Part shown: positions 1 through 40,882 of the stretch, piece after piece
Position numbering within the stretch: position 1 is the first letter of the stretch
Layout of the letters: every line of letters begins with the position of its first letter
Assembly: GCA_018434945.1 (NCBI GenBank)
Contig: JAHDOI010000045.1
Location: forward strand, 1 to 40,882
Source of the DNA: Selenomonadales bacterium
Lineage (GTDB): Bacteria; Bacillota; Negativicutes; Sporomusales; UBA7701
Length of the DNA: 40,882 nt
Direction of reading: 5' to 3'
Position numbers and translations under genes: made by a program
Notes under the pieces: generated by a model
What the model saw: the letters and a program-made list of their open reading frames with translations, nothing else
The model's database searches: none
What the model was told of the DNA's origin: nothing

Positions 1-105
1 CAAATCTGGGGTCTCGACAATACCGCCGGCCGATATTCCGCCGAAAGAATTTTAACCGGCGATACAATCTGGCGTTTTCTTCTCGGCGATTGGGTCAATT
101 CCTAA
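1..105 (+). CDS. possible C-terminal tail of a gene entering from the left
   Basis: Reading frame 1 is open from the window edge to TAA at 103-105, giving 34 residues that end in the hydrophobic/aromatic stretch TIWRFLLGDWVNS. The composition looks like a protein C-terminus. It would be convergent with the beta-lactamase gene and overlap its last 50 bases or so, which encode a non-conserved tail. There is too little sequence to name a family. It could be chance, because GC-rich DNA has few stop codons. Confidence 0.3.
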   Translation, partial: QIWGLDNTAGRYSAERILTGDTIWRFLLGDWVNS

Positions 106-879
106 CCGGCGTTGGGTCACTTTCTTTCCGGCGTTGACAGTGGCGCCGTCCGGGGCCTCGATGTTGACGGCGAAGACATACCGCTTGCCCTGTCTCTCCA
201 CGCCGCCGACGAACCAACCCAGCAGCCATCTGCCGTCCTCGAACCCCGACCCGGTTTTCCCCATAAACACCGTGCCGTCGTTTTCGGCCAGGGTGATATT
301 CCTTTTCACGATCGCCACATTGCCGGCGGAAAACGGCAGCCGGCCGGAATACAATTTTGTCAGCAGATCGACCTGCTCCCTCGCCGTAATCCGCAGCGAC
401 GACCGCAGCCAGAAGGTCGTCAGGCCGCCGGAGATATCCCGGTTGCCGTAGCCGATGCCGTCGAGGCGTTCCTGCATCCTTTGCTCGCCGATGCGCGCCG
501 CCAGGCTCTGGAAGTACCAGACCACCGAATTGCTGGTGGCTGACGCCAGCGTGTGGTCGCGGTTCCAGCTGTCGATGGAACGGTGCGTCCCGTCCCACGT
601 CATGAGGGTTTTTTCGTCGGCGGCTTCCAGCACCCCGGTCTCCAGGCCGATGAGGGAATTAAAAATCTTGAAGGTCGAACACGGCGACAGCCGCTTATGG
701 CTTTGCGGCTCGTTGTAGACGATATACCTGTCGCCCGTCTGGTCGTAAATGACCATCGTTCCCACATACCCCCGGAAATACTTCCCGAGGTCGTCGCGGA
801 CCTCGACCGCCGGCGAAGCCTCAGCGGCTGTCGCGCAGGCGAGCAGCAGCGCGCACAGAAACCACAGGATCTTTTTCAT
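52..879 (-). CDS. class D (OXA-type) serine beta-lactamase
   Basis: The product is a secreted penicillin-hydrolysing enzyme of 275 residues with an N-terminal signal peptide (about residues 1-21, KK then a hydrophobic core ending TAAEA). The class D motifs occur in order: STFK at 68-71 (nucleophile Ser68 and the lysine carbamylated in this family), SVV at 118-120, YGN at 144-146, an FWL omega-loop element near 156 and KTGSG at 208-212. The length is normal for an OXA enzyme, and no sensor/transducer region is attached, so it is not BlaR1. The start is supported by GGGAGG about 10 bases upstream. A likely minus-strand -10 (TAGAAT, 913-918) and a direct repeat at 952-968 lie upstream. The regulator gene with FHA and winged-helix domains is the next gene upstream. 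The substrate range cannot be read from sequence. Confidence 0.93.
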   Translation of the reverse strand: MKKILWFLCALLLACATAAEASPAVEVRDDLGKYFRGYVGTMVIYDQTGDRYIVYNEPQSHKRLSPCSTFKIFNSLIGLETGVLEAADEKTLMTWDGTHRSIDSWNRDHTLASATSNSVVWYFQSLAARIGEQRMQERLDGIGYGNRDISGGLTTFWLRSSLRITAREQVDLLTKLYSGRLPFSAGNVAIVKRNITLAENDGTVFMGKTGSGFEDGRWLLGWFVGGVERQGKRYVFAVNIEAPDGATVNAGKKVTQRRLGIDPIAEKKTPDCIAG

Positions 880-951
880 CTTTCTGTCCTCCCTTGATCG
901 CGTTCTGCCTCCATTCTAATCAGCGGCGACCGGGGAAAAAATAGCCGCAGG

Positions 952-968
952 CTTACAGTTTCCTTACA
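952..968 (-). promoter_or_regulatory. OmpR/PhoB-like direct repeat upstream of the beta-lactamase gene
   Basis: On the minus strand the sequence reads TGTAAG-GAAAC-TGTAAG, two identical hexamers with an 11-base period, the classic spacing for dimers of OmpR-type winged-helix regulators. It lies about 34 bases upstream of a TAGAAT -10 hexamer (plus coordinates 913-918) and abuts a poor -35 region (TTTTTT). This placement suits an activator. Binding by the neighbouring FHA-winged-helix protein is inferred, not shown. Confidence 0.45.
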
Positions 969-1008
969 AATAAACAGGCGCTGCCGTCAAAACGGCGCCG
1001 GCGCCTGT
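965..1008 (-). terminator. intrinsic terminator of the FHA regulator gene
   Basis: Read on the minus strand, ACAGGCGC (1008-1001) pairs with GCGCCTGT (981-974), with an inner GCCGT/ACGGC stem, followed by TTTATTTGT. It begins at the stop codon of the regulator gene, so the beta-lactamase gene downstream probably depends on its own promoter. Confidence 0.7.
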
Positions 1009-1715
1009 CAGATCATCATTATGCAGCCCTGCCCGCGGCGGGTTTTGAGAATACGGCCATGGGCGCCGAGTTTTCGCCGCAGCCGGTATAGCAGGATGCT
1101 GAGTTCGTCGGGTCCAACGTCGGGCGCGCCGGCCAGCAGGGGGCGCTCGCTCCACACCGCCGGCCGGATGGCCGCGTAAGAGACAAGCTCGTTGCGGTGC
1201 TCGTACAGCAGCTCCAGGAGTCGCCATTCCTTGACCGACAGGAATACCTCCGCATGGTCGACGATCAGGGTTTTCCTGGCCGTGTCGACGACGACCGGCA
1301 CCCCGCGCGCCGGCTGGGGCGGACCGTTGACCGGCTGGGTATCGCCGAAGGTGAGGGTCTGTTCGGCCTCCTCGGCGAGCGTGAAGCGCAGCATCACCAC
1401 GTTCGCCGCCAGGCCGATCTTGTCCCCTGACGTCAGGGGCGACGGGCTCTGGGGCAGCGAACGGCCGTTGACCGTCGTGCCGTGGCGGCTGCCCAGGTCG
1501 CGGACCGTCCACCGGCCGTCAAGCAGTTCGAAGCTGCAATGCCGGCGCGATACGAGGAGGCTGGCGAACGCGATGTCGGGGCTGAACGACGCGGTGCCCC
1601 GGCCGAGGATTATCTTGTCCGGCTCCAAAGGAAAGCAGGCGCCCCGGGCGTGGGGATCGCCCCTTTCCACCAGCAGTCGGGCGATGGGTGGGCTGAAGCC
1701 CCCGGCGGTATACAT
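1008..1715 (-). CDS. FHA domain-winged helix transcriptional regulator
   Basis: The 235-residue cytoplasmic protein has two modules. Residues about 30-105 form a forkhead-associated (phosphothreonine-binding) domain with the hallmark ILGRG, SRRHC and NG (TTVNGR) elements. Residues about 140-235 form an OmpR/PhoB-type winged helix (LSVKEWRLLELLYEH, then the recognition helix region SILLYRLRRKLG and the wing ILKTRRGQGC). There is no receiver domain, so phospho-input would come through FHA recognition of a Ser/Thr-kinase target rather than a histidine kinase. The Nudix gene lies 7 bases upstream, so the two are probably co-transcribed. The beta-lactamase gene follows after a terminator. GGAG about 13 bases before the ATG supports the start. 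The domain calls are secure; the target genes are inferred. Confidence 0.85.
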   Translation of the reverse strand: MYTAGGFSPPIARLLVERGDPHARGACFPLEPDKIILGRGTASFSPDIAFASLLVSRRHCSFELLDGRWTVRDLGSRHGTTVNGRSLPQSPSPLTSGDKIGLAANVVMLRFTLAEEAEQTLTFGDTQPVNGPPQPARGVPVVVDTARKTLIVDHAEVFLSVKEWRLLELLYEHRNELVSYAAIRPAVWSERPLLAGAPDVGPDELSILLYRLRRKLGAHGRILKTRRGQGCIMMI

Positions 1716-1722
1716 GGGGAAA

Positions 1723-2136
1723 TCACATCTCCGTAGCTTTAGTTGTGCCGGGGAATTCGCGCATCAGCTTCGCGGCGATCGGCACGTCGGCGGGGGCGAA
1801 ATCGTATCCACCCAGTTCCGACGCCGCCACCCAGCGGTATTCCTCATGCTCGACCGGGCTGATATCGCCGCCGACCCAGCGGCAGAAATACGCGAGCACA
1901 AGGATCTGGCCGCCGGGGAACGTATGGAGGCTCTCGGTGAAGAACTCGCCGACGCGCACCTCGATGGCAAACTCTTCCGCCATCTCCCGCGCCAGGCAAT
2001 CCTCAGGTTTTTCCCCCGGCTCGATCTTGCCGCCGGGGAACTCCCACCGGTGGGCGAACCTGCCCTCGGGGCCCCGTTTGGCGATAAAAATTGTATTGTC
2101 GCGGACGATGATTGCGGCTGTTACCTTTGTCAGCAT
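1723..2136 (-). CDS. Nudix hydrolase, MutT-like
   Basis: The 137-residue protein carries a full Nudix box at about residues 35-58 (GGKIEPGEKPEDCLAREMAEEF, with the REMAEE metal-binding glutamates). It is preceded by the RWEFPGG segment typical of MutT/8-oxo-(d)GTP diphosphatases. The glycine near the end of the usual box is alanine here, a tolerated change. Such proteins clean oxidised nucleotides or hydrolyse other nucleoside diphosphate derivatives in the cytoplasm; the exact substrate is not predictable. The ribosome site AAGGGGG sits before the ATG. It is followed closely by the FHA regulator on the same strand and preceded by the HD-domain gene, with a 60-base gap. Confidence 0.88.
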   Translation of the reverse strand: MLTKVTAAIIVRDNTIFIAKRGPEGRFAHRWEFPGGKIEPGEKPEDCLAREMAEEFAIEVRVGEFFTESLHTFPGGQILVLAYFCRWVGGDISPVEHEEYRWVAASELGGYDFAPADVPIAAKLMREFPGTTKATEM

Positions 2137-2196
2137 GGCGCCCCCTTTAGCACGACGAATTTTTGCTTACTTCGCTCCGCGGCGGGGAAATCCTTT

Positions 2197-2946
2197 TTAG
2201 CACGGACCCTGGCGCGAAGCGAATCCGGCCAGGAAAAGGCCGATCTTGTCCCTGATGGCCGGCATGGCCGCCGACGGGGGCAGGGAGGCGAGCAGCCGGT
2301 CGATGTAGCCGCGCCCGGCTATCTCCCGCGCCGTCCAGGGGAAATTGACGTCGAACAGCCAGCTAAGCATCACGAGTTTGCGGTCGTCGGCCGTCCTGAT
2401 ATCTTCGTAATAGAGCAGTCTGCCGGCGAGGAAATCCTCTTCCAGCTTCGGCGAACAGCCCGTTGCCGGCGGAGCGGGCGGCAGCACCCGGCAGATGTCA
2501 AGCTTGTCGGTATCGCGGATAATCCGGCCGTGGAGGGTGAGGCGCGGGTCGTCGCTGGCGGGGAGGGCGGCCGCGTTATGCCAGCGGACGGCGAAGGCTA
2601 GCGCCTCCCAGTCGCTGGAGCTGACAAGATCCGGGACGCCGGCGGCGAGCATCTCCTCGACCCCGAGGAGGCCGTGGTCGACCGAGTCGGCGTCGCGGAA
2701 GGTGCGGTAGACGGTCGCCTGCCGGAAGCGGCCGAAATCATGGCACAGGCCGATGGCCTCGGCCAGCCGCGTTTCGGCGTCGTTCAGGCCCAGGCTGCGG
2801 GCCAGATCGCCGCTGAGCCCGGCGACGATAAAACTATGCTCCTCTTTTTGCAGGACTTTCGGCTGTATTTCGGCGTCGCCGCAGTAAAAGGTTTTGACAT
2901 AAGCGGCGAAGAGGCGGAAAAGGTTGTCGAGGACGGCTTTTTCCAA
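2197..2946 (-). CDS. HD-domain metal-dependent phosphohydrolase family protein
   Basis: The 249-residue protein has the HD signature in order: His37 (EEHSF), His69-Asp70 (GLCHDFGRFRQ), a DH pair near 90 (DSVDHGLLG) and a later Asp in RDTDKLD. This is the ligand set of HD phosphohydrolases. The frame stays open upstream to 3186, but those residues look unlike protein. AAGGAGA lies 8 bases before a TTG at 2944-2946, so the start was placed at that TTG. The substrate is unknown; relatives act on nucleotides or cyclic dinucleotides. It is probably first in the minus-strand group HD, Nudix, FHA regulator. Confidence 0.8.
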   Translation of the reverse strand: MEKAVLDNLFRLFAAYVKTFYCGDAEIQPKVLQKEEHSFIVAGLSGDLARSLGLNDAETRLAEAIGLCHDFGRFRQATVYRTFRDADSVDHGLLGVEEMLAAGVPDLVSSSDWEALAFAVRWHNAAALPASDDPRLTLHGRIIRDTDKLDICRVLPPAPPATGCSPKLEEDFLAGRLLYYEDIRTADDRKLVMLSWLFDVNFPWTAREIAGRGYIDRLLASLPPSAAMPAIRDKIGLFLAGFASRQGPC

Positions 2947-3127
2947 GGGCGGCGTCTCCTTCGGACGATATTTATCCGCAACCAGAATACCACTTTTGCC
3001 GCGCCGGGGCAAGGCGGCGAAATAGGACCAGGGGCCCAGAAAATGCGTACTAAAGTTGGTAGGATTCCCGGCTGCGTTAAGCCAATTATATCCATCACCC
3101 CCCAAGGGGGAGACGGAGGGAAACAGT

Positions 3128-3301
3128 ATGAGCGCCGGGGAATTGCAGCTGGGAAACGCGATGCGCTGGGACACGAACGACAACAAGATCTACTTCGACA
3201 CCGAGCGGTGGGTATTGTGCGGCCGGCTGGTGCTGCGCAAAAACGCTGACGGCAAGATCGACATGTATCTAATCAAAGCGGAAGCACCGCAGGCCACCTG
3301 A
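3128..3301 (+). CDS. small conserved-looking hypothetical protein
   Basis: A 57-residue acidic/basic mixed protein starts MSAGELQLGNAM and ends EAPQAT. There is no signal peptide or membrane segment. A strong ribosome site (GGAGG, 8 bases) precedes the ATG, and a clean terminator follows 35 bases after the stop, so it reads as a monocistronic unit. The alternating hydrophobic pattern (KIYFDTERWVLCGRLVLRK) suggests a small beta-rich fold. I do not recognise a family. A longer in-frame ATG at 3056 lacks a ribosome site. Confidence 0.65.
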   Translation: MSAGELQLGNAMRWDTNDNKIYFDTERWVLCGRLVLRKNADGKIDMYLIKAEAPQAT

Positions 3302-3335
3302 TACCCTGACACGAAAATCAAACATTTGTATTCTG

Positions 3336-3357
3336 GCTGCCCCAAGGGGCGGCTTTT
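3336..3357 (+). terminator. intrinsic terminator
   Basis: GCTGCCCC (3336-3343) and GGGGCGGC (3346-3353) form a stem with a two-base gap, followed by TTTTGCTTTT. It ends the small gene at 3128-3301. Confidence 0.75.
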
Positions 3358-3392
3358 GCTTTTCCCGGCCGGAATACACGGCTGGCGGACTG

Positions 3393-3406
3393 TGTATACA
3401 TTATAC
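3393..3406. promoter_or_regulatory. palindromic operator-like site upstream of the pgs cluster
   Basis: TGTATACATTATAC contains the perfect palindrome GTATA-CAT-TATAC. It lies about 90 bases upstream of the first gene of the cluster. The same 14 bases occur in reverse orientation inside the palindrome at 24472-24488 in the leader of the LarA-like gene. It may be a repressor site, or may simply include -10-like sequence. Confidence 0.35.
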
Positions 3407-3494
3407 GGCCCAGATAAAAAAGAGAAAAAATAGGGATTTATTAAAAAACGGCAAAGTGTAAACACGAAACCTTTTTTTACGAGGAGGATGCGAC

Positions 3495-4064
3495 ATGAAA
3501 GACAGATTACTTACCCTGACAGTGCTCGGCCTGGTTTTCGCGGTTGTCCTCGCCTTCGCCGGCGTTGCGGCGGCCGCCGGGCTGCCGGGCGCCCAGTTCG
3601 AGCAACCGCTCCTGATCACCAGCGTCGGTCAGAGCGCCGACGGGCAAATGGTGCGTGTTCTCGCCCAGCGCGCTGGCCTTAACTTCACCTACGACTCCCT
3701 CGCCGGCGCCGACGCCGTTTCCGGCTACAGGACACTCGTGCTGGTTGTCGGCGGCAGCTCGAAGGGACTAGGCGCAGCCGGCATCAACCTCGACCAGGAG
3801 GAGCAGCGCGCCCAGGCTCTGATCGGCGCCGCCAAAAACGGCGGTGTCGGCGTCGTCGTCATGCACGTGGGCGGCGAAGCCCGGCGCGGCGACCTCACCG
3901 ACCGCTTCGTGCGGGCCGCGGCCCCCAGGGCCGACTATCTGATCGTCGTGGCTGACGGCAACCAGGACAACATTTTCGGCCAGATCGCCGGCGACTCCAT
4001 TCCCGTCGATTATCCCGGCACGGTCGGCGAAGCCGGCGGCTACCTGAAAGCGGCTTTCAAATAA
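3495..4064 (+). CDS. exported DUF6305-like protein
   Basis: The 189-residue protein has a clear signal peptide (MKDRLLTLTVLG... ending near AAAAGLPG, about residue 27). The mature part has alternating beta strands and glycine-rich turns (TLVLVVGGSSKGLG, GVGVVVMHVGGEARRG, DYLIVVADGNQDNIF), suggesting a Rossmann-like alpha/beta fold. I associate this pattern with DUF6305, a family of unknown function; the family name is from memory and moderately sure. GAGGAGG precedes the ATG. It is first in the cluster and directly upstream of the TRAP-type permease. As a small exported protein it could serve as the extracytoplasmic component of that transporter, which is an inference from position only. Confidence 0.75.
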   Translation: MKDRLLTLTVLGLVFAVVLAFAGVAAAAGLPGAQFEQPLLITSVGQSADGQMVRVLAQRAGLNFTYDSLAGADAVSGYRTLVLVVGGSSKGLGAAGINLDQEEQRAQALIGAAKNGGVGVVVMHVGGEARRGDLTDRFVRAAAPRADYLIVVADGNQDNIFGQIAGDSIPVDYPGTVGEAGGYLKAAFK

Positions 4065-4097
4065 TCACGTCCCGTTTCGGTTGATGGGGGTTGTTCT

Positions 4098-5366
4098 ATG
4101 TCGGAAATCATGCTCGTAGTCGTCATGCTGGCCGTCTTTCTGGCCTGCGTGCTTTGGCTGAAGCTGCCGGTCGGCCTTTCCTTGGCGGCCACCAGCGCCG
4201 CTCTGGCCGTCGCCGCCGGGCAGGGCTTGCCCCTTAGGCATCTCGTCGAGGGCATGTTCGGCTATCTTGATGTGTCGCTCGTACTCTTCACGGCGATGAT
4301 CTTCATGAAAGTGATCGAGCGCAACGGTCTGCTCGAACGCCTGACGCGGGACCTGACCTGCCGGTTCGGGCATTCGCCGCTGGCCATGCTCACCGTGCTA
4401 ACGCTCATAATCATGTTCCCCGGCGCCATAACCGGCTCTTGCACAGCCTCGGTGCTCAGCACCGGCGTGCTGCTCGCCCCCGTGCTGCTCGGCATGGATA
4501 TGCCGCGGCATATCGCGGGCGCGATAATCGCCATGGCCTCTGTGTACGGGATGATCGCCCCGCCGGTCAACATCGTCGTCATGATCATCGGCGGCGGCAT
4601 CGACATGCCGTATGTAGGGTTCGACCTTATTCTCCTGCTCGTGACCGTGCCGCTGGCGGTGCTGACGACAATCTTCCTCGGCTACCCCTACGCCCGGAGA
4701 GCCAACCTGGCCGTGCTCGTCGACAAGATCGGCGACGCCGACACAGGCCGCGGGTGGGCGCTATATCTGCCCCTCGTTCTCATCGCCGTCCTCATGGTCG
4801 GCCCCAAAGCGCTTCCCGGGGTATTCCCCGACCCGCGTATGCCGCTCACCTTTGTGCTCGGCAGTATCGCCGGCCTGTTCGTCGGCCGGAAATTTTCCTT
4901 ATCCCAGGCCGCGCGGGACGGGGTGAGGGAGATCCTTCCCGTCATCGGCATCCTCATGGGGGTCGGCATGCTGCTGCAGCTCATCACCCTGACCGGGGTG
5001 AGAGGCTATATCGCCGTCAGCAGCCTCAGCCTGCCGGCATACCTGCTGCTCGTCAGCATCGCCGTCAGCCTGCCCCTGTTCGGCGGCATCTCGGTATTCG
5101 GCGCCGCCAGCGTCCTCGGCGTGCCCTTCATCCTGGCCTTCCTCGGCCAGAACCTTATTGTCACGGCCACGGCGCTGTCGCTCATCGCCGCCATGGGCAG
5201 CTTCACGCCGCCGGTAGCGCTGACGGCGGTAATCGCCGCCCAGGTCGTGGGGGAAGAAAACTACCTGCGGATCGTGAGACCGCTTATCCTGCCCTCGCTT
5301 GTCGCCATCATCATCGGCATCCTGATGATCATGTACGCCAATCCGATCGGCAAGCTCGTCCTGTAG
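4098..5366 (+). CDS. TRAP-type transporter large permease (DctM-like)
   Basis: The 422-residue polytopic membrane protein has the usual length and about 12 hydrophobic segments of the TRAP large subunit (IT/DctM superfamily). It keeps the signature stretches FPGAITGSCTASVLSTGVLL and ASVYGMIAPPVNIVVMIIGG in the first half and GSFTPPVALTAVI in the second. These proteins move organic acids or amino acids with sodium. Usual partners DctQ (small permease) and DctP (binding protein) are not recognisable nearby; the DUF6305-like protein upstream and the 48-residue membrane peptide downstream (11-base gap) occupy their places. Given the neighbourhood, glutamate, gamma-glutamyl peptides or N-acyl amino acids are the best guesses for cargo. 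Confidence 0.88.
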   Translation: MSEIMLVVVMLAVFLACVLWLKLPVGLSLAATSAALAVAAGQGLPLRHLVEGMFGYLDVSLVLFTAMIFMKVIERNGLLERLTRDLTCRFGHSPLAMLTVLTLIIMFPGAITGSCTASVLSTGVLLAPVLLGMDMPRHIAGAIIAMASVYGMIAPPVNIVVMIIGGGIDMPYVGFDLILLLVTVPLAVLTTIFLGYPYARRANLAVLVDKIGDADTGRGWALYLPLVLIAVLMVGPKALPGVFPDPRMPLTFVLGSIAGLFVGRKFSLSQAARDGVREILPVIGILMGVGMLLQLITLTGVRGYIAVSSLSLPAYLLLVSIAVSLPLFGGISVFGAASVLGVPFILAFLGQNLIVTATALSLIAAMGSFTPPVALTAVIAAQVVGEENYLRIVRPLILPSLVAIIIGILMIMYANPIGKLVL

Positions 5367-5377
5367 GAGGGAAAGCG

Positions 5378-5524
5378 ATGATAACTGTCGTCTACCGGCT
5401 CATCGTCGTCGTTGTAGCCGTCCTCGTGGTCTGGGAGCTCTTCTCCCAGAAAGAAATCAAATGGCAGGCCAACGCCGCGCTGGTGCTCATCCCCCTTGTG
5501 CTGCGGGCCTTCATGCTCGTATAG
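5378..5524 (+). CDS. 48-residue two-segment membrane peptide
   Basis: The short gene is supported by TAGGAGG 8 bases before its ATG and by tight spacing to both neighbours (11 and 12 bases). The product has two hydrophobic stretches (VVYRLIVVVVAVLVVWELF and ANAALVLIPLVLRAFMLV) around a charged turn (SQKEIKWQ), so it should form a membrane hairpin. It is much smaller than a DctQ subunit (about 160 residues). Its location directly after the TRAP large permease suggests an accessory or stabilising subunit. I know no named family. Confidence 0.7.
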   Translation: MITVVYRLIVVVVAVLVVWELFSQKEIKWQANAALVLIPLVLRAFMLV

Positions 5525-5536
5525 GGAGGGCACGCC

Positions 5537-6652
5537 ATGGTTGGAACGAAAAAAACCGCCCTCGCCCTGCTCACGGCCGCCGTCGCGATCCTTATCCTCG
5601 TGACACCCCAGTTCACCGCCATGCACACCGCCGACACCATCAATAAAGGCCCCGGCGTCACCGCCGTCAAGATGTTGAGCGACTACTTCGCCGGCCTGAA
5701 GAATACCCCCGGCGACACGGCGGTATACGTCCTCGACAGCGGCAAGCCCGGCGGCACGGCGCTCGTCGTCGGCGGCACCCACCCCAACGAGCCCTCGGGC
5801 TACATCGGCGCCATCCTGCTTGTCGAAAAAGCGCGGCCGACCAAAGGCAAGCTGATCGTCATCCCCCAGGCCAACGCCAGCGGCTTCACCCACAACGACT
5901 ATTCCGAAGGTTCGCCGCAGCGGTTCGCGCTGACTACACCCGGCGGCGAACGCTGGTTCCGCTACGGGTCGCGGGCCACCAACCCCGTACACCAGTGGCC
6001 CGACCCCGATATCTACGTTCACGCCGCCTCCGGCCAGAAGCTGTCGGGCAGCGAGACCCGCAACCTCAACCGGGCCTATCCGGGCCGCCCCGACGGCACG
6101 CTCACCGAGCAGATCGCCTACGGCATCGTCGAACTGATCAGCCGGGAGAAAGTCAACCTGGCGATCGACCTGCACGAAGCCTCGCCGGAATATCCGGTCA
6201 TCAACGCCCTCGTCTTCCATGAACGCGCCATGGACGTGGCGGCGATCGCCGCTCTCGACCTGGAGATGGAAAAGATCAAGATCGGCCTCGAGCCCTCGCC
6301 CAAAACGCTGCGCGGCCTGTCGCACCGCGAATGGGGCGACGCCACCGGGGCGATGGCCGTGCTGATGGAAACCGCCAACCCCGCCCAGGGCCGTCTGCGG
6401 GGCGCCACTAACGAAGCGCTGGTACTCACCGGCCAGGACCGGATGTACGAGCGGGCCGCCAAACTCGGCCGGCTGTTCATCCCCTATGACAAGAACGGCC
6501 AGCCACTCAGCCTGCGGGTGGCCCGCCACGTAACCGCCACCATGGTGCTCATCCGCGACTCCTTCGAGAAAGACCCGCGCCAGGCGGTCGTCGTCACCGG
6601 GGTCCCTTCCTACCGCGAAATCGTTACCAAAGGCGTAGGCGCCTTTTTATAA
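5537..6652 (+). CDS. exported M14-type succinylglutamate desuccinylase/aspartoacylase family enzyme
   Basis: The 371-residue protein has an N-terminal signal or signal-anchor (TALALLTAAVAILILVTP). Zinc-binding elements of the AstE/AspA branch of M14 carboxypeptidases are visible: GGTHPNEPSG (His and Glu, about 76-85) and AIDLHEA (third ligand, about 210), with ETRNLNRAYPG for substrate binding. Members cleave acyl-glutamate/aspartate or terminal gamma-linked residues. It lies between the transporter peptide and the gamma-glutamyltransferase, and a smaller paralogue lies at 8492-9223. In this cluster it most plausibly trims gamma-glutamyl chains outside the cytoplasm. GGGAGGGC precedes the ATG. 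Confidence 0.85.
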   Translation: MVGTKKTALALLTAAVAILILVTPQFTAMHTADTINKGPGVTAVKMLSDYFAGLKNTPGDTAVYVLDSGKPGGTALVVGGTHPNEPSGYIGAILLVEKARPTKGKLIVIPQANASGFTHNDYSEGSPQRFALTTPGGERWFRYGSRATNPVHQWPDPDIYVHAASGQKLSGSETRNLNRAYPGRPDGTLTEQIAYGIVELISREKVNLAIDLHEASPEYPVINALVFHERAMDVAAIAALDLEMEKIKIGLEPSPKTLRGLSHREWGDATGAMAVLMETANPAQGRLRGATNEALVLTGQDRMYERAAKLGRLFIPYDKNGQPLSLRVARHVTATMVLIRDSFEKDPRQAVVVTGVPSYREIVTKGVGAFL

Positions 6653-6674
6653 AACAACGAGGGAGGTTTATCAA

Positions 6675-8387
6675 GTGAAGGGCAAGAAATTCAACATCCT
6701 CGCATGGCTGGTGATCGCCGTCTTCACCGTCGGCATCGTCGGCAACTTCAGTCTCCCAGCGTATGCCGCGGACAAGCGCGACATCGTCGCCACTCACGGC
6801 GTCGTCGCGGCGGCGCACCCGCTGGCCGCCCAGGCAGGGGTGGAAGTCCTCAAGAAGGGCGGCAACGCCTTCGACGCCGCCATCGCCACCGCTTTCATGC
6901 TCAATGTCGTGGAGCCCAACGCATCCGGCATGGGCGGCGGCGGCTTCGCCATCATCTATGTGGCCAAAGAGAAAAAGACCTACATGATCGACTACCGCGA
7001 AATGGCGCCCGCCAAGGCCACCCCCGACATGTACGCGCTTGACGAGAAAGGCAAAGTCAAGAACAACGCTACCGTTACCGGCTACTATGCGTCCGCCGTG
7101 CCCGGCATGCTGCGGGGCATGGAAATGATCCACAATAAATTCGCCACCCACAAATGGGCGGACCTCATGGCCCCCGCCATCGCCCAGGCCGAGGCCGGTC
7201 TCCCGGTGACCAGAAACCTCAACGGCATCATCGGCGATCAGATCGACCGGATGGAGAAATACTCCCCGTCGCTGGCCTGGTTCAAAAAGCACTATTTTAA
7301 AGACGGCCTTCCCCTCGACGAAGGCGATGTCCTGAAAAATCCCGAACTGACCGAATCGCTCAAACTCGTCGCCGCCGGCGGCGCCGATGTCTTCTACAAA
7401 GGCGTCATCGCCGACAAACTCGCCGCCTACTACGCGAAAAACGCCGGCGGCTGGATCACCAAGGCCGACTTGGCCGCCTATCAGGCCAAACTGCGCGAGC
7501 CTGTCACCACCACCTACCGCGGCTACACGCTCGTCACCTCGCCGCCGCCTTCCTCGGGCGGCCTCACCCTCGCCAACATCCTCAATATCATGGAAAAATT
7601 CGATGTCGCCAAAATGGGGCGCCAGTCCACCGAATTCCACCATACATTCATCGAAGCCCAAAAGCTGGCTTACGCCGACCGCGGCCGCTACATGGCCGAC
7701 ACCGACTTCGTCAAAGTGCCGATGGCCGGGTTGGTCAACAAGGACTACGCCGCCGAGCGGGCCAAAGGCATCAGCCCCGACACCGCCAATAACGGCGTCA
7801 AGCCCGGCGATCCCGGCAAATACAGCGCCGGCAGCACCACCTCCTTCTCGGTCGTCGATAAAGACGGCAACATGATCACCGTAACCCAGACCATCAACGA
7901 CTTCCTCGGCGCCTGTGTCGTGCCTGACGGGACGGGCATCCTCATGAACGACGAAATGGACGACTTTGTCACAAATAACCCCAATTCGGTCAACGCGCCC
8001 GCCCCGGGCAAACGGCCGCTCAGCAGCATCACCCCGACAATCGTCCTCAAAGACGGCAAGCCGTTCATGACCCTCGGCACCCCGGGCGGTCCCCGCATCA
8101 TCACCACCGTCGCCCAGATCATCATGAACGTCGTCGACTTCAAAATGGATCTGCAAACCGCCATCACCGACCCGCGGATGCATAACCCCAACGCCGCGGC
8201 CGCCCAGATCGAGCAGCCCATTCACGAGGCGACCGTCAACGAGCTCATGGGCTGGGGCCACAAAATCAGCCTGCGCCCCGAGCGCTCCGCGTACTTCGGC
8301 GGCGCCCAGGGCATCATGATCCTGCCTGACGGCAGCCTGCACGGCGCTGCCGACAACCGCCGCCTCGGCCAGGCGTTCGGCTACTAA
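6675..8387 (+). CDS. ggt: gamma-glutamyltransferase (GGT/CapD family), exported
   Basis: The 570-residue precursor carries a signal peptide (cleavage near SLPAYA-ADK, about residue 32). Family hallmarks are present: GMGGGGFAI, the carboxylate-binding arginine in DYREMAP, the autocleavage site with catalytic Thr388 (GSTTSFSVVDKDGN), the oxyanion serines in PLSSITPTIV and the C-terminal PGGPRI. Self-cleavage would give two subunits. The family transfers or hydrolyses gamma-glutamyl bonds. CapD, a member in Bacillus anthracis, releases or anchors poly-gamma-glutamate, which fits the pgs genes downstream. The start is GTG, 8 bases after GGGAGG. A hairpin follows the gene. Confidence 0.95.
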   Translation: MKGKKFNILAWLVIAVFTVGIVGNFSLPAYAADKRDIVATHGVVAAAHPLAAQAGVEVLKKGGNAFDAAIATAFMLNVVEPNASGMGGGGFAIIYVAKEKKTYMIDYREMAPAKATPDMYALDEKGKVKNNATVTGYYASAVPGMLRGMEMIHNKFATHKWADLMAPAIAQAEAGLPVTRNLNGIIGDQIDRMEKYSPSLAWFKKHYFKDGLPLDEGDVLKNPELTESLKLVAAGGADVFYKGVIADKLAAYYAKNAGGWITKADLAAYQAKLREPVTTTYRGYTLVTSPPPSSGGLTLANILNIMEKFDVAKMGRQSTEFHHTFIEAQKLAYADRGRYMADTDFVKVPMAGLVNKDYAAERAKGISPDTANNGVKPGDPGKYSAGSTTSFSVVDKDGNMITVTQTINDFLGACVVPDGTGILMNDEMDDFVTNNPNSVNAPAPGKRPLSSITPTIVLKDGKPFMTLGTPGGPRIITTVAQIIMNVVDFKMDLQTAITDPRMHNPNAAAAQIEQPIHEATVNELMGWGHKISLRPERSAYFGGAQGIMILPDGSLHGAADNRRLGQAFGY

Positions 8388-8402
8388 ACCCATACAGCCC
8401 GC

Positions 8403-8432
8403 GAGGGGGGAGTTGCGGCTCCCCCCTCTTGC
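8403..8432 (+). terminator. GC-rich hairpin after ggt, weak terminator or processing site
   Basis: GAGGGGGGAG (8403-8412) pairs perfectly with CTCCCCCCTC (8419-8428) across a six-base loop, followed by the modest T stretch TTGCTGTT. It lies between genes that otherwise look co-transcribed, so it may reduce read-through or set mRNA ends rather than stop transcription fully. Confidence 0.55.
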
Positions 8433-8491
8433 TGTTCAGTTCGGCAGGGGAATGGGAATAAACGGGGAATTTTTCAAGTAGAGGTGGGAAT

Positions 8492-9223
8492 ATGCGGATA
8501 TCGCTGATCGTATTGGCGCTGCTCGTCCTGGCTACGGCCGTCGCGGCGGCCGCGCCGCCGGAACAGAATATCCTCCTGCCCGGGACGCCCTACGCCACCG
8601 AGGTTTACGTCAGCCGCGGCGCCCCCGGTCCCGCCGCCCTCGTGATGGGCGGCGTCCACGGCAACGAACCGGCCGGGGCGCTGGCCGCGGAACAGGTAAG
8701 CGGGTTCGCCGTAAGCAAAGGCACCCTCATCGTCATCCCGCGGGTGAACAAGCTCGCTCTGGCCGCCGGCATCCGGACACTGCCGGAGATCGGCGACATC
8801 AACCGCGCCTACCCCGGCCGCGCTGACGGCACGCCCGCCGAACGCATCGCGGCCGCCGTCGAGGCGCTTATCGCCCAATACCGGGTGTCCCTGCTCGTCG
8901 ACCTTCACGAAGCCCGCACCTTCCACCGCCTCGACCATACTTCGCTCGGCCAGATGATCCTGTTCGCCGCCAACGACCGCAGCGCCGAGCTGGCGCTCAC
9001 GGCCATCGACCATATCAACGCCCTCATCGCCGACCCGGTGAAAAAATTCGCCTTCGGCGCCCATCCCATCCCCGGCAGCGCCGCCTACCACGCCGGCACC
9101 GCCCCCGGCCTGGCCGCCTTCACCGTGGAGACCAGCGGGCGGCAGCCCCTGGAGGAGCGCGCCGCCCAGCACGTCGCCATCGTCCGCAGCCTCCTCCGCC
9201 AGGAAGGGGTGGAAGCACAGTGA
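8492..9223 (+). CDS. second exported M14-type aspartoacylase/desuccinylase family enzyme
   Basis: The 243-residue protein has a signal peptide (MRISLIVLALLVLATAVAAAA). The zinc motif GGVHGNEPAG (about 52-61), the third ligand in LLVDLHEA (about 138) and the substrate element GDINRAYPGRADGTPAERI match the paralogue at 5537-6652. The distal half (FTVETSG) keeps the catalytic glutamate context. It is about 130 residues shorter than the paralogue, so specificity probably differs. Its stop overlaps the GTG start of pgsB (GTGA), indicating translational coupling of polymer processing and synthesis. Confidence 0.85.
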   Translation: MRISLIVLALLVLATAVAAAAPPEQNILLPGTPYATEVYVSRGAPGPAALVMGGVHGNEPAGALAAEQVSGFAVSKGTLIVIPRVNKLALAAGIRTLPEIGDINRAYPGRADGTPAERIAAAVEALIAQYRVSLLVDLHEARTFHRLDHTSLGQMILFAANDRSAELALTAIDHINALIADPVKKFAFGAHPIPGSAAYHAGTAPGLAAFTVETSGRQPLEERAAQHVAIVRSLLRQEGVEAQ

Positions 9224-10374
9224 CCGGTTTCGCCGGCGAGTACCTCGCGGCGCTCGCCGTATTCGTCCTGGTCGCCTGCCACTATGCCGCGGAGCGGCTG
9301 CAGCACAACCGCAACCTGAACCGCATCCCGCTGCGCATCCACGTCAACGGCACGCGCGGCAAATCGTCGGTCACGCGCCTGATCGCCGCCGGACTGAGGG
9401 CGGGCGGGCTAGTTGTCGTCGCCAAAACGACGGGCTCGGCCGCGCGGGTCATCCTGCCGGACGGCAGCGAGTGGCCCATGGTGCGGCGGGGACCGGCCAA
9501 TATCCGCGAACTCGTCCCTTTTACGGCCGAGGCCGCGGCCTTAGGGGCCGACGTTATCGTCGTCGAATGCATGGCGGTGCGGCCGGAGCTGCAATCCTTT
9601 GCCGAGGACAAACTCGTCAGGGCCCACATCGGCGTCATCACCACCATCAGACCCGACCATGAGGAAGTGACCGGCGACGGGCCGGGCGTCGCCCGCGCCT
9701 TCGCCGGCGCCATACCCCGGGAGGGCACGCTCGTCACCACCGCCGCCGCCCTGGACGCCCTCGCCGCTGCCGGCGCCGCCCCCTCGGGGCCGGTGCGTCT
9801 GGCTGTGCCGGACGAACTGCCGCCAGCCAGCCTCGCCGCTTTTCCAGGCGAGGTTTTCCCCGAAAACGTCGCCCTCGCCCTGGCGGTGTGCGAACTTGCC
9901 GGCGTCGACCGCGCCGCCGCTCTTAGGGGCATGCGGGCCGCCAGACCAGACCCCGGCAACGTCACCGTCGGCGAATACGCGGTCGCCGGTCGGACGTTCA
10001 CCCTCGTCAACGCCCTGGCCGCCAACGATCCCGAATCGACCCGCATCCTGTGGCAGCGGTATGCCGCCGGCAGGGCATCCGTAATACTGCTCAACTGCCG
10101 CCCCGACCGCAAATACCGCACCGTCCAGCTCGCCGAGGCGCTAGCCGCCCTTCATCGCGGCCCCTACCTCATCGCCGGCGACGGTGCGTTCGCCAGGAGG
10201 CAGCTGCTCAGACGGGGCATCGCCGCCGCCGATATCCGCGTGATCGCCCGCCCGTCCAGCCCCGCCGACCTCGCCGGCTACACCGGCGACGGACTGCTGA
10301 CAATTTTCGCGGCCGGCAACGTCCAGGGGCTGGAGAGTTTCCTCGATTGCCGGACGGCAGGAGTGAACACCTGA
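9220..10374 (+). CDS. pgsB: poly-gamma-glutamate synthase ligase subunit PgsB/CapB
   Basis: The 384-residue Mur-ligase-type amide ligase uses ATP to join glutamates through the gamma-carboxyl. An N-terminal hydrophobic helix (YLAALAVFVLVACHYAAE) anchors it. The P-loop HVNGTRGKSSVTRLIAAGL at about 40-58 is characteristic of PgsB/CapB. IRPDHEEVTGDG and VNALAANDPEST match the metal and nucleotide regions of the family. Length agrees with characterised PgsB (about 390). It starts with GTG overlapping the previous stop and is followed after one base by pgsC. No pgsA/capA is present in this cluster. Confidence 0.93.
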   Translation: MTGFAGEYLAALAVFVLVACHYAAERLQHNRNLNRIPLRIHVNGTRGKSSVTRLIAAGLRAGGLVVVAKTTGSAARVILPDGSEWPMVRRGPANIRELVPFTAEAAALGADVIVVECMAVRPELQSFAEDKLVRAHIGVITTIRPDHEEVTGDGPGVARAFAGAIPREGTLVTTAAALDALAAAGAAPSGPVRLAVPDELPPASLAAFPGEVFPENVALALAVCELAGVDRAAALRGMRAARPDPGNVTVGEYAVAGRTFTLVNALAANDPESTRILWQRYAAGRASVILLNCRPDRKYRTVQLAEALAALHRGPYLIAGDGAFARRQLLRRGIAAADIRVIARPSSPADLAGYTGDGLLTIFAAGNVQGLESFLDCRTAGVNT

Positions 10375-10375
10375 C

Positions 10376-10810
10376 ATGCACGTACTCTTCATCGGCATCG
10401 TCGCCTCGCTGCTTATCGCCGAACTGACCGGGTTTTCCCCCGGTGGCATCGTCGTGGCGGGCTATCTCGCCCTCTTCCTCGGCCACCCGGTTTGGCTCGC
10501 CGGCACGGTTGCCGCCGCGCTCGTCACGCTGGCCGCCGGCCGCCTGCTGGAAAAGCGCCTGCTCCTTTACGGCCGCCGCCAGTTCGCCGTCTACATCCTT
10601 GTCGGCATGCTTGTCGGCCAGGGGGCGATGCTCGCCACCCGCGGCGGGGGCTACTTCGACTGGGGCCTGCTCGTCATCGGCTACCTCGTGCCCGGGCTGA
10701 TCGCCCGCGACTTCGCCCGCCAGGGGATCATGCCCACGCTCCTTGCCCTGGCGCTGGCCGTCGCGCTGACCGCGCTGGCCGCGCTGGCCGGGGAGGGGCT
10801 GCTATGGTAA
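10376..10810 (+). CDS. pgsC: poly-gamma-glutamate biosynthesis membrane subunit PgsC/CapC
   Basis: The 144-residue integral membrane protein has four to five hydrophobic helices and the PgsC-type opening HVLFIGIVASLLIAELTGFSPGG followed by the YLALFLGHP region. It is the obligate membrane partner of PgsB. The TAA stop overlaps an ATG in the form ATGGTAA, a coupling arrangement. The last 20 or so bases of the gene lie in the first copy of a 59-bp tandem duplication, but its reading frame and stop are not altered. Confidence 0.9.
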   Translation: MHVLFIGIVASLLIAELTGFSPGGIVVAGYLALFLGHPVWLAGTVAAALVTLAAGRLLEKRLLLYGRRQFAVYILVGMLVGQGAMLATRGGGYFDWGLLVIGYLVPGLIARDFARQGIMPTLLALALAVALTALAALAGEGLLW

Positions 10811-10907
10811 GCCTGCCCCGCCTCGCGCTGCTGGTGTTAGCCAGCTTCGGGGAGGGGCTGCTATGGTAAGCCTGCCCCGCCTCGCGCTGCTGGTGTTAGC
10901 CAGCTTC
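10789..10907 (+). repeat. perfect 59-bp tandem duplication across the pgsC/pgsW junction
   Basis: Bases 10789-10848 and 10848-10907 are identical (60 matching positions, period 59). Each unit contains the end of pgsC, the ribosome site GGAGGGG, the ATGGTAA stop/start overlap and the first 14-15 codons of pgsW. Because 59 is not a multiple of three, the first copy opens only a 21-codon frame. The second copy supplies the functional pgsW start. Identity without any substitution indicates a recent event or an assembly error. Confidence 0.95.
10804..10869 (+). CDS. 21-residue duplication-born peptide (truncated pgsW start)
   Basis: The first copy of the duplicated unit begins with the same ribosome site and ATG as pgsW. 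It reads 14 shared residues (MVSLPRLALLVLAS), then shifts into the second copy and ends GEGLLW with a TAA that overlaps the true pgsW ATG. The stop/start overlap of pgsC and pgsW is thus repeated twice in series. Translation is plausible, since it has the same signals as pgsW. The peptide would be a short hydrophobic fragment with no known role. Confidence 0.45.
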   Translation: MVSLPRLALLVLASFGEGLLW

Positions 10908-11876
10908 CTGGTGCTCGTCTGTGCCCGAGGAACGGTCAGGCACGAGCCCGACGCCGCCTACCCTTCCATGGCCGCCGCCGTGGCTACGACCGTCAGGGCC
11001 CAGGCAGCTGTCGGCGACCGGATCATCGGCCCCGAATACACGGAAATAACCACCACCCTCGGTCCGCTCGCCGCCAAAAAACTGTCTCTCCACCCCGATT
11101 TTGCCGCCCTCGCCGTCCGTTACCTGCTGGCCGCCGGCGTCGGGCCGGGCGACCGGGTGGCCGTCAACTTCTCCGGCTCCTTCCCGGCCATCAACATCGC
11201 CGTCCTCGCCGCCATCCAGGCCGTCGGCGCCGAGCCGGCGATAACCAGCTCGGTGGGCGCTTCCACCTGGGGCGCCGGCGACCCGGCGTACACCTGGCTG
11301 GACATCGAGCAGACGCTCGCCGGCCAGGGGCTGTGGGCGTGGCGGTCGGCGGCCGCCTCGGTCGGAGGCGTCGGCGATGTCGGCGGCGGTCTGACCCCTG
11401 AAGGCGTAACAGCGGCCAGAGCCGCCATCAGCCGGGCGGGAGTGGCCGAAATGATGCCCGCCGACCTCGACGAGGCGGTGGCGCTGCGCCTGGCGGTCTA
11501 CCGGCGGGACGGACAGCTGCCGGCCGCGCTCGTCAATGTCGGCGGCAGCCACGTCATCTTCGGCCGCCGGGGCCACGAATCGCCCCTGCGGCAAGCCCTC
11601 ACCGCCGGCTACAGCCCGCGGCGGCACGTAGCCGACGGCCTCGCGGCTCCCTTCATCGACAACAACCGCCCTGTCATCCATTTCCTCAACATCGGCCAAC
11701 TGGCGGCCGTCAACGGTATCAAAGCCGACAACCCTCCGGGAACGAGCGCCGTGATGTACACGCGGACCGTGCCGGCAGCCACCCGTCTGGCGGTAACCGT
11801 CTGGCTGGCGGTTGCCTGCTCGGTGCTGTGGTACGGCGGGCGCAGGAAAGAGTGGTGGCGCGGGCCATGTCGCTGA
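10863..11876 (+). CDS. pgsW: poly-gamma-glutamate system protein, PgsW-like
   Basis: The 337-residue protein has one hydrophobic segment at each end (residues about 5-22 and 308-325) and a large domain between that is probably extracytoplasmic. The middle has VAVNFSGSFPAINIAVLAAI, a strongly conserved-looking strand-loop-helix, and VGAEPAITSSVGASTWGA. I recognise this as the accessory protein found beside pgsB and pgsC in poly-gamma-glutamate systems that lack classical pgsA (the family called poly-gamma-glutamate system protein). Its biochemical role is not known. The start is the second copy of the duplicated site, 5 bases after GGAGGGG. The stop lies inside the kinase gene start. Confidence 0.8.
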   Translation: MVSLPRLALLVLASFLVLVCARGTVRHEPDAAYPSMAAAVATTVRAQAAVGDRIIGPEYTEITTTLGPLAAKKLSLHPDFAALAVRYLLAAGVGPGDRVAVNFSGSFPAINIAVLAAIQAVGAEPAITSSVGASTWGAGDPAYTWLDIEQTLAGQGLWAWRSAAASVGGVGDVGGGLTPEGVTAARAAISRAGVAEMMPADLDEAVALRLAVYRRDGQLPAALVNVGGSHVIFGRRGHESPLRQALTAGYSPRRHVADGLAAPFIDNNRPVIHFLNIGQLAAVNGIKADNPPGTSAVMYTRTVPAATRLAVTVWLAVACSVLWYGGRRKEWWRGPCR

Positions 11877-13216
11877 CAACGATAAACTACCCTCACCTCC
11901 TTTACGGGTTCGGGCTCATCCTCCTGGGGCTGCTGGCCCCGGCGGTCCTGAGCGTCAAGGGGTTCGGCATTTTCCCCCTGATGGAGCGCAGCCTCGTCCA
12001 CGCCAGCAGCGGCGCGCTCCTCACCGCCTCCCTCAAGCTGGTCGCCCTCAACACCCTCCGCGCCCTGTCCATCTACATCGGCACACTGCTGCTCGCCCAA
12101 GGGCTCGGCACCTTCCGCACCGGCGCGCCCCGCATCCTTCTCATCCTGCCGCTGGCCGTCATACCCGCCGCCTACGAGGCAATCAAGCTGATCTACGGCA
12201 TCGCCTACGACTTCGGCATCCCCGCCATCAGTCTCACGCTGGCCATCCTCCTCATGAGCCGGCTGGAAAACATGACCCGCAGGGTATTCCACAAGCTGCT
12301 CGTCCTCGCCCTGCTGCTGTTCGGGGTCGAGTGGCTCGACACCGTGCCCCTCCTCAGCGGCTACTGGTTCGGGCGCGGCGAGATCTCCACCGATCTGAAA
12401 AAAATCGCCGCCTTCCTGGAGGCGGAAGAAATACTCAACATCACCGGCATCGCCCTGTTCATAATCTGCACCGCCAACTCCTTCATCCTCGCCCGCCTGC
12501 TCAGCGTCTACACCAAGGAACTGAAGGTCGCCGAACAGGTCCGTCTCGACAGCGAGCTCAAACTGCGGACGCTGGAGAACAGATCGCTCAGGGAGATGCA
12601 GTCGCTCGTCCACGACCTCAAGACGCCGCTCACCTCCATCCAGGGCCTGGCCGGGGTGCTGGCCGTCTCGGTCGCCGGCGAGCCGGACCGCCAGTACGCC
12701 GCGCGCATCGTCGAAGCCAGCGACAAAATGAGCAGCATGATCAGCGAGATGCTGCGCGACGACACCCGCCAGACCATCAGCGGCCGCGAACTCGTCGAAT
12801 ACGCCGCCGCCCACGTCCCCGGACTCAGCGGCCTGAGCAGCTTCCGGATCGAAGCAGCCGCCCCCCCGCCGGCGGTGGCGATCAACAAAATCAAAATGTC
12901 GCGGGCGATCGTCAACCTGCTCGAAAACGCGCTGGAAGCGGTCGGCGGGCAAAACGGCCGGGTCGGCATCCGGGTGTCGGCCAGGGACGGCCAGGCGGTC
13001 ATCGAGATAACCGACAACGGCTCGGGAATCCCTTCCGACCAATCGCAGCTCATCTGGGAACCCGGCTTCTCCACCAAAAACTCGTCCGGGTTCGGACTGC
13101 CCTTCGTCCGCGAAACAGTCGAGACGAACGGCGGCACCATCGCCATCGACAGCGTCGGCGGCCAAGGCACGCGCGTCATCATCACCCTGCCGGAGGTAAC
13201 GGGCTATGACCGATAA
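11867..13216 (+). CDS. membrane sensor histidine kinase of the pgs cluster
   Basis: The 449-residue protein has about seven hydrophobic segments in residues 8-215 and no large extracytoplasmic domain. A coiled linker (about 216-245) is followed by the H-box LVHDLKTPLTSIQG with phospho-acceptor His249, N-box NLLENALEAVG, G1 DNGSGIP and G2 GFGLPF. Sensing is probably through or within the membrane. It overlaps the pgsW stop and the response regulator start (11 bases), so the three are coupled. The start is uncertain: ATG at 11867 is chosen, but GTG at 11852 or 11855 (after AGGAAAG) and an ATG-like start at 11828 are in frame. Confidence 0.88.
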   Translation: MSLTTINYPHLLYGFGLILLGLLAPAVLSVKGFGIFPLMERSLVHASSGALLTASLKLVALNTLRALSIYIGTLLLAQGLGTFRTGAPRILLILPLAVIPAAYEAIKLIYGIAYDFGIPAISLTLAILLMSRLENMTRRVFHKLLVLALLLFGVEWLDTVPLLSGYWFGRGEISTDLKKIAAFLEAEEILNITGIALFIICTANSFILARLLSVYTKELKVAEQVRLDSELKLRTLENRSLREMQSLVHDLKTPLTSIQGLAGVLAVSVAGEPDRQYAARIVEASDKMSSMISEMLRDDTRQTISGRELVEYAAAHVPGLSGLSSFRIEAAAPPPAVAINKIKMSRAIVNLLENALEAVGGQNGRVGIRVSARDGQAVIEITDNGSGIPSDQSQLIWEPGFSTKNSSGFGLPFVRETVETNGGTIAIDSVGGQGTRVIITLPEVTGYDR

Positions 13217-13841
13217 AACGATCACCATCCTCGCGATCGACGACGACCAGGACATCCTCTTCACCCTGGCCGCGATCGGCAGGACCTACGGCTGGCGGGT
13301 GATCACCGAAAGCGACGGCCGGCAGGCGGCGGCGAAAGTCCGCGGCCTCAAGCCCGACATCATCCTCGTCGACTACCACATGCCCGGCCTCGACGGCCTT
13401 TCCACCGTGGAGCTGATTCGCACCCACGACCACACCATACCGATCATCGTCCTCACCGTCGACGAGCGGCAGGAAATCGCCGACCTCTTCCTCGACGCCG
13501 GCGCGAGCGACTTCGCCAACAAACCGATAAAGATCGCCGACCTCGCCGCCAGGATCAGAGTCCACATGCACATGAGGCAGCAGCAGGAGCAGTCGCCGGC
13601 TCCCCTCCACGACAAAGGGATCAACGAAACCACCCTGGGGCTGGTGCGGTCTTTCTGCCGCGGCGCCGCCGGCCCGTTCGCGGCCGAGGAAGTGGCCGAG
13701 GGCACCGGCCTCGCCTATCAGACCATCGTCCGCTACCTTCAGTTTCTGCAGGGCCGCAGGGAGCTCATCGCCTCGAGCAGCTACGGAAAGATCGGCCGGC
13801 CGCGCAAGAAATACCAGTGGACGGCGAAAGCGGGTCCGTGA
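13206..13841 (+). CDS. response regulator, receiver plus CitB/DcuR-like helix-turn-helix
   Basis: The 211-residue protein has a receiver domain at residues 7-120, with acidic pocket IDDDQD, phospho-acceptor Asp56 (ILVDYHMPGLDG), the threonine in VLTVDE and Lys106 (NKPIK). The C-terminal half (about 140-207) contains a winged helix with the end signature GKIGRPRKKYQW. That resembles the DNA-binding domains of CitB/DcuR-type regulators, which control carboxylate transport genes. GGAGGT 8 bases upstream supports the start. It pairs with the kinase gene it overlaps and probably controls the pgs/TRAP cluster. Confidence 0.88.
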   Translation: MTDKTITILAIDDDQDILFTLAAIGRTYGWRVITESDGRQAAAKVRGLKPDIILVDYHMPGLDGLSTVELIRTHDHTIPIIVLTVDERQEIADLFLDAGASDFANKPIKIADLAARIRVHMHMRQQQEQSPAPLHDKGINETTLGLVRSFCRGAAGPFAAEEVAEGTGLAYQTIVRYLQFLQGRRELIASSSYGKIGRPRKKYQWTAKAGP

Positions 13842-13938
13842 GAAACGGCATTAGGGCGCAAACCAGTTAAGTTCCCCGCCGCAAACGACGATATAAGAGT
13901 AAATGGTAAGGATTCTGTCGAAAAGGCAGGGAACGGCA

Positions 13939-14007
13939 ATGGAGATATTCGCCATACTGACCGTCGGGGCGGTACTGTCCAACTGGTGGGCCTGGCGGCA
14001 ACGGTGA
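13939..14007 (+). CDS. possible 22-residue membrane peptide
   Basis: The frame MEIFAILTVGAVLSNWWAWRQR is preceded by GGCAGGGA with suitable spacing and encodes one hydrophobic helix ending in a basic tail. It lies in the 286-base gap between the response regulator and the coiled-coil gene. Evidence is limited to the ribosome-site-like sequence and composition. The rest of the gap holds a GC-rich palindrome (14073-14086) and nothing else I recognise. Confidence 0.3.
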   Translation: MEIFAILTVGAVLSNWWAWRQR

Positions 14008-14127
14008 ACGCCGGCAGCCCGGTATCCTCAGCCGCGCGCTTTTCGCGTCCGCGCTGACCGGCTGGAATATTTCCCCGCGCGCGGGGTTATTCTATACTGG
14101 AATAGTGCGACGAACGGAGGCATCGGC

Positions 14128-14370
14128 ATGAACGTGCGGAGCGGGCTGGAAATCGTGGAGCTGCACAAGGAATACGAAGCCAAGATGAAGGAACTGGAAG
14201 AGGCCGCGTCGAGGCTGGAAGACCTCGGCTACACCAAAACCCTGCTGCATAACCAGATGAACAAACTCGGCGACGAGCTCAAGATACTCGAAACAACCCG
14301 TTTCCAGGCGCTCGACCCGGTCACCGTGCCCAAATCGGTCCTCGGCGGCCACGACTACTTTGTCTCGTAA
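14128..14370 (+). CDS. small coiled-coil hypothetical protein
   Basis: The 80-residue protein is charged and mostly helical, with heptad-like spacing from about residue 10 to 55 (VELHKEYEAKMKELEEAAS, then KTLLHNQMNKLGDELKILE). It has no signal peptide or membrane segment. ACGGAGG lies about 8 bases before the ATG. No family is recognised. It is monocistronic by context, with the SOS-type promoter region of dinB beginning directly after its stop. Confidence 0.65.
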   Translation: MNVRSGLEIVELHKEYEAKMKELEEAASRLEDLGYTKTLLHNQMNKLGDELKILETTRFQALDPVTVPKSVLGGHDYFVS

Positions 14371-14375
14371 CCGGC

Positions 14376-14407
14376 TTTACAAACCAGAACGTCAGTTCTA
14401 ATATAAT
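14376..14407 (+). promoter_or_regulatory. dinB promoter with LexA (DinR) box
   Basis: AGAAC-GTCA-GTTCT at 14386-14399 is a perfect GAAC-N4-GTTC Gram-positive LexA/DinR operator. It lies between a TTTACA -35-like hexamer (14376-14381) and a TATAAT -10 (14402-14407), where repressor would block polymerase. Spacer length between these hexamers is about 20, so the -35 assignment is loose. The downstream gene is dinB, a usual SOS member. Confidence 0.8.
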
Positions 14408-14420
14408 AGTAAGGATAAAT

Positions 14421-14458
14421 TCACACCGGACATACTCGTGACAGGTGTGAGTTTTTTT
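14421..14458 (+). terminator. terminator-like hairpin in the dinB leader
   Basis: TCACACC (14421-14427) pairs with GGTGTGA (14444-14450), followed by G and seven T residues. It sits downstream of the LexA-controlled -10 and 40 bases upstream of the dinB start. Transcripts from that promoter would meet it before the gene. It could act as an attenuator, or end a short SOS transcript. Confidence 0.65.
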
Positions 14459-14497
14459 GTCTAACGCGGGAAATAGCGCGGAACCGGTGGTGAGAGC

Positions 14498-15661
14498 ATG
14501 CAGCGCTGGATAATCCACGTCGATATGGACGCCTTTTTCGCCGCCGTCGAGCAGCGGGACGACCCCGCCCTCCGCGGCCGGCCGGTCATCGTCGGCGGCG
14601 TCGGCCGGCGCGGGGTCGTCAGCACCGCCTCCTACGAAGCCCGCCGCTTCGGCGTCCACTCGGCGATGCCGATGGCCGAGGCGCGGCACCGCTGCCCCCA
14701 TGCCGTTTTCATGCCCGGCGACCACCGCAAATACGCGCGGGTGGCGGGGGAGATACGGACCATCCTCGCTTCATTCTCGCCGCTGGTCGAACCCCTGTCC
14801 CTCGACGAAGCCTTCCTCGACGTCTCCGGCATGGAATGGCTCTACCGCGACCCGAAGGACATCGCCACAGCCATCAAGGCGCGCATCAGGGACGAGCTGT
14901 CCCTGACCGCCTCGGCCGGCGTCGCGCCCAACAAATTTCTCGCCAAGCTGGCGTCCGACTGGGGCAAGCCCGACGGGCTGGTCGTCGTGCGGCCGGAGGA
15001 AGTGGCCGCCTTCCTGCGGGCCATGCCCATATCCCGCCTGTGGGGGGCGGGCGAGAAAACAACCTCGCAGCTGAAGGGCATCGGCATCACCACCATCGGT
15101 CAACTCGCCGCCGCCGACGAAGCCATCCTCCGCAAGCATTTCGGCAACTCGGCCGACGACATGCGGCGGCTGGCGCGGGGCGAGGACGACCGCCCCGTGA
15201 TACCGGAACATGAGCCGAAATCGTTGGGCAACGAGATCACCTTCGACGAAGACCTCCGTTCGCGGGACGATATCGGCACCTGCCTGCTGGCCCTCAGCCA
15301 GAAGGTCGGCCGCCGGCTGCGCCAGGCCGGCTACGCCGGGCGGACGGTGACGGTCAAGATCCGCTTCGCCTCTTTCCGCACCATCACCCGCAGCCGCAGC
15401 CTCGGCGAGCCGACGCTGCTCGGCGACACCATCTACGAGACAGCCCGGGCCATCATGGACGGCGTCGAGCTCACCGAAGGCGTGCGTCTCCTGGGCGTGA
15501 CCCTGTCAAACCTGCAGATCCACGGCAGCCAGACCAGCCTGTTCGCCGGCGAAGACGACAAAAAACTCAAAGCCTCGGTCGCCGTCGACCGCCTCAAAGA
15601 CAAATTCGGCGAAGGAGCCGTCACCCGCGGCCGCCTCATGCCGCCGAAAAAGGAAAAATAA
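14498..15661 (+). CDS. dinB: DNA polymerase IV (Y-family translesion polymerase)
   Basis: The 387-residue protein performs error-prone bypass of DNA damage. The catalytic carboxylates are in HVDMDAFFAAVEQ (Asp8, Asp10) and SLDEAFLDVSG (about 103-113). The steric-gate and finger region GVVSTASYEARRFGVHSAMP and the helix-hairpin-helix thumb LWGAGEKTTSQLKGIGITTIGQL follow, then the little-finger domain. QTSLF near residue 345 is a beta-clamp binding motif, followed by an unusually long tail of about 40 residues. A LexA box upstream indicates SOS control. Start at ATG 14498 gives the conserved N-terminus; the ribosome site GGTGGTGAG is moderate. Confidence 0.96.
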   Translation: MQRWIIHVDMDAFFAAVEQRDDPALRGRPVIVGGVGRRGVVSTASYEARRFGVHSAMPMAEARHRCPHAVFMPGDHRKYARVAGEIRTILASFSPLVEPLSLDEAFLDVSGMEWLYRDPKDIATAIKARIRDELSLTASAGVAPNKFLAKLASDWGKPDGLVVVRPEEVAAFLRAMPISRLWGAGEKTTSQLKGIGITTIGQLAAADEAILRKHFGNSADDMRRLARGEDDRPVIPEHEPKSLGNEITFDEDLRSRDDIGTCLLALSQKVGRRLRQAGYAGRTVTVKIRFASFRTITRSRSLGEPTLLGDTIYETARAIMDGVELTEGVRLLGVTLSNLQIHGSQTSLFAGEDDKKLKASVAVDRLKDKFGEGAVTRGRLMPPKKEK

Positions 15662-15699
15662 AAGCAGCCCTTGGAGGGTTGCTGTGAGAATCAGAGAAA

Positions 15700-15819
15700 G
15701 GACGTTCAGAAGCCCCAGATGCAAGGCGGCTCTGGCGGGCGTGCCGCGACGCGTACTCGGAACGTACGCTAGCAAACGTCCGCCAGAACAACGCCGCAGA
15801 TGGGGCCTTATCAACGTCC
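15700..15819. repeat. palindromic structured element, copy A
   Basis: The ends GGACGTT (15700-15706) and AACGTCC (15813-15819) are complementary, and pairing continues imperfectly inward (AAGCCCCA against TGGGGCCTT). The centre is a hairpin GCGTAC/GTACGC with loop TCGGAAC (15751-15769). A related element of nearly equal length lies at 40758-40876 with compensating end changes. It sits between dinB and the convergent YkuS-like gene. A smaller hairpin (GCAGCCC/GGGTTGC, 15664-15684) precedes it without a T run. Confidence 0.75.
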
Positions 15820-15823
15820 GTAG

Positions 15824-16150
15824 CTACATGCGCCAGGGGCGGTGACGGAGGCGCGCCTCCAACTCCGCCGCCACCTGCTCGGGATGCAGCCCGGTGATGT
15901 TGAGCATAATAGCGCCAGGCAGGGTGTCGCCCAGCGCATCCTCGCCGCGGTGCCCCACGCTGATATCGGCGGACTCCAGACCGCCATGGAAAGAGGGGAC
16001 TGTCTCCGCCCGGCGGGACGAATAGAGGACGGCGTCCACATGGGCGCGGAAGCCGACGGCTTCCTGCAGGCTGATCACCTTGTAGCCTCTGGCGGTCAGC
16101 GTTTCCGCCAGCCAGGTCGCGGGATGCTGGAGGGCGACGGTTTTCTTCAT
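15824..16150 (-). CDS. YkuS/UPF0180-like small protein
   Basis: The 108-residue protein begins MKKTVALQHPATWLAETLTARGYKVISL, matching the pattern of the YkuS (UPF0180) family, in which a short N-terminal strand is followed by a helix and GY/GH-x-V. It ends with the HPEQVAAELEARL helix. These cytoplasmic proteins of Firmicutes have no established function. AAGGAA sits 9 bases before the ATG. It is convergent with dinB, and its stop lies 4 bases from repeat element A. The family assignment is by pattern and moderately sure. Confidence 0.65.
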   Translation of the reverse strand: MKKTVALQHPATWLAETLTARGYKVISLQEAVGFRAHVDAVLYSSRRAETVPSFHGGLESADISVGHRGEDALGDTLPGAIMLNITGLHPEQVAAELEARLRHRPWRM

Positions 16151-16298
16151 CTCGGTCGTTCCTTCACTGTTGATCGGCGACTGCCGCTAGTATCCCCCCG
16201 ACAGGAAAAAATATGTTGCGGCACGGCGTGATGAGGCAGGAACGGACCTGGTATTCGCCTAAAGACTTACAATAGACTGATTGGGGAGGCGATTAACG

Positions 16299-17426
16299 GT
16301 GATCAATCAACAGCGGGTGCTGGCCGAGTTTTTCGAACTTGTAAGCATCAGATGTTCGACAAGGGCTGAACGGGAAGTGGCCGATGTTGTCAAGGCCAAG
16401 TTGGCCGCTATGGGCCTTGCGGTGGAAGAAGACGACGTCGGCGGCCGAATCGGTGGCAACTGCGGCAATGTGCTGGCCTATCTCAGGGGCAACGTCGCGG
16501 GCGCGCCGGTCGTTATGCTGAGCGCCCATCTCGACTCCGTCGAGCCCTGCGGCGGCATCAAGCCGCAGCTCAAGGACGGGGTGATAACCTCCGGCGGCGA
16601 CACCGTGCTGGGGGCTGACGACAAATCCGGGGTAGTCGCCATCCTCGAGGCTATCAGGGTTATACGCGAAACCGGCGCCGCCCACGGCGACATCCAGGTG
16701 GTGTTCACCGTGGCCGAGGAAGGCGGCGTCAACGGCTCCAAAAACATGAACCGCGAACTGCTCGCGGCCGACTTCGGCTATGTCCTCGATTCCGGCGGCG
16801 CTCCCGGGAGGATAATCAACGCCGCTCCCGGCCAGGACAGCATCAAGGTCATCATCCGCGGCAAGACCGCCCACGCCGGCGTGGCCCCCGAAGAAGGCAT
16901 CAACGCCATCGTCGTGGCCGGCAAAGCCATGGCCGAACTGCGCCAGGGGCGGATCGACGACGAAACGACCGCCAACATCGGCATCATCAAGGGCGGCCAG
17001 GCCACCAACATCGTGCCCGACTACGTCGAGATCGCCTGCGAAGCCCGCAGCCGCAACAAAGCGAAGCTCGCCGCCCAGACAAAGCACATGGTCGAAACCT
17101 TCGAGCGGGTGGCCGCGGCCAACGGCGCCAAAGCGGAAATAACCGTCAAGACCGCTTACGACCCCTACGTGCTGACCGCCGAAATGCCGGTAGCGGCCAT
17201 GGCCCGCCAGGCGGTGGAAAGCATCGGCCTTACGCCCGTATTCGAAGCCACCGGCGGCGGCAGCGACGCCAACTTCTTCAACGCCTACGGCGTACCGTCA
17301 GCCGTGTTGGCCACCGGCATGTCCAAGGTGCACACCACCTCCGAATTCATCAAGGAAGCCGACTTGTACAAGACGGCCGAGCTGGTCGTGGCGATCATCA
17401 AGACTGCCGCCGGAGTTAAGAAATAA
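16299..17426 (+). CDS. PepT-like M20-family metallopeptidase
   Basis: The 375-residue cytoplasmic dizinc peptidase has metal ligands in LSAHLDSVEP (His, Asp), LGADDKSGV (bridging Asp), TVAEEGGVNGSK (catalytic Glu and ligand), YVLDSGG and, at the C-terminus, KVHTTSEFI. The central dimerisation insert begins KVIIRGKTAHAGVAPEEG. This arrangement fits the tripeptidase T-like subgroup, so it probably removes residues from short peptides. The frame opens at a TTG at 16281, but GGGGAGG lies inside that extension and 9 bases before GTG 16299, which is taken as the start. A terminator follows. Confidence 0.9.
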   Translation: MINQQRVLAEFFELVSIRCSTRAEREVADVVKAKLAAMGLAVEEDDVGGRIGGNCGNVLAYLRGNVAGAPVVMLSAHLDSVEPCGGIKPQLKDGVITSGGDTVLGADDKSGVVAILEAIRVIRETGAAHGDIQVVFTVAEEGGVNGSKNMNRELLAADFGYVLDSGGAPGRIINAAPGQDSIKVIIRGKTAHAGVAPEEGINAIVVAGKAMAELRQGRIDDETTANIGIIKGGQATNIVPDYVEIACEARSRNKAKLAAQTKHMVETFERVAAANGAKAEITVKTAYDPYVLTAEMPVAAMARQAVESIGLTPVFEATGGGSDANFFNAYGVPSAVLATGMSKVHTTSEFIKEADLYKTAELVVAIIKTAAGVKK

Positions 17427-17458
17427 TGCCTTAGAACGGCCATTCGCATCTCAAACAG

Positions 17459-17492
17459 TAAACCCCTGACGGGCTATCCCGTCAGGGGTTTA
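17459..17492. terminator. bidirectional terminator between convergent genes
   Basis: A perfect 15-bp stem, TAAACCCCTGACGGG (17459-17473) and CCCGTCAGGGGTTTA (17478-17492), has a four-base loop and A/T tracts on both sides. It serves the PepT-like gene on the + strand and the thioesterase gene on the - strand, whose stop codon is inside the stem. Confidence 0.88.
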
Positions 17493-17906
17493 ATATTCTC
17501 CCGTATCCTCGCCGGTGACGTAGAACACCGCCCGCCCCTTGGCGACCAGCGTATTATCGCCATTCACGACGTCGACCTCGGCGTGGAGGAGCCTGCGGCC
17601 CTCGTGCACCAGACGGGCCTCGGCCGTCAGGGTGTCGGCGGTCGCCACCGGCAGGAAGTAATTCACCGCCGTCTCCACCGTCACGACGCGCACCTTCAGC
17701 GTGCGGAGGGCGATACCTGCCGCCATGTCCACAAGGGCGGCCACCACGCCGCCGTGGGTCATGCCGTACGAATTGGCGAACTCCGCCCGCATCGGCACGG
17801 TAAGCAGCGAGCGGCCGCGGGACGTTTCGACGACGGCGGCGTCGAGGAAGCGGATGAAAGGAACAGTCATGAAATGCTGTCTGATGAATTCCGGCCAGTT
17901 ATCCAT
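17490..17906 (-). CDS. PaaI-like hotdog-fold thioesterase
   Basis: The 138-residue hotdog protein has the PaaI/4HBT signature NSYGMTHGGVVAALVDMAAGIAL (about 50-72), with the active-site THGG followed by Asp, and the later strand VTVETAVNYFLPV. Such enzymes hydrolyse acyl-CoA thioesters in the cytoplasm; phenylacetyl-type substrates are possible. The start codon is supported by AAGGAGGAAAG about 7 bases before ATG 17906. It is the last gene of a minus-strand group with the YtpB-like synthase (47-base gap) and Ppx. Confidence 0.87.
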   Translation of the reverse strand: MDNWPEFIRQHFMTVPFIRFLDAAVVETSRGRSLLTVPMRAEFANSYGMTHGGVVAALVDMAAGIALRTLKVRVVTVETAVNYFLPVATADTLTAEARLVHEGRRLLHAEVDVVNGDNTLVAKGRAVFYVTGEDTGEY

Positions 17907-17953
17907 GGCCTGCTTTCCTCCTTCTCGTATGCCGCCATTGGCGTCGGTCGCCG

Positions 17954-19018
17954 TCAAAGCACCCCCTGGCGGCGGAGCAGCCGGCAGAGGCTGTGGAGCA
18001 GCCGGGCGTAGCCGCCGGCGGTGTCCAGAAGGGCGGCTTTCACCTTGCGCTCCAGCGGCGCCTGGGTCTTGGGGTCGGACAGATACATGGCCAGCAGGCC
18101 GTGCACGACCGTCGACGCGAAATCGGGCCTTCTCAGGCGTCCGGCGCCGTCCTGCGCCTGTTGCCAGAAATGGGTGAGGCGGGCGACGATTTCGTCCGGG
18201 CCGCGGTAGTAAGCGACGAAATTGAGGTCGCCGTGGCAGCGGTCCTCGGCGAGATCGATGAAGTAGTCCAGGAGGATGTGGAGGCCGCAGATCCACGGGA
18301 AATAGGCGGCGCAGGTCTTCTCCGCCTCGTCGGCGGTCAGGTCGGGGTCGGACGCCAGGGCGCACAGCATGAACATCCCGAGGGTCGAGCCGGTCGCGGC
18401 GGCAAATTCCCACAGCGTCACGCCGGGATAGTCCGCAAGGTGACGCCCGCCCCAGGCGCGCATCTTGTCCTCCCGCACCGCGGGGTCGAGGTGCTTGTAT
18501 ATCTGCAGTTCGCTGTAGAGCGCGGTCAGCCTGAGCGCGTCCGGCTTCACCAGGCCGTACTTCGGCAGGCGCGCCGCCTCTTCGCGGCACACCGCCACCA
18601 GGGCGGCGAGATAGCCGCCGTCGTCCTTCAGCGGGTAGCTGCGGTAATAATCGCGGGTCTCGCCGTCAGGGTCGAGGGCGTCGGTCATCGCCAGGTGGAG
18701 CTGGCGGAAGGCCCCCTCATCCGCGATCCCGGCCCGGTCGCAAAGGTTGTCGAGATAATCGCTGATCGTCTGCAGGGCGACGACCAGCCTGACGAAGCGG
18801 CCGGTATCCACGCCGGGATATAGGCTGTAGATGGCGCCTCCCTGGCAGTGGAACCGCTTATCCCTGATGCTGGCCAGCGCCTGGGAGGCCAGTTCCGGTT
18901 CGGCGGCTGCCGCCCGTCGCCGCCAGCAGGCCAGTTCACCGTCCACGAGCGGAAATACCTGGCTGACGAAGCGTCTGATGAGGTTGAGGCTAGTGGCCGT
19001 GGACGAGAGCGAAGGCAT
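17954..19018 (-). CDS. ytpB: YtpB-like tetraprenyl-beta-curcumene synthase (DUF2600)
   Basis: The 354-residue, largely helical protein matches the DUF2600/YtpB family. It has the aspartate-rich motifs QTISDYLDNLCDR (about 83-95) and HILLDYFIDLAEDRCHGDLNF (about 246-266), which take the place of metal-binding motifs of class I terpene synthases. In Bacillus the enzyme cyclises long-chain polyprenyl diphosphates to C35 sesquarterpenes linked to spores. CAGGAGG precedes the ATG by 4-5 bases. It lies 21 bases after the Ppx gene and is probably co-transcribed. Product chain length cannot be deduced. Confidence 0.87.
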   Translation of the reverse strand: MPSLSSTATSLNLIRRFVSQVFPLVDGELACWRRRAAAAEPELASQALASIRDKRFHCQGGAIYSLYPGVDTGRFVRLVVALQTISDYLDNLCDRAGIADEGAFRQLHLAMTDALDPDGETRDYYRSYPLKDDGGYLAALVAVCREEAARLPKYGLVKPDALRLTALYSELQIYKHLDPAVREDKMRAWGGRHLADYPGVTLWEFAAATGSTLGMFMLCALASDPDLTADEAEKTCAAYFPWICGLHILLDYFIDLAEDRCHGDLNFVAYYRGPDEIVARLTHFWQQAQDGAGRLRRPDFASTVVHGLLAMYLSDPKTQAPLERKVKAALLDTAGGYARLLHSLCRLLRRQGVL

Positions 19019-19039
19019 TGTACCTCCTGAAGAGCGGGT

Positions 19040-20578
19040 CTACTGGAGTGCGGCCGGCATCTGCTGCCAGACGATCTCCGCGCCGAATTCCTTCTTGAAC
19101 CACTTGCGATGTCTCTCTGCTTCCTGAAGCTCGATCGCCGCCCCCTGCCTGCCCACCGTCAGGAGCAGGCTGGCGGTTTTGGGCTTCAGGCTGGCCGTCA
19201 CCTTCGTCACCACTCCCATCTGGGTCGTGTCGAGGCATTCGGCCAGCGCCAGCAGCAGCGCCATCTTACGGGCTTTCTGCCAGTCGGTGTCGTCGAGAAA
19301 CTCCGAATACAGGCGGTTGCGCATATACTTGGCGGTCGGGCCTTCGTGCCACCCCGCCACCACCGCCAGCAGCATCTGTTCGCGGTGGGTAAGGCCGAAC
19401 AGGCGGGCGTTTTCCACCAGATAGGCGCTGTGACGCGGGTGGTCGTAATAATTGATCGTAATGCCGATATCGTGAAGCAGGGCCGCCACCCTCAGGAGGA
19501 GGCGGTCGCGGTCGTCAAGCTTGTGCAGGTCATGCCAGCCGTCGAACATCGCCTCGGCCAGCTCGGCGACATGGTAGGCATGCGGGGCGTTGCCCTTGTA
19601 GAAAAGCAGCATATTATTAGTGCTGTGCAGGAGAATGTTGCCGATAACCTCCGGCTGCCCCGTGCGGGCGAGGTAATAGCGGAGGAAAAGGCCTTCCCGC
19701 AGGCCGCAGCCGCTGACGATCAGCCTGTTGGCGCGGGTGTGGTCCACCAGGCACTTCACGATGGTGGATCCAGCGGCGATTATGTCGGCCCGCTCGCTGC
19801 TCAGCCCGGGGATTTTAAGCCGCTGCTTGTAATCGGCCAGCGTCAGGCCGCGCCACAGGTCGGTGAGCGAAATGTCGCCGAGGCGGTAATTATGGACCTT
19901 GTTGAAAGGGTAGTTTTTCCGCTTCTGATCCATCTTGGCGATGTTGCGGGCCGTTCCGCCCACACCGACAAGCGGCAGGTTGACGTCCTTGAGCCACGGA
20001 TTTTTTTCCAGATGGTGCATAATATAGCTGCGGAGCTTTTCCAGCTGCAGATCGGAGATCCTGTCCTGGGTGCCGAACTGTTCGGTAAGATTGACGGCCC
20101 CGAACGGCAGGCTGACGATCTTCTGCGGTTCGCGGCCGCGGATGAGCGTCAGTTCAGTGCTGCCGCCACCCAGGTCGAAAATGACGGCATCCTCGACATC
20201 GATTGTATTTACGACTCCAATGTAGCCGGTCTGCGCTTCTATCTGGCCGGTGATCGCCTCGAGGTTAATCCCTGTTTCCGCCGCGATCAGCTCGATGAGC
20301 ATCGGGCCGTTCTTGGCGCTCCTCACCGCGGCAGTGGCCACAGCCAACGTCTTGTCGACCTTGAAAAGCACGCACATGTGGGCGAATATCCGCATCGTTT
20401 CCACCGCCCGCCCGACAGCGTCCGGGCGGAGGGTGTGCGACTTGCCCATGCCTTCGCTCAGCCGCACCGTTTCCTTCTGGTGATATACGAGGTTATAGGC
20501 GCCGTTGGCGTAAATATGCATTACGATAAGGCGGGCGGAGTTCGAACCGAGGTCGATGATGGCGATTCTTTCCGTCAT
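19040..20578 (-). CDS. ppx: Ppx/GppA exopolyphosphatase family protein with HD domain
   Basis: The 512-residue protein has the actin-like ASKHA fold of polyphosphate and pppGpp phosphatases. Phosphate-binding loops IIDLGSNSARLIV (6-18) and VIFDLGGGSTELTLI (about 142-156), and the catalytic glutamate in ITGQIEAQTGY, are intact. The C-terminal third has an HD-type hydrolase motif (LLHDIGITINYYDHPRHS), as in two-domain Ppx proteins. It should release phosphate from polyphosphate or act on pppGpp. It is transcribed divergently from a degenerate paralogue that is coupled to ppk. The ribosome site GGGGAGTGA is just upstream. Confidence 0.93.
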   Translation of the reverse strand: MTERIAIIDLGSNSARLIVMHIYANGAYNLVYHQKETVRLSEGMGKSHTLRPDAVGRAVETMRIFAHMCVLFKVDKTLAVATAAVRSAKNGPMLIELIAAETGINLEAITGQIEAQTGYIGVVNTIDVEDAVIFDLGGGSTELTLIRGREPQKIVSLPFGAVNLTEQFGTQDRISDLQLEKLRSYIMHHLEKNPWLKDVNLPLVGVGGTARNIAKMDQKRKNYPFNKVHNYRLGDISLTDLWRGLTLADYKQRLKIPGLSSERADIIAAGSTIVKCLVDHTRANRLIVSGCGLREGLFLRYYLARTGQPEVIGNILLHSTNNMLLFYKGNAPHAYHVAELAEAMFDGWHDLHKLDDRDRLLLRVAALLHDIGITINYYDHPRHSAYLVENARLFGLTHREQMLLAVVAGWHEGPTAKYMRNRLYSEFLDDTDWQKARKMALLLALAECLDTTQMGVVTKVTASLKPKTASLLLTVGRQGAAIELQEAERHRKWFKKEFGAEIVWQQMPAALQ

Positions 20579-20764
20579 TATCTATCACTCCCCACCATAG
20601 TATTCGGCTTTTTTCGCAAAAACCTTGCCGGCGCCGGGAAAAAAACAAATCCTGGCAATTGACAGATTTTTGCGGCAACTTCGCCCTCGTCAATCTGCCT
20701 GCAAAGAGGATTTTGGCCGCCGCGATGCGAAACTTTTACCCATAAGCTTTTGGAGGAATAAACA

Positions 20765-22318
20765 ATGTCCAGCTATTTCGGCGTCATCCACGTCGGCTCG
20801 GAGCAGGTCAGTCTGCAGATAGTCGAATACACCTCCCTGGGTAACATGAGGATCGTCGAACGGGCCAACTCCCAGGTAACGATGGGCGAGGAAACCTTCA
20901 AGACCGGCAGGATCAGCTTCGCCACCGTCCGGGAACTGTGCGAGCTCCTCAAGGGCTACCGGCGCATCCTTCAGGAATACGGCGTCAAGGACTACCGCCT
21001 GCTCGCCACCACCGCCATCCGCGAAGCGGATAACCAGCAGTACATCATCGATCAGGTCAAGCTGAAAACGGGGCTGACCGTCGAAGTCGTCGACATGCTC
21101 CAGGAGATGTACCATAAATACGTCGCCCTGTTCCGCGCCATAGAAGCCGAAGGCCTCGCAGCCGAACAGGAGGGCATCCTGTTCGTCGACATATCCTCCG
21201 GCGGCCTGTCCTTCACCCTGTATGAAGCCGGCGTCCTCCAATACCAGCAGAACATCCACATCGGCGCGCTCCGCATCAAGGAAAGCTTCGAGCGGCACCA
21301 GCGCGACTCGGCCCATTTTTATCAGGCGCTCACCGAGTATATCTACAGCACCATCGATCTCGTCGAAATCGAGCTCAACCATCACAAGATAAAGTATCTC
21401 GTGCTGTCGGGGGTCGAGACCGGGCTGCTGCTCAAGATGCTGGGACGGGACGAGACCGCCAGGCTGACCTATGTCGGCATCGACGAATTCCTCGCCCTCT
21501 ACGACCGCGTGAAGCAGCTCAACCTTCCCCAGCTCATGCAGGCTTTCAGCCTCTCGGAAAGCAGGGCGGAGATGGTCCTGCCCACCATCGTGCTCTACCA
21601 GCAGATCCTCGCCCTGAGCAACGTCACCCAGATCGTCGTCTCCGGCGTCCAGTTCGGCGACGGCATCACCATCTCCCATATCGCCGAAAAAACCCGCGAC
21701 AAGTGGCTTGAAGTCATCGAAAAGCAGATCGTCAGCTTCGCCCACACCCTCGGCAACAAATACAAGCGCGACGTAAACCACGCCGCCAGTGTCGAAAGCA
21801 CCTCGCTGCAACTTTTCGACCGCATGGTCAAGCACCACGGACTCGGCAGGCGCGAGCGCTTTCTGCTGAAAATCGCCGCCATCCTGCACGACATCGGCAA
21901 ATACGTCAGTCTGCGGCGCCACTACTTCTACTCCTACCGCCTGATCATCTCTTCGGACATCATCGGCTTCTCCGAAGAGGAACGGGCGCTGATGGCCAAC
22001 ATCGCCTACTATCACTCCAAAGGCACGCCCTCCTTAAGCGACGCCAATTTCGCCGCCCTGACGCCGGACCAGCGGATAACGCTCGCCAAACTCGCCGCCA
22101 TCATCAGGGTGGCTGACGCGGTCGACCGCAGCCACATGCAGAAAGCGGCCATCCGCGACATATCCCTCTGCGGCGAGGAAGTCGTCATCACCGTGTCCGC
22201 CGACCAGGACATATCGCTCGAAGAATGGACCTTCATCGACAAGGCCGACTTCTTCGAGAACGTCTTCGGCATCAGGCCGACTCTGGTAAGACAGGGGGAC
22301 GAACGCCGTGTTCAATAA
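20765..22318 (+). CDS. divergent Ppx/GppA paralogue with altered phosphate loops
   Basis: The 517-residue protein is collinear with the divergently transcribed Ppx over its full length and keeps the C-terminal HD signature (ILHDIGKYVSLRRHYFYS). In the ASKHA half the loops are altered: IHVGSEQVS replaces IDLGSNSAR, and FVDISSGGLSF replaces FDLGGGSTEL. The glutamate of the second motif remains (MLQEMYHKY). It may bind rather than hydrolyse polyphosphate, or use only the HD site. The stop overlaps the ppk start by 11 bases, so a direct role with PPK1 is likely. TTGGAGGA gives a strong start. Confidence 0.85.
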   Translation: MSSYFGVIHVGSEQVSLQIVEYTSLGNMRIVERANSQVTMGEETFKTGRISFATVRELCELLKGYRRILQEYGVKDYRLLATTAIREADNQQYIIDQVKLKTGLTVEVVDMLQEMYHKYVALFRAIEAEGLAAEQEGILFVDISSGGLSFTLYEAGVLQYQQNIHIGALRIKESFERHQRDSAHFYQALTEYIYSTIDLVEIELNHHKIKYLVLSGVETGLLLKMLGRDETARLTYVGIDEFLALYDRVKQLNLPQLMQAFSLSESRAEMVLPTIVLYQQILALSNVTQIVVSGVQFGDGITISHIAEKTRDKWLEVIEKQIVSFAHTLGNKYKRDVNHAASVESTSLQLFDRMVKHHGLGRRERFLLKIAAILHDIGKYVSLRRHYFYSYRLIISSDIIGFSEEERALMANIAYYHSKGTPSLSDANFAALTPDQRITLAKLAAIIRVADAVDRSHMQKAAIRDISLCGEEVVITVSADQDISLEEWTFIDKADFFENVFGIRPTLVRQGDERRVQ

Positions 22319-24401
22319 CCCCGAATACTTCTTCAACCGCGAGCTGAGCTGGCTGAAGTTCAACCTCCGCGTCCTGCGCGAGGCCCAGGACAAGCGCAAC
22401 CCCCTCCTGGAAAGGATCCGTTTCGTCGGCATCACCGGCTCCAACCTCGACGAATTCTATATGATCCGCGTCGCCGGCCTGCGGCGCCAGCTCGAAAACG
22501 GCATCAACAAACTCGACGCCGCCGGACTGACGGTGGAGGAACAACTGCGCCAGATATCGCTGGCGACAAGGGAACTGGTCAAAAAGAAATACAACTACCT
22601 GCGGGTACTCAGGCGGGAAATGGAAAAAGAGGACATCTTCTTCTCCGCCGTCGACGAATTGCCCGAGAAAAACCGCGCCTGGACGGAGCGTTACTTTCAC
22701 AACACAATCTACCCCGTCCTCACCCCGCTGGCCGTCGACTCCAGCCACCCCTTCCCCTTCCTGCTCAACCGCAGCCTCAACCTGGCCGTTGAACTGCGGC
22801 AGGGCAGCGAGGCCAAGACGGCCGTCATCCAGGTGCCCAGCGTGCTGCCGAGGATTGTCGAAACCCCGGCGAGCGGCCGCAAACGGCGGTTCGTCTTTCT
22901 TGAGGAAATCATCAAAGCCTACTGCGGCGAACTCTTCCACGGCTACACCGTCAAAGACGTCACTCCCTTCCGCATCACCCGGAATGCCGACCTTGACATC
23001 GACGAAGAAGAAGCCGACGACCTCCTGGCCGAAGTCCAGAAGTCGCTCCGCCAGCGCAAGCGCGGCCAGACGGTGCGTCTCGAGATCGCCAGGACGGCCA
23101 GCCGCACGCTGCGGGAATTCCTCGTCGACAGCCTCAAGATCGCCGAACAGGACGTATTCGAAATCCGCGGTCCGATCGACACAAGCTATTTCATGCGGTT
23201 CGCCGACCTGCCCGGCTGCAGCCGGATGCGCTATGAACCCTTCACCCCGGCCGTTCCGGCCGACCTCGTCGGCGAAGAAGACCTTTTCGCCGCCATCCGC
23301 CAGCGCGACATCCTCCTCCACCACCCGTACGAATCGTTCACCCCCGTCGTCGAATTCATCCGCCGGGCGGCCACCGATCCGCAGGTGCTGGCGATAAAAC
23401 AGACGCTGTACAGGGTCGGGGGCGACTCGCCCATCGTCGCCGCGCTTGCCCAGGCTGCCGAAAACGGCAAGCAGGTCACCGTGCTTGTCGAGCTGAAAGC
23501 GCGCTTCGACGAGGAAAACAACATCCTCTGGGCAAGGCGGCTCGAAGAAGCCGGCTGCCACGTCATCTACGGCCTCGTCGGCCTTAAGACCCACGCCAAG
23601 ATCGCCCTGGTGGTCAGAAAAGAGACGTCAGGAATCAAACGCTACGTGCATATGGGCACAGGCAACTACAACGACGCCACCGCCAGGGTATACACCGACC
23701 TGGGCCTTTTCACCGCCAACGACCAGTTCGGGACCGACGCCTCCGCCTTCTTCAACGTAATCTCCGGCTACTCCGATCCGCCGGTGTGGAACAAATTCGC
23801 CGTCGCGCCCCTCGGCCTGCGGCAGAAATTCTACGAACTAATCGACCGGGAGATAAGCTTCGCCCGCGCCGGCAAACCGGCCCGCATCATCGCCAAGATC
23901 AACTCCCTCGTCGATAAGGAAATCGTCCGCAAACTCTACGAAGCATCCCACGCCGGGGTAAGGATCGACCTCATCGTCCGCGGCATCTGCCAGCTCAAAC
24001 CCGGCATCCCCGGCGTCAGCGAAACAATCACCGTCAGGAGCATCGTCGGCCGGTTCCTCGAACACAGCCGCATATTCCTGTTCGCCAACGGCGGTGACGA
24101 GCGCGTCTTTCTGTCCAGCTCCGACTGGATGTTCCGCAATCTCAGCGAGCGGGTCGAGCTCCTTTTCCCGGTCGATTCACCCGCCCACATCGAGCGCATC
24201 CGCGGTATCCTCGACCTCCTGCTGCAGGACAACCAGAAAGCCTACGTCATGAGGAACGACGGCAGCTATCGCCGCGCCGACAAGCGGACAAAAGCCTTAA
24301 ACTCCCAGGCTGAGTTTCTTCATCAGGCCCGCCAGGCCGCGCTGCAGGACGAACTGCCGCTCGAAAAGAGGCTCAAGCCCGCCTACCGGCGCAACGTATA
24401 G
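22308..24401 (+). CDS. ppk: polyphosphate kinase PPK1
   Basis: The 697-residue enzyme reversibly makes polyphosphate from ATP. N-terminal domain: FNRELSWLKFNLRVL and GSNLDEFYMIRVAGL. The phospholipase-D-like half carries ELKARFDEENNI and the autophosphorylated histidine in GLKTHAKIALV (His429). Then follow YVHMGTGNYND, the second-site region IVRGICQLKPG and SSSDWMFRNLSERVE. Length is typical. The start is GTG, 8 bases after GGGGGA, inside the end of the Ppx-like gene. This pairing with two Ppx homologues indicates a polyphosphate turnover module. Confidence 0.97.
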   Translation: MFNNPEYFFNRELSWLKFNLRVLREAQDKRNPLLERIRFVGITGSNLDEFYMIRVAGLRRQLENGINKLDAAGLTVEEQLRQISLATRELVKKKYNYLRVLRREMEKEDIFFSAVDELPEKNRAWTERYFHNTIYPVLTPLAVDSSHPFPFLLNRSLNLAVELRQGSEAKTAVIQVPSVLPRIVETPASGRKRRFVFLEEIIKAYCGELFHGYTVKDVTPFRITRNADLDIDEEEADDLLAEVQKSLRQRKRGQTVRLEIARTASRTLREFLVDSLKIAEQDVFEIRGPIDTSYFMRFADLPGCSRMRYEPFTPAVPADLVGEEDLFAAIRQRDILLHHPYESFTPVVEFIRRAATDPQVLAIKQTLYRVGGDSPIVAALAQAAENGKQVTVLVELKARFDEENNILWARRLEEAGCHVIYGLVGLKTHAKIALVVRKETSGIKRYVHMGTGNYNDATARVYTDLGLFTANDQFGTDASAFFNVISGYSDPPVWNKFAVAPLGLRQKFYELIDREISFARAGKPARIIAKINSLVDKEIVRKLYEASHAGVRIDLIVRGICQLKPGIPGVSETITVRSIVGRFLEHSRIFLFANGGDERVFLSSSDWMFRNLSERVELLFPVDSPAHIERIRGILDLLLQDNQKAYVMRNDGSYRRADKRTKALNSQAEFLHQARQAALQDELPLEKRLKPAYRRNV

Positions 24402-24430
24402 CGCCCCGCCCGCAATCGTCCCTTCGCCTC

Positions 24431-24459
24431 TTGACGGGCCTTGCCGCACCACTTATACT
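24431..24459 (+). promoter_or_regulatory. sigma-A-type promoter of the riboswitch transcript
   Basis: TTGACG (24431-24436), a 17-base spacer and TATACT (24454-24459) match a vegetative promoter. Start would be near 24466, just ahead of the palindrome at 24472-24488 and the riboswitch. Confidence 0.75.
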
Positions 24460-24471
24460 AGATTGTAATAT

Positions 24472-24488
24472 ATGTATAATGTATACAT
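24472..24488. promoter_or_regulatory. perfect palindromic operator-like site in the leader start
   Basis: ATGTATA-ATG-TATACAT is a perfect 7+3+7 inverted repeat about 6-22 bases downstream of the expected transcript start, a typical repressor position. Its core recurs at 3393-3406. It also contains TATAAT, so a second -10 cannot be excluded. Confidence 0.45.
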
Positions 24489-24499
24489 CGGTTTGATGG

Positions 24500-24631
24500 A
24501 AGTGCGCCTAGGGTTCCGGCCGTTCCGGCGGCGTCTGGTCCAAGCGGCGCAAGACCCTGCGACAGGGTCGACACCGTGGGTACAAAATACCCCAGCGGAA
24601 AGTTCCACAGGGAATTTTTCGCTGGGGTTTT
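24500..24631 (+). ncRNA. ykkC-class riboswitch with terminator
   Basis: The ykkC signatures occur in order: CTAGGGTTCCG at 24508-24518, GTCTGGTCC at 24533-24541, then ACACCG and the P3 hairpin GGGTA-CAAAA-TACCC at 24578-24592. Bases 24590-24592 are shared with an alternative hairpin, CCCCAGCG (24590-24597) with CGCTGGGG (24620-24627), followed by TTTT. Formation of P3 would prevent termination, so it should be a ligand-ON switch, as in known ykkC RNAs. The subtype (guanidine-I, ppGpp, PRPP or other) cannot be fixed by eye. It controls the LarA-like gene and perhaps the next two. Confidence 0.82.
24590..24631 (+). terminator. riboswitch expression-platform terminator
   Basis: CCCCAGCG and CGCTGGGG enclose an inner AGTTCC/GGAAT stem, and a T run follows at 24628-24631. 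It overlaps the last three bases of the aptamer P3 stem, making the two folds mutually exclusive. Confidence 0.8.
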
Positions 24632-24662
24632 ACTATTCTCAGAACACAGGGGTGTACCTTAT

Positions 24663-25955
24663 ATGGGCGAATTCTCCCTCCCGTTCGGCAGCGGCACGAT
24701 AGCCGTCTCGCTCCCGGCCGCGCGGCGAATCCAGGTGGTTGACGGCAAACCGACGCCTGTCGTGGACGACGTGGCAGATGCCGTGCGCCGTGCGCTCGCC
24801 ACTCCCATCGGCGCGCCGCCACTCGAAAAAGTCGTATCAGCCGGCGAGCGGGTGGCCGTCGTCGTCAGCGACCTGACCCGCGGCAGCCTGCGACATGACC
24901 TGTTCCTGCCCGCTCTGCTCGATGCACTCAACACCGCCGGCGTCCCCGATCGCGACATCACACTCGTCGTCGCCCTGGGGGCCCACCGTCGCCATACACA
25001 TGAGGAAAACATCGCCACCTACGGCCGGGAAACGGTCGGCCGCGTCAGCATCGAACAAAGCTTTGCCGCCGACGATGCCGACTTCGTCCATATCGGCACC
25101 ACCACCCGCGGCGTCGCGGCCAGAATCAGCCGTCACGTCGCCGCCGCCGACAAGGTCGTCCTCACCGGCGGCATCGCCTACCACCCCATGGCGGGATTTT
25201 CCGGCGGCCGGAAAAGCGTCGTGCCCGGGGTGGCGAGTTTCGACACCATTCAGGCCAGCCATCGTTTCTGTCTGAGCGACACCGCCGGCGGCGGCGTCAG
25301 CCCCTTGTGCGCCAGCGGCCTGCTGACCGGCAATCCTTTGCACGATGATCAGACGGAGGCTGCCGCCATGCTCGCGCCCGCCTTCCTGCTCAACGCCATC
25401 CCCGCGCCCGGCGGCGGGCTTGCCGGCTTCGTGGCCGGCCACTGGCGCGCCGCCTGGGAGGAGGGCTGCCGGCGGGTGGCCGCTATCTACGGCGTGCCTG
25501 TCCGCGAGCGGACCGACCTCGTCGTCGCCTCGGCCGGCGGCTATCCCAAAGACATCGACTTCTACCAGGCCACCAAAGCCACCGAGAACGCGCTCGCGGC
25601 CTGCAAAGAAGACGGCGTCGTCATCGCCCTGATGGAATGCCGCCATATCGCCGAACCGCCCGACTTCAGCGGCTGGTTCGACATCCCGCTGCTCGCCGAC
25701 CGGGAGCGGGCGTTGAGGGAACGATTTACCGTGCCGGGCTACGTGGCCTTGAAAACCGGCTTCGACGCCCGGCGTATCCAACACATAATCGTCACCCTGC
25801 CCGAAAACCGGGCCTTCATCGACAAAACGGGCATGACATATGCTGACGGCTTCGCCGCCGCCCTGGCGCTCGCCGAAGCCCGTCTCGGGCGCGGCGGCTA
25901 CACCGCCACCGTCATGCCCCACGCCGCCGACACCCTGCCGCTGCCGGCATTGTGA
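24663..25955 (+). CDS. LarA-like nickel-pincer racemase family protein (DUF2088)
   Basis: The 430-residue protein matches the lactate racemase LarA family: [67 protein letters not shown] (the lysine that carries the pincer cofactor and nearby histidines) and [19 protein letters not shown] (the catalytic-lysine region). Members racemise or epimerise lactate and other 2-hydroxyacids with a nickel cofactor made by LarB/LarC/LarE, none of which is in this window. The frame is open further upstream through the riboswitch, so ATG 24663 after the terminator is chosen. The ribosome site (CAGGGGTG) is weak. The substrate is undetermined; the PaaK-like gene next to it hints at aromatic or hydroxy acids. 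Confidence 0.83.
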
Positions 25956-25986
25956 TTCGTGCGACCGAAAAGCAGGAGGGATTGAA

Positions 25987-27285
25987 TTGTTCTGGAATAA
26001 ACCGATAGAAACCATGAACCGCGCCGAACTATCCGCCGTGCAGTCGACCAGACTGCGCGACACCATCGACAGAGTCTACAGGCAGGTGCCTTTCTTCCGC
26101 AGCCGCATGCAGGCTGCCGGCCTGCTGCCCGAAGACATCGCCAGCCTCGAAGACCTTGCGCGCCTGCCATTCACCACCAAGCAGGACATGCGCGACAACT
26201 ACCCTTATGGCCTGTTCGCCGTGCCGCTTGCCGAAATCGTCCGCATCCACGCCTCCAGCGGCACCACCGGCAAGCCGACCGTAGTCGGCTACACCAAACG
26301 CGACATCGGCATCTGGTCTGAGGTCATGGCCCGCACGCTGACCGCGGCCGGCGCCAACCGCCAGTCCTTCATCCAGGTGGCCTACGGCTACGGACTCTTC
26401 ACCGGCGGCCTCGGCGTTCACTACGGCGCCGAACTCGTCGGCGCGTCGGTCATCCCCGTCTCCAGCGGCAACACCGCCCGCCAGATAATGCTCATGAAAG
26501 ACTTCGGCACCACCCTGCTGGCCTGCACCCCCTCCTACGCGCTGTATATCGCCGAGACCCTCGCCGAGATGGGGCTCGAACCCAAAGACCTTTCCCTCCG
26601 CGCCGGCGTATTCGGCGCCGAGCCGTGGTCGGAGCGGATGCGCAAGGAGATCGAAGCGCGGCTGTCGATCAAAGCGATCGACATCTACGGCCTCAGCGAG
26701 ATAATCGGACCGGGCGTCGCCAGCGAATGCGGGTGCCAGGACGGCCTCCACATCAACGAAGACCACTTCTACCCCGAAATCATCAACCCCCAGACAGGCC
26801 AAACGCTGCCTGACGGGGAAAAAGGCGAACTGGTGCTGACCACCATCACCAAAGAAGGCATGCCCATGATCCGCTACCGCACCCGCGACCTGACGGTGCT
26901 GACCCACAAGCAGTGCGACTGCGGCCGCACGCTCGTCCGCATGGGCAAAGTGCTGGGCCGCAGCGACGACATGCTCATCATCCGCGGCGTCAACGTCTTT
27001 CCCTCCCAGGTGGAGACGGTGCTCCTCGGCCTCGGCGAGACCTCGCCCCACTACCAGCTCATCGTCGACCGCGAGGACAATCTCGACAAACTTACCGTCC
27101 TCGTCGAAGTTACCGAGGCGATGTTCTCCGACGAAGTCCGCAGGCTGGAAACGCTCGAACACAAAATCGAAGCCGCCCTGGGCAGCGTACTCGGCGTGAC
27201 CGCCCAAGTCCGCCTCGTGGGGCCCAAGAGCATCGAGCGCAGCGAAGGCAAAGCCAAACGCGTAATCGACAACCGCAAACTGTAA
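25987..27285 (+). CDS. paaK: phenylacetate-CoA ligase family protein
   Basis: The 432-residue AMP-forming acyl-CoA ligase has the nucleotide loop [16 protein letters not shown] (about 94-109), [13 protein letters not shown], the metal/AMP region [29 protein letters not shown] and the C-terminal hinge [20 protein letters not shown] with the end [14 protein letters not shown]. This is the short PaaK type, which activates phenylacetate or related aryl acids. It starts at TTG ([10 protein letters not shown], as in relatives), 7 bases after AGGAGG. The ACT-domain gene follows after 16 bases. Anaerobes often pair these for aryl-acid or amino-acid-derived metabolism. Confidence 0.9.
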
Positions 27286-27301
27286 AGGGGGAGCGACAAG
27301 C

Positions 27302-27727
27302 ATGATCATCAAGCAAATCTCGGTATTCCTCGAGAACAAGCCGGGGACGCTGGCGGAAGTGCTGTCCGTGCTGGACCGCCACAACATCAATCTCCGGGCT
27401 ATGTCTGTGGCCGACACCGCCGACTTCGGCATCCTCAGGCTGGTGGTCAACGAACCCGACATAGTCGAGCAGGCCCTCAAAGGAGCGAGCCTCGCCGTTA
27501 AGACGACGCCGGTGCTGGCCATGAAAGTATCCGACAAGCCGGGCGGGCTGCTGGCCGAAGTGAAAAAACTGACCGCCGCCGGCATCAACATCGAGTACGT
27601 CTATGCTTTTGCCGCCCCGGCGGCCGACGAGGCGCGGGTGGTATTGAAGGTCGACGACCTCGACGCAGCGGAAAAGATCCTCAACGACAAAGCCGATGGC
27701 GGCGAAGGGCCTAATTTCTACTGGTGA
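27302..27727 (+). CDS. tandem ACT-domain regulatory protein
   Basis: The 141-residue protein is two ACT domains: residues 3-68 (KQISVFLENKPGTLAEVLSVL) and 70-135 (LAMKVSDKPGGLLAEVKKLTAAGINIEYVYAF). ACT pairs bind amino acids and modulate a partner. Proteins of this size commonly accompany PaaK-type ligases in anaerobes. It is last in the ykkC-controlled group and is followed by a strong terminator. The ligand is unknown, with aromatic or branched amino acids likely from context. Confidence 0.88.
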   Translation: MIIKQISVFLENKPGTLAEVLSVLDRHNINLRAMSVADTADFGILRLVVNEPDIVEQALKGASLAVKTTPVLAMKVSDKPGGLLAEVKKLTAAGINIEYVYAFAAPAADEARVVLKVDDLDAAEKILNDKADGGEGPNFYW

Positions 27728-27773
27728 AAAGCGCGGCCGCGCGCGGCGGCAACAGGTGTTTGATACTGCTCGG

Positions 27774-27806
27774 AGGAGGGCTGAAAAAGCCCTCCTTTAT
27801 TTTTTG
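27774..27806 (+). terminator. intrinsic terminator after the ACT-domain gene
   Basis: AGGAGGGCT (27774-27782) pairs with AGCCCTCCT (27788-27796) across a GAAAA loop, followed by TTATTTTTT. Confidence 0.9.
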
Positions 27807-27922
27807 CATACAGGATGCTTATGTACCCATAATGGATTTTGATGCAGATATAAGCGTATTTTGGGAGGGGAATAAGTAAAAAAAGTTTAAACAGTATTTT
27901 CAGTAATATTCTCAGAAAGAAT

Positions 27923-27940
27923 CAGTGAAATGTTTCACAA
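27923..27940. promoter_or_regulatory. Rex- or CRP/FNR-like operator upstream of the hydrogenase operon
   Basis: CAGTGAA-ATGT-TTCACAA matches the Rex consensus TTGTGAA-N4-TTCACAA at all but the first two bases. It also fits the CRP/FNR form TGTGA-N6-TCACA with one mismatch. It is 26 bases before the start codon of the first gene. The remainder of the 27807-27922 gap is AT-rich with weak promoter-like hexamers (TTGCAT at 27804, CATAAT at 27828). Confidence 0.55.
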
Positions 27941-27966
27941 ACTGGAACGGGAGGCGAAGAACAAGT

Positions 27967-30144
27967 ATGTGGGCCAACAAGTTCCCCAGACGGACCTTCC
28001 TCAAGGCCACGGCAGCGACAGCGGCCGCCGTGGGGGCGGGGGATGTCTTTTCACTCGGCGAATGGATGAAACAGGCCAGTGCCGCTCCGGTTACCAAGAT
28101 TCCGTCCCTCTGCGAGACCTGTTCCGCGGCATGCGGCATGTGGGTGCACGTCAAGAACGGCAGAATCTGGAAGGTTACCGGCCAAAAGGATCATGGCCAG
28201 AGCAAGGGCAAACTGTGCGCCCGCGGCCATGCCGGCATCGCCCAGGCGTACCACAAAGACCGCATCACCCATCCCATGAAGCGCGTCGGCGAAAACGACT
28301 TCGTGCCGATCACCTGGGAGCAGGCGTACAGCGAGATCGCTGCCAAGCTCAAAAAAGTGCTCCAGGAGCACGGACCTGACAAGGTCTTTTTCTCCCACAA
28401 CCCACGGCCGACAAACGCTTTCTACTGGCCGCGCCTGATGGCGGCCGTCGGCTCGAGCACCATCCAGTCCCACCACTCCATGTGCAGCACCGGCCGCGAT
28501 GTCGCCTACAAATGGACGACCGGCGGCATGGCGACCGCCGACCTCGGCAACACCAAATATATAGTCTTCCTCGGCCGCAACTACGTCGAAGGTCTTTCTC
28601 CCTCCTCGGCGGCCGGCATGGAGGCTGCCTACGCTAAAGGCACCAACATCATCGTCGTCGACCCCCGCCACAGCAACGCCTGCCTCTTCGCCACCGAATG
28701 GGTGCCGATCAGGCCCGGCACAGACCTTGCCCTCCTGCTGGCCGTAGCCAACGTCCTCATCGCCGAAAACCTCTACGACAAGGAGTTTGTCGACGAATGG
28801 TGCGTCGGCTTCGACGAGTTCAAGAAAGGCATGAAGGACTACACCCCTGAGTGGGCGTCCTCCGTCACCGATATCCCCGCAGCCACCATCTACGCCATCG
28901 CCCGCGGCCTGGGCAAGAACAGGCCCGCCAGCTGTATCGAGCAGGGCTACAAAGCCCCCAACGGCTGCAACTACGCCAACGGCACCCAGATGTTCCGCAT
29001 GGTCGCCTGCGTCAACGCCCTCCTCGGCAACTACGGCAAAGCCGGCGGCATGAAATTCGGCAACCCGCCCAAACTGGGCTCGCTCGACGCCAAGAAGCAC
29101 CCGGCCCCGCCCAAACCCAAAGCAAAACGCTGCGACGGCGTCGGCATCAAGGGCGAATTCCCCCTCTGCCAGCCCAATCAGGGCATCGTCCACATGATGC
29201 CCCAGCGCGCGCTCGAGGGCAAAGCCAAAGCCGGCTTCCTCTACCGCATCAACGTCGCCCGCAACGCTCCCCAGCCCGAACTGCTCACAAAGGGCTACAA
29301 AGCCCTCGACCTCTTCGTCGTCTGCGACATCAAATGGTCGGAGTCGGCCATGTGCGCCCACTACGTGCTGCCCGAGTGCAGCGCGGCCGAGCGCGAGGAC
29401 CTGCCGACCGTCGTCGGCGCGGCCGTAACCATGCGCACCGCCGCCATCGATGTCGTCCACTCCGAGACAAAGCCGCTGCCCGAGATCGTCACCGAACTCG
29501 CCGGCCACATGGGGCTGGGAAAATACTTCAACTTCACCCGCGAAGACGTCGCCGCCGCCATGGTCAAGCCGCTCGGCGTGACCCTGGAGGACCTCAGAAC
29601 CAAAGGCACCGTCAAGGTCAAAGCCCCGGCCGCCAAGCCGCTCGGGTTCAACACTAAATCGAAGAAAATCGAGATGTACTGTCAAGCCTTCGCCGACCAT
29701 GGTTACAAGCCGGTGCCCGAGTGGGAACCGCCTTACGCCAAGGCCGACAAAAACAGCTTCGTCCTCATCCACGGCAAGCAGGGCTTCCTGTCCCACACCA
29801 CCAGCATCAGCGACCCCTACCTCCTCGCCGTCGCCAAACGGGGCGACCTCGAGCGGCTGTGGATCAACGCCGACCGGGCCAAAAAAATGGGCATCAGAGA
29901 CGGCGACCTTGTCGAAGTCTCCTCGCCGCAGGCCACACGAAAGGTGCGGGTCAAAGTCACCGAGCGCGTCCACCCCGAGGCCGCCTACCTGCCCGCCGGC
30001 TATGGCCGTTTCGCCCCCTTCCTCAAGACGGGCGTCGGCTACGGCATCAACCCCAACGACTTTACCCCATGCAGGGCGGAAGCCATTTCGGGACACGCCA
30101 TGATGATGGAAGTCACCGTCACCATCAGAAAGGTGGGTGAATAA
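27967..30144 (+). CDS. Tat-exported molybdopterin oxidoreductase catalytic subunit
   Basis: The 725-residue protein has a twin-arginine leader (FPRRTFLKATAAT). A [4Fe-4S] site follows (CETCSAACGMW ... LCARG), then molybdopterin-guanine-dinucleotide domains. HSMCSTGRDVAYK (about residue 178) places a cysteine where PsrA/PhsA-type enzymes ligate molybdenum. The C-terminal dinucleotide-binding domain includes INADRAKKMGIRDGDLVEV. Relatives reduce polysulfide, thiosulfate or arsenic species, or oxidise formate; the substrate is not decidable. GGGAGG precedes ATG 27967; an upstream in-frame ATG at 27925 overlaps the operator and is rejected. It is first of four genes ending in a [NiFe] hydrogenase. 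Confidence 0.9.
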   Translation: MWANKFPRRTFLKATAATAAAVGAGDVFSLGEWMKQASAAPVTKIPSLCETCSAACGMWVHVKNGRIWKVTGQKDHGQSKGKLCARGHAGIAQAYHKDRITHPMKRVGENDFVPITWEQAYSEIAAKLKKVLQEHGPDKVFFSHNPRPTNAFYWPRLMAAVGSSTIQSHHSMCSTGRDVAYKWTTGGMATADLGNTKYIVFLGRNYVEGLSPSSAAGMEAAYAKGTNIIVVDPRHSNACLFATEWVPIRPGTDLALLLAVANVLIAENLYDKEFVDEWCVGFDEFKKGMKDYTPEWASSVTDIPAATIYAIARGLGKNRPASCIEQGYKAPNGCNYANGTQMFRMVACVNALLGNYGKAGGMKFGNPPKLGSLDAKKHPAPPKPKAKRCDGVGIKGEFPLCQPNQGIVHMMPQRALEGKAKAGFLYRINVARNAPQPELLTKGYKALDLFVVCDIKWSESAMCAHYVLPECSAAEREDLPTVVGAAVTMRTAAIDVVHSETKPLPEIVTELAGHMGLGKYFNFTREDVAAAMVKPLGVTLEDLRTKGTVKVKAPAAKPLGFNTKSKKIEMYCQAFADHGYKPVPEWEPPYAKADKNSFVLIHGKQGFLSHTTSISDPYLLAVAKRGDLERLWINADRAKKMGIRDGDLVEVSSPQATRKVRVKVTERVHPEAAYLPAGYGRFAPFLKTGVGYGINPNDFTPCRAEAISGHAMMMEVTVTIRKVGE

Positions 30145-30146
30145 CC

Positions 30147-30680
30147 ATGCCGCGCTACGCAATGATCATCGACGCCAAGAAATGCGTCGGCTGTTACGCC
30201 TGCCAGGTCGCCTGCCAGATGCAGAACGAGCTGGGGCCGGAAAACGCCTATATCCGTTTCGAGGACCGGGAGACAGGCAAATATCCCAACCCCAAATACG
30301 TCATGGTTCCCCTGCAGTGCCAGCACTGCCAGGACGCCCCCTGCGTCCCCGTCTGCCCCACAACCGCCTCCCACAAGGACAAGAACGGCCTCACCATGGT
30401 CGACAAAGACAAATGCATGGGCTGTCGGCGGTGCGTGCCCGCCTGCCCCTACAACGCCCGCACCTACCTCAAGGACGAGGGCATCGTCCAGGCCTGCAAC
30501 ATGTGCCTGTCGCTCGTCAAACAGGGCGAGGAGCCGGCCTGTGTATCCACCTGTCTGACCAAGGCCCGTTACTTCGGCGACCTCGACAATCCCAAGGGTG
30601 AATTCGCCAAGCAACTGGCCAAAGCCAAGCAGCTCAGGCCCGACTTCGGCACAAAGCCGACCCTGCTCTACATCATATAG
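30147..30680 (+). CDS. four-cluster ferredoxin-type electron transfer subunit (PsrB/NrfC-like)
   Basis: The 177-residue protein has sixteen cysteines in four groups: CVGCYACQVAC, CQHCQDAPCVPVC, CMGCRRCVPAC and CNMCLSLVKQGEEPACVSTC. This is the standard set of four [4Fe-4S] clusters in DmsB/PsrB/NrfC subunits. It lacks its own signal and presumably travels with the Tat-exported partner upstream, whose stop is 2 bases away. It would wire the molybdoenzyme to the hydrogenase small subunit encoded next. Confidence 0.92.
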   Translation: MPRYAMIIDAKKCVGCYACQVACQMQNELGPENAYIRFEDRETGKYPNPKYVMVPLQCQHCQDAPCVPVCPTTASHKDKNGLTMVDKDKCMGCRRCVPACPYNARTYLKDEGIVQACNMCLSLVKQGEEPACVSTCLTKARYFGDLDNPKGEFAKQLAKAKQLRPDFGTKPTLLYII

Positions 30681-30698
30681 CCGCCAGGAGGGAAAAAG

Positions 30699-31676
30699 AT
30701 GCGAAATTTAAGCCGTCGTGAATTCCTGCGCCTGTGCGGTGCGACCGGAGCCGCGCTTGGCCTGACCCATGCGATAAAGCCGGAAATCCTTCAAGCCTTC
30801 GCCGGTCCCGCCGGCGGCCAGCCGCCGATCGTCTGGCTCCAGGGCGGATCGTGCAGCGGCTGCTCGGTGTCGCTCTTAAACGGCGTCCAGCCCGAAATAG
30901 GCAAAGTACTCACCGAGGTTATCAGCCTCCAGTTCCACCAGACCCTCATGGCCGCAGCCGGCGAACCGGCGATGGAAATACTGCCTGCCGTCAAAAAGCA
31001 GTACGCCGGGCAGTACTATCTGGTCGTCGAAGGCTCCGTCTCCACCGGCGAAAAAGCCATGTACTCCACCCTCGGCGAGCGGGACGGCAAACCCGTATCC
31101 TTCGTCGAATGGGTCAAAACGATGGCCGCCGGCGCCAAAGCGGTCATAGCCGTGGGCACATGCGCCACCTACGGCGGCATCCCCGCCGCCGGCAGCAATC
31201 CCGCCGGCAGCAAGGCGGTCAGCGACGTCATCAGCGGCGTGCCGCTCATCAACGTCCCCGGCTGTCCCATCCACCCCGACCGCGTGCTGGGCACGCTGGT
31301 GCACGCCATCAAGTACGGCATGCCTGAACTCGACCATCTCAAACGGCCGACCGTCTTCTTCGGCAAATGCGTCCACGACCTCTGTGAGCGCCGCCAGATG
31401 TTCGATGAAGGCAAATTCGCCACCCGCCTGTCCGAGCCCGGCTGTCTCTACAAGCTCGGCTGCAAAGGCCCGATGGCCTACAACGACTGCCCCACCCGCA
31501 AATACAACAACAACACCAGCTGGTGCGTGGGCGCCAACGCCCCCTGCATCGCCTGCGTCGAGCCCGGCTTCCCCGACCATACCAGCCCCTTCTTCGAGCG
31601 CATGCCCGAATACGGCCCGGCTGGCACGCCTTCGCCGCAGCCCCGCCAGGGCAAAATCATCGGGGGTGATAAATAA
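30699..31676 (+). CDS. [NiFe] hydrogenase small subunit, Tat-exported
   Basis: The 325-residue protein has a twin-arginine leader (SRREFLRLCGATGAALG). The proximal cluster motif is GGSCSGCSVSLLN, with later ligands in GTCATYGGIP and VPGCPIHPD. The distal/medial cluster cysteines follow (CVHDLCERR, GCLYKLGCKGP, CPTRKYNNNTSWCVGANAPCIAC). This is the group 1 (uptake, periplasmic) arrangement. There is no C-terminal membrane anchor; it ends RQGKIIGGDK. Its stop shares one base with the start of the large-subunit gene (TAATG). GGAGGG precedes the ATG. Confidence 0.94.
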   Translation: MRNLSRREFLRLCGATGAALGLTHAIKPEILQAFAGPAGGQPPIVWLQGGSCSGCSVSLLNGVQPEIGKVLTEVISLQFHQTLMAAAGEPAMEILPAVKKQYAGQYYLVVEGSVSTGEKAMYSTLGERDGKPVSFVEWVKTMAAGAKAVIAVGTCATYGGIPAAGSNPAGSKAVSDVISGVPLINVPGCPIHPDRVLGTLVHAIKYGMPELDHLKRPTVFFGKCVHDLCERRQMFDEGKFATRLSEPGCLYKLGCKGPMAYNDCPTRKYNNNTSWCVGANAPCIACVEPGFPDHTSPFFERMPEYGPAGTPSPQPRQGKIIGGDK

Positions 31677-33076
31677 TGCGCAAAATCGTAATTGACCCCG
31701 TAACCCGTCTGGAGGGCCACCTCAAGGTAGAAGTAATGGCCGATAAAGGCAAAGTCGTCTCCGCCGAGGCAGCCGGCACGATGTACCGCGGCTTTGAATC
31801 CATCCTCGCCGGGCGCGACCCGCGCGACGCCGTCTACATCACCCAGCGCATCTGCGGCGTCTGCCCCGTCAGCCACGCCACCGCCGCCGCCTTCGCCCTC
31901 GACGACGCCTTCGGCGTCCAGGTGCCGGCCAACGGCCGCATCATCAGGAACCTCATCCTGGGCGGCAACTTCCTCCAGTCCCACATAATCCACTTCTACA
32001 ACCTCTCCCTGCCCGACTACGTCCAGTTCCCGGCGATCCCCCCCTTCACCCACCACTACACCGGCGACTACCGCCTCAACAAAGAAACAAACGAACGGCT
32101 CGTCGGCAACTACTTCAAGGCCCTGGAAATCCGCCGCAAGTGCCACGAAATGGTCGCCCTGTTCGGCGGCAAAATGCCCCACCAGGTCGCCATCATCGCC
32201 GGCGGCACCTCCATGACCGCCCAGAAGGAAAAGATCGACGCCTACCGCAAGCTGCTGGCCGAAATCGCCCAGTTCGTGGAGAAGGAATACGCCGAGGATA
32301 CCCGTCTCCTGGCCAACGCCTACAGCGATTACTTCCAGGTCGGCAAAGGACCGGCCAACTTCCTCTCCTACGGCGTCTTCCCGCTTGACGACCACGGCCG
32401 CGACAAACTGTTCGGCGCGGGCGTCCATATCGGCGGCAAGGCCGCGGATATGGACATCGCCAAGGTCACCGAAGACGCGGCCCACTCCTGGTACGACAAA
32501 GCCTCCGACGGCACGCCCGGCAAGACGGGCACCAACGCCCAGTACGGAAAAGCCGGCGCGTACACCTGGGTCAAAGCACCGCGCTATGGCGGCGAAGTAT
32601 GCGAGGTCGGACCGCTGGCCCGCATGTGGATATCCGGCCGTTACACCTCCGGCGTATCCGCTATGGACCGCATCGTAGCCCGAACACTCGAAGCCGCCCT
32701 CATCACCAAGGCGCTCGGCAAATGGCTCGACGAACTCGAACCCGGCGCCCCGTGCGAAGCGGCCGTCGAGATCCCCTACGCCGCCTCCGGCATAGGCCTT
32801 GTCGAAGCTCCGCGGGGAGCCCTGGGCCATTGGGTCACGATCAGGAACCAGCGCATCGAACGCTACCAGGCCGTGGTGCCCACCACCTGGAACTGCTCGC
32901 CCCGCGATGCCGGCGGCACGCCTGGCGCCCTAGAGCAGGCCCTCATCGGCCTGCCGGTGCCTGACGCCGACAACCCCCTGTCCGTCGTCCGCACCGTCCA
33001 CTCCTTCGACCCCTGCCTCGCTTGCGCCGTTCACGTCATCACCCCCGGCAGGCCGGTCGGCGAATTCAAACTGTAA
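31676..33076 (+). CDS. [NiFe] hydrogenase large subunit
   Basis: The 466-residue catalytic subunit binds the Ni-Fe centre through four cysteines in RICGVCPVSHATA (about 59-71) and FDPCLACAVH (about 445-454). The 13-residue tail after the final histidine (VITPGRPVGEFKL) is the extension normally removed by a maturation endopeptidase. No such protease or hyp gene is present in this window. It has no signal of its own and would be co-exported with the small subunit. The sequence is group 1-like. It is the last gene of the operon, followed by a strong terminator. Confidence 0.95.
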   Translation: MRKIVIDPVTRLEGHLKVEVMADKGKVVSAEAAGTMYRGFESILAGRDPRDAVYITQRICGVCPVSHATAAAFALDDAFGVQVPANGRIIRNLILGGNFLQSHIIHFYNLSLPDYVQFPAIPPFTHHYTGDYRLNKETNERLVGNYFKALEIRRKCHEMVALFGGKMPHQVAIIAGGTSMTAQKEKIDAYRKLLAEIAQFVEKEYAEDTRLLANAYSDYFQVGKGPANFLSYGVFPLDDHGRDKLFGAGVHIGGKAADMDIAKVTEDAAHSWYDKASDGTPGKTGTNAQYGKAGAYTWVKAPRYGGEVCEVGPLARMWISGRYTSGVSAMDRIVARTLEAALITKALGKWLDELEPGAPCEAAVEIPYAASGIGLVEAPRGALGHWVTIRNQRIERYQAVVPTTWNCSPRDAGGTPGALEQALIGLPVPDADNPLSVVRTVHSFDPCLACAVHVITPGRPVGEFKL

Positions 33077-33091
33077 AAATAACCGCTCCCA

Positions 33092-33124
33092 AAACCGGCA
33101 GGAGAGCATCCTGCCGGTTTTTCC
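33092..33124 (+). terminator. intrinsic terminator of the hydrogenase operon
   Basis: AAACCGGCAGGA (33092-33103) and TCCTGCCGGTTT (33109-33120) form a perfect 12-bp stem with loop GAGCA, followed by TTCCTTC after the TTT of the stem. Confidence 0.92.
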
Positions 33125-33234
33125 TTCTAAAAGACCGGGCTCGCGGAAAAAATATATGTAAACGAGCAGGATTTTCCCGGCCCGGGAAGTATACTTAATA
33201 CTGCCATACAGCGACGGATAGGAAAGGATGTACT

Positions 33235-33531
33235 ATGGGAGAAAAATACCGGGTAGCCATTCACCACGACAACGACTGCGGTTACATCGAATACGACATC
33301 GAGACCAAAAAAGTCACAGTCATTCTTGCCGACGCGGTCGCTCGCAAAGCGGTGGAAGCCTTCCTGCACAGCGAACACCTGCTCAGGGAAGCGCAGCGAA
33401 CACTGCGCGATTTCCGCGAACGGACCGCCCTGCCGACCGAGAGCCTGGCCGCTTTCAAACTTTCGCTTACCAGCCTGTGGCAGCAGACCGGCGTCTTTGT
33501 GGACTGGAGCCGCCCTGTGCCTACCCCCTGA
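33235..33531 (+). CDS. hypothetical protein, 98 residues
   Basis: The protein starts MGEKYRVAIHHDNDCGYIEYDIETKKVTVIL, a likely beta meander. Helical segments follow (ADAVARKAVEAFLHSEHLLREAQRTLRDF), with a C-terminal part SLTSLWQQTGVFVDWSRP. There is no signal peptide or membrane segment. AAAGGATG is a fair ribosome site, and TATACTTAAT near 33191 could be its -10. I do not recognise the family. It stands alone between the hydrogenase operon and the DnaA-box cluster. Confidence 0.65.
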   Translation: MGEKYRVAIHHDNDCGYIEYDIETKKVTVILADAVARKAVEAFLHSEHLLREAQRTLRDFRERTALPTESLAAFKLSLTSLWQQTGVFVDWSRPVPTP

Positions 33532-33548
33532 GGGACGCGGCAACGAAG

Positions 33549-33591
33549 TTATCCACAAAACAATCCACAAAACACCTACAATTGTGGATAA
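33549..33591. promoter_or_regulatory. cluster of DnaA boxes
   Basis: TTATCCACA (33549-33557) is an exact DnaA box. CAATCCACA (33561-33569) differs at two bases. TGTGGATAA (33583-33591) is an exact box on the opposite strand. Three sites lie in 43 bases of non-coding DNA, followed by A/T-rich sequence. It may be an origin part, a DnaA titration site or a DnaA-controlled promoter. Confidence 0.7.
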
Positions 33592-33680
33592 AAAAGCGGG
33601 CGTAATTGCTTTTGCGGCAGATTATGTCGATTAAGCGCAGAATGCTGTTTATAACTTTGCGCCTGGCTGTCGCGTGCCGT

Positions 33681-33709
33681 TTGACCGTGGCTCGCCGGTA
33701 TGCTACAAT
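33681..33709 (+). promoter_or_regulatory. strong sigma-A promoter with extended -10
   Basis: TTGACC (33681-33686), a 17-base spacer ending TGC, and TACAAT (33704-33709). Transcription would begin near 33716. No gene follows before the terminator at 33751. Confidence 0.7.
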
Positions 33710-33715
33710 CCTCCT

Positions 33716-33777
33716 TGCGGATCGATTCCGGCATATGTATACGGTCAAGACACGGGGCGCCGGTCCCGTGCCTTTTT
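33716..33777 (+). ncRNA. candidate small RNA of about 60 nt
   Basis: The segment is bounded by the promoter at 33681-33709 and a terminator at 33751-33777, and it has no credible reading frame with a ribosome site. It lies between the DnaA boxes and the tRNA-Arg promoter. No family is recognised. Confidence 0.4.
33751..33777 (+). terminator. intrinsic terminator of the small transcript
   Basis: CACGGG (33751-33756) pairs with CCCGTG (33765-33770) and is followed by CC and five T residues (33773-33777). Confidence 0.65.
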
Positions 33778-33812
33778 CCTCCGTGCCACATAATTTGCCA
33801 GCCAGTCCGTTA

Positions 33813-33841
33813 TTGACATCGCAGGGCCGGAGTGCTATAAT
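33813..33841 (+). promoter_or_regulatory. consensus promoter of tRNA-Arg
   Basis: Perfect TTGACA (33813-33818), 17-base spacer and TATAAT (33836-33841), with an extended TGC before the -10. It lies 65 bases upstream of the tRNA; the leader contains an AGAGTAG/CTACTCT hairpin. Its strength suits a stable RNA gene. Confidence 0.88.
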
Positions 33842-33906
33842 TCTTCCGGTAGAGTAGTCGTCCTCCGTGGCGCTACTCTAAATAGTCTCAACGCAAAACT
33901 TATGAT

Positions 33907-33982
33907 GCGCCCGTAGCTCAGGGGATAGAGCAGCGGTTTCCTAAACCGCGAGTCGGACGTTCGATTCGTCTCGGGCGCACCA
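33907..33982 (+). tRNA. tRNA-Arg (anticodon CCT)
   Basis: A full cloverleaf: acceptor GCGCCCG/CGGGCGC, anticodon stem GCGGT/ACCGC with loop TTCCTAA (anticodon CCT at 33940-33942), a T arm with GTTCGATTC and encoded CCA. It reads AGG codons. tadA follows 24 bases downstream and may be co-transcribed. Confidence 0.96.
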
Positions 33983-34006
33983 GGCTTATTAAACGTGGTG
34001 AACCGG

Positions 34007-34459
34007 ATGCCGAACGATGATTACTATATGGACCTGGCCCTGGCGGAAGCCCGCAAGGCTTACGCCGCCGGCGAAGTGCCCATCGGGGCGGTTATCGTTG
34101 TCGACGGCGAGATAATCGCCGCCGCCCACAACATGCGCGAAACGTGGCATGACGCCACCGCTCACGCCGAAATCATCGTTATCCGCGAAGCCTGCCGCAA
34201 ACTCGGACGGTGGCGGTTGACCGGCGCCACGCTTTATGTCACAATAGAACCGTGTCCCATGTGCGCCGGCGCGCTCGTCATGAGCCGCATCGACCGCCTG
34301 GTGTACGGCAGCCCCGACTACAAGGCGGGTGCCGTGGAGTCGATCTTCAACGTCGTCCAGAACGACGCCCTCAACCACAGGGCGGAAGTACTCGCCGGCG
34401 TGAAGGGCGACGAATGCGGCGAACTGATGAAACAGTTCTTCCGCGAACGCCGCGGGTAG
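34007..34459 (+). CDS. tadA: tRNA-specific adenosine deaminase
   Basis: The 150-residue enzyme converts the wobble adenosine of tRNA-Arg(ACG) to inosine. The zinc and proton-shuttle motif TAHAEII (His, Glu) and the second motif PCPMCAGAL are intact, and the overall pattern DYYMDLALAEARKA...EVPIGAVIV is typical of TadA/YaaJ. The start is ambiguous: ATG 34007 is preceded by GGTG 6 bases away, while GTGs at 33995 and 33998 are in frame. Its place before SRP RNA and dnaX matches Bacillus gene order. Confidence 0.95.
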   Translation: MPNDDYYMDLALAEARKAYAAGEVPIGAVIVVDGEIIAAAHNMRETWHDATAHAEIIVIREACRKLGRWRLTGATLYVTIEPCPMCAGALVMSRIDRLVYGSPDYKAGAVESIFNVVQNDALNHRAEVLAGVKGDECGELMKQFFRERRG

Positions 34460-34493
34460 CGGTTGCAGTCTCGAATAACTGCATAACTCATAC

Positions 34494-34581
<88 letters not shown>

Positions 34582-34585
34582 TAAT

Positions 34586-34624
34586 AAACAACAACCAGGC
34601 AAAATGCCTGGTTGTTGTTTATTC
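34586..34624 (+). terminator. intrinsic terminator after tRNA-Ser(CGA)
   Basis: AAACAACAACCAGGCA (34586-34601) and TGCCTGGTTGTTGTTT (34605-34620) form a perfect 16-bp stem with a three-base loop, followed by ATT. Confidence 0.9.
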
Positions 34625-34769
34625 ACCCCCGGACGAGCATAGGAGCCTGCGTGATAATTCTACCGGCCTCTTATAAACACATTAGCCGAAGGATTATTGA
34701 CGGGAATAACGAAATTGTAATTTATTGGCTATAAGCGTTTTGGTCCAGCCTTGCGGGAGGAGAAATAGC

Positions 34770-35615
34770 GTGAACGCGTACGTTTATAAGCCGTTCAAGT
34801 ATTTTTTCAGCGTGATTATTATAACCTGGATAATTGAGTCAGGCATGGTCTGGCTGAGCTACAACCGTAGTGAACAACGGGCATATGAAGAACTATTTTC
34901 GCTAATGCTTTTCATCGCGCTGCTGACACCGTGCATTGTAGCGCTCCTGATGATTTTTTCGTCAGGTAGCGGCGAACTGACACGGGACTTTCTCAGCCGG
35001 ACTTTTGACCTGAGAAGGATAAAGCTGAACTACCTTCCCATGGTACTCTTTACGATGCCTGCATTGGCGGCAGTATCCATTTATTTGTCGACTTTTATGG
35101 GGGAAAGCCTGGAACAGTTCCGTATTAATAAAGGGGTCATTTTTGCAACCGGCGTTATCCCTGCGCCGATTTTTTTGTTTGCCGCGCCTCTGTCGGAGGA
35201 ACTGGGCTGGAAAGGCTATGGGATGGACAGTTTGCGCAGCAAATACAATTTTTTTACTGCTTCGCTGATATTTGGGCTAGTGTGGTGTCTGTGGCATGCG
35301 CCGCTATTTTTTGTCGACAACTATTATATGAACCTGTTGTGGCGAGCGGGTTGGCTCTATGTCCTGAATTACTTCGCCAGCGCGATTGCGGCTGGTTTCC
35401 TGATCAACTGGCTTTGGTACAAAAACAGAGGATGTATTCTCGTTCCGGTGCTTGTTCATGCCTCGGCAAATCTGCAGGGAATATTCCTAATGGGGAACAT
35501 CGCCAAATGCATTGAAACATCGTTATTCACGGCACTCGCGGTTTTCATTGTCCTGGCGGATAAAAAAGTATTCTTCGGCAGACCTTCGGAAAGAATTGGC
35601 CATTTTATTGAATGA
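34770..35615 (+). CDS. CPBP-family intramembrane metalloprotease
   Basis: The 281-residue protein has about seven hydrophobic segments. The CPBP/Abi motifs are present: SEELGWKGYG (motif 1, paired glutamates, about 145-154), LIFGLVWCLWHAPLFF (motif 2 with histidine) and LVHASANLQG (motif 3, histidine plus asparagine). These enzymes are CAAX-protease-like and are linked to bacteriocin self-immunity or protein maturation. GGGAGGAG precedes a GTG start at 34770; the frame extends further upstream without support. Base composition is visibly more AT-rich than in neighbouring genes, and it lies between two tRNA-Ser genes, suggesting acquisition. Confidence 0.88.
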   Translation: MNAYVYKPFKYFFSVIIITWIIESGMVWLSYNRSEQRAYEELFSLMLFIALLTPCIVALLMIFSSGSGELTRDFLSRTFDLRRIKLNYLPMVLFTMPALAAVSIYLSTFMGESLEQFRINKGVIFATGVIPAPIFLFAAPLSEELGWKGYGMDSLRSKYNFFTASLIFGLVWCLWHAPLFFVDNYYMNLLWRAGWLYVLNYFASAIAAGFLINWLWYKNRGCILVPVLVHASANLQGIFLMGNIAKCIETSLFTALAVFIVLADKKVFFGRPSERIGHFIE

Positions 35616-35745
35616 AAGAATTTTACATTTAGTGAGGGCAGAACTAACACTACATAATATGGGTAAAGCCGAATTCTTATCGGTACGGAAATTGACGGCA
35701 GGAAGGAATCCTGGGGCAGGAAGATAATACAAGGTTTCCGTCGGT

Positions 35746-35774
35746 TGACAACGGCGGCCGGGAGATGTAAAATA
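35746..35774 (+). promoter_or_regulatory. sigma-A promoter upstream of tRNA-Ser(GGA), distal
   Basis: TTGACA (35746-35751), 17-base spacer, TAAAAT (35769-35774). The 130-base gap 35616-35745 before it shows nothing else recognisable. Confidence 0.65.
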
Positions 35775-35824
35775 ATATTCGCGGTTTTACGTGGTTGTAG
35801 CGGGGCAAATGCCTCTCCGCCATA

Positions 35825-35853
35825 TTGCCAACAAAACAAAATTCATATATAAT
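35825..35853 (+). promoter_or_regulatory. sigma-A promoter of tRNA-Ser(GGA), proximal
   Basis: TTGCCA (35825-35830), 17-base spacer, TATAAT (35848-35853). Transcription would start about 9 bases before the tRNA. Confidence 0.7.
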
Positions 35854-35868
35854 CATTTACGTCAACAC

Positions 35869-35958
35869 GGAGAGATGTCCGAGTGGATGAAGGAGCACGA
35901 CTGGAAATCGTGTGTACTGTAAAAGGTACCGAGGGTTCGAATCCCTCTCTCTCCGCCA
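35869..35958 (+). tRNA. tRNA-Ser (anticodon GGA)
   Basis: A class II tRNA of 90 bases: acceptor GGAGAGA/TCTCTCC, anticodon stem CACGA/TCGTG with loop CTGGAAA (GGA at 35903-35905), a long variable arm, GTTCGAATC T loop and encoded CCA. It reads UCC and UCU codons. SRP RNA follows within 15 bases, so they are probably one transcript. Confidence 0.96.
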
Positions 35959-35969
35959 CACCTTCTTAA

Positions 35970-36100
35970 GGTCGGCCCACGGTAGCCGTTGGGTCTTGCG
36001 CAATAGGAACTCATGAACCCCGCCAGGTCCGGAAGGAAGCAACGGTAAGTGACAATTCTTATGTGCCGCGAGGGAGCCTGACGGCTGCCTTGGGCCGATG
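35970..36100 (+). ncRNA. ffs: signal recognition particle RNA, small bacterial type
   Basis: The conserved SRP core is present at about 36016-36048 (GAACCCCGCCAGG, then TCCGGAAGGAAGCAACGGTAA with the GGAA tetraloop). The outer helix pairs GTCGGCCCACGGTAGCCGT (35971-35989) with ACGGCTGCCTTGGGCCGAT (36081-36099), with few mismatches, defining the ends. The length of about 130 nt is shorter than the Bacillus scRNA with its Alu domain. It scaffolds Ffh for membrane targeting. Position before dnaX matches Firmicute order. Confidence 0.93.
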
Positions 36101-36112
36101 TTACCGAAAACG

Positions 36113-36135
36113 GCAGCCTACCGGGGCTGCTTTTC
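36113..36135 (+). terminator. terminator after SRP RNA
   Basis: GCAGCC (36113-36118) pairs with GGCTGC (36125-36130), followed by TTTTCTGT. It separates the RNA from dnaX. Confidence 0.65.
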
Positions 36136-36213
36136 TGTATTTGCCCGCCAGCTCCGAAAGGGAATGCCGGGACGCGTGTGGAATCTATTCACCTGTTATG
36201 GAGGTGTCGGTTC

Positions 36214-37887
36214 ATGGCGTATGTAGCACTCTATCGCCAGTGGCGGCCGCAGGACTTCGACAACCTGATCGGCCAGGAACATATCAACACGACCCTGAAA
36301 AATGCCATCGCCGCCGGCAAGGTAGCCCATGCCTACCTGTTCGCCGGCCCTCGCGGCACCGGCAAAACCAGCACCGCCAAAATCCTCGCCAAAGCCCTCA
36401 ACTGCGTCCACGGGCCCACTCCCTCGCCCTGCAACAAATGCCCCAACTGCGAGCGCATCACCGCCGGCACCTCGATGGACGTCTTCGAGATCGACGCCGC
36501 CTCCAACCGCGGCATCGACGAAATCCGCGACCTCCGCGAGGCCGTCAAATTCGCGCCTGTCGAGGGGCGCTACAAAGTATACATAATTGACGAAGTACAC
36601 ATGTTAACCGCGGAAGCCTTCAACGCCCTCCTCAAAACCCTTGAAGAGCCGCCCGCCCACGTCGTATTCGTGCTCGCCACCACCGAATCGCACAAAATAC
36701 CGGCCACCATCCACTCCCGCTGTCAGCGGTACGACTTCCGCCGCATACCGGTGGCGGATATCGAAAAACGCCTATCCGTCGTCGCCGCCGACAGCGGCCT
36801 CGACATCACCGCCGAAGCGCTGCGCCTCATCGCCCTGCACGCCGACGGCGGCCTGCGCGACGCCCTCAGCATCCTCGACCAGTGCACCGCCCTCGGCGAC
36901 GGACCTGTCGGCGCCGACGCCGTCCGCGGCCTTCTCGGCCTCGTCGGCCACGAATGGGTCTGGCGGCTGACCGACGCCATGGCTGCGCGGGATGCGTCCG
37001 CAGTACTGCTCACCCTCGAAGAACTCATCGCCCTCGGCAAAGACGTCCGCCAGCTCCTCCTCGAGCTCGCCCAGCACGGGCGCAGCCTCATGATATACAA
37101 GGCAGCTCCCGAAGTCGCCGGTCTCGACACACACGGCGGCGACCGGGCCATCCTCGCCGACCAGAGCGCCCGCTTCAGCCACGACGAACTCGTGCGCATG
37201 ATCCAGCTGCTCCAGAACGCGGCCAACGAAGCCAAATGGGCCGTCGAACCGCGCATCACCGCGGAAATAGCCCTGCTCGCCGTCTGCCGCCGCGGCGGTG
37301 AAGCCGACCTCGCGGCCCTCGCCGAGCGGGTCGCGGCCCTCGAAGCCGCCCTCGCCGGCGGCGGGGCCGCCCGGCCCGCCCGCCCGGCCTCCGCGCCCGC
37401 CCCGCAGCCCCGCCCCGTCCCGGCAGCGCACACGCCGGCGGCTCCCGAAACCAAACCCGCCGCTCCCGAACCCAAAGCGGCCGTTCCGGCCCTGACCGGC
37501 GCCAGCCCCAAGGAAATCTGGGACGCCGTCCTCAAAGAACTCGTCGCCGGCGGCAAACGCTCCGTCCACGCCTGCGTCTCCCAGGGCGAACTAATAACCC
37601 TCACCGACAGCCAGGCTACCGTGCAATTCACATCCTCCTTCGCCAAAGAGCGCAGCGACAAGGAAGACTACCGCCAGATCGTCGAAAAAAGCCTCGCCCA
37701 GATCACCGGCCACCCGGTGAAACTGAGCTGCGTGGCCGCCACCGCCCCGCCGCCGGCCGCGGCTCCGTCGCCCGCACCCGCTGGCGCCGCGCCCGCCGCT
37801 CCGGCCGAGGGGCATCCGGCCTTAAACCAGGCCCTGGCGATCTTCGGCGGCAAAATAATCAAAGAGGAAAAGAACGAGGAGGTCTGA
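36214..37887 (+). CDS. dnaX: DNA polymerase III subunits gamma/tau
   Basis: The 557-residue clamp-loader ATPase has Walker A GPRGTGKTSTAK (about 39-50), the zinc module CVHGPTPSPCNKCPNC, Walker B IIDEVHML, sensor 1 TTESHKIPATI and an arginine-finger SRCQRYDFRR. An alanine/proline-rich linker (about 390-440 and 515-535) separates the C-terminal domain. The conserved start MAYVALYRQWRP follows GGAGGTG by 7 bases; the frame's upstream ATG at 36178 is unsupported. It is followed 3 bases later by ybaB and then recR, the classic operon. No obvious frameshift slippery site was seen. Confidence 0.96.
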   Translation: MAYVALYRQWRPQDFDNLIGQEHINTTLKNAIAAGKVAHAYLFAGPRGTGKTSTAKILAKALNCVHGPTPSPCNKCPNCERITAGTSMDVFEIDAASNRGIDEIRDLREAVKFAPVEGRYKVYIIDEVHMLTAEAFNALLKTLEEPPAHVVFVLATTESHKIPATIHSRCQRYDFRRIPVADIEKRLSVVAADSGLDITAEALRLIALHADGGLRDALSILDQCTALGDGPVGADAVRGLLGLVGHEWVWRLTDAMAARDASAVLLTLEELIALGKDVRQLLLELAQHGRSLMIYKAAPEVAGLDTHGGDRAILADQSARFSHDELVRMIQLLQNAANEAKWAVEPRITAEIALLAVCRRGGEADLAALAERVAALEAALAGGGAARPARPASAPAPQPRPVPAAHTPAAPETKPAAPEPKAAVPALTGASPKEIWDAVLKELVAGGKRSVHACVSQGELITLTDSQATVQFTSSFAKERSDKEDYRQIVEKSLAQITGHPVKLSCVAATAPPPAAAPSPAPAGAAPAAPAEGHPALNQALAIFGGKIIKEEKNEEV

Positions 37888-37890
37888 TCG

Positions 37891-38220
37891 ATGTCGATGT
37901 TCGGCAATATGGGCAACATGGCCAACATGATGAAAAAAGTGCAGAAGCTGCAGGCCGACATGGCCAAATTGCAGGAGGAGCTTAAAACCCGGACCCTCGA
38001 GTCCACCGCCGGCGGCGGCGCGATAAAAATCGTCGTCAACGGCGAAAAACAGATACTGTCCATAAAAATCGACCCGGCTGCCGCCGACCCGCAGGACATC
38101 GAAATGCTCGAAGACATGATCATGGCCGCCGTCAACGAAGCCCTCAAAAAAGTCGACGACATGATGGCCCAGGAGATGGGCAAGCTGACCGGCGGCATGA
38201 AAATACCGGGGATGTTTTAA
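37891..38220 (+). CDS. ybaB: YbaB/EbfC nucleoid-associated protein
   Basis: The 109-residue protein fits the YbaB family. It has a methionine/asparagine-rich start (MSMFGNMGNMANMMKKVQKL), a helix with MAKLQEELKTRTLESTAGGGAIKIVVNG and a final helix of acidic/hydrophobic residues, ending MKIPGMF. These dimers bind DNA and are nearly always encoded between dnaX and recR. The stop codon is directly followed by the recR ATG with no gap. Confidence 0.95.
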   Translation: MSMFGNMGNMANMMKKVQKLQADMAKLQEELKTRTLESTAGGGAIKIVVNGEKQILSIKIDPAAADPQDIEMLEDMIMAAVNEALKKVDDMMAQEMGKLTGGMKIPGMF

Positions 38221-38817
38221 ATGGCGCACATCGCCCCCCTCGCCAGGCTGGTCGAACAATTCCGCCGCCTTCCGGGCATCGGACCCAAATCGGCCACCCG
38301 GCTGGCCTACCACGTGCTGGCCATGGACCGGACCCAAAGCCGCGAACTTGCCGAGGCCATCATCGAAGCCAAAGAGAAAATCGGCTACTGCTCGGTCTGC
38401 TTCAACCTGACCGACTGCGACCCCTGCCAGATCTGCGGCAGCGACACGCGCGACACCGGCCTCATCTGCGTCGTCGAAGAACCCCAGGACGTCGCCGCCA
38501 TGGAAAGAACGCGCGAATACCGCGGCCGCTACCACGTTCTCCATGGTTCGCTGTCGCCCCTCGACGGCGTCGGGCCCGACGAACTGCGCCTCAAGGAACT
38601 GCTCGTCCGCATACACGACGGCGAAACCCAGGAAGTCATAATGGCCACAAACCCCGACGTCGAGGGCGAGGCCACCGCCATGTACATCGCCCGGCTCCTC
38701 AAACCCCTCGGCGTCAAAGTCACCCGCATCGGCCACGGCCTGCCCGTGGGCGGCGACCTTGAATACGCCGACGAAGTCACACTCTCCAAGGCGCTCGAAA
38801 ACCGCCGCGAGATGTAG
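38221..38817 (+). CDS. recR: recombination mediator RecR
   Basis: The 198-residue protein acts with RecF and RecO in loading RecA at gaps. Features are the helix-hairpin-helix ([20 protein letters not shown], residues 14-33), the four-cysteine zinc finger [16 protein letters not shown] (about 57-72) and a TOPRIM domain beginning [15 protein letters not shown] and including the [13 protein letters not shown] region. Length is standard. It is the third gene of the dnaX operon. Confidence 0.97.
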
Positions 38818-38893
38818 CCGGCAAAAGGCCGGGACAAATAGTTGGAATAATTCTCCCTCATTCTGGTAATAATATTATCGGGAGGGGAGAACA

Positions 38894-39154
38894 ATGAAAA
38901 TCTCCTGGACAAAACGGCTGTTAGCCAACCTGGTCGACAGCGACCCATGCCTGGCCGCCCCCATGCCCGCCCTCACCGACGTCGTCGAACAAGCCAGGCG
39001 TGAGTGGCTGGCCGCCCAGCACTACTACAACTCCGTATCCGACAGCGACCTAGTAGACCACGCCGTCTACCTCATGCAGGCTGCGGAAAAAAAATACGTG
39101 TACCTGCTCAAGAAAGCACGCAGCGAGGGCGTGACCAACACAAAATACTGCTGA
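38894..39154 (+). CDS. yaaL: YaaL-like DUF2508 family protein
   Basis: The 86-residue, helical cytoplasmic protein carries the family core EQARREWLAAQHYYNSVSDSDLVDHAVYLMQAAEKKYVYLLKKAR. Its position between recR and bofA is the same as yaaL in Bacillus, which strengthens the call. Function is unknown. GGGAGGGGAG precedes the ATG, and a strong terminator follows the stop. Confidence 0.88.
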   Translation: MKISWTKRLLANLVDSDPCLAAPMPALTDVVEQARREWLAAQHYYNSVSDSDLVDHAVYLMQAAEKKYVYLLKKARSEGVTNTKYC

Positions 39155-39160
39155 CCGGGA

Positions 39161-39198
39161 CAAGGCTGCTCGCATAGCGCGAACAGCCTTGTTTTTTT
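39161..39198 (+). terminator. intrinsic terminator after yaaL
   Basis: CAAGGCTG (39161-39168) and CAGCCTTG (39184-39191) with additional inner TCGC/GCGA pairing, followed by seven T residues. Confidence 0.92.
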
Positions 39199-39310
39199 GG
39201 CATACTTAGGACGTGCCGTTTATATATTGTAAGGAAGATAACCCGGCGCATGACAGAACGGGAAATCTCGTTTACAATATGAATAGGCATCTGCCGAAAG
39301 GAGAATGAGT

Positions 39311-39598
39311 ATGCCGAGCATACCCGGGCTAGCCTGGGACTGGAACGTCATCATCGCCTTCATCTTCGGGATCTTCCTGCTCTACCTCATCGGGCGGCTT
39401 TTCCTCATGCCCATCAAGCTCATCCTCAAGCTCGTCTACAACGCCATCATCGGCGGCATCATGCTGTGGATCGTCAACTTCATCGGCGGCCACTTCGGCT
39501 TCGTCATCGCCATCAACCCCATCACCGCCCTCATCGCCGGCTTTCTCGGCATACCGGGCGTCATCCTGCTCATCCTCTTCAAATTATTTATCGCCTGA
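39311..39598 (+). CDS. bofA: pro-sigma-K processing inhibitor BofA family protein
   Basis: The 95-residue integral membrane protein has two or three hydrophobic helices. The family segment LKLVYNAIIGGIMLWIVNFIGGHFG leads to a C-terminal IAINPITALIAGFLGIPGVILLILFKL, which closely follows BofA. In Bacillus it holds the SpoIVFB protease inactive until the late mother-cell stage. AAAGGAG lies 7 bases before ATG 39311; ATG 39305 would overlap the ribosome site. Its presence marks a spore-former. rRNA operon rrnA follows bofA in Bacillus. Confidence 0.93.
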   Translation: MPSIPGLAWDWNVIIAFIFGIFLLYLIGRLFLMPIKLILKLVYNAIIGGIMLWIVNFIGGHFGFVIAINPITALIAGFLGIPGVILLILFKLFIA

Positions 39599-39646
39599 TT
39601 GGTTTTTTCCCCGGCCGTATGATAGACTATAGAAAATGACCGCACA

Positions 39647-39708
39647 AGGCACTTGGCACCCGGCCCGAGCTAGGGTGTGAAGTGCCCTTTCGCTGAAAGG
39701 GTGATGAA
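39647..39708 (+). promoter_or_regulatory. structured leader with sequestered ribosome site
   Basis: Stem 1 pairs GGCACTT (39648-39654) with AAGTGCC (39680-39686) and CACCC (39657-39661) with GGGTG (39673-39677). Stem 2 pairs CCCTTTC (39685-39691) with GAAAGGG (39695-39701), which contains the ribosome site. Two bases are claimed by both stems. It resembles a translational control element; no known riboswitch class is recognised. Confidence 0.45.
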
Positions 39709-40371
39709 ATGGAACCGATCATCGAAGCATACGTCGGCGAATACGCCAGCGGCAAAAGCGAAAACGCCGTCAACAGGGCCATCGACCTATGCCGTCGCGG
39801 CCTGCCGGTCACACTCGTCGACCTCGACACCGTCGAACCCGTATACACCATCCGCCCGATCAAAAAAGAACTCGAAGCCATGGGAATGAACGTCGTCGCC
39901 TGGGAAACGCGGGACACCGTCGGGCTGGGCGAAGCCGGCAGCGTTATCAAAGGCTCCATGCGCTGGGTGCTCCGGCGCCCGGGCAACATCATCATGGACG
40001 TCGGCTACGGCGTCCACGGAGCGCGGATATTCAACCTCATCGAAGGCGCCTTCGAAAACCCCCACCTCAAAATAATCGCCGTCATCAACATGTCACGGCC
40101 CTTCACCTCCACCGTCGAAAACATCCTCGAATACGTCGCCACACTGGGAAGGGTCGACGCCCTCCTCAACAACACCCACATGGCCGAAGAGACCACCGCA
40201 GAAATCGTCCAGAAAGGGGCCGCCGGCGTCGCCGAAGCCGCCAGGATTCTCGGCCTTCCCGTCGTAGCCACCTCCGCCGTCCGGGAAGTCGCCGACAAAA
40301 TTGGTCCCGTCGACGCTGCCGGCAATCTGGTCTGGCCCCTCGAGCGCATCATGCCGCGGACCTTCTGGTAA
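39709..40371 (+). CDS. P-loop nucleotide-binding protein of unknown role
   Basis: The 220-residue protein has a Walker A GEYASGKSENA at residues 10-20. TLVDLDTVEPVYTIRP follows, resembling the deviant nucleotide-switch region of MinD/CobQ-type and related P-loop proteins. Later strands are NIIMDVGYGVHGARIF and IIAVINMSRPFTSTVENILEY. There is no signal peptide. The ribosome site AAAGGG is within a hairpin. It is monocistronic, with its own terminator. I recognise no named family; regulation by nucleotide binding is the only safe inference. Confidence 0.75.
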   Translation: MEPIIEAYVGEYASGKSENAVNRAIDLCRRGLPVTLVDLDTVEPVYTIRPIKKELEAMGMNVVAWETRDTVGLGEAGSVIKGSMRWVLRRPGNIIMDVGYGVHGARIFNLIEGAFENPHLKIIAVINMSRPFTSTVENILEYVATLGRVDALLNNTHMAEETTAEIVQKGAAGVAEAARILGLPVVATSAVREVADKIGPVDAAGNLVWPLERIMPRTFW

Positions 40372-40376
40372 GGACA

Positions 40377-40410
40377 AGCCTGCCTGTAAAAAGGCAGGCT
40401 AATTTATTAT
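40377..40410 (+). terminator. intrinsic terminator after the P-loop gene
   Basis: AGCCTGCCT (40377-40385) pairs with AGGCAGGCT (40392-40400) across GTAAAA, followed by AATTTATTAT. The 180 bases after it (40411-40592) are AT-rich and show no gene I can support. Confidence 0.85.
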
Positions 40411-40592
40411 CCAATAAAGAGCATAATTTAGCATATACAAGCATATAATCAAAGCTGTAAACACACGTGAGAAATTCGTCGCGCCCATCGCATAATCGCC
40501 GTTTACGGCGGTTGAGTAATAGCTGCTGATATGATATATTAATAAAGCGCCTCTCCGAGCGGAGCATCAGCGCAAAAAACCAACAAATACCA

Positions 40593-40622
40593 TTGACACG
40601 GCCCTCCGGGACGTGTTAATAT
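40593..40622 (+). promoter_or_regulatory. strong promoter P1 at right edge
   Basis: TTGACA (40593-40598), 18-base spacer, TAATAT (40617-40622). It is followed by a structured leader (CTGG/CCAG hairpin near 40650) and a second promoter. The tandem layout resembles rRNA operon promoters. Confidence 0.65.
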
Positions 40623-40699
40623 AACAAAGTCGCCGCAAGCGGAACTGGTGCAAAAGGCCAGAAGAGGTAAGCGACGACAGCGTTTCCAAAAAGTGAATG

Positions 40700-40729
40700 T
40701 TGACAGAGCCGCCAAGGTTATGTTAACAT
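40700..40729 (+). promoter_or_regulatory. strong promoter P2 at right edge
   Basis: TTGACA (40700-40705), 18-base spacer, TAACAT (40724-40729). It lies immediately before repeat element copy B. No coding frame with a ribosome site follows before the window ends. Confidence 0.65.
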
Positions 40730-40757
40730 AGAGTTCCGGTCGAAAACAGCCGGACGA

Positions 40758-40876
40758 GGTCGCTCAGGAGCGAGCATGGCAAGGCGCCGAGCGATGAGCA
40801 CCGGAAGCGTACTCGAACGTACGCTGAGGATGCGAAGAGTGAAGGCAACGCCGCCAGGCGAAGCTCATCAGCGACC
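40758..40876. repeat. palindromic structured element, copy B
   Basis: The ends GGTCGCT (40758-40764) and AGCGACC (40870-40876) are complementary, with further pairing GAGC/GCTC inside. The central hairpin is GCGTAC/GTACGC with loop TCGAAC (40807-40824), matching copy A at 15700-15819 in layout, centre and the shared inner words CAAGGCG and AACGCCGC. It lies in the leader downstream of P2, so it is probably transcribed. Confidence 0.75.
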
Positions 40877-40882
40877 GGAGTG

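Follow-up and report, generated by a model that had tools for sequence, protein, structure and literature searches.

The window, by which we mean the whole 40,882-nucleotide stretch analysed from contig JAHDOI010000045.1 of the Selenomonadales bacterium assembly GCA_018434945.1, carries on its plus strand, according to gene calls and Pfam and NCBIfam profiles, eleven genes between positions 3495 and 13841 (Table 1). These encode, in order, DUF6305, a DctM-like permease, pep48, M14a, GGT, M14b, PgsB, PgsC, PgsW, a sensor kinase and a response regulator, so that every gene named in the initial annotation (pgsB, pgsC, a pgsW-like gene, GGT, two M14 genes, a permease, a 48-residue peptide, DUF6305 and a kinase/regulator pair) is present. 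The successive intergenic gaps are 33, 11, 12, 22, 104, -4, 1, 52, -10 and -11 nucleotides, the negative values corresponding to the overlapping stops and starts it had described, and by this spacing the cluster is operon-like. As the arrangement recurs in other genomes, it is beyond chance. The hairpin between GGT and M14b is a possible internal processing or attenuation site, the evidence for it being weak since the scan that gave 14 terminator-like sites gave 9.2 on average in shuffled sequences. Export signals and membrane segments were judged by inspecting the N-terminal sequences and by counting hydropathy in a simple way, and the kinase may start at the ATG at 11867 rather than at a GTG at 11828.

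Table 1. Features of the cluster, in positions of the window
Feature	Coordinates	Strand	Evidence
DUF6305 exported protein	3495..4064	+	PF19823 157 bits (cut-off 25)
DctM-like permease	4098..5366	+	PF06808 53.5 bits (cut-off 23.8), residues 14-412
pep48, 48-residue membrane peptide (48 codons)	5378..5524	+	two hydrophobic segments
M14a, AstE/AspA-like zinc amidohydrolase	5537..6652	+	PF24827 35.2 bits (cut-off 25)
Exported gamma-glutamyltranspeptidase (GGT)	6675..8387	+	TIGR00066 523 bits (cut-off 358)
Hairpin, 11 pairs, between GGT and M14b	8403..8428	+	consensus scan
M14b, exported M14-type zinc amidohydrolase	8492..9223	+	PF24827 60.4 bits (cut-off 25)
PgsB/CapB, Mur-ligase-like gamma-glutamyl ligase	9220..10374	+	TIGR04012 323.3 bits (cut-off 222.7)
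PgsC/CapC membrane protein, adjoins PgsB	10376..10810	+	PF14102 99.2 bits (cut-off 27)
PgsW, "poly-gamma-glutamate system protein"	10863..11876	+	TIGR04332 238 bits (cut-off 100)
Sensor histidine kinase	11867..13216	+	HisKA + HATPase_c; about 6 N-terminal membrane segments (hydropathy)
Response regulator	13206..13841	+	REC, PF00072 83 bits

Among the synthesis genes, PgsC additionally matches TIGR04011 at 93.6 bits, slightly below the cut-off of 96.45, and PgsW has a membrane helix at its N terminus and another at its C terminus, with an AlphaFold2 model of pLDDT 92.3. Judged by gene content, PgsW is in the place of PgsA: the PgsA/CapA profile PF09587 found no match among ten cluster proteins, as the earlier claim that pgsA is absent from the cluster would have it. 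The sole PF09587 match in the genome of the window is weak (39.6 bits) and lies on another contig, and none was found within 150 kb on the contig bearing PgsW in the 25 PgsW genomes searched. From these family assignments we infer that the product of PgsB, PgsC and PgsW is gamma-linked polyglutamate.

The three enzymes that had been described as exported hydrolases retain the residues expected for catalysis among their homologues. M14a, which has a hydrophobic segment at its N terminus, shows at least 95% conservation of H82, E85, H213 and E278 among 79 homologues, and M14b the same degree of conservation of H56, E59, H139 and E213 among 21 homologues; we take these positions to be zinc ligands and catalytic glutamates. 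M14b also matches PF17033 (37.8 bits), and its solved relatives include 2qj8 (56 bits), the DoeB-type 6twl (50 bits), 4wcm (32 bits) and 4q6m (29.5 bits). GGT matches PF01019 at 544.7 bits, and its T388, presumably the catalytic threonine, aligns with residue one of solved small chains and is at least 95% conserved among 47 homologues. Membership of the CapD subgroup was considered for GGT and rejected, because the large chains of solved bacterial GGTs score mostly 229-279 bits against 146 for CapD. The two M14-type enzymes differ from PghP in matching the AstE/AspA-like family PF24827 and no PghP family (PF05908). PghP is similarly a zinc peptidase of the carboxypeptidase A/M14 kind, a known gamma-PGA hydrolase acting on gamma-glutamyl links, and the GGT of B. 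subtilis removes units from gamma-PGA (both from excerpts of PMC4497714). These precedents support trimming by zinc enzymes and a GGT, and M14a, M14b and GGT would by analogy act on the polymer.

The transport genes are more unusual in composition. The DUF6305 protein has a signal-peptide-like start followed by a single alpha/beta domain (AlphaFold2 model with pLDDT 89.4), with GQSAD, GGSSKG, H124 and RRG near-invariant across 30 aligned members, and DUF6305 is a Pfam family distinct from DctP and TAXI. The permease, with about 13 hydrophobic segments by hydropathy, scores 15.5 bits with TIGR00786, far below the cut-off of 268, and the single solved sequence that it matches is the isethionate TRAP permease DctMQ (9pym), weakly (E=0.014). 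The pep48 peptide belongs to no Pfam or NCBIfam family, and none of its 35 homologues has a precomputed Pfam domain; these peptides close with a conserved IPxxLRxLxIK-like motif (IPLVLRAFMLV in the window). The small DctQ subunit of TRAP transporters has about four membrane helices. No DctQ was found among ten cluster proteins, pep48 and 28 aligned relatives do not match it, and no DctP, TAXI or other known binding protein was found among the cluster proteins. The TRAP-type large permease of the initial annotation hence stands as a DctM relative, but a distant one in a cluster devoid of DctP and DctQ. The cassette shares with the TRAP systems DctPQM and SiaPQM a DctM/ion-transporter large subunit and, encoded beside it, one exported and one small membrane protein (excerpts of PMC8276074), whereas a single-domain DUF6305 protein of ~190 residues and a two-segment peptide of 46-60 residues stand where DctP and DctQ are lacking. 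We accordingly propose that DUF6305 might be the substrate-binding or sensing partner, replacing the usual TRAP binding protein, and pep48 a small permease subunit replacing DctQ.

Homologous loci were drawn from two sets: set 1 consists of 60 loci chosen for DUF6305 or PgsW and covers a part of the 83 DUF6305 matches, such that DUF6305 linkage in it is partly a matter of selection, and set 2 of the best 80 of 346 PgsW relatives, chosen by PgsW alone and including the close kin L131/L136, L132/L134, L158/L197 and L168/L172. In these, DUF6305-DctM-pep48-M14 is a recurrent cassette, with pep48 and an M14 gene as constant neighbours of the DctM-like gene. DUF6305, which had earlier been listed without being tied to the permease, mostly adjoins that gene too. 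Of 36 DctM-like genes in set 1, 34 have pep48 directly 3' of them (one more lies at an edge), the two exceptions being weak matches of 183-190 bits, and in set 2 all 41 of 41 do, one of these being the shared locus L118. An M14 gene occurs within 5 kb of 34 of the 35 strong DctM-like genes in set 1, the sole one without it being where the retrieved sequence stops, and of 37/37 in set 2 after omission of locus L118, which is locus L100 of set 1 and part of the training set. A GGT gene lies within 6 kb of 18/35 and 17/37 of these genes, respectively.

At the level of whole genomes, where the co-occurrence statistics ignore kinship, 398 genomes of the same phylum yielded 55 copies of pep48 (E<=1e-10) in 23 genomes and PgsW in 26; all 23 pep48 genomes also hold PgsW and DUF6305. 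Of the three PgsW genomes without pep48, G180 has no more than a fragment of PgsW, and in G218 and G267 the contig stops inside the cluster. Cassette and PgsW occur together across 13 families, and contrasts exist within genera: G225 has the set and G148 does not, and G049 and G088 have it while their congener G180 lacks the cassette. Far from lying always apart in related genomes, PgsW and at least one cassette are no more than 12 kb from each other in 18 of the 23 cassette genomes, and their co-occurrence persists where they are unlinked, 37 of the 55 cassettes having no PgsW at that distance on their contig, in agreement with the initial claim that the genes for making, trimming and importing belong together. 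Genomes contain up to nine cassettes and up to eight GGT matches with one PgsW, the unlinked cassettes bringing their own M14 and often a GGT; so many cassettes would be odd if a single polymer were their only substrate. Among 103 Thermotogota genomes, pep48 (E<=1e-6) was matched in 18, DUF6305 in the same 18, PgsW in 17, and pep48 with PgsW in 16. In G664 and G666 PgsW and all four pep48 copies are on one contig, each copy more than 150 kb from PgsW; G665 and G667 have the cassette with PgsW unmatched, their matches being on contigs numbered into the hundreds, which indicates fragmented assemblies, and G695 has PgsW with pep48 unmatched. Nearly all of the sampled genomes of the two phyla that carry the transporter genes thus carry the polymer genes as well, in many cases at a great distance on the chromosome, which points to a putative job common to both. 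Pep48 was unmatched in 27 of 48 PgsW genomes hand-picked from set 2, which implies that recapture is not needed for synthesis, and 23 of 46 DUF6305 genomes have neither pep48 nor PgsW, which implies that DUF6305 is not tied to the polymer.

The last point extends to the signalling genes. A model of the kinase sensor region, for which 22 kinases from the retrieved loci were used, found one copy each in 36 of 80 hand-picked genomes, namely in 33/46 with DUF6305 against 3/34 others. This kinase type is missing from 10 of the 23 cassette genomes, and is present in G003, where DUF6305 and PgsW are both absent. In genomes devoid of PgsW, DUF6305 and the same kinase type adjoin oligopeptide ABC transporters at 17 of 19 loci. 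The kinase/regulator pair is a part of the cluster as first described, but it is not specific to the polymer. The suggested likeness of the regulator to the CitB/DcuR (DpiA-like) type is suggestive, its HTH_64 match of 24.6 bits being below the cut-off of 27. In the case of DctP with DctS/DctR, the periplasmic protein of a transporter reportedly can serve a kinase too, and it is likely from the above associations that DUF6305 also informs the kinase.

Taken together, these observations lead us to favor, with about even confidence, the proposal that the cluster makes a gamma-glutamyl polymer, trims it and recaptures it, the last step being the work of a reduced TRAP-like system. PgsB and PgsC, with PgsW instead of PgsA, would make a poly-gamma-glutamate chain, which the two M14-type zinc amidohydrolases and GGT would cut outside the membrane. 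DUF6305, the DctM-like protein and pep48 would form a TRAP-like permease, presumably working inward, that re-imports glutamate or short gamma-glutamyl pieces. DUF6305 would hand its ligand to both permease and kinase, and the kinase/regulator pair would control the cluster, likely by reading DUF6305.

In the gamma-glutamyl (Meister) cycle with glutathione, GGT acts outside the cell and gamma-glutamyl units or amino acids are imported. The main alternative, which we consider unlikely, is a version of this cycle fed by polyglutamate rather than glutathione, with the polymer serving as a gamma-glutamyl donor and not as food: GGT would use it to gamma-glutamylate amino acids, amines or peptides found outside the cell, and each cassette would import a different conjugate or the group released by its own M14 enzyme. 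Such a scheme accommodates a single PgsW beside nine cassettes and eight GGT matches, the M14 and GGT genes of unlinked cassettes, the presence of DUF6305 and the kinase next to peptide ABC transporters elsewhere, and the detection of GGT in 22/23 cassette genomes as against 10/25 hand-picked others. However, GGT is common with the cassette rather than obligatory, being unmatched in the single-contig cassette genome G227 and near only about half of the strong DctM-like genes, and the M14 enzymes appear to be exported, which would split the conjugates before uptake. Equally doubtful in our estimate is polyglutamate-fed capture, in which one PgsBCW synthase would supply the external polymer and up to nine DUF6305-DctM-pep48-M14(-GGT) cassettes per genome would use it to label various amino acids or peptides and bring them in. 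Their transporters would form a new class of three-part secondary transporter with DUF6305 as binding protein and a hairpin peptide of ~50 residues as small subunit, and DUF6305 would report to a dedicated kinase as well.

A classical polyglutamate capsule or surface layer with turnover, accompanied by an unrelated amino-acid scavenging cassette that coincides with it in its hosts because both suit one anaerobic lifestyle, would explain the many loci and genomes with pgsBCW and no cassette, and a known capsule locus does include a GGT-family enzyme (excerpts of PMC4497714). We nonetheless regard it as rather improbable in view of the close linkage in most cassette genomes and of the joint presence across families, in the same-genus contrasts and again in Thermotogota. 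The missing PgsA, which is thought to mediate polymer transport (excerpts of PMC5751247), and the strong co-occurrence of permease and synthase also admit the opposite direction, with the DctM-like protein and pep48 exporting the gamma-glutamyl chain or oligomers and so doing the presumed job of PgsA. This we deem very improbable: the PgsW genomes in which pep48 is unmatched indicate that export does not need pep48, every cassette is accompanied by an M14-type hydrolase, and several cassettes can occur in one genome.

The Bacillus pgsBCA and capBCA(D,E) loci likewise combine PgsB and PgsC with an extracytoplasmic GGT-family enzyme and other trimming hydrolases (excerpts of PMC5751247 and PMC4497714). 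Unlike these, the cluster in the window has PgsW for PgsA and two M14-type enzymes, and adds the DctM-like permease, DUF6305, pep48 and the kinase/regulator pair. The pattern of presence and absence makes the link between polymer and transporter testable by removal of a single gene. If the synthesis, trimming and recapture proposal is true, many anaerobes would make polyglutamate as half of a nutrient cycle outside the cell and not as a capsule. PgsW would then be a common substitute for PgsA, and DUF6305 could be assigned a function as a ligand protein common to permease and kinase. A class of TRAP-like transporters with a ~50-residue subunit would likewise have been overlooked until now, perhaps on account of the small size of the peptide.

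The contig that makes up the window (C24, 40,882 bases, of a 3.8-Mb genome) bears the eleven genes listed for it in the initial annotation, all on one strand and with intergenic gaps of -11 to 104 nt. The closest named relative of its DUF6305 protein is from Anaeroselena agilis (Negativicutes, Acetonemataceae; 87% identity). By eye and hydropathy, signal-peptide-like N-terminal segments are found in DUF6305, GGT and M14b, a hydrophobic segment at the N terminus of M14a and at both ends of PgsW, about six such segments in the kinase, and two spanning almost the entire 48-residue peptide (pep48). A hairpin stands between an uptake half (DUF6305 to GGT) and a synthesis half (M14b to the regulator) and may let each be dosed on its own; Rfam gave no family at gathering score within the cluster.

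Features of the window and of related loci (locus handles L###)
Feature	Sequence	Positions	Remarks
DUF6305, DctM-like permease, 48-codon ORF (pep48), M14a, GGT, M14b, pgsB, pgsC, PgsW (TIGR04332), histidine kinase, response regulator	window	3495-13841	in this order, all same strand; M14a and M14b are both AstE/AspA-type amidohydrolases
pep48	window	5378-5524	
Hairpin	window	8403-8428	11 pairs, G+C-rich; in the cluster's longest gap, GGT/M14b
PgsW	window	10863-11876	
tRNA-Arg(CCT), tRNA-Ser(CGA), tRNA-Ser(GGA), small SRP RNA	window	33907-36086	inside about 2.2 kb
Three tandem GGT genes	L087	12901-18960	behind a single DUF6305-DctM-pep48-M14 cassette
DUF6305	L084	9441-10013	near amidohydrolase-family gene (Pfam check)
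DUF6305	L085	9837-10544	near amidohydrolase-family gene
Long DUF6305 frame	L164	about 15850	single open frame, 456 bits

Genome by genome, the DUF6305-DctM-pep48-M14 cassette follows the synthase, which bears out the grouping of these genes in the initial annotation. Among 398 genomes of the same phylum DUF6305 was detected in 46, PgsW in 26 (25 above the family cut-off) and pep48 in 25, two of which, with marginal and partial matches, were excluded. The remaining 23, spanning 13 families and holding 55 copies at E<=1e-10, all encode both PgsW and DUF6305 (pep48 by PgsW, 23/0/3/372; Fisher p = 2e-34, uncorrected for kinship). DUF6305 lies within 6 kb of 51 of the 55 copies, and none was found on the contigs of the other four; 37 of the cassettes are more than 12 kb from PgsW or on another contig, for some of which contig breaks account. 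PgsW without pep48 is seen in three genomes: in G218 and G267 the contigs break within the cluster, and G180 has only a PgsW fragment (65 bits, profile model) on a 3-kb locus (L056) where the other cluster genes were sought and not found. Set against two genomes of the same genus with both cassette and PgsW (G049, G088), this looks like a joint loss in G180. In Thermotogota, to which the Kosmotogales genome carrying locus L174 belongs, 18 of 103 genomes have pep48 (E<=1e-6, leaving out three weaker hits), 17 have PgsW and 16 have both, and the DUF6305 genomes are exactly the 18 with pep48. The exceptions are two fragmented assemblies with the cassette and no PgsW match (G665, G667) and one genome with PgsW and no pep48 (G695); in two others (G664, G666) all copies share one contig, each more than 150 kb from PgsW. 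The phylum of Treponema vincentii (198 genomes) has pep48 in two, one being the T. vincentii genome itself, which had been picked for PgsW.

Gene order was compared in 60 stretches from same-phylum genomes selected for DUF6305 or PgsW (first set) and in 80 named loci selected by PgsW alone, the best 80 of 346 PgsW relatives (second set); at 90% identity over 1000 bases the sets share one locus (L100, L118 in the second). The second set contains PgsB in 76 of 80 loci, PgsC in 74, M14a in 43, pep48 in 41, DctM in 40, DUF6305 in 38, GGT in 22, the regulator in 21, the kinase in 20 and M14b in 15, counts which take in some fragments and weak kinase or regulator matches. Window-like runs recur in the first set (L058, L116, L117, and from DctM onward in L100, which is cut by the contig end) and, in the second, in Clostridium tetanomorphum (L119), Clostridium pascui (L120) and a Tissierellia genome (L122). 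Many loci titled Bacteroidetes or Bacteroidales, Deltaproteobacteria, Myxococcales or Planctomycetota have PgsBCW and no cassette in reach; in one from Desulfobacteraceae (L145) the cassette is there. Whole-genome searches of 48 PgsW genomes recovered pep48 in 21, some copies distant from PgsW, and none in 27. Most other aligned PgsW proteins contain some 18 residues, near IDxxxDPNETGL, which are missing from that of the window.

The small peptide pep48 is a real component of the cassette. It is encoded by an ORF of 46-60 codons immediately downstream of the DctM-like gene, with a conserved end (consensus VLIPFxLRxLxIK) and an Arg43 invariant in 29 diverse members. This adjacency holds in 34 of 36 cases in the first set, with one further case at a stretch edge, and in 41 of 41 in the second; both exceptions are weak DctM-like matches (183-190-bit). 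Since the stop-to-stop frames of six copies begin inside DctM, counting by ORF start misses these six pairings. The window's pep48 has no Pfam match above cut-off, the 29-member alignment gave no NCBIfam match and just two stray Pfam ones, and none of 35 protein relatives has a precomputed Pfam domain. DUF6305 is at most 400 nt upstream of strong DctM-like genes in 24 of 34 cases (first set) and 33 of 38 (second). The large subunit scores above the DctM cut-off of Pfam but below that of NCBI, and two defining parts of TRAP transporters, DctQ and DctP, are missing from the window cluster; hence we leave it out of the TRAP transporters and regard the transport part only as probably working like one. 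Literature searches, with subscription papers mostly outside them, listed none whose title and opening of the abstract describe the gene set.

The catalytic parts of all three hydrolases look intact in alignments. H82, E85, H213 and E278 of M14a (79 homologues) and H56, E59, H139 and E213 of M14b (21 homologues) are each at least 95% conserved, and from roles in the AspA family we take them to be zinc ligands and the catalytic Glu. GGT residue 388 aligns with the small-chain start of solved enzymes, and T388 is conserved among 47 homologues. Within the GGT/CapD family named earlier, the enzyme is an ordinary GGT: the match is mostly 229-279 bits to solved bacterial GGT large chains versus 146 bits to that of CapD. 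The best solved relatives of M14b are DoeB-type deacetylases (2qj8, 56 bits; 6twl, 50 bits); weaker matches are to PF17033, a cell-shape carboxypeptidase presumably acting adjacent to a gamma-D-Glu link, and to the secreted protein of 4wcm/4q6m (32/29.5 bits). Of the strong DctM-like genes, 34 of 35 in the first set and 37 of 37 in the second (L118 left out) have an M14 gene no more than 5 kb away; for GGT, at no more than 6 kb, the counts are 18 of 35 and 17 of 37. Tandem GGT genes also occur at L064 (two) and L104 (two and a small piece).

By its synthesis genes the cluster belongs with pgsBC loci that have TIGR04332, rather than with the pgsBCA loci. The absence of pgsA, claimed earlier, is upheld at the locus level: in 25 PgsW genomes no PF09587 (PgsA/CapA) match was found closer than 150 kb to PgsW on its contig, and 20 of them have one somewhere in the genome. 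We propose that cytoplasmic PgsB, together with PgsC and, in PgsA's place, PgsW, would synthesize a gamma-glutamyl chain and pass it outward, where M14a, M14b and GGT would cut it; DUF6305 would bind the cleavage products and hand them over to the DctM-like permease, beside which pep48 would stand in for DctQ, and would at the same time signal to the kinase. PMC4497714 gives a carboxypeptidase A-related zinc peptidase and GGT as established degraders of gamma-PGA, and a title cited in PMC8276074, on DctP's part in a sensory pathway, offers a precedent for a transporter protein in sensing.

The 23 cassette genomes have a single PgsW gene each, two matches in G278 belonging to the same frame, and between one and nine copies of pep48 (G114 has nine, G200 seven). 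So many cassettes per synthase would be better accounted for by the main alternative, in which the polymer donates gamma-glutamyl groups for the capture of other amino acids. GGT is present in 22 of 23 cassette genomes versus 10 of 25 others, with up to eight matches per cassette genome; however, the genome search gave no GGT match in the single-contig cassette genome G227, which speaks against the donor role and makes an M14 enzyme, not GGT, the constant hydrolase.

Recapture of the polymer's own products, as we propose it, would give DUF6305 a role in both uptake and sensing. DUF6305 occurs without PgsW or pep48 in 23 genomes, and in 19 of 21 loci from these it adjoins a window-like kinase and regulator; L083 has the pair nearby in opposite orientation and L084 has none near DUF6305. 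Seventeen of these 19 loci have two or more of three oligopeptide-ABC-transporter genes nearby (three such proteins were checked against Pfam), compared with 1 of 42 other first-set entries, window included, and 1 of 80 second-set loci. The sensor region of the kinase is found in 33 of 46 DUF6305 genomes versus 3 of 34 others, two of these three being contig-broken PgsW genomes. L084 and L085, from two genomes of one genus, have neither DctM nor a window-type kinase and represent a third context for the family; the score of the frame at L164 far exceeds that of one domain, and the frame may hold several fused copies. DUF6305 and PgsW alignments have a common short motif order (TSxGxS ... GG), but a profile-comparison probability of 7.8% is too weak to claim kinship. 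The predicted DUF6305 structure is a single Rossmann-like domain (pLDDT 89.4) with no clear relative among solved structures, and its near-invariant residues (GQSAD, GGSSKG, His124, RRG) would suit an acidic ligand. Its position beside the same kinase type at ABC transporters, together with its co-occurrence with the sensor region, suggests a shared ligand protein, and in our reading DUF6305 is exported, binds a ligand, informs the kinase and serves the adjacent uptake system, whichever that is.
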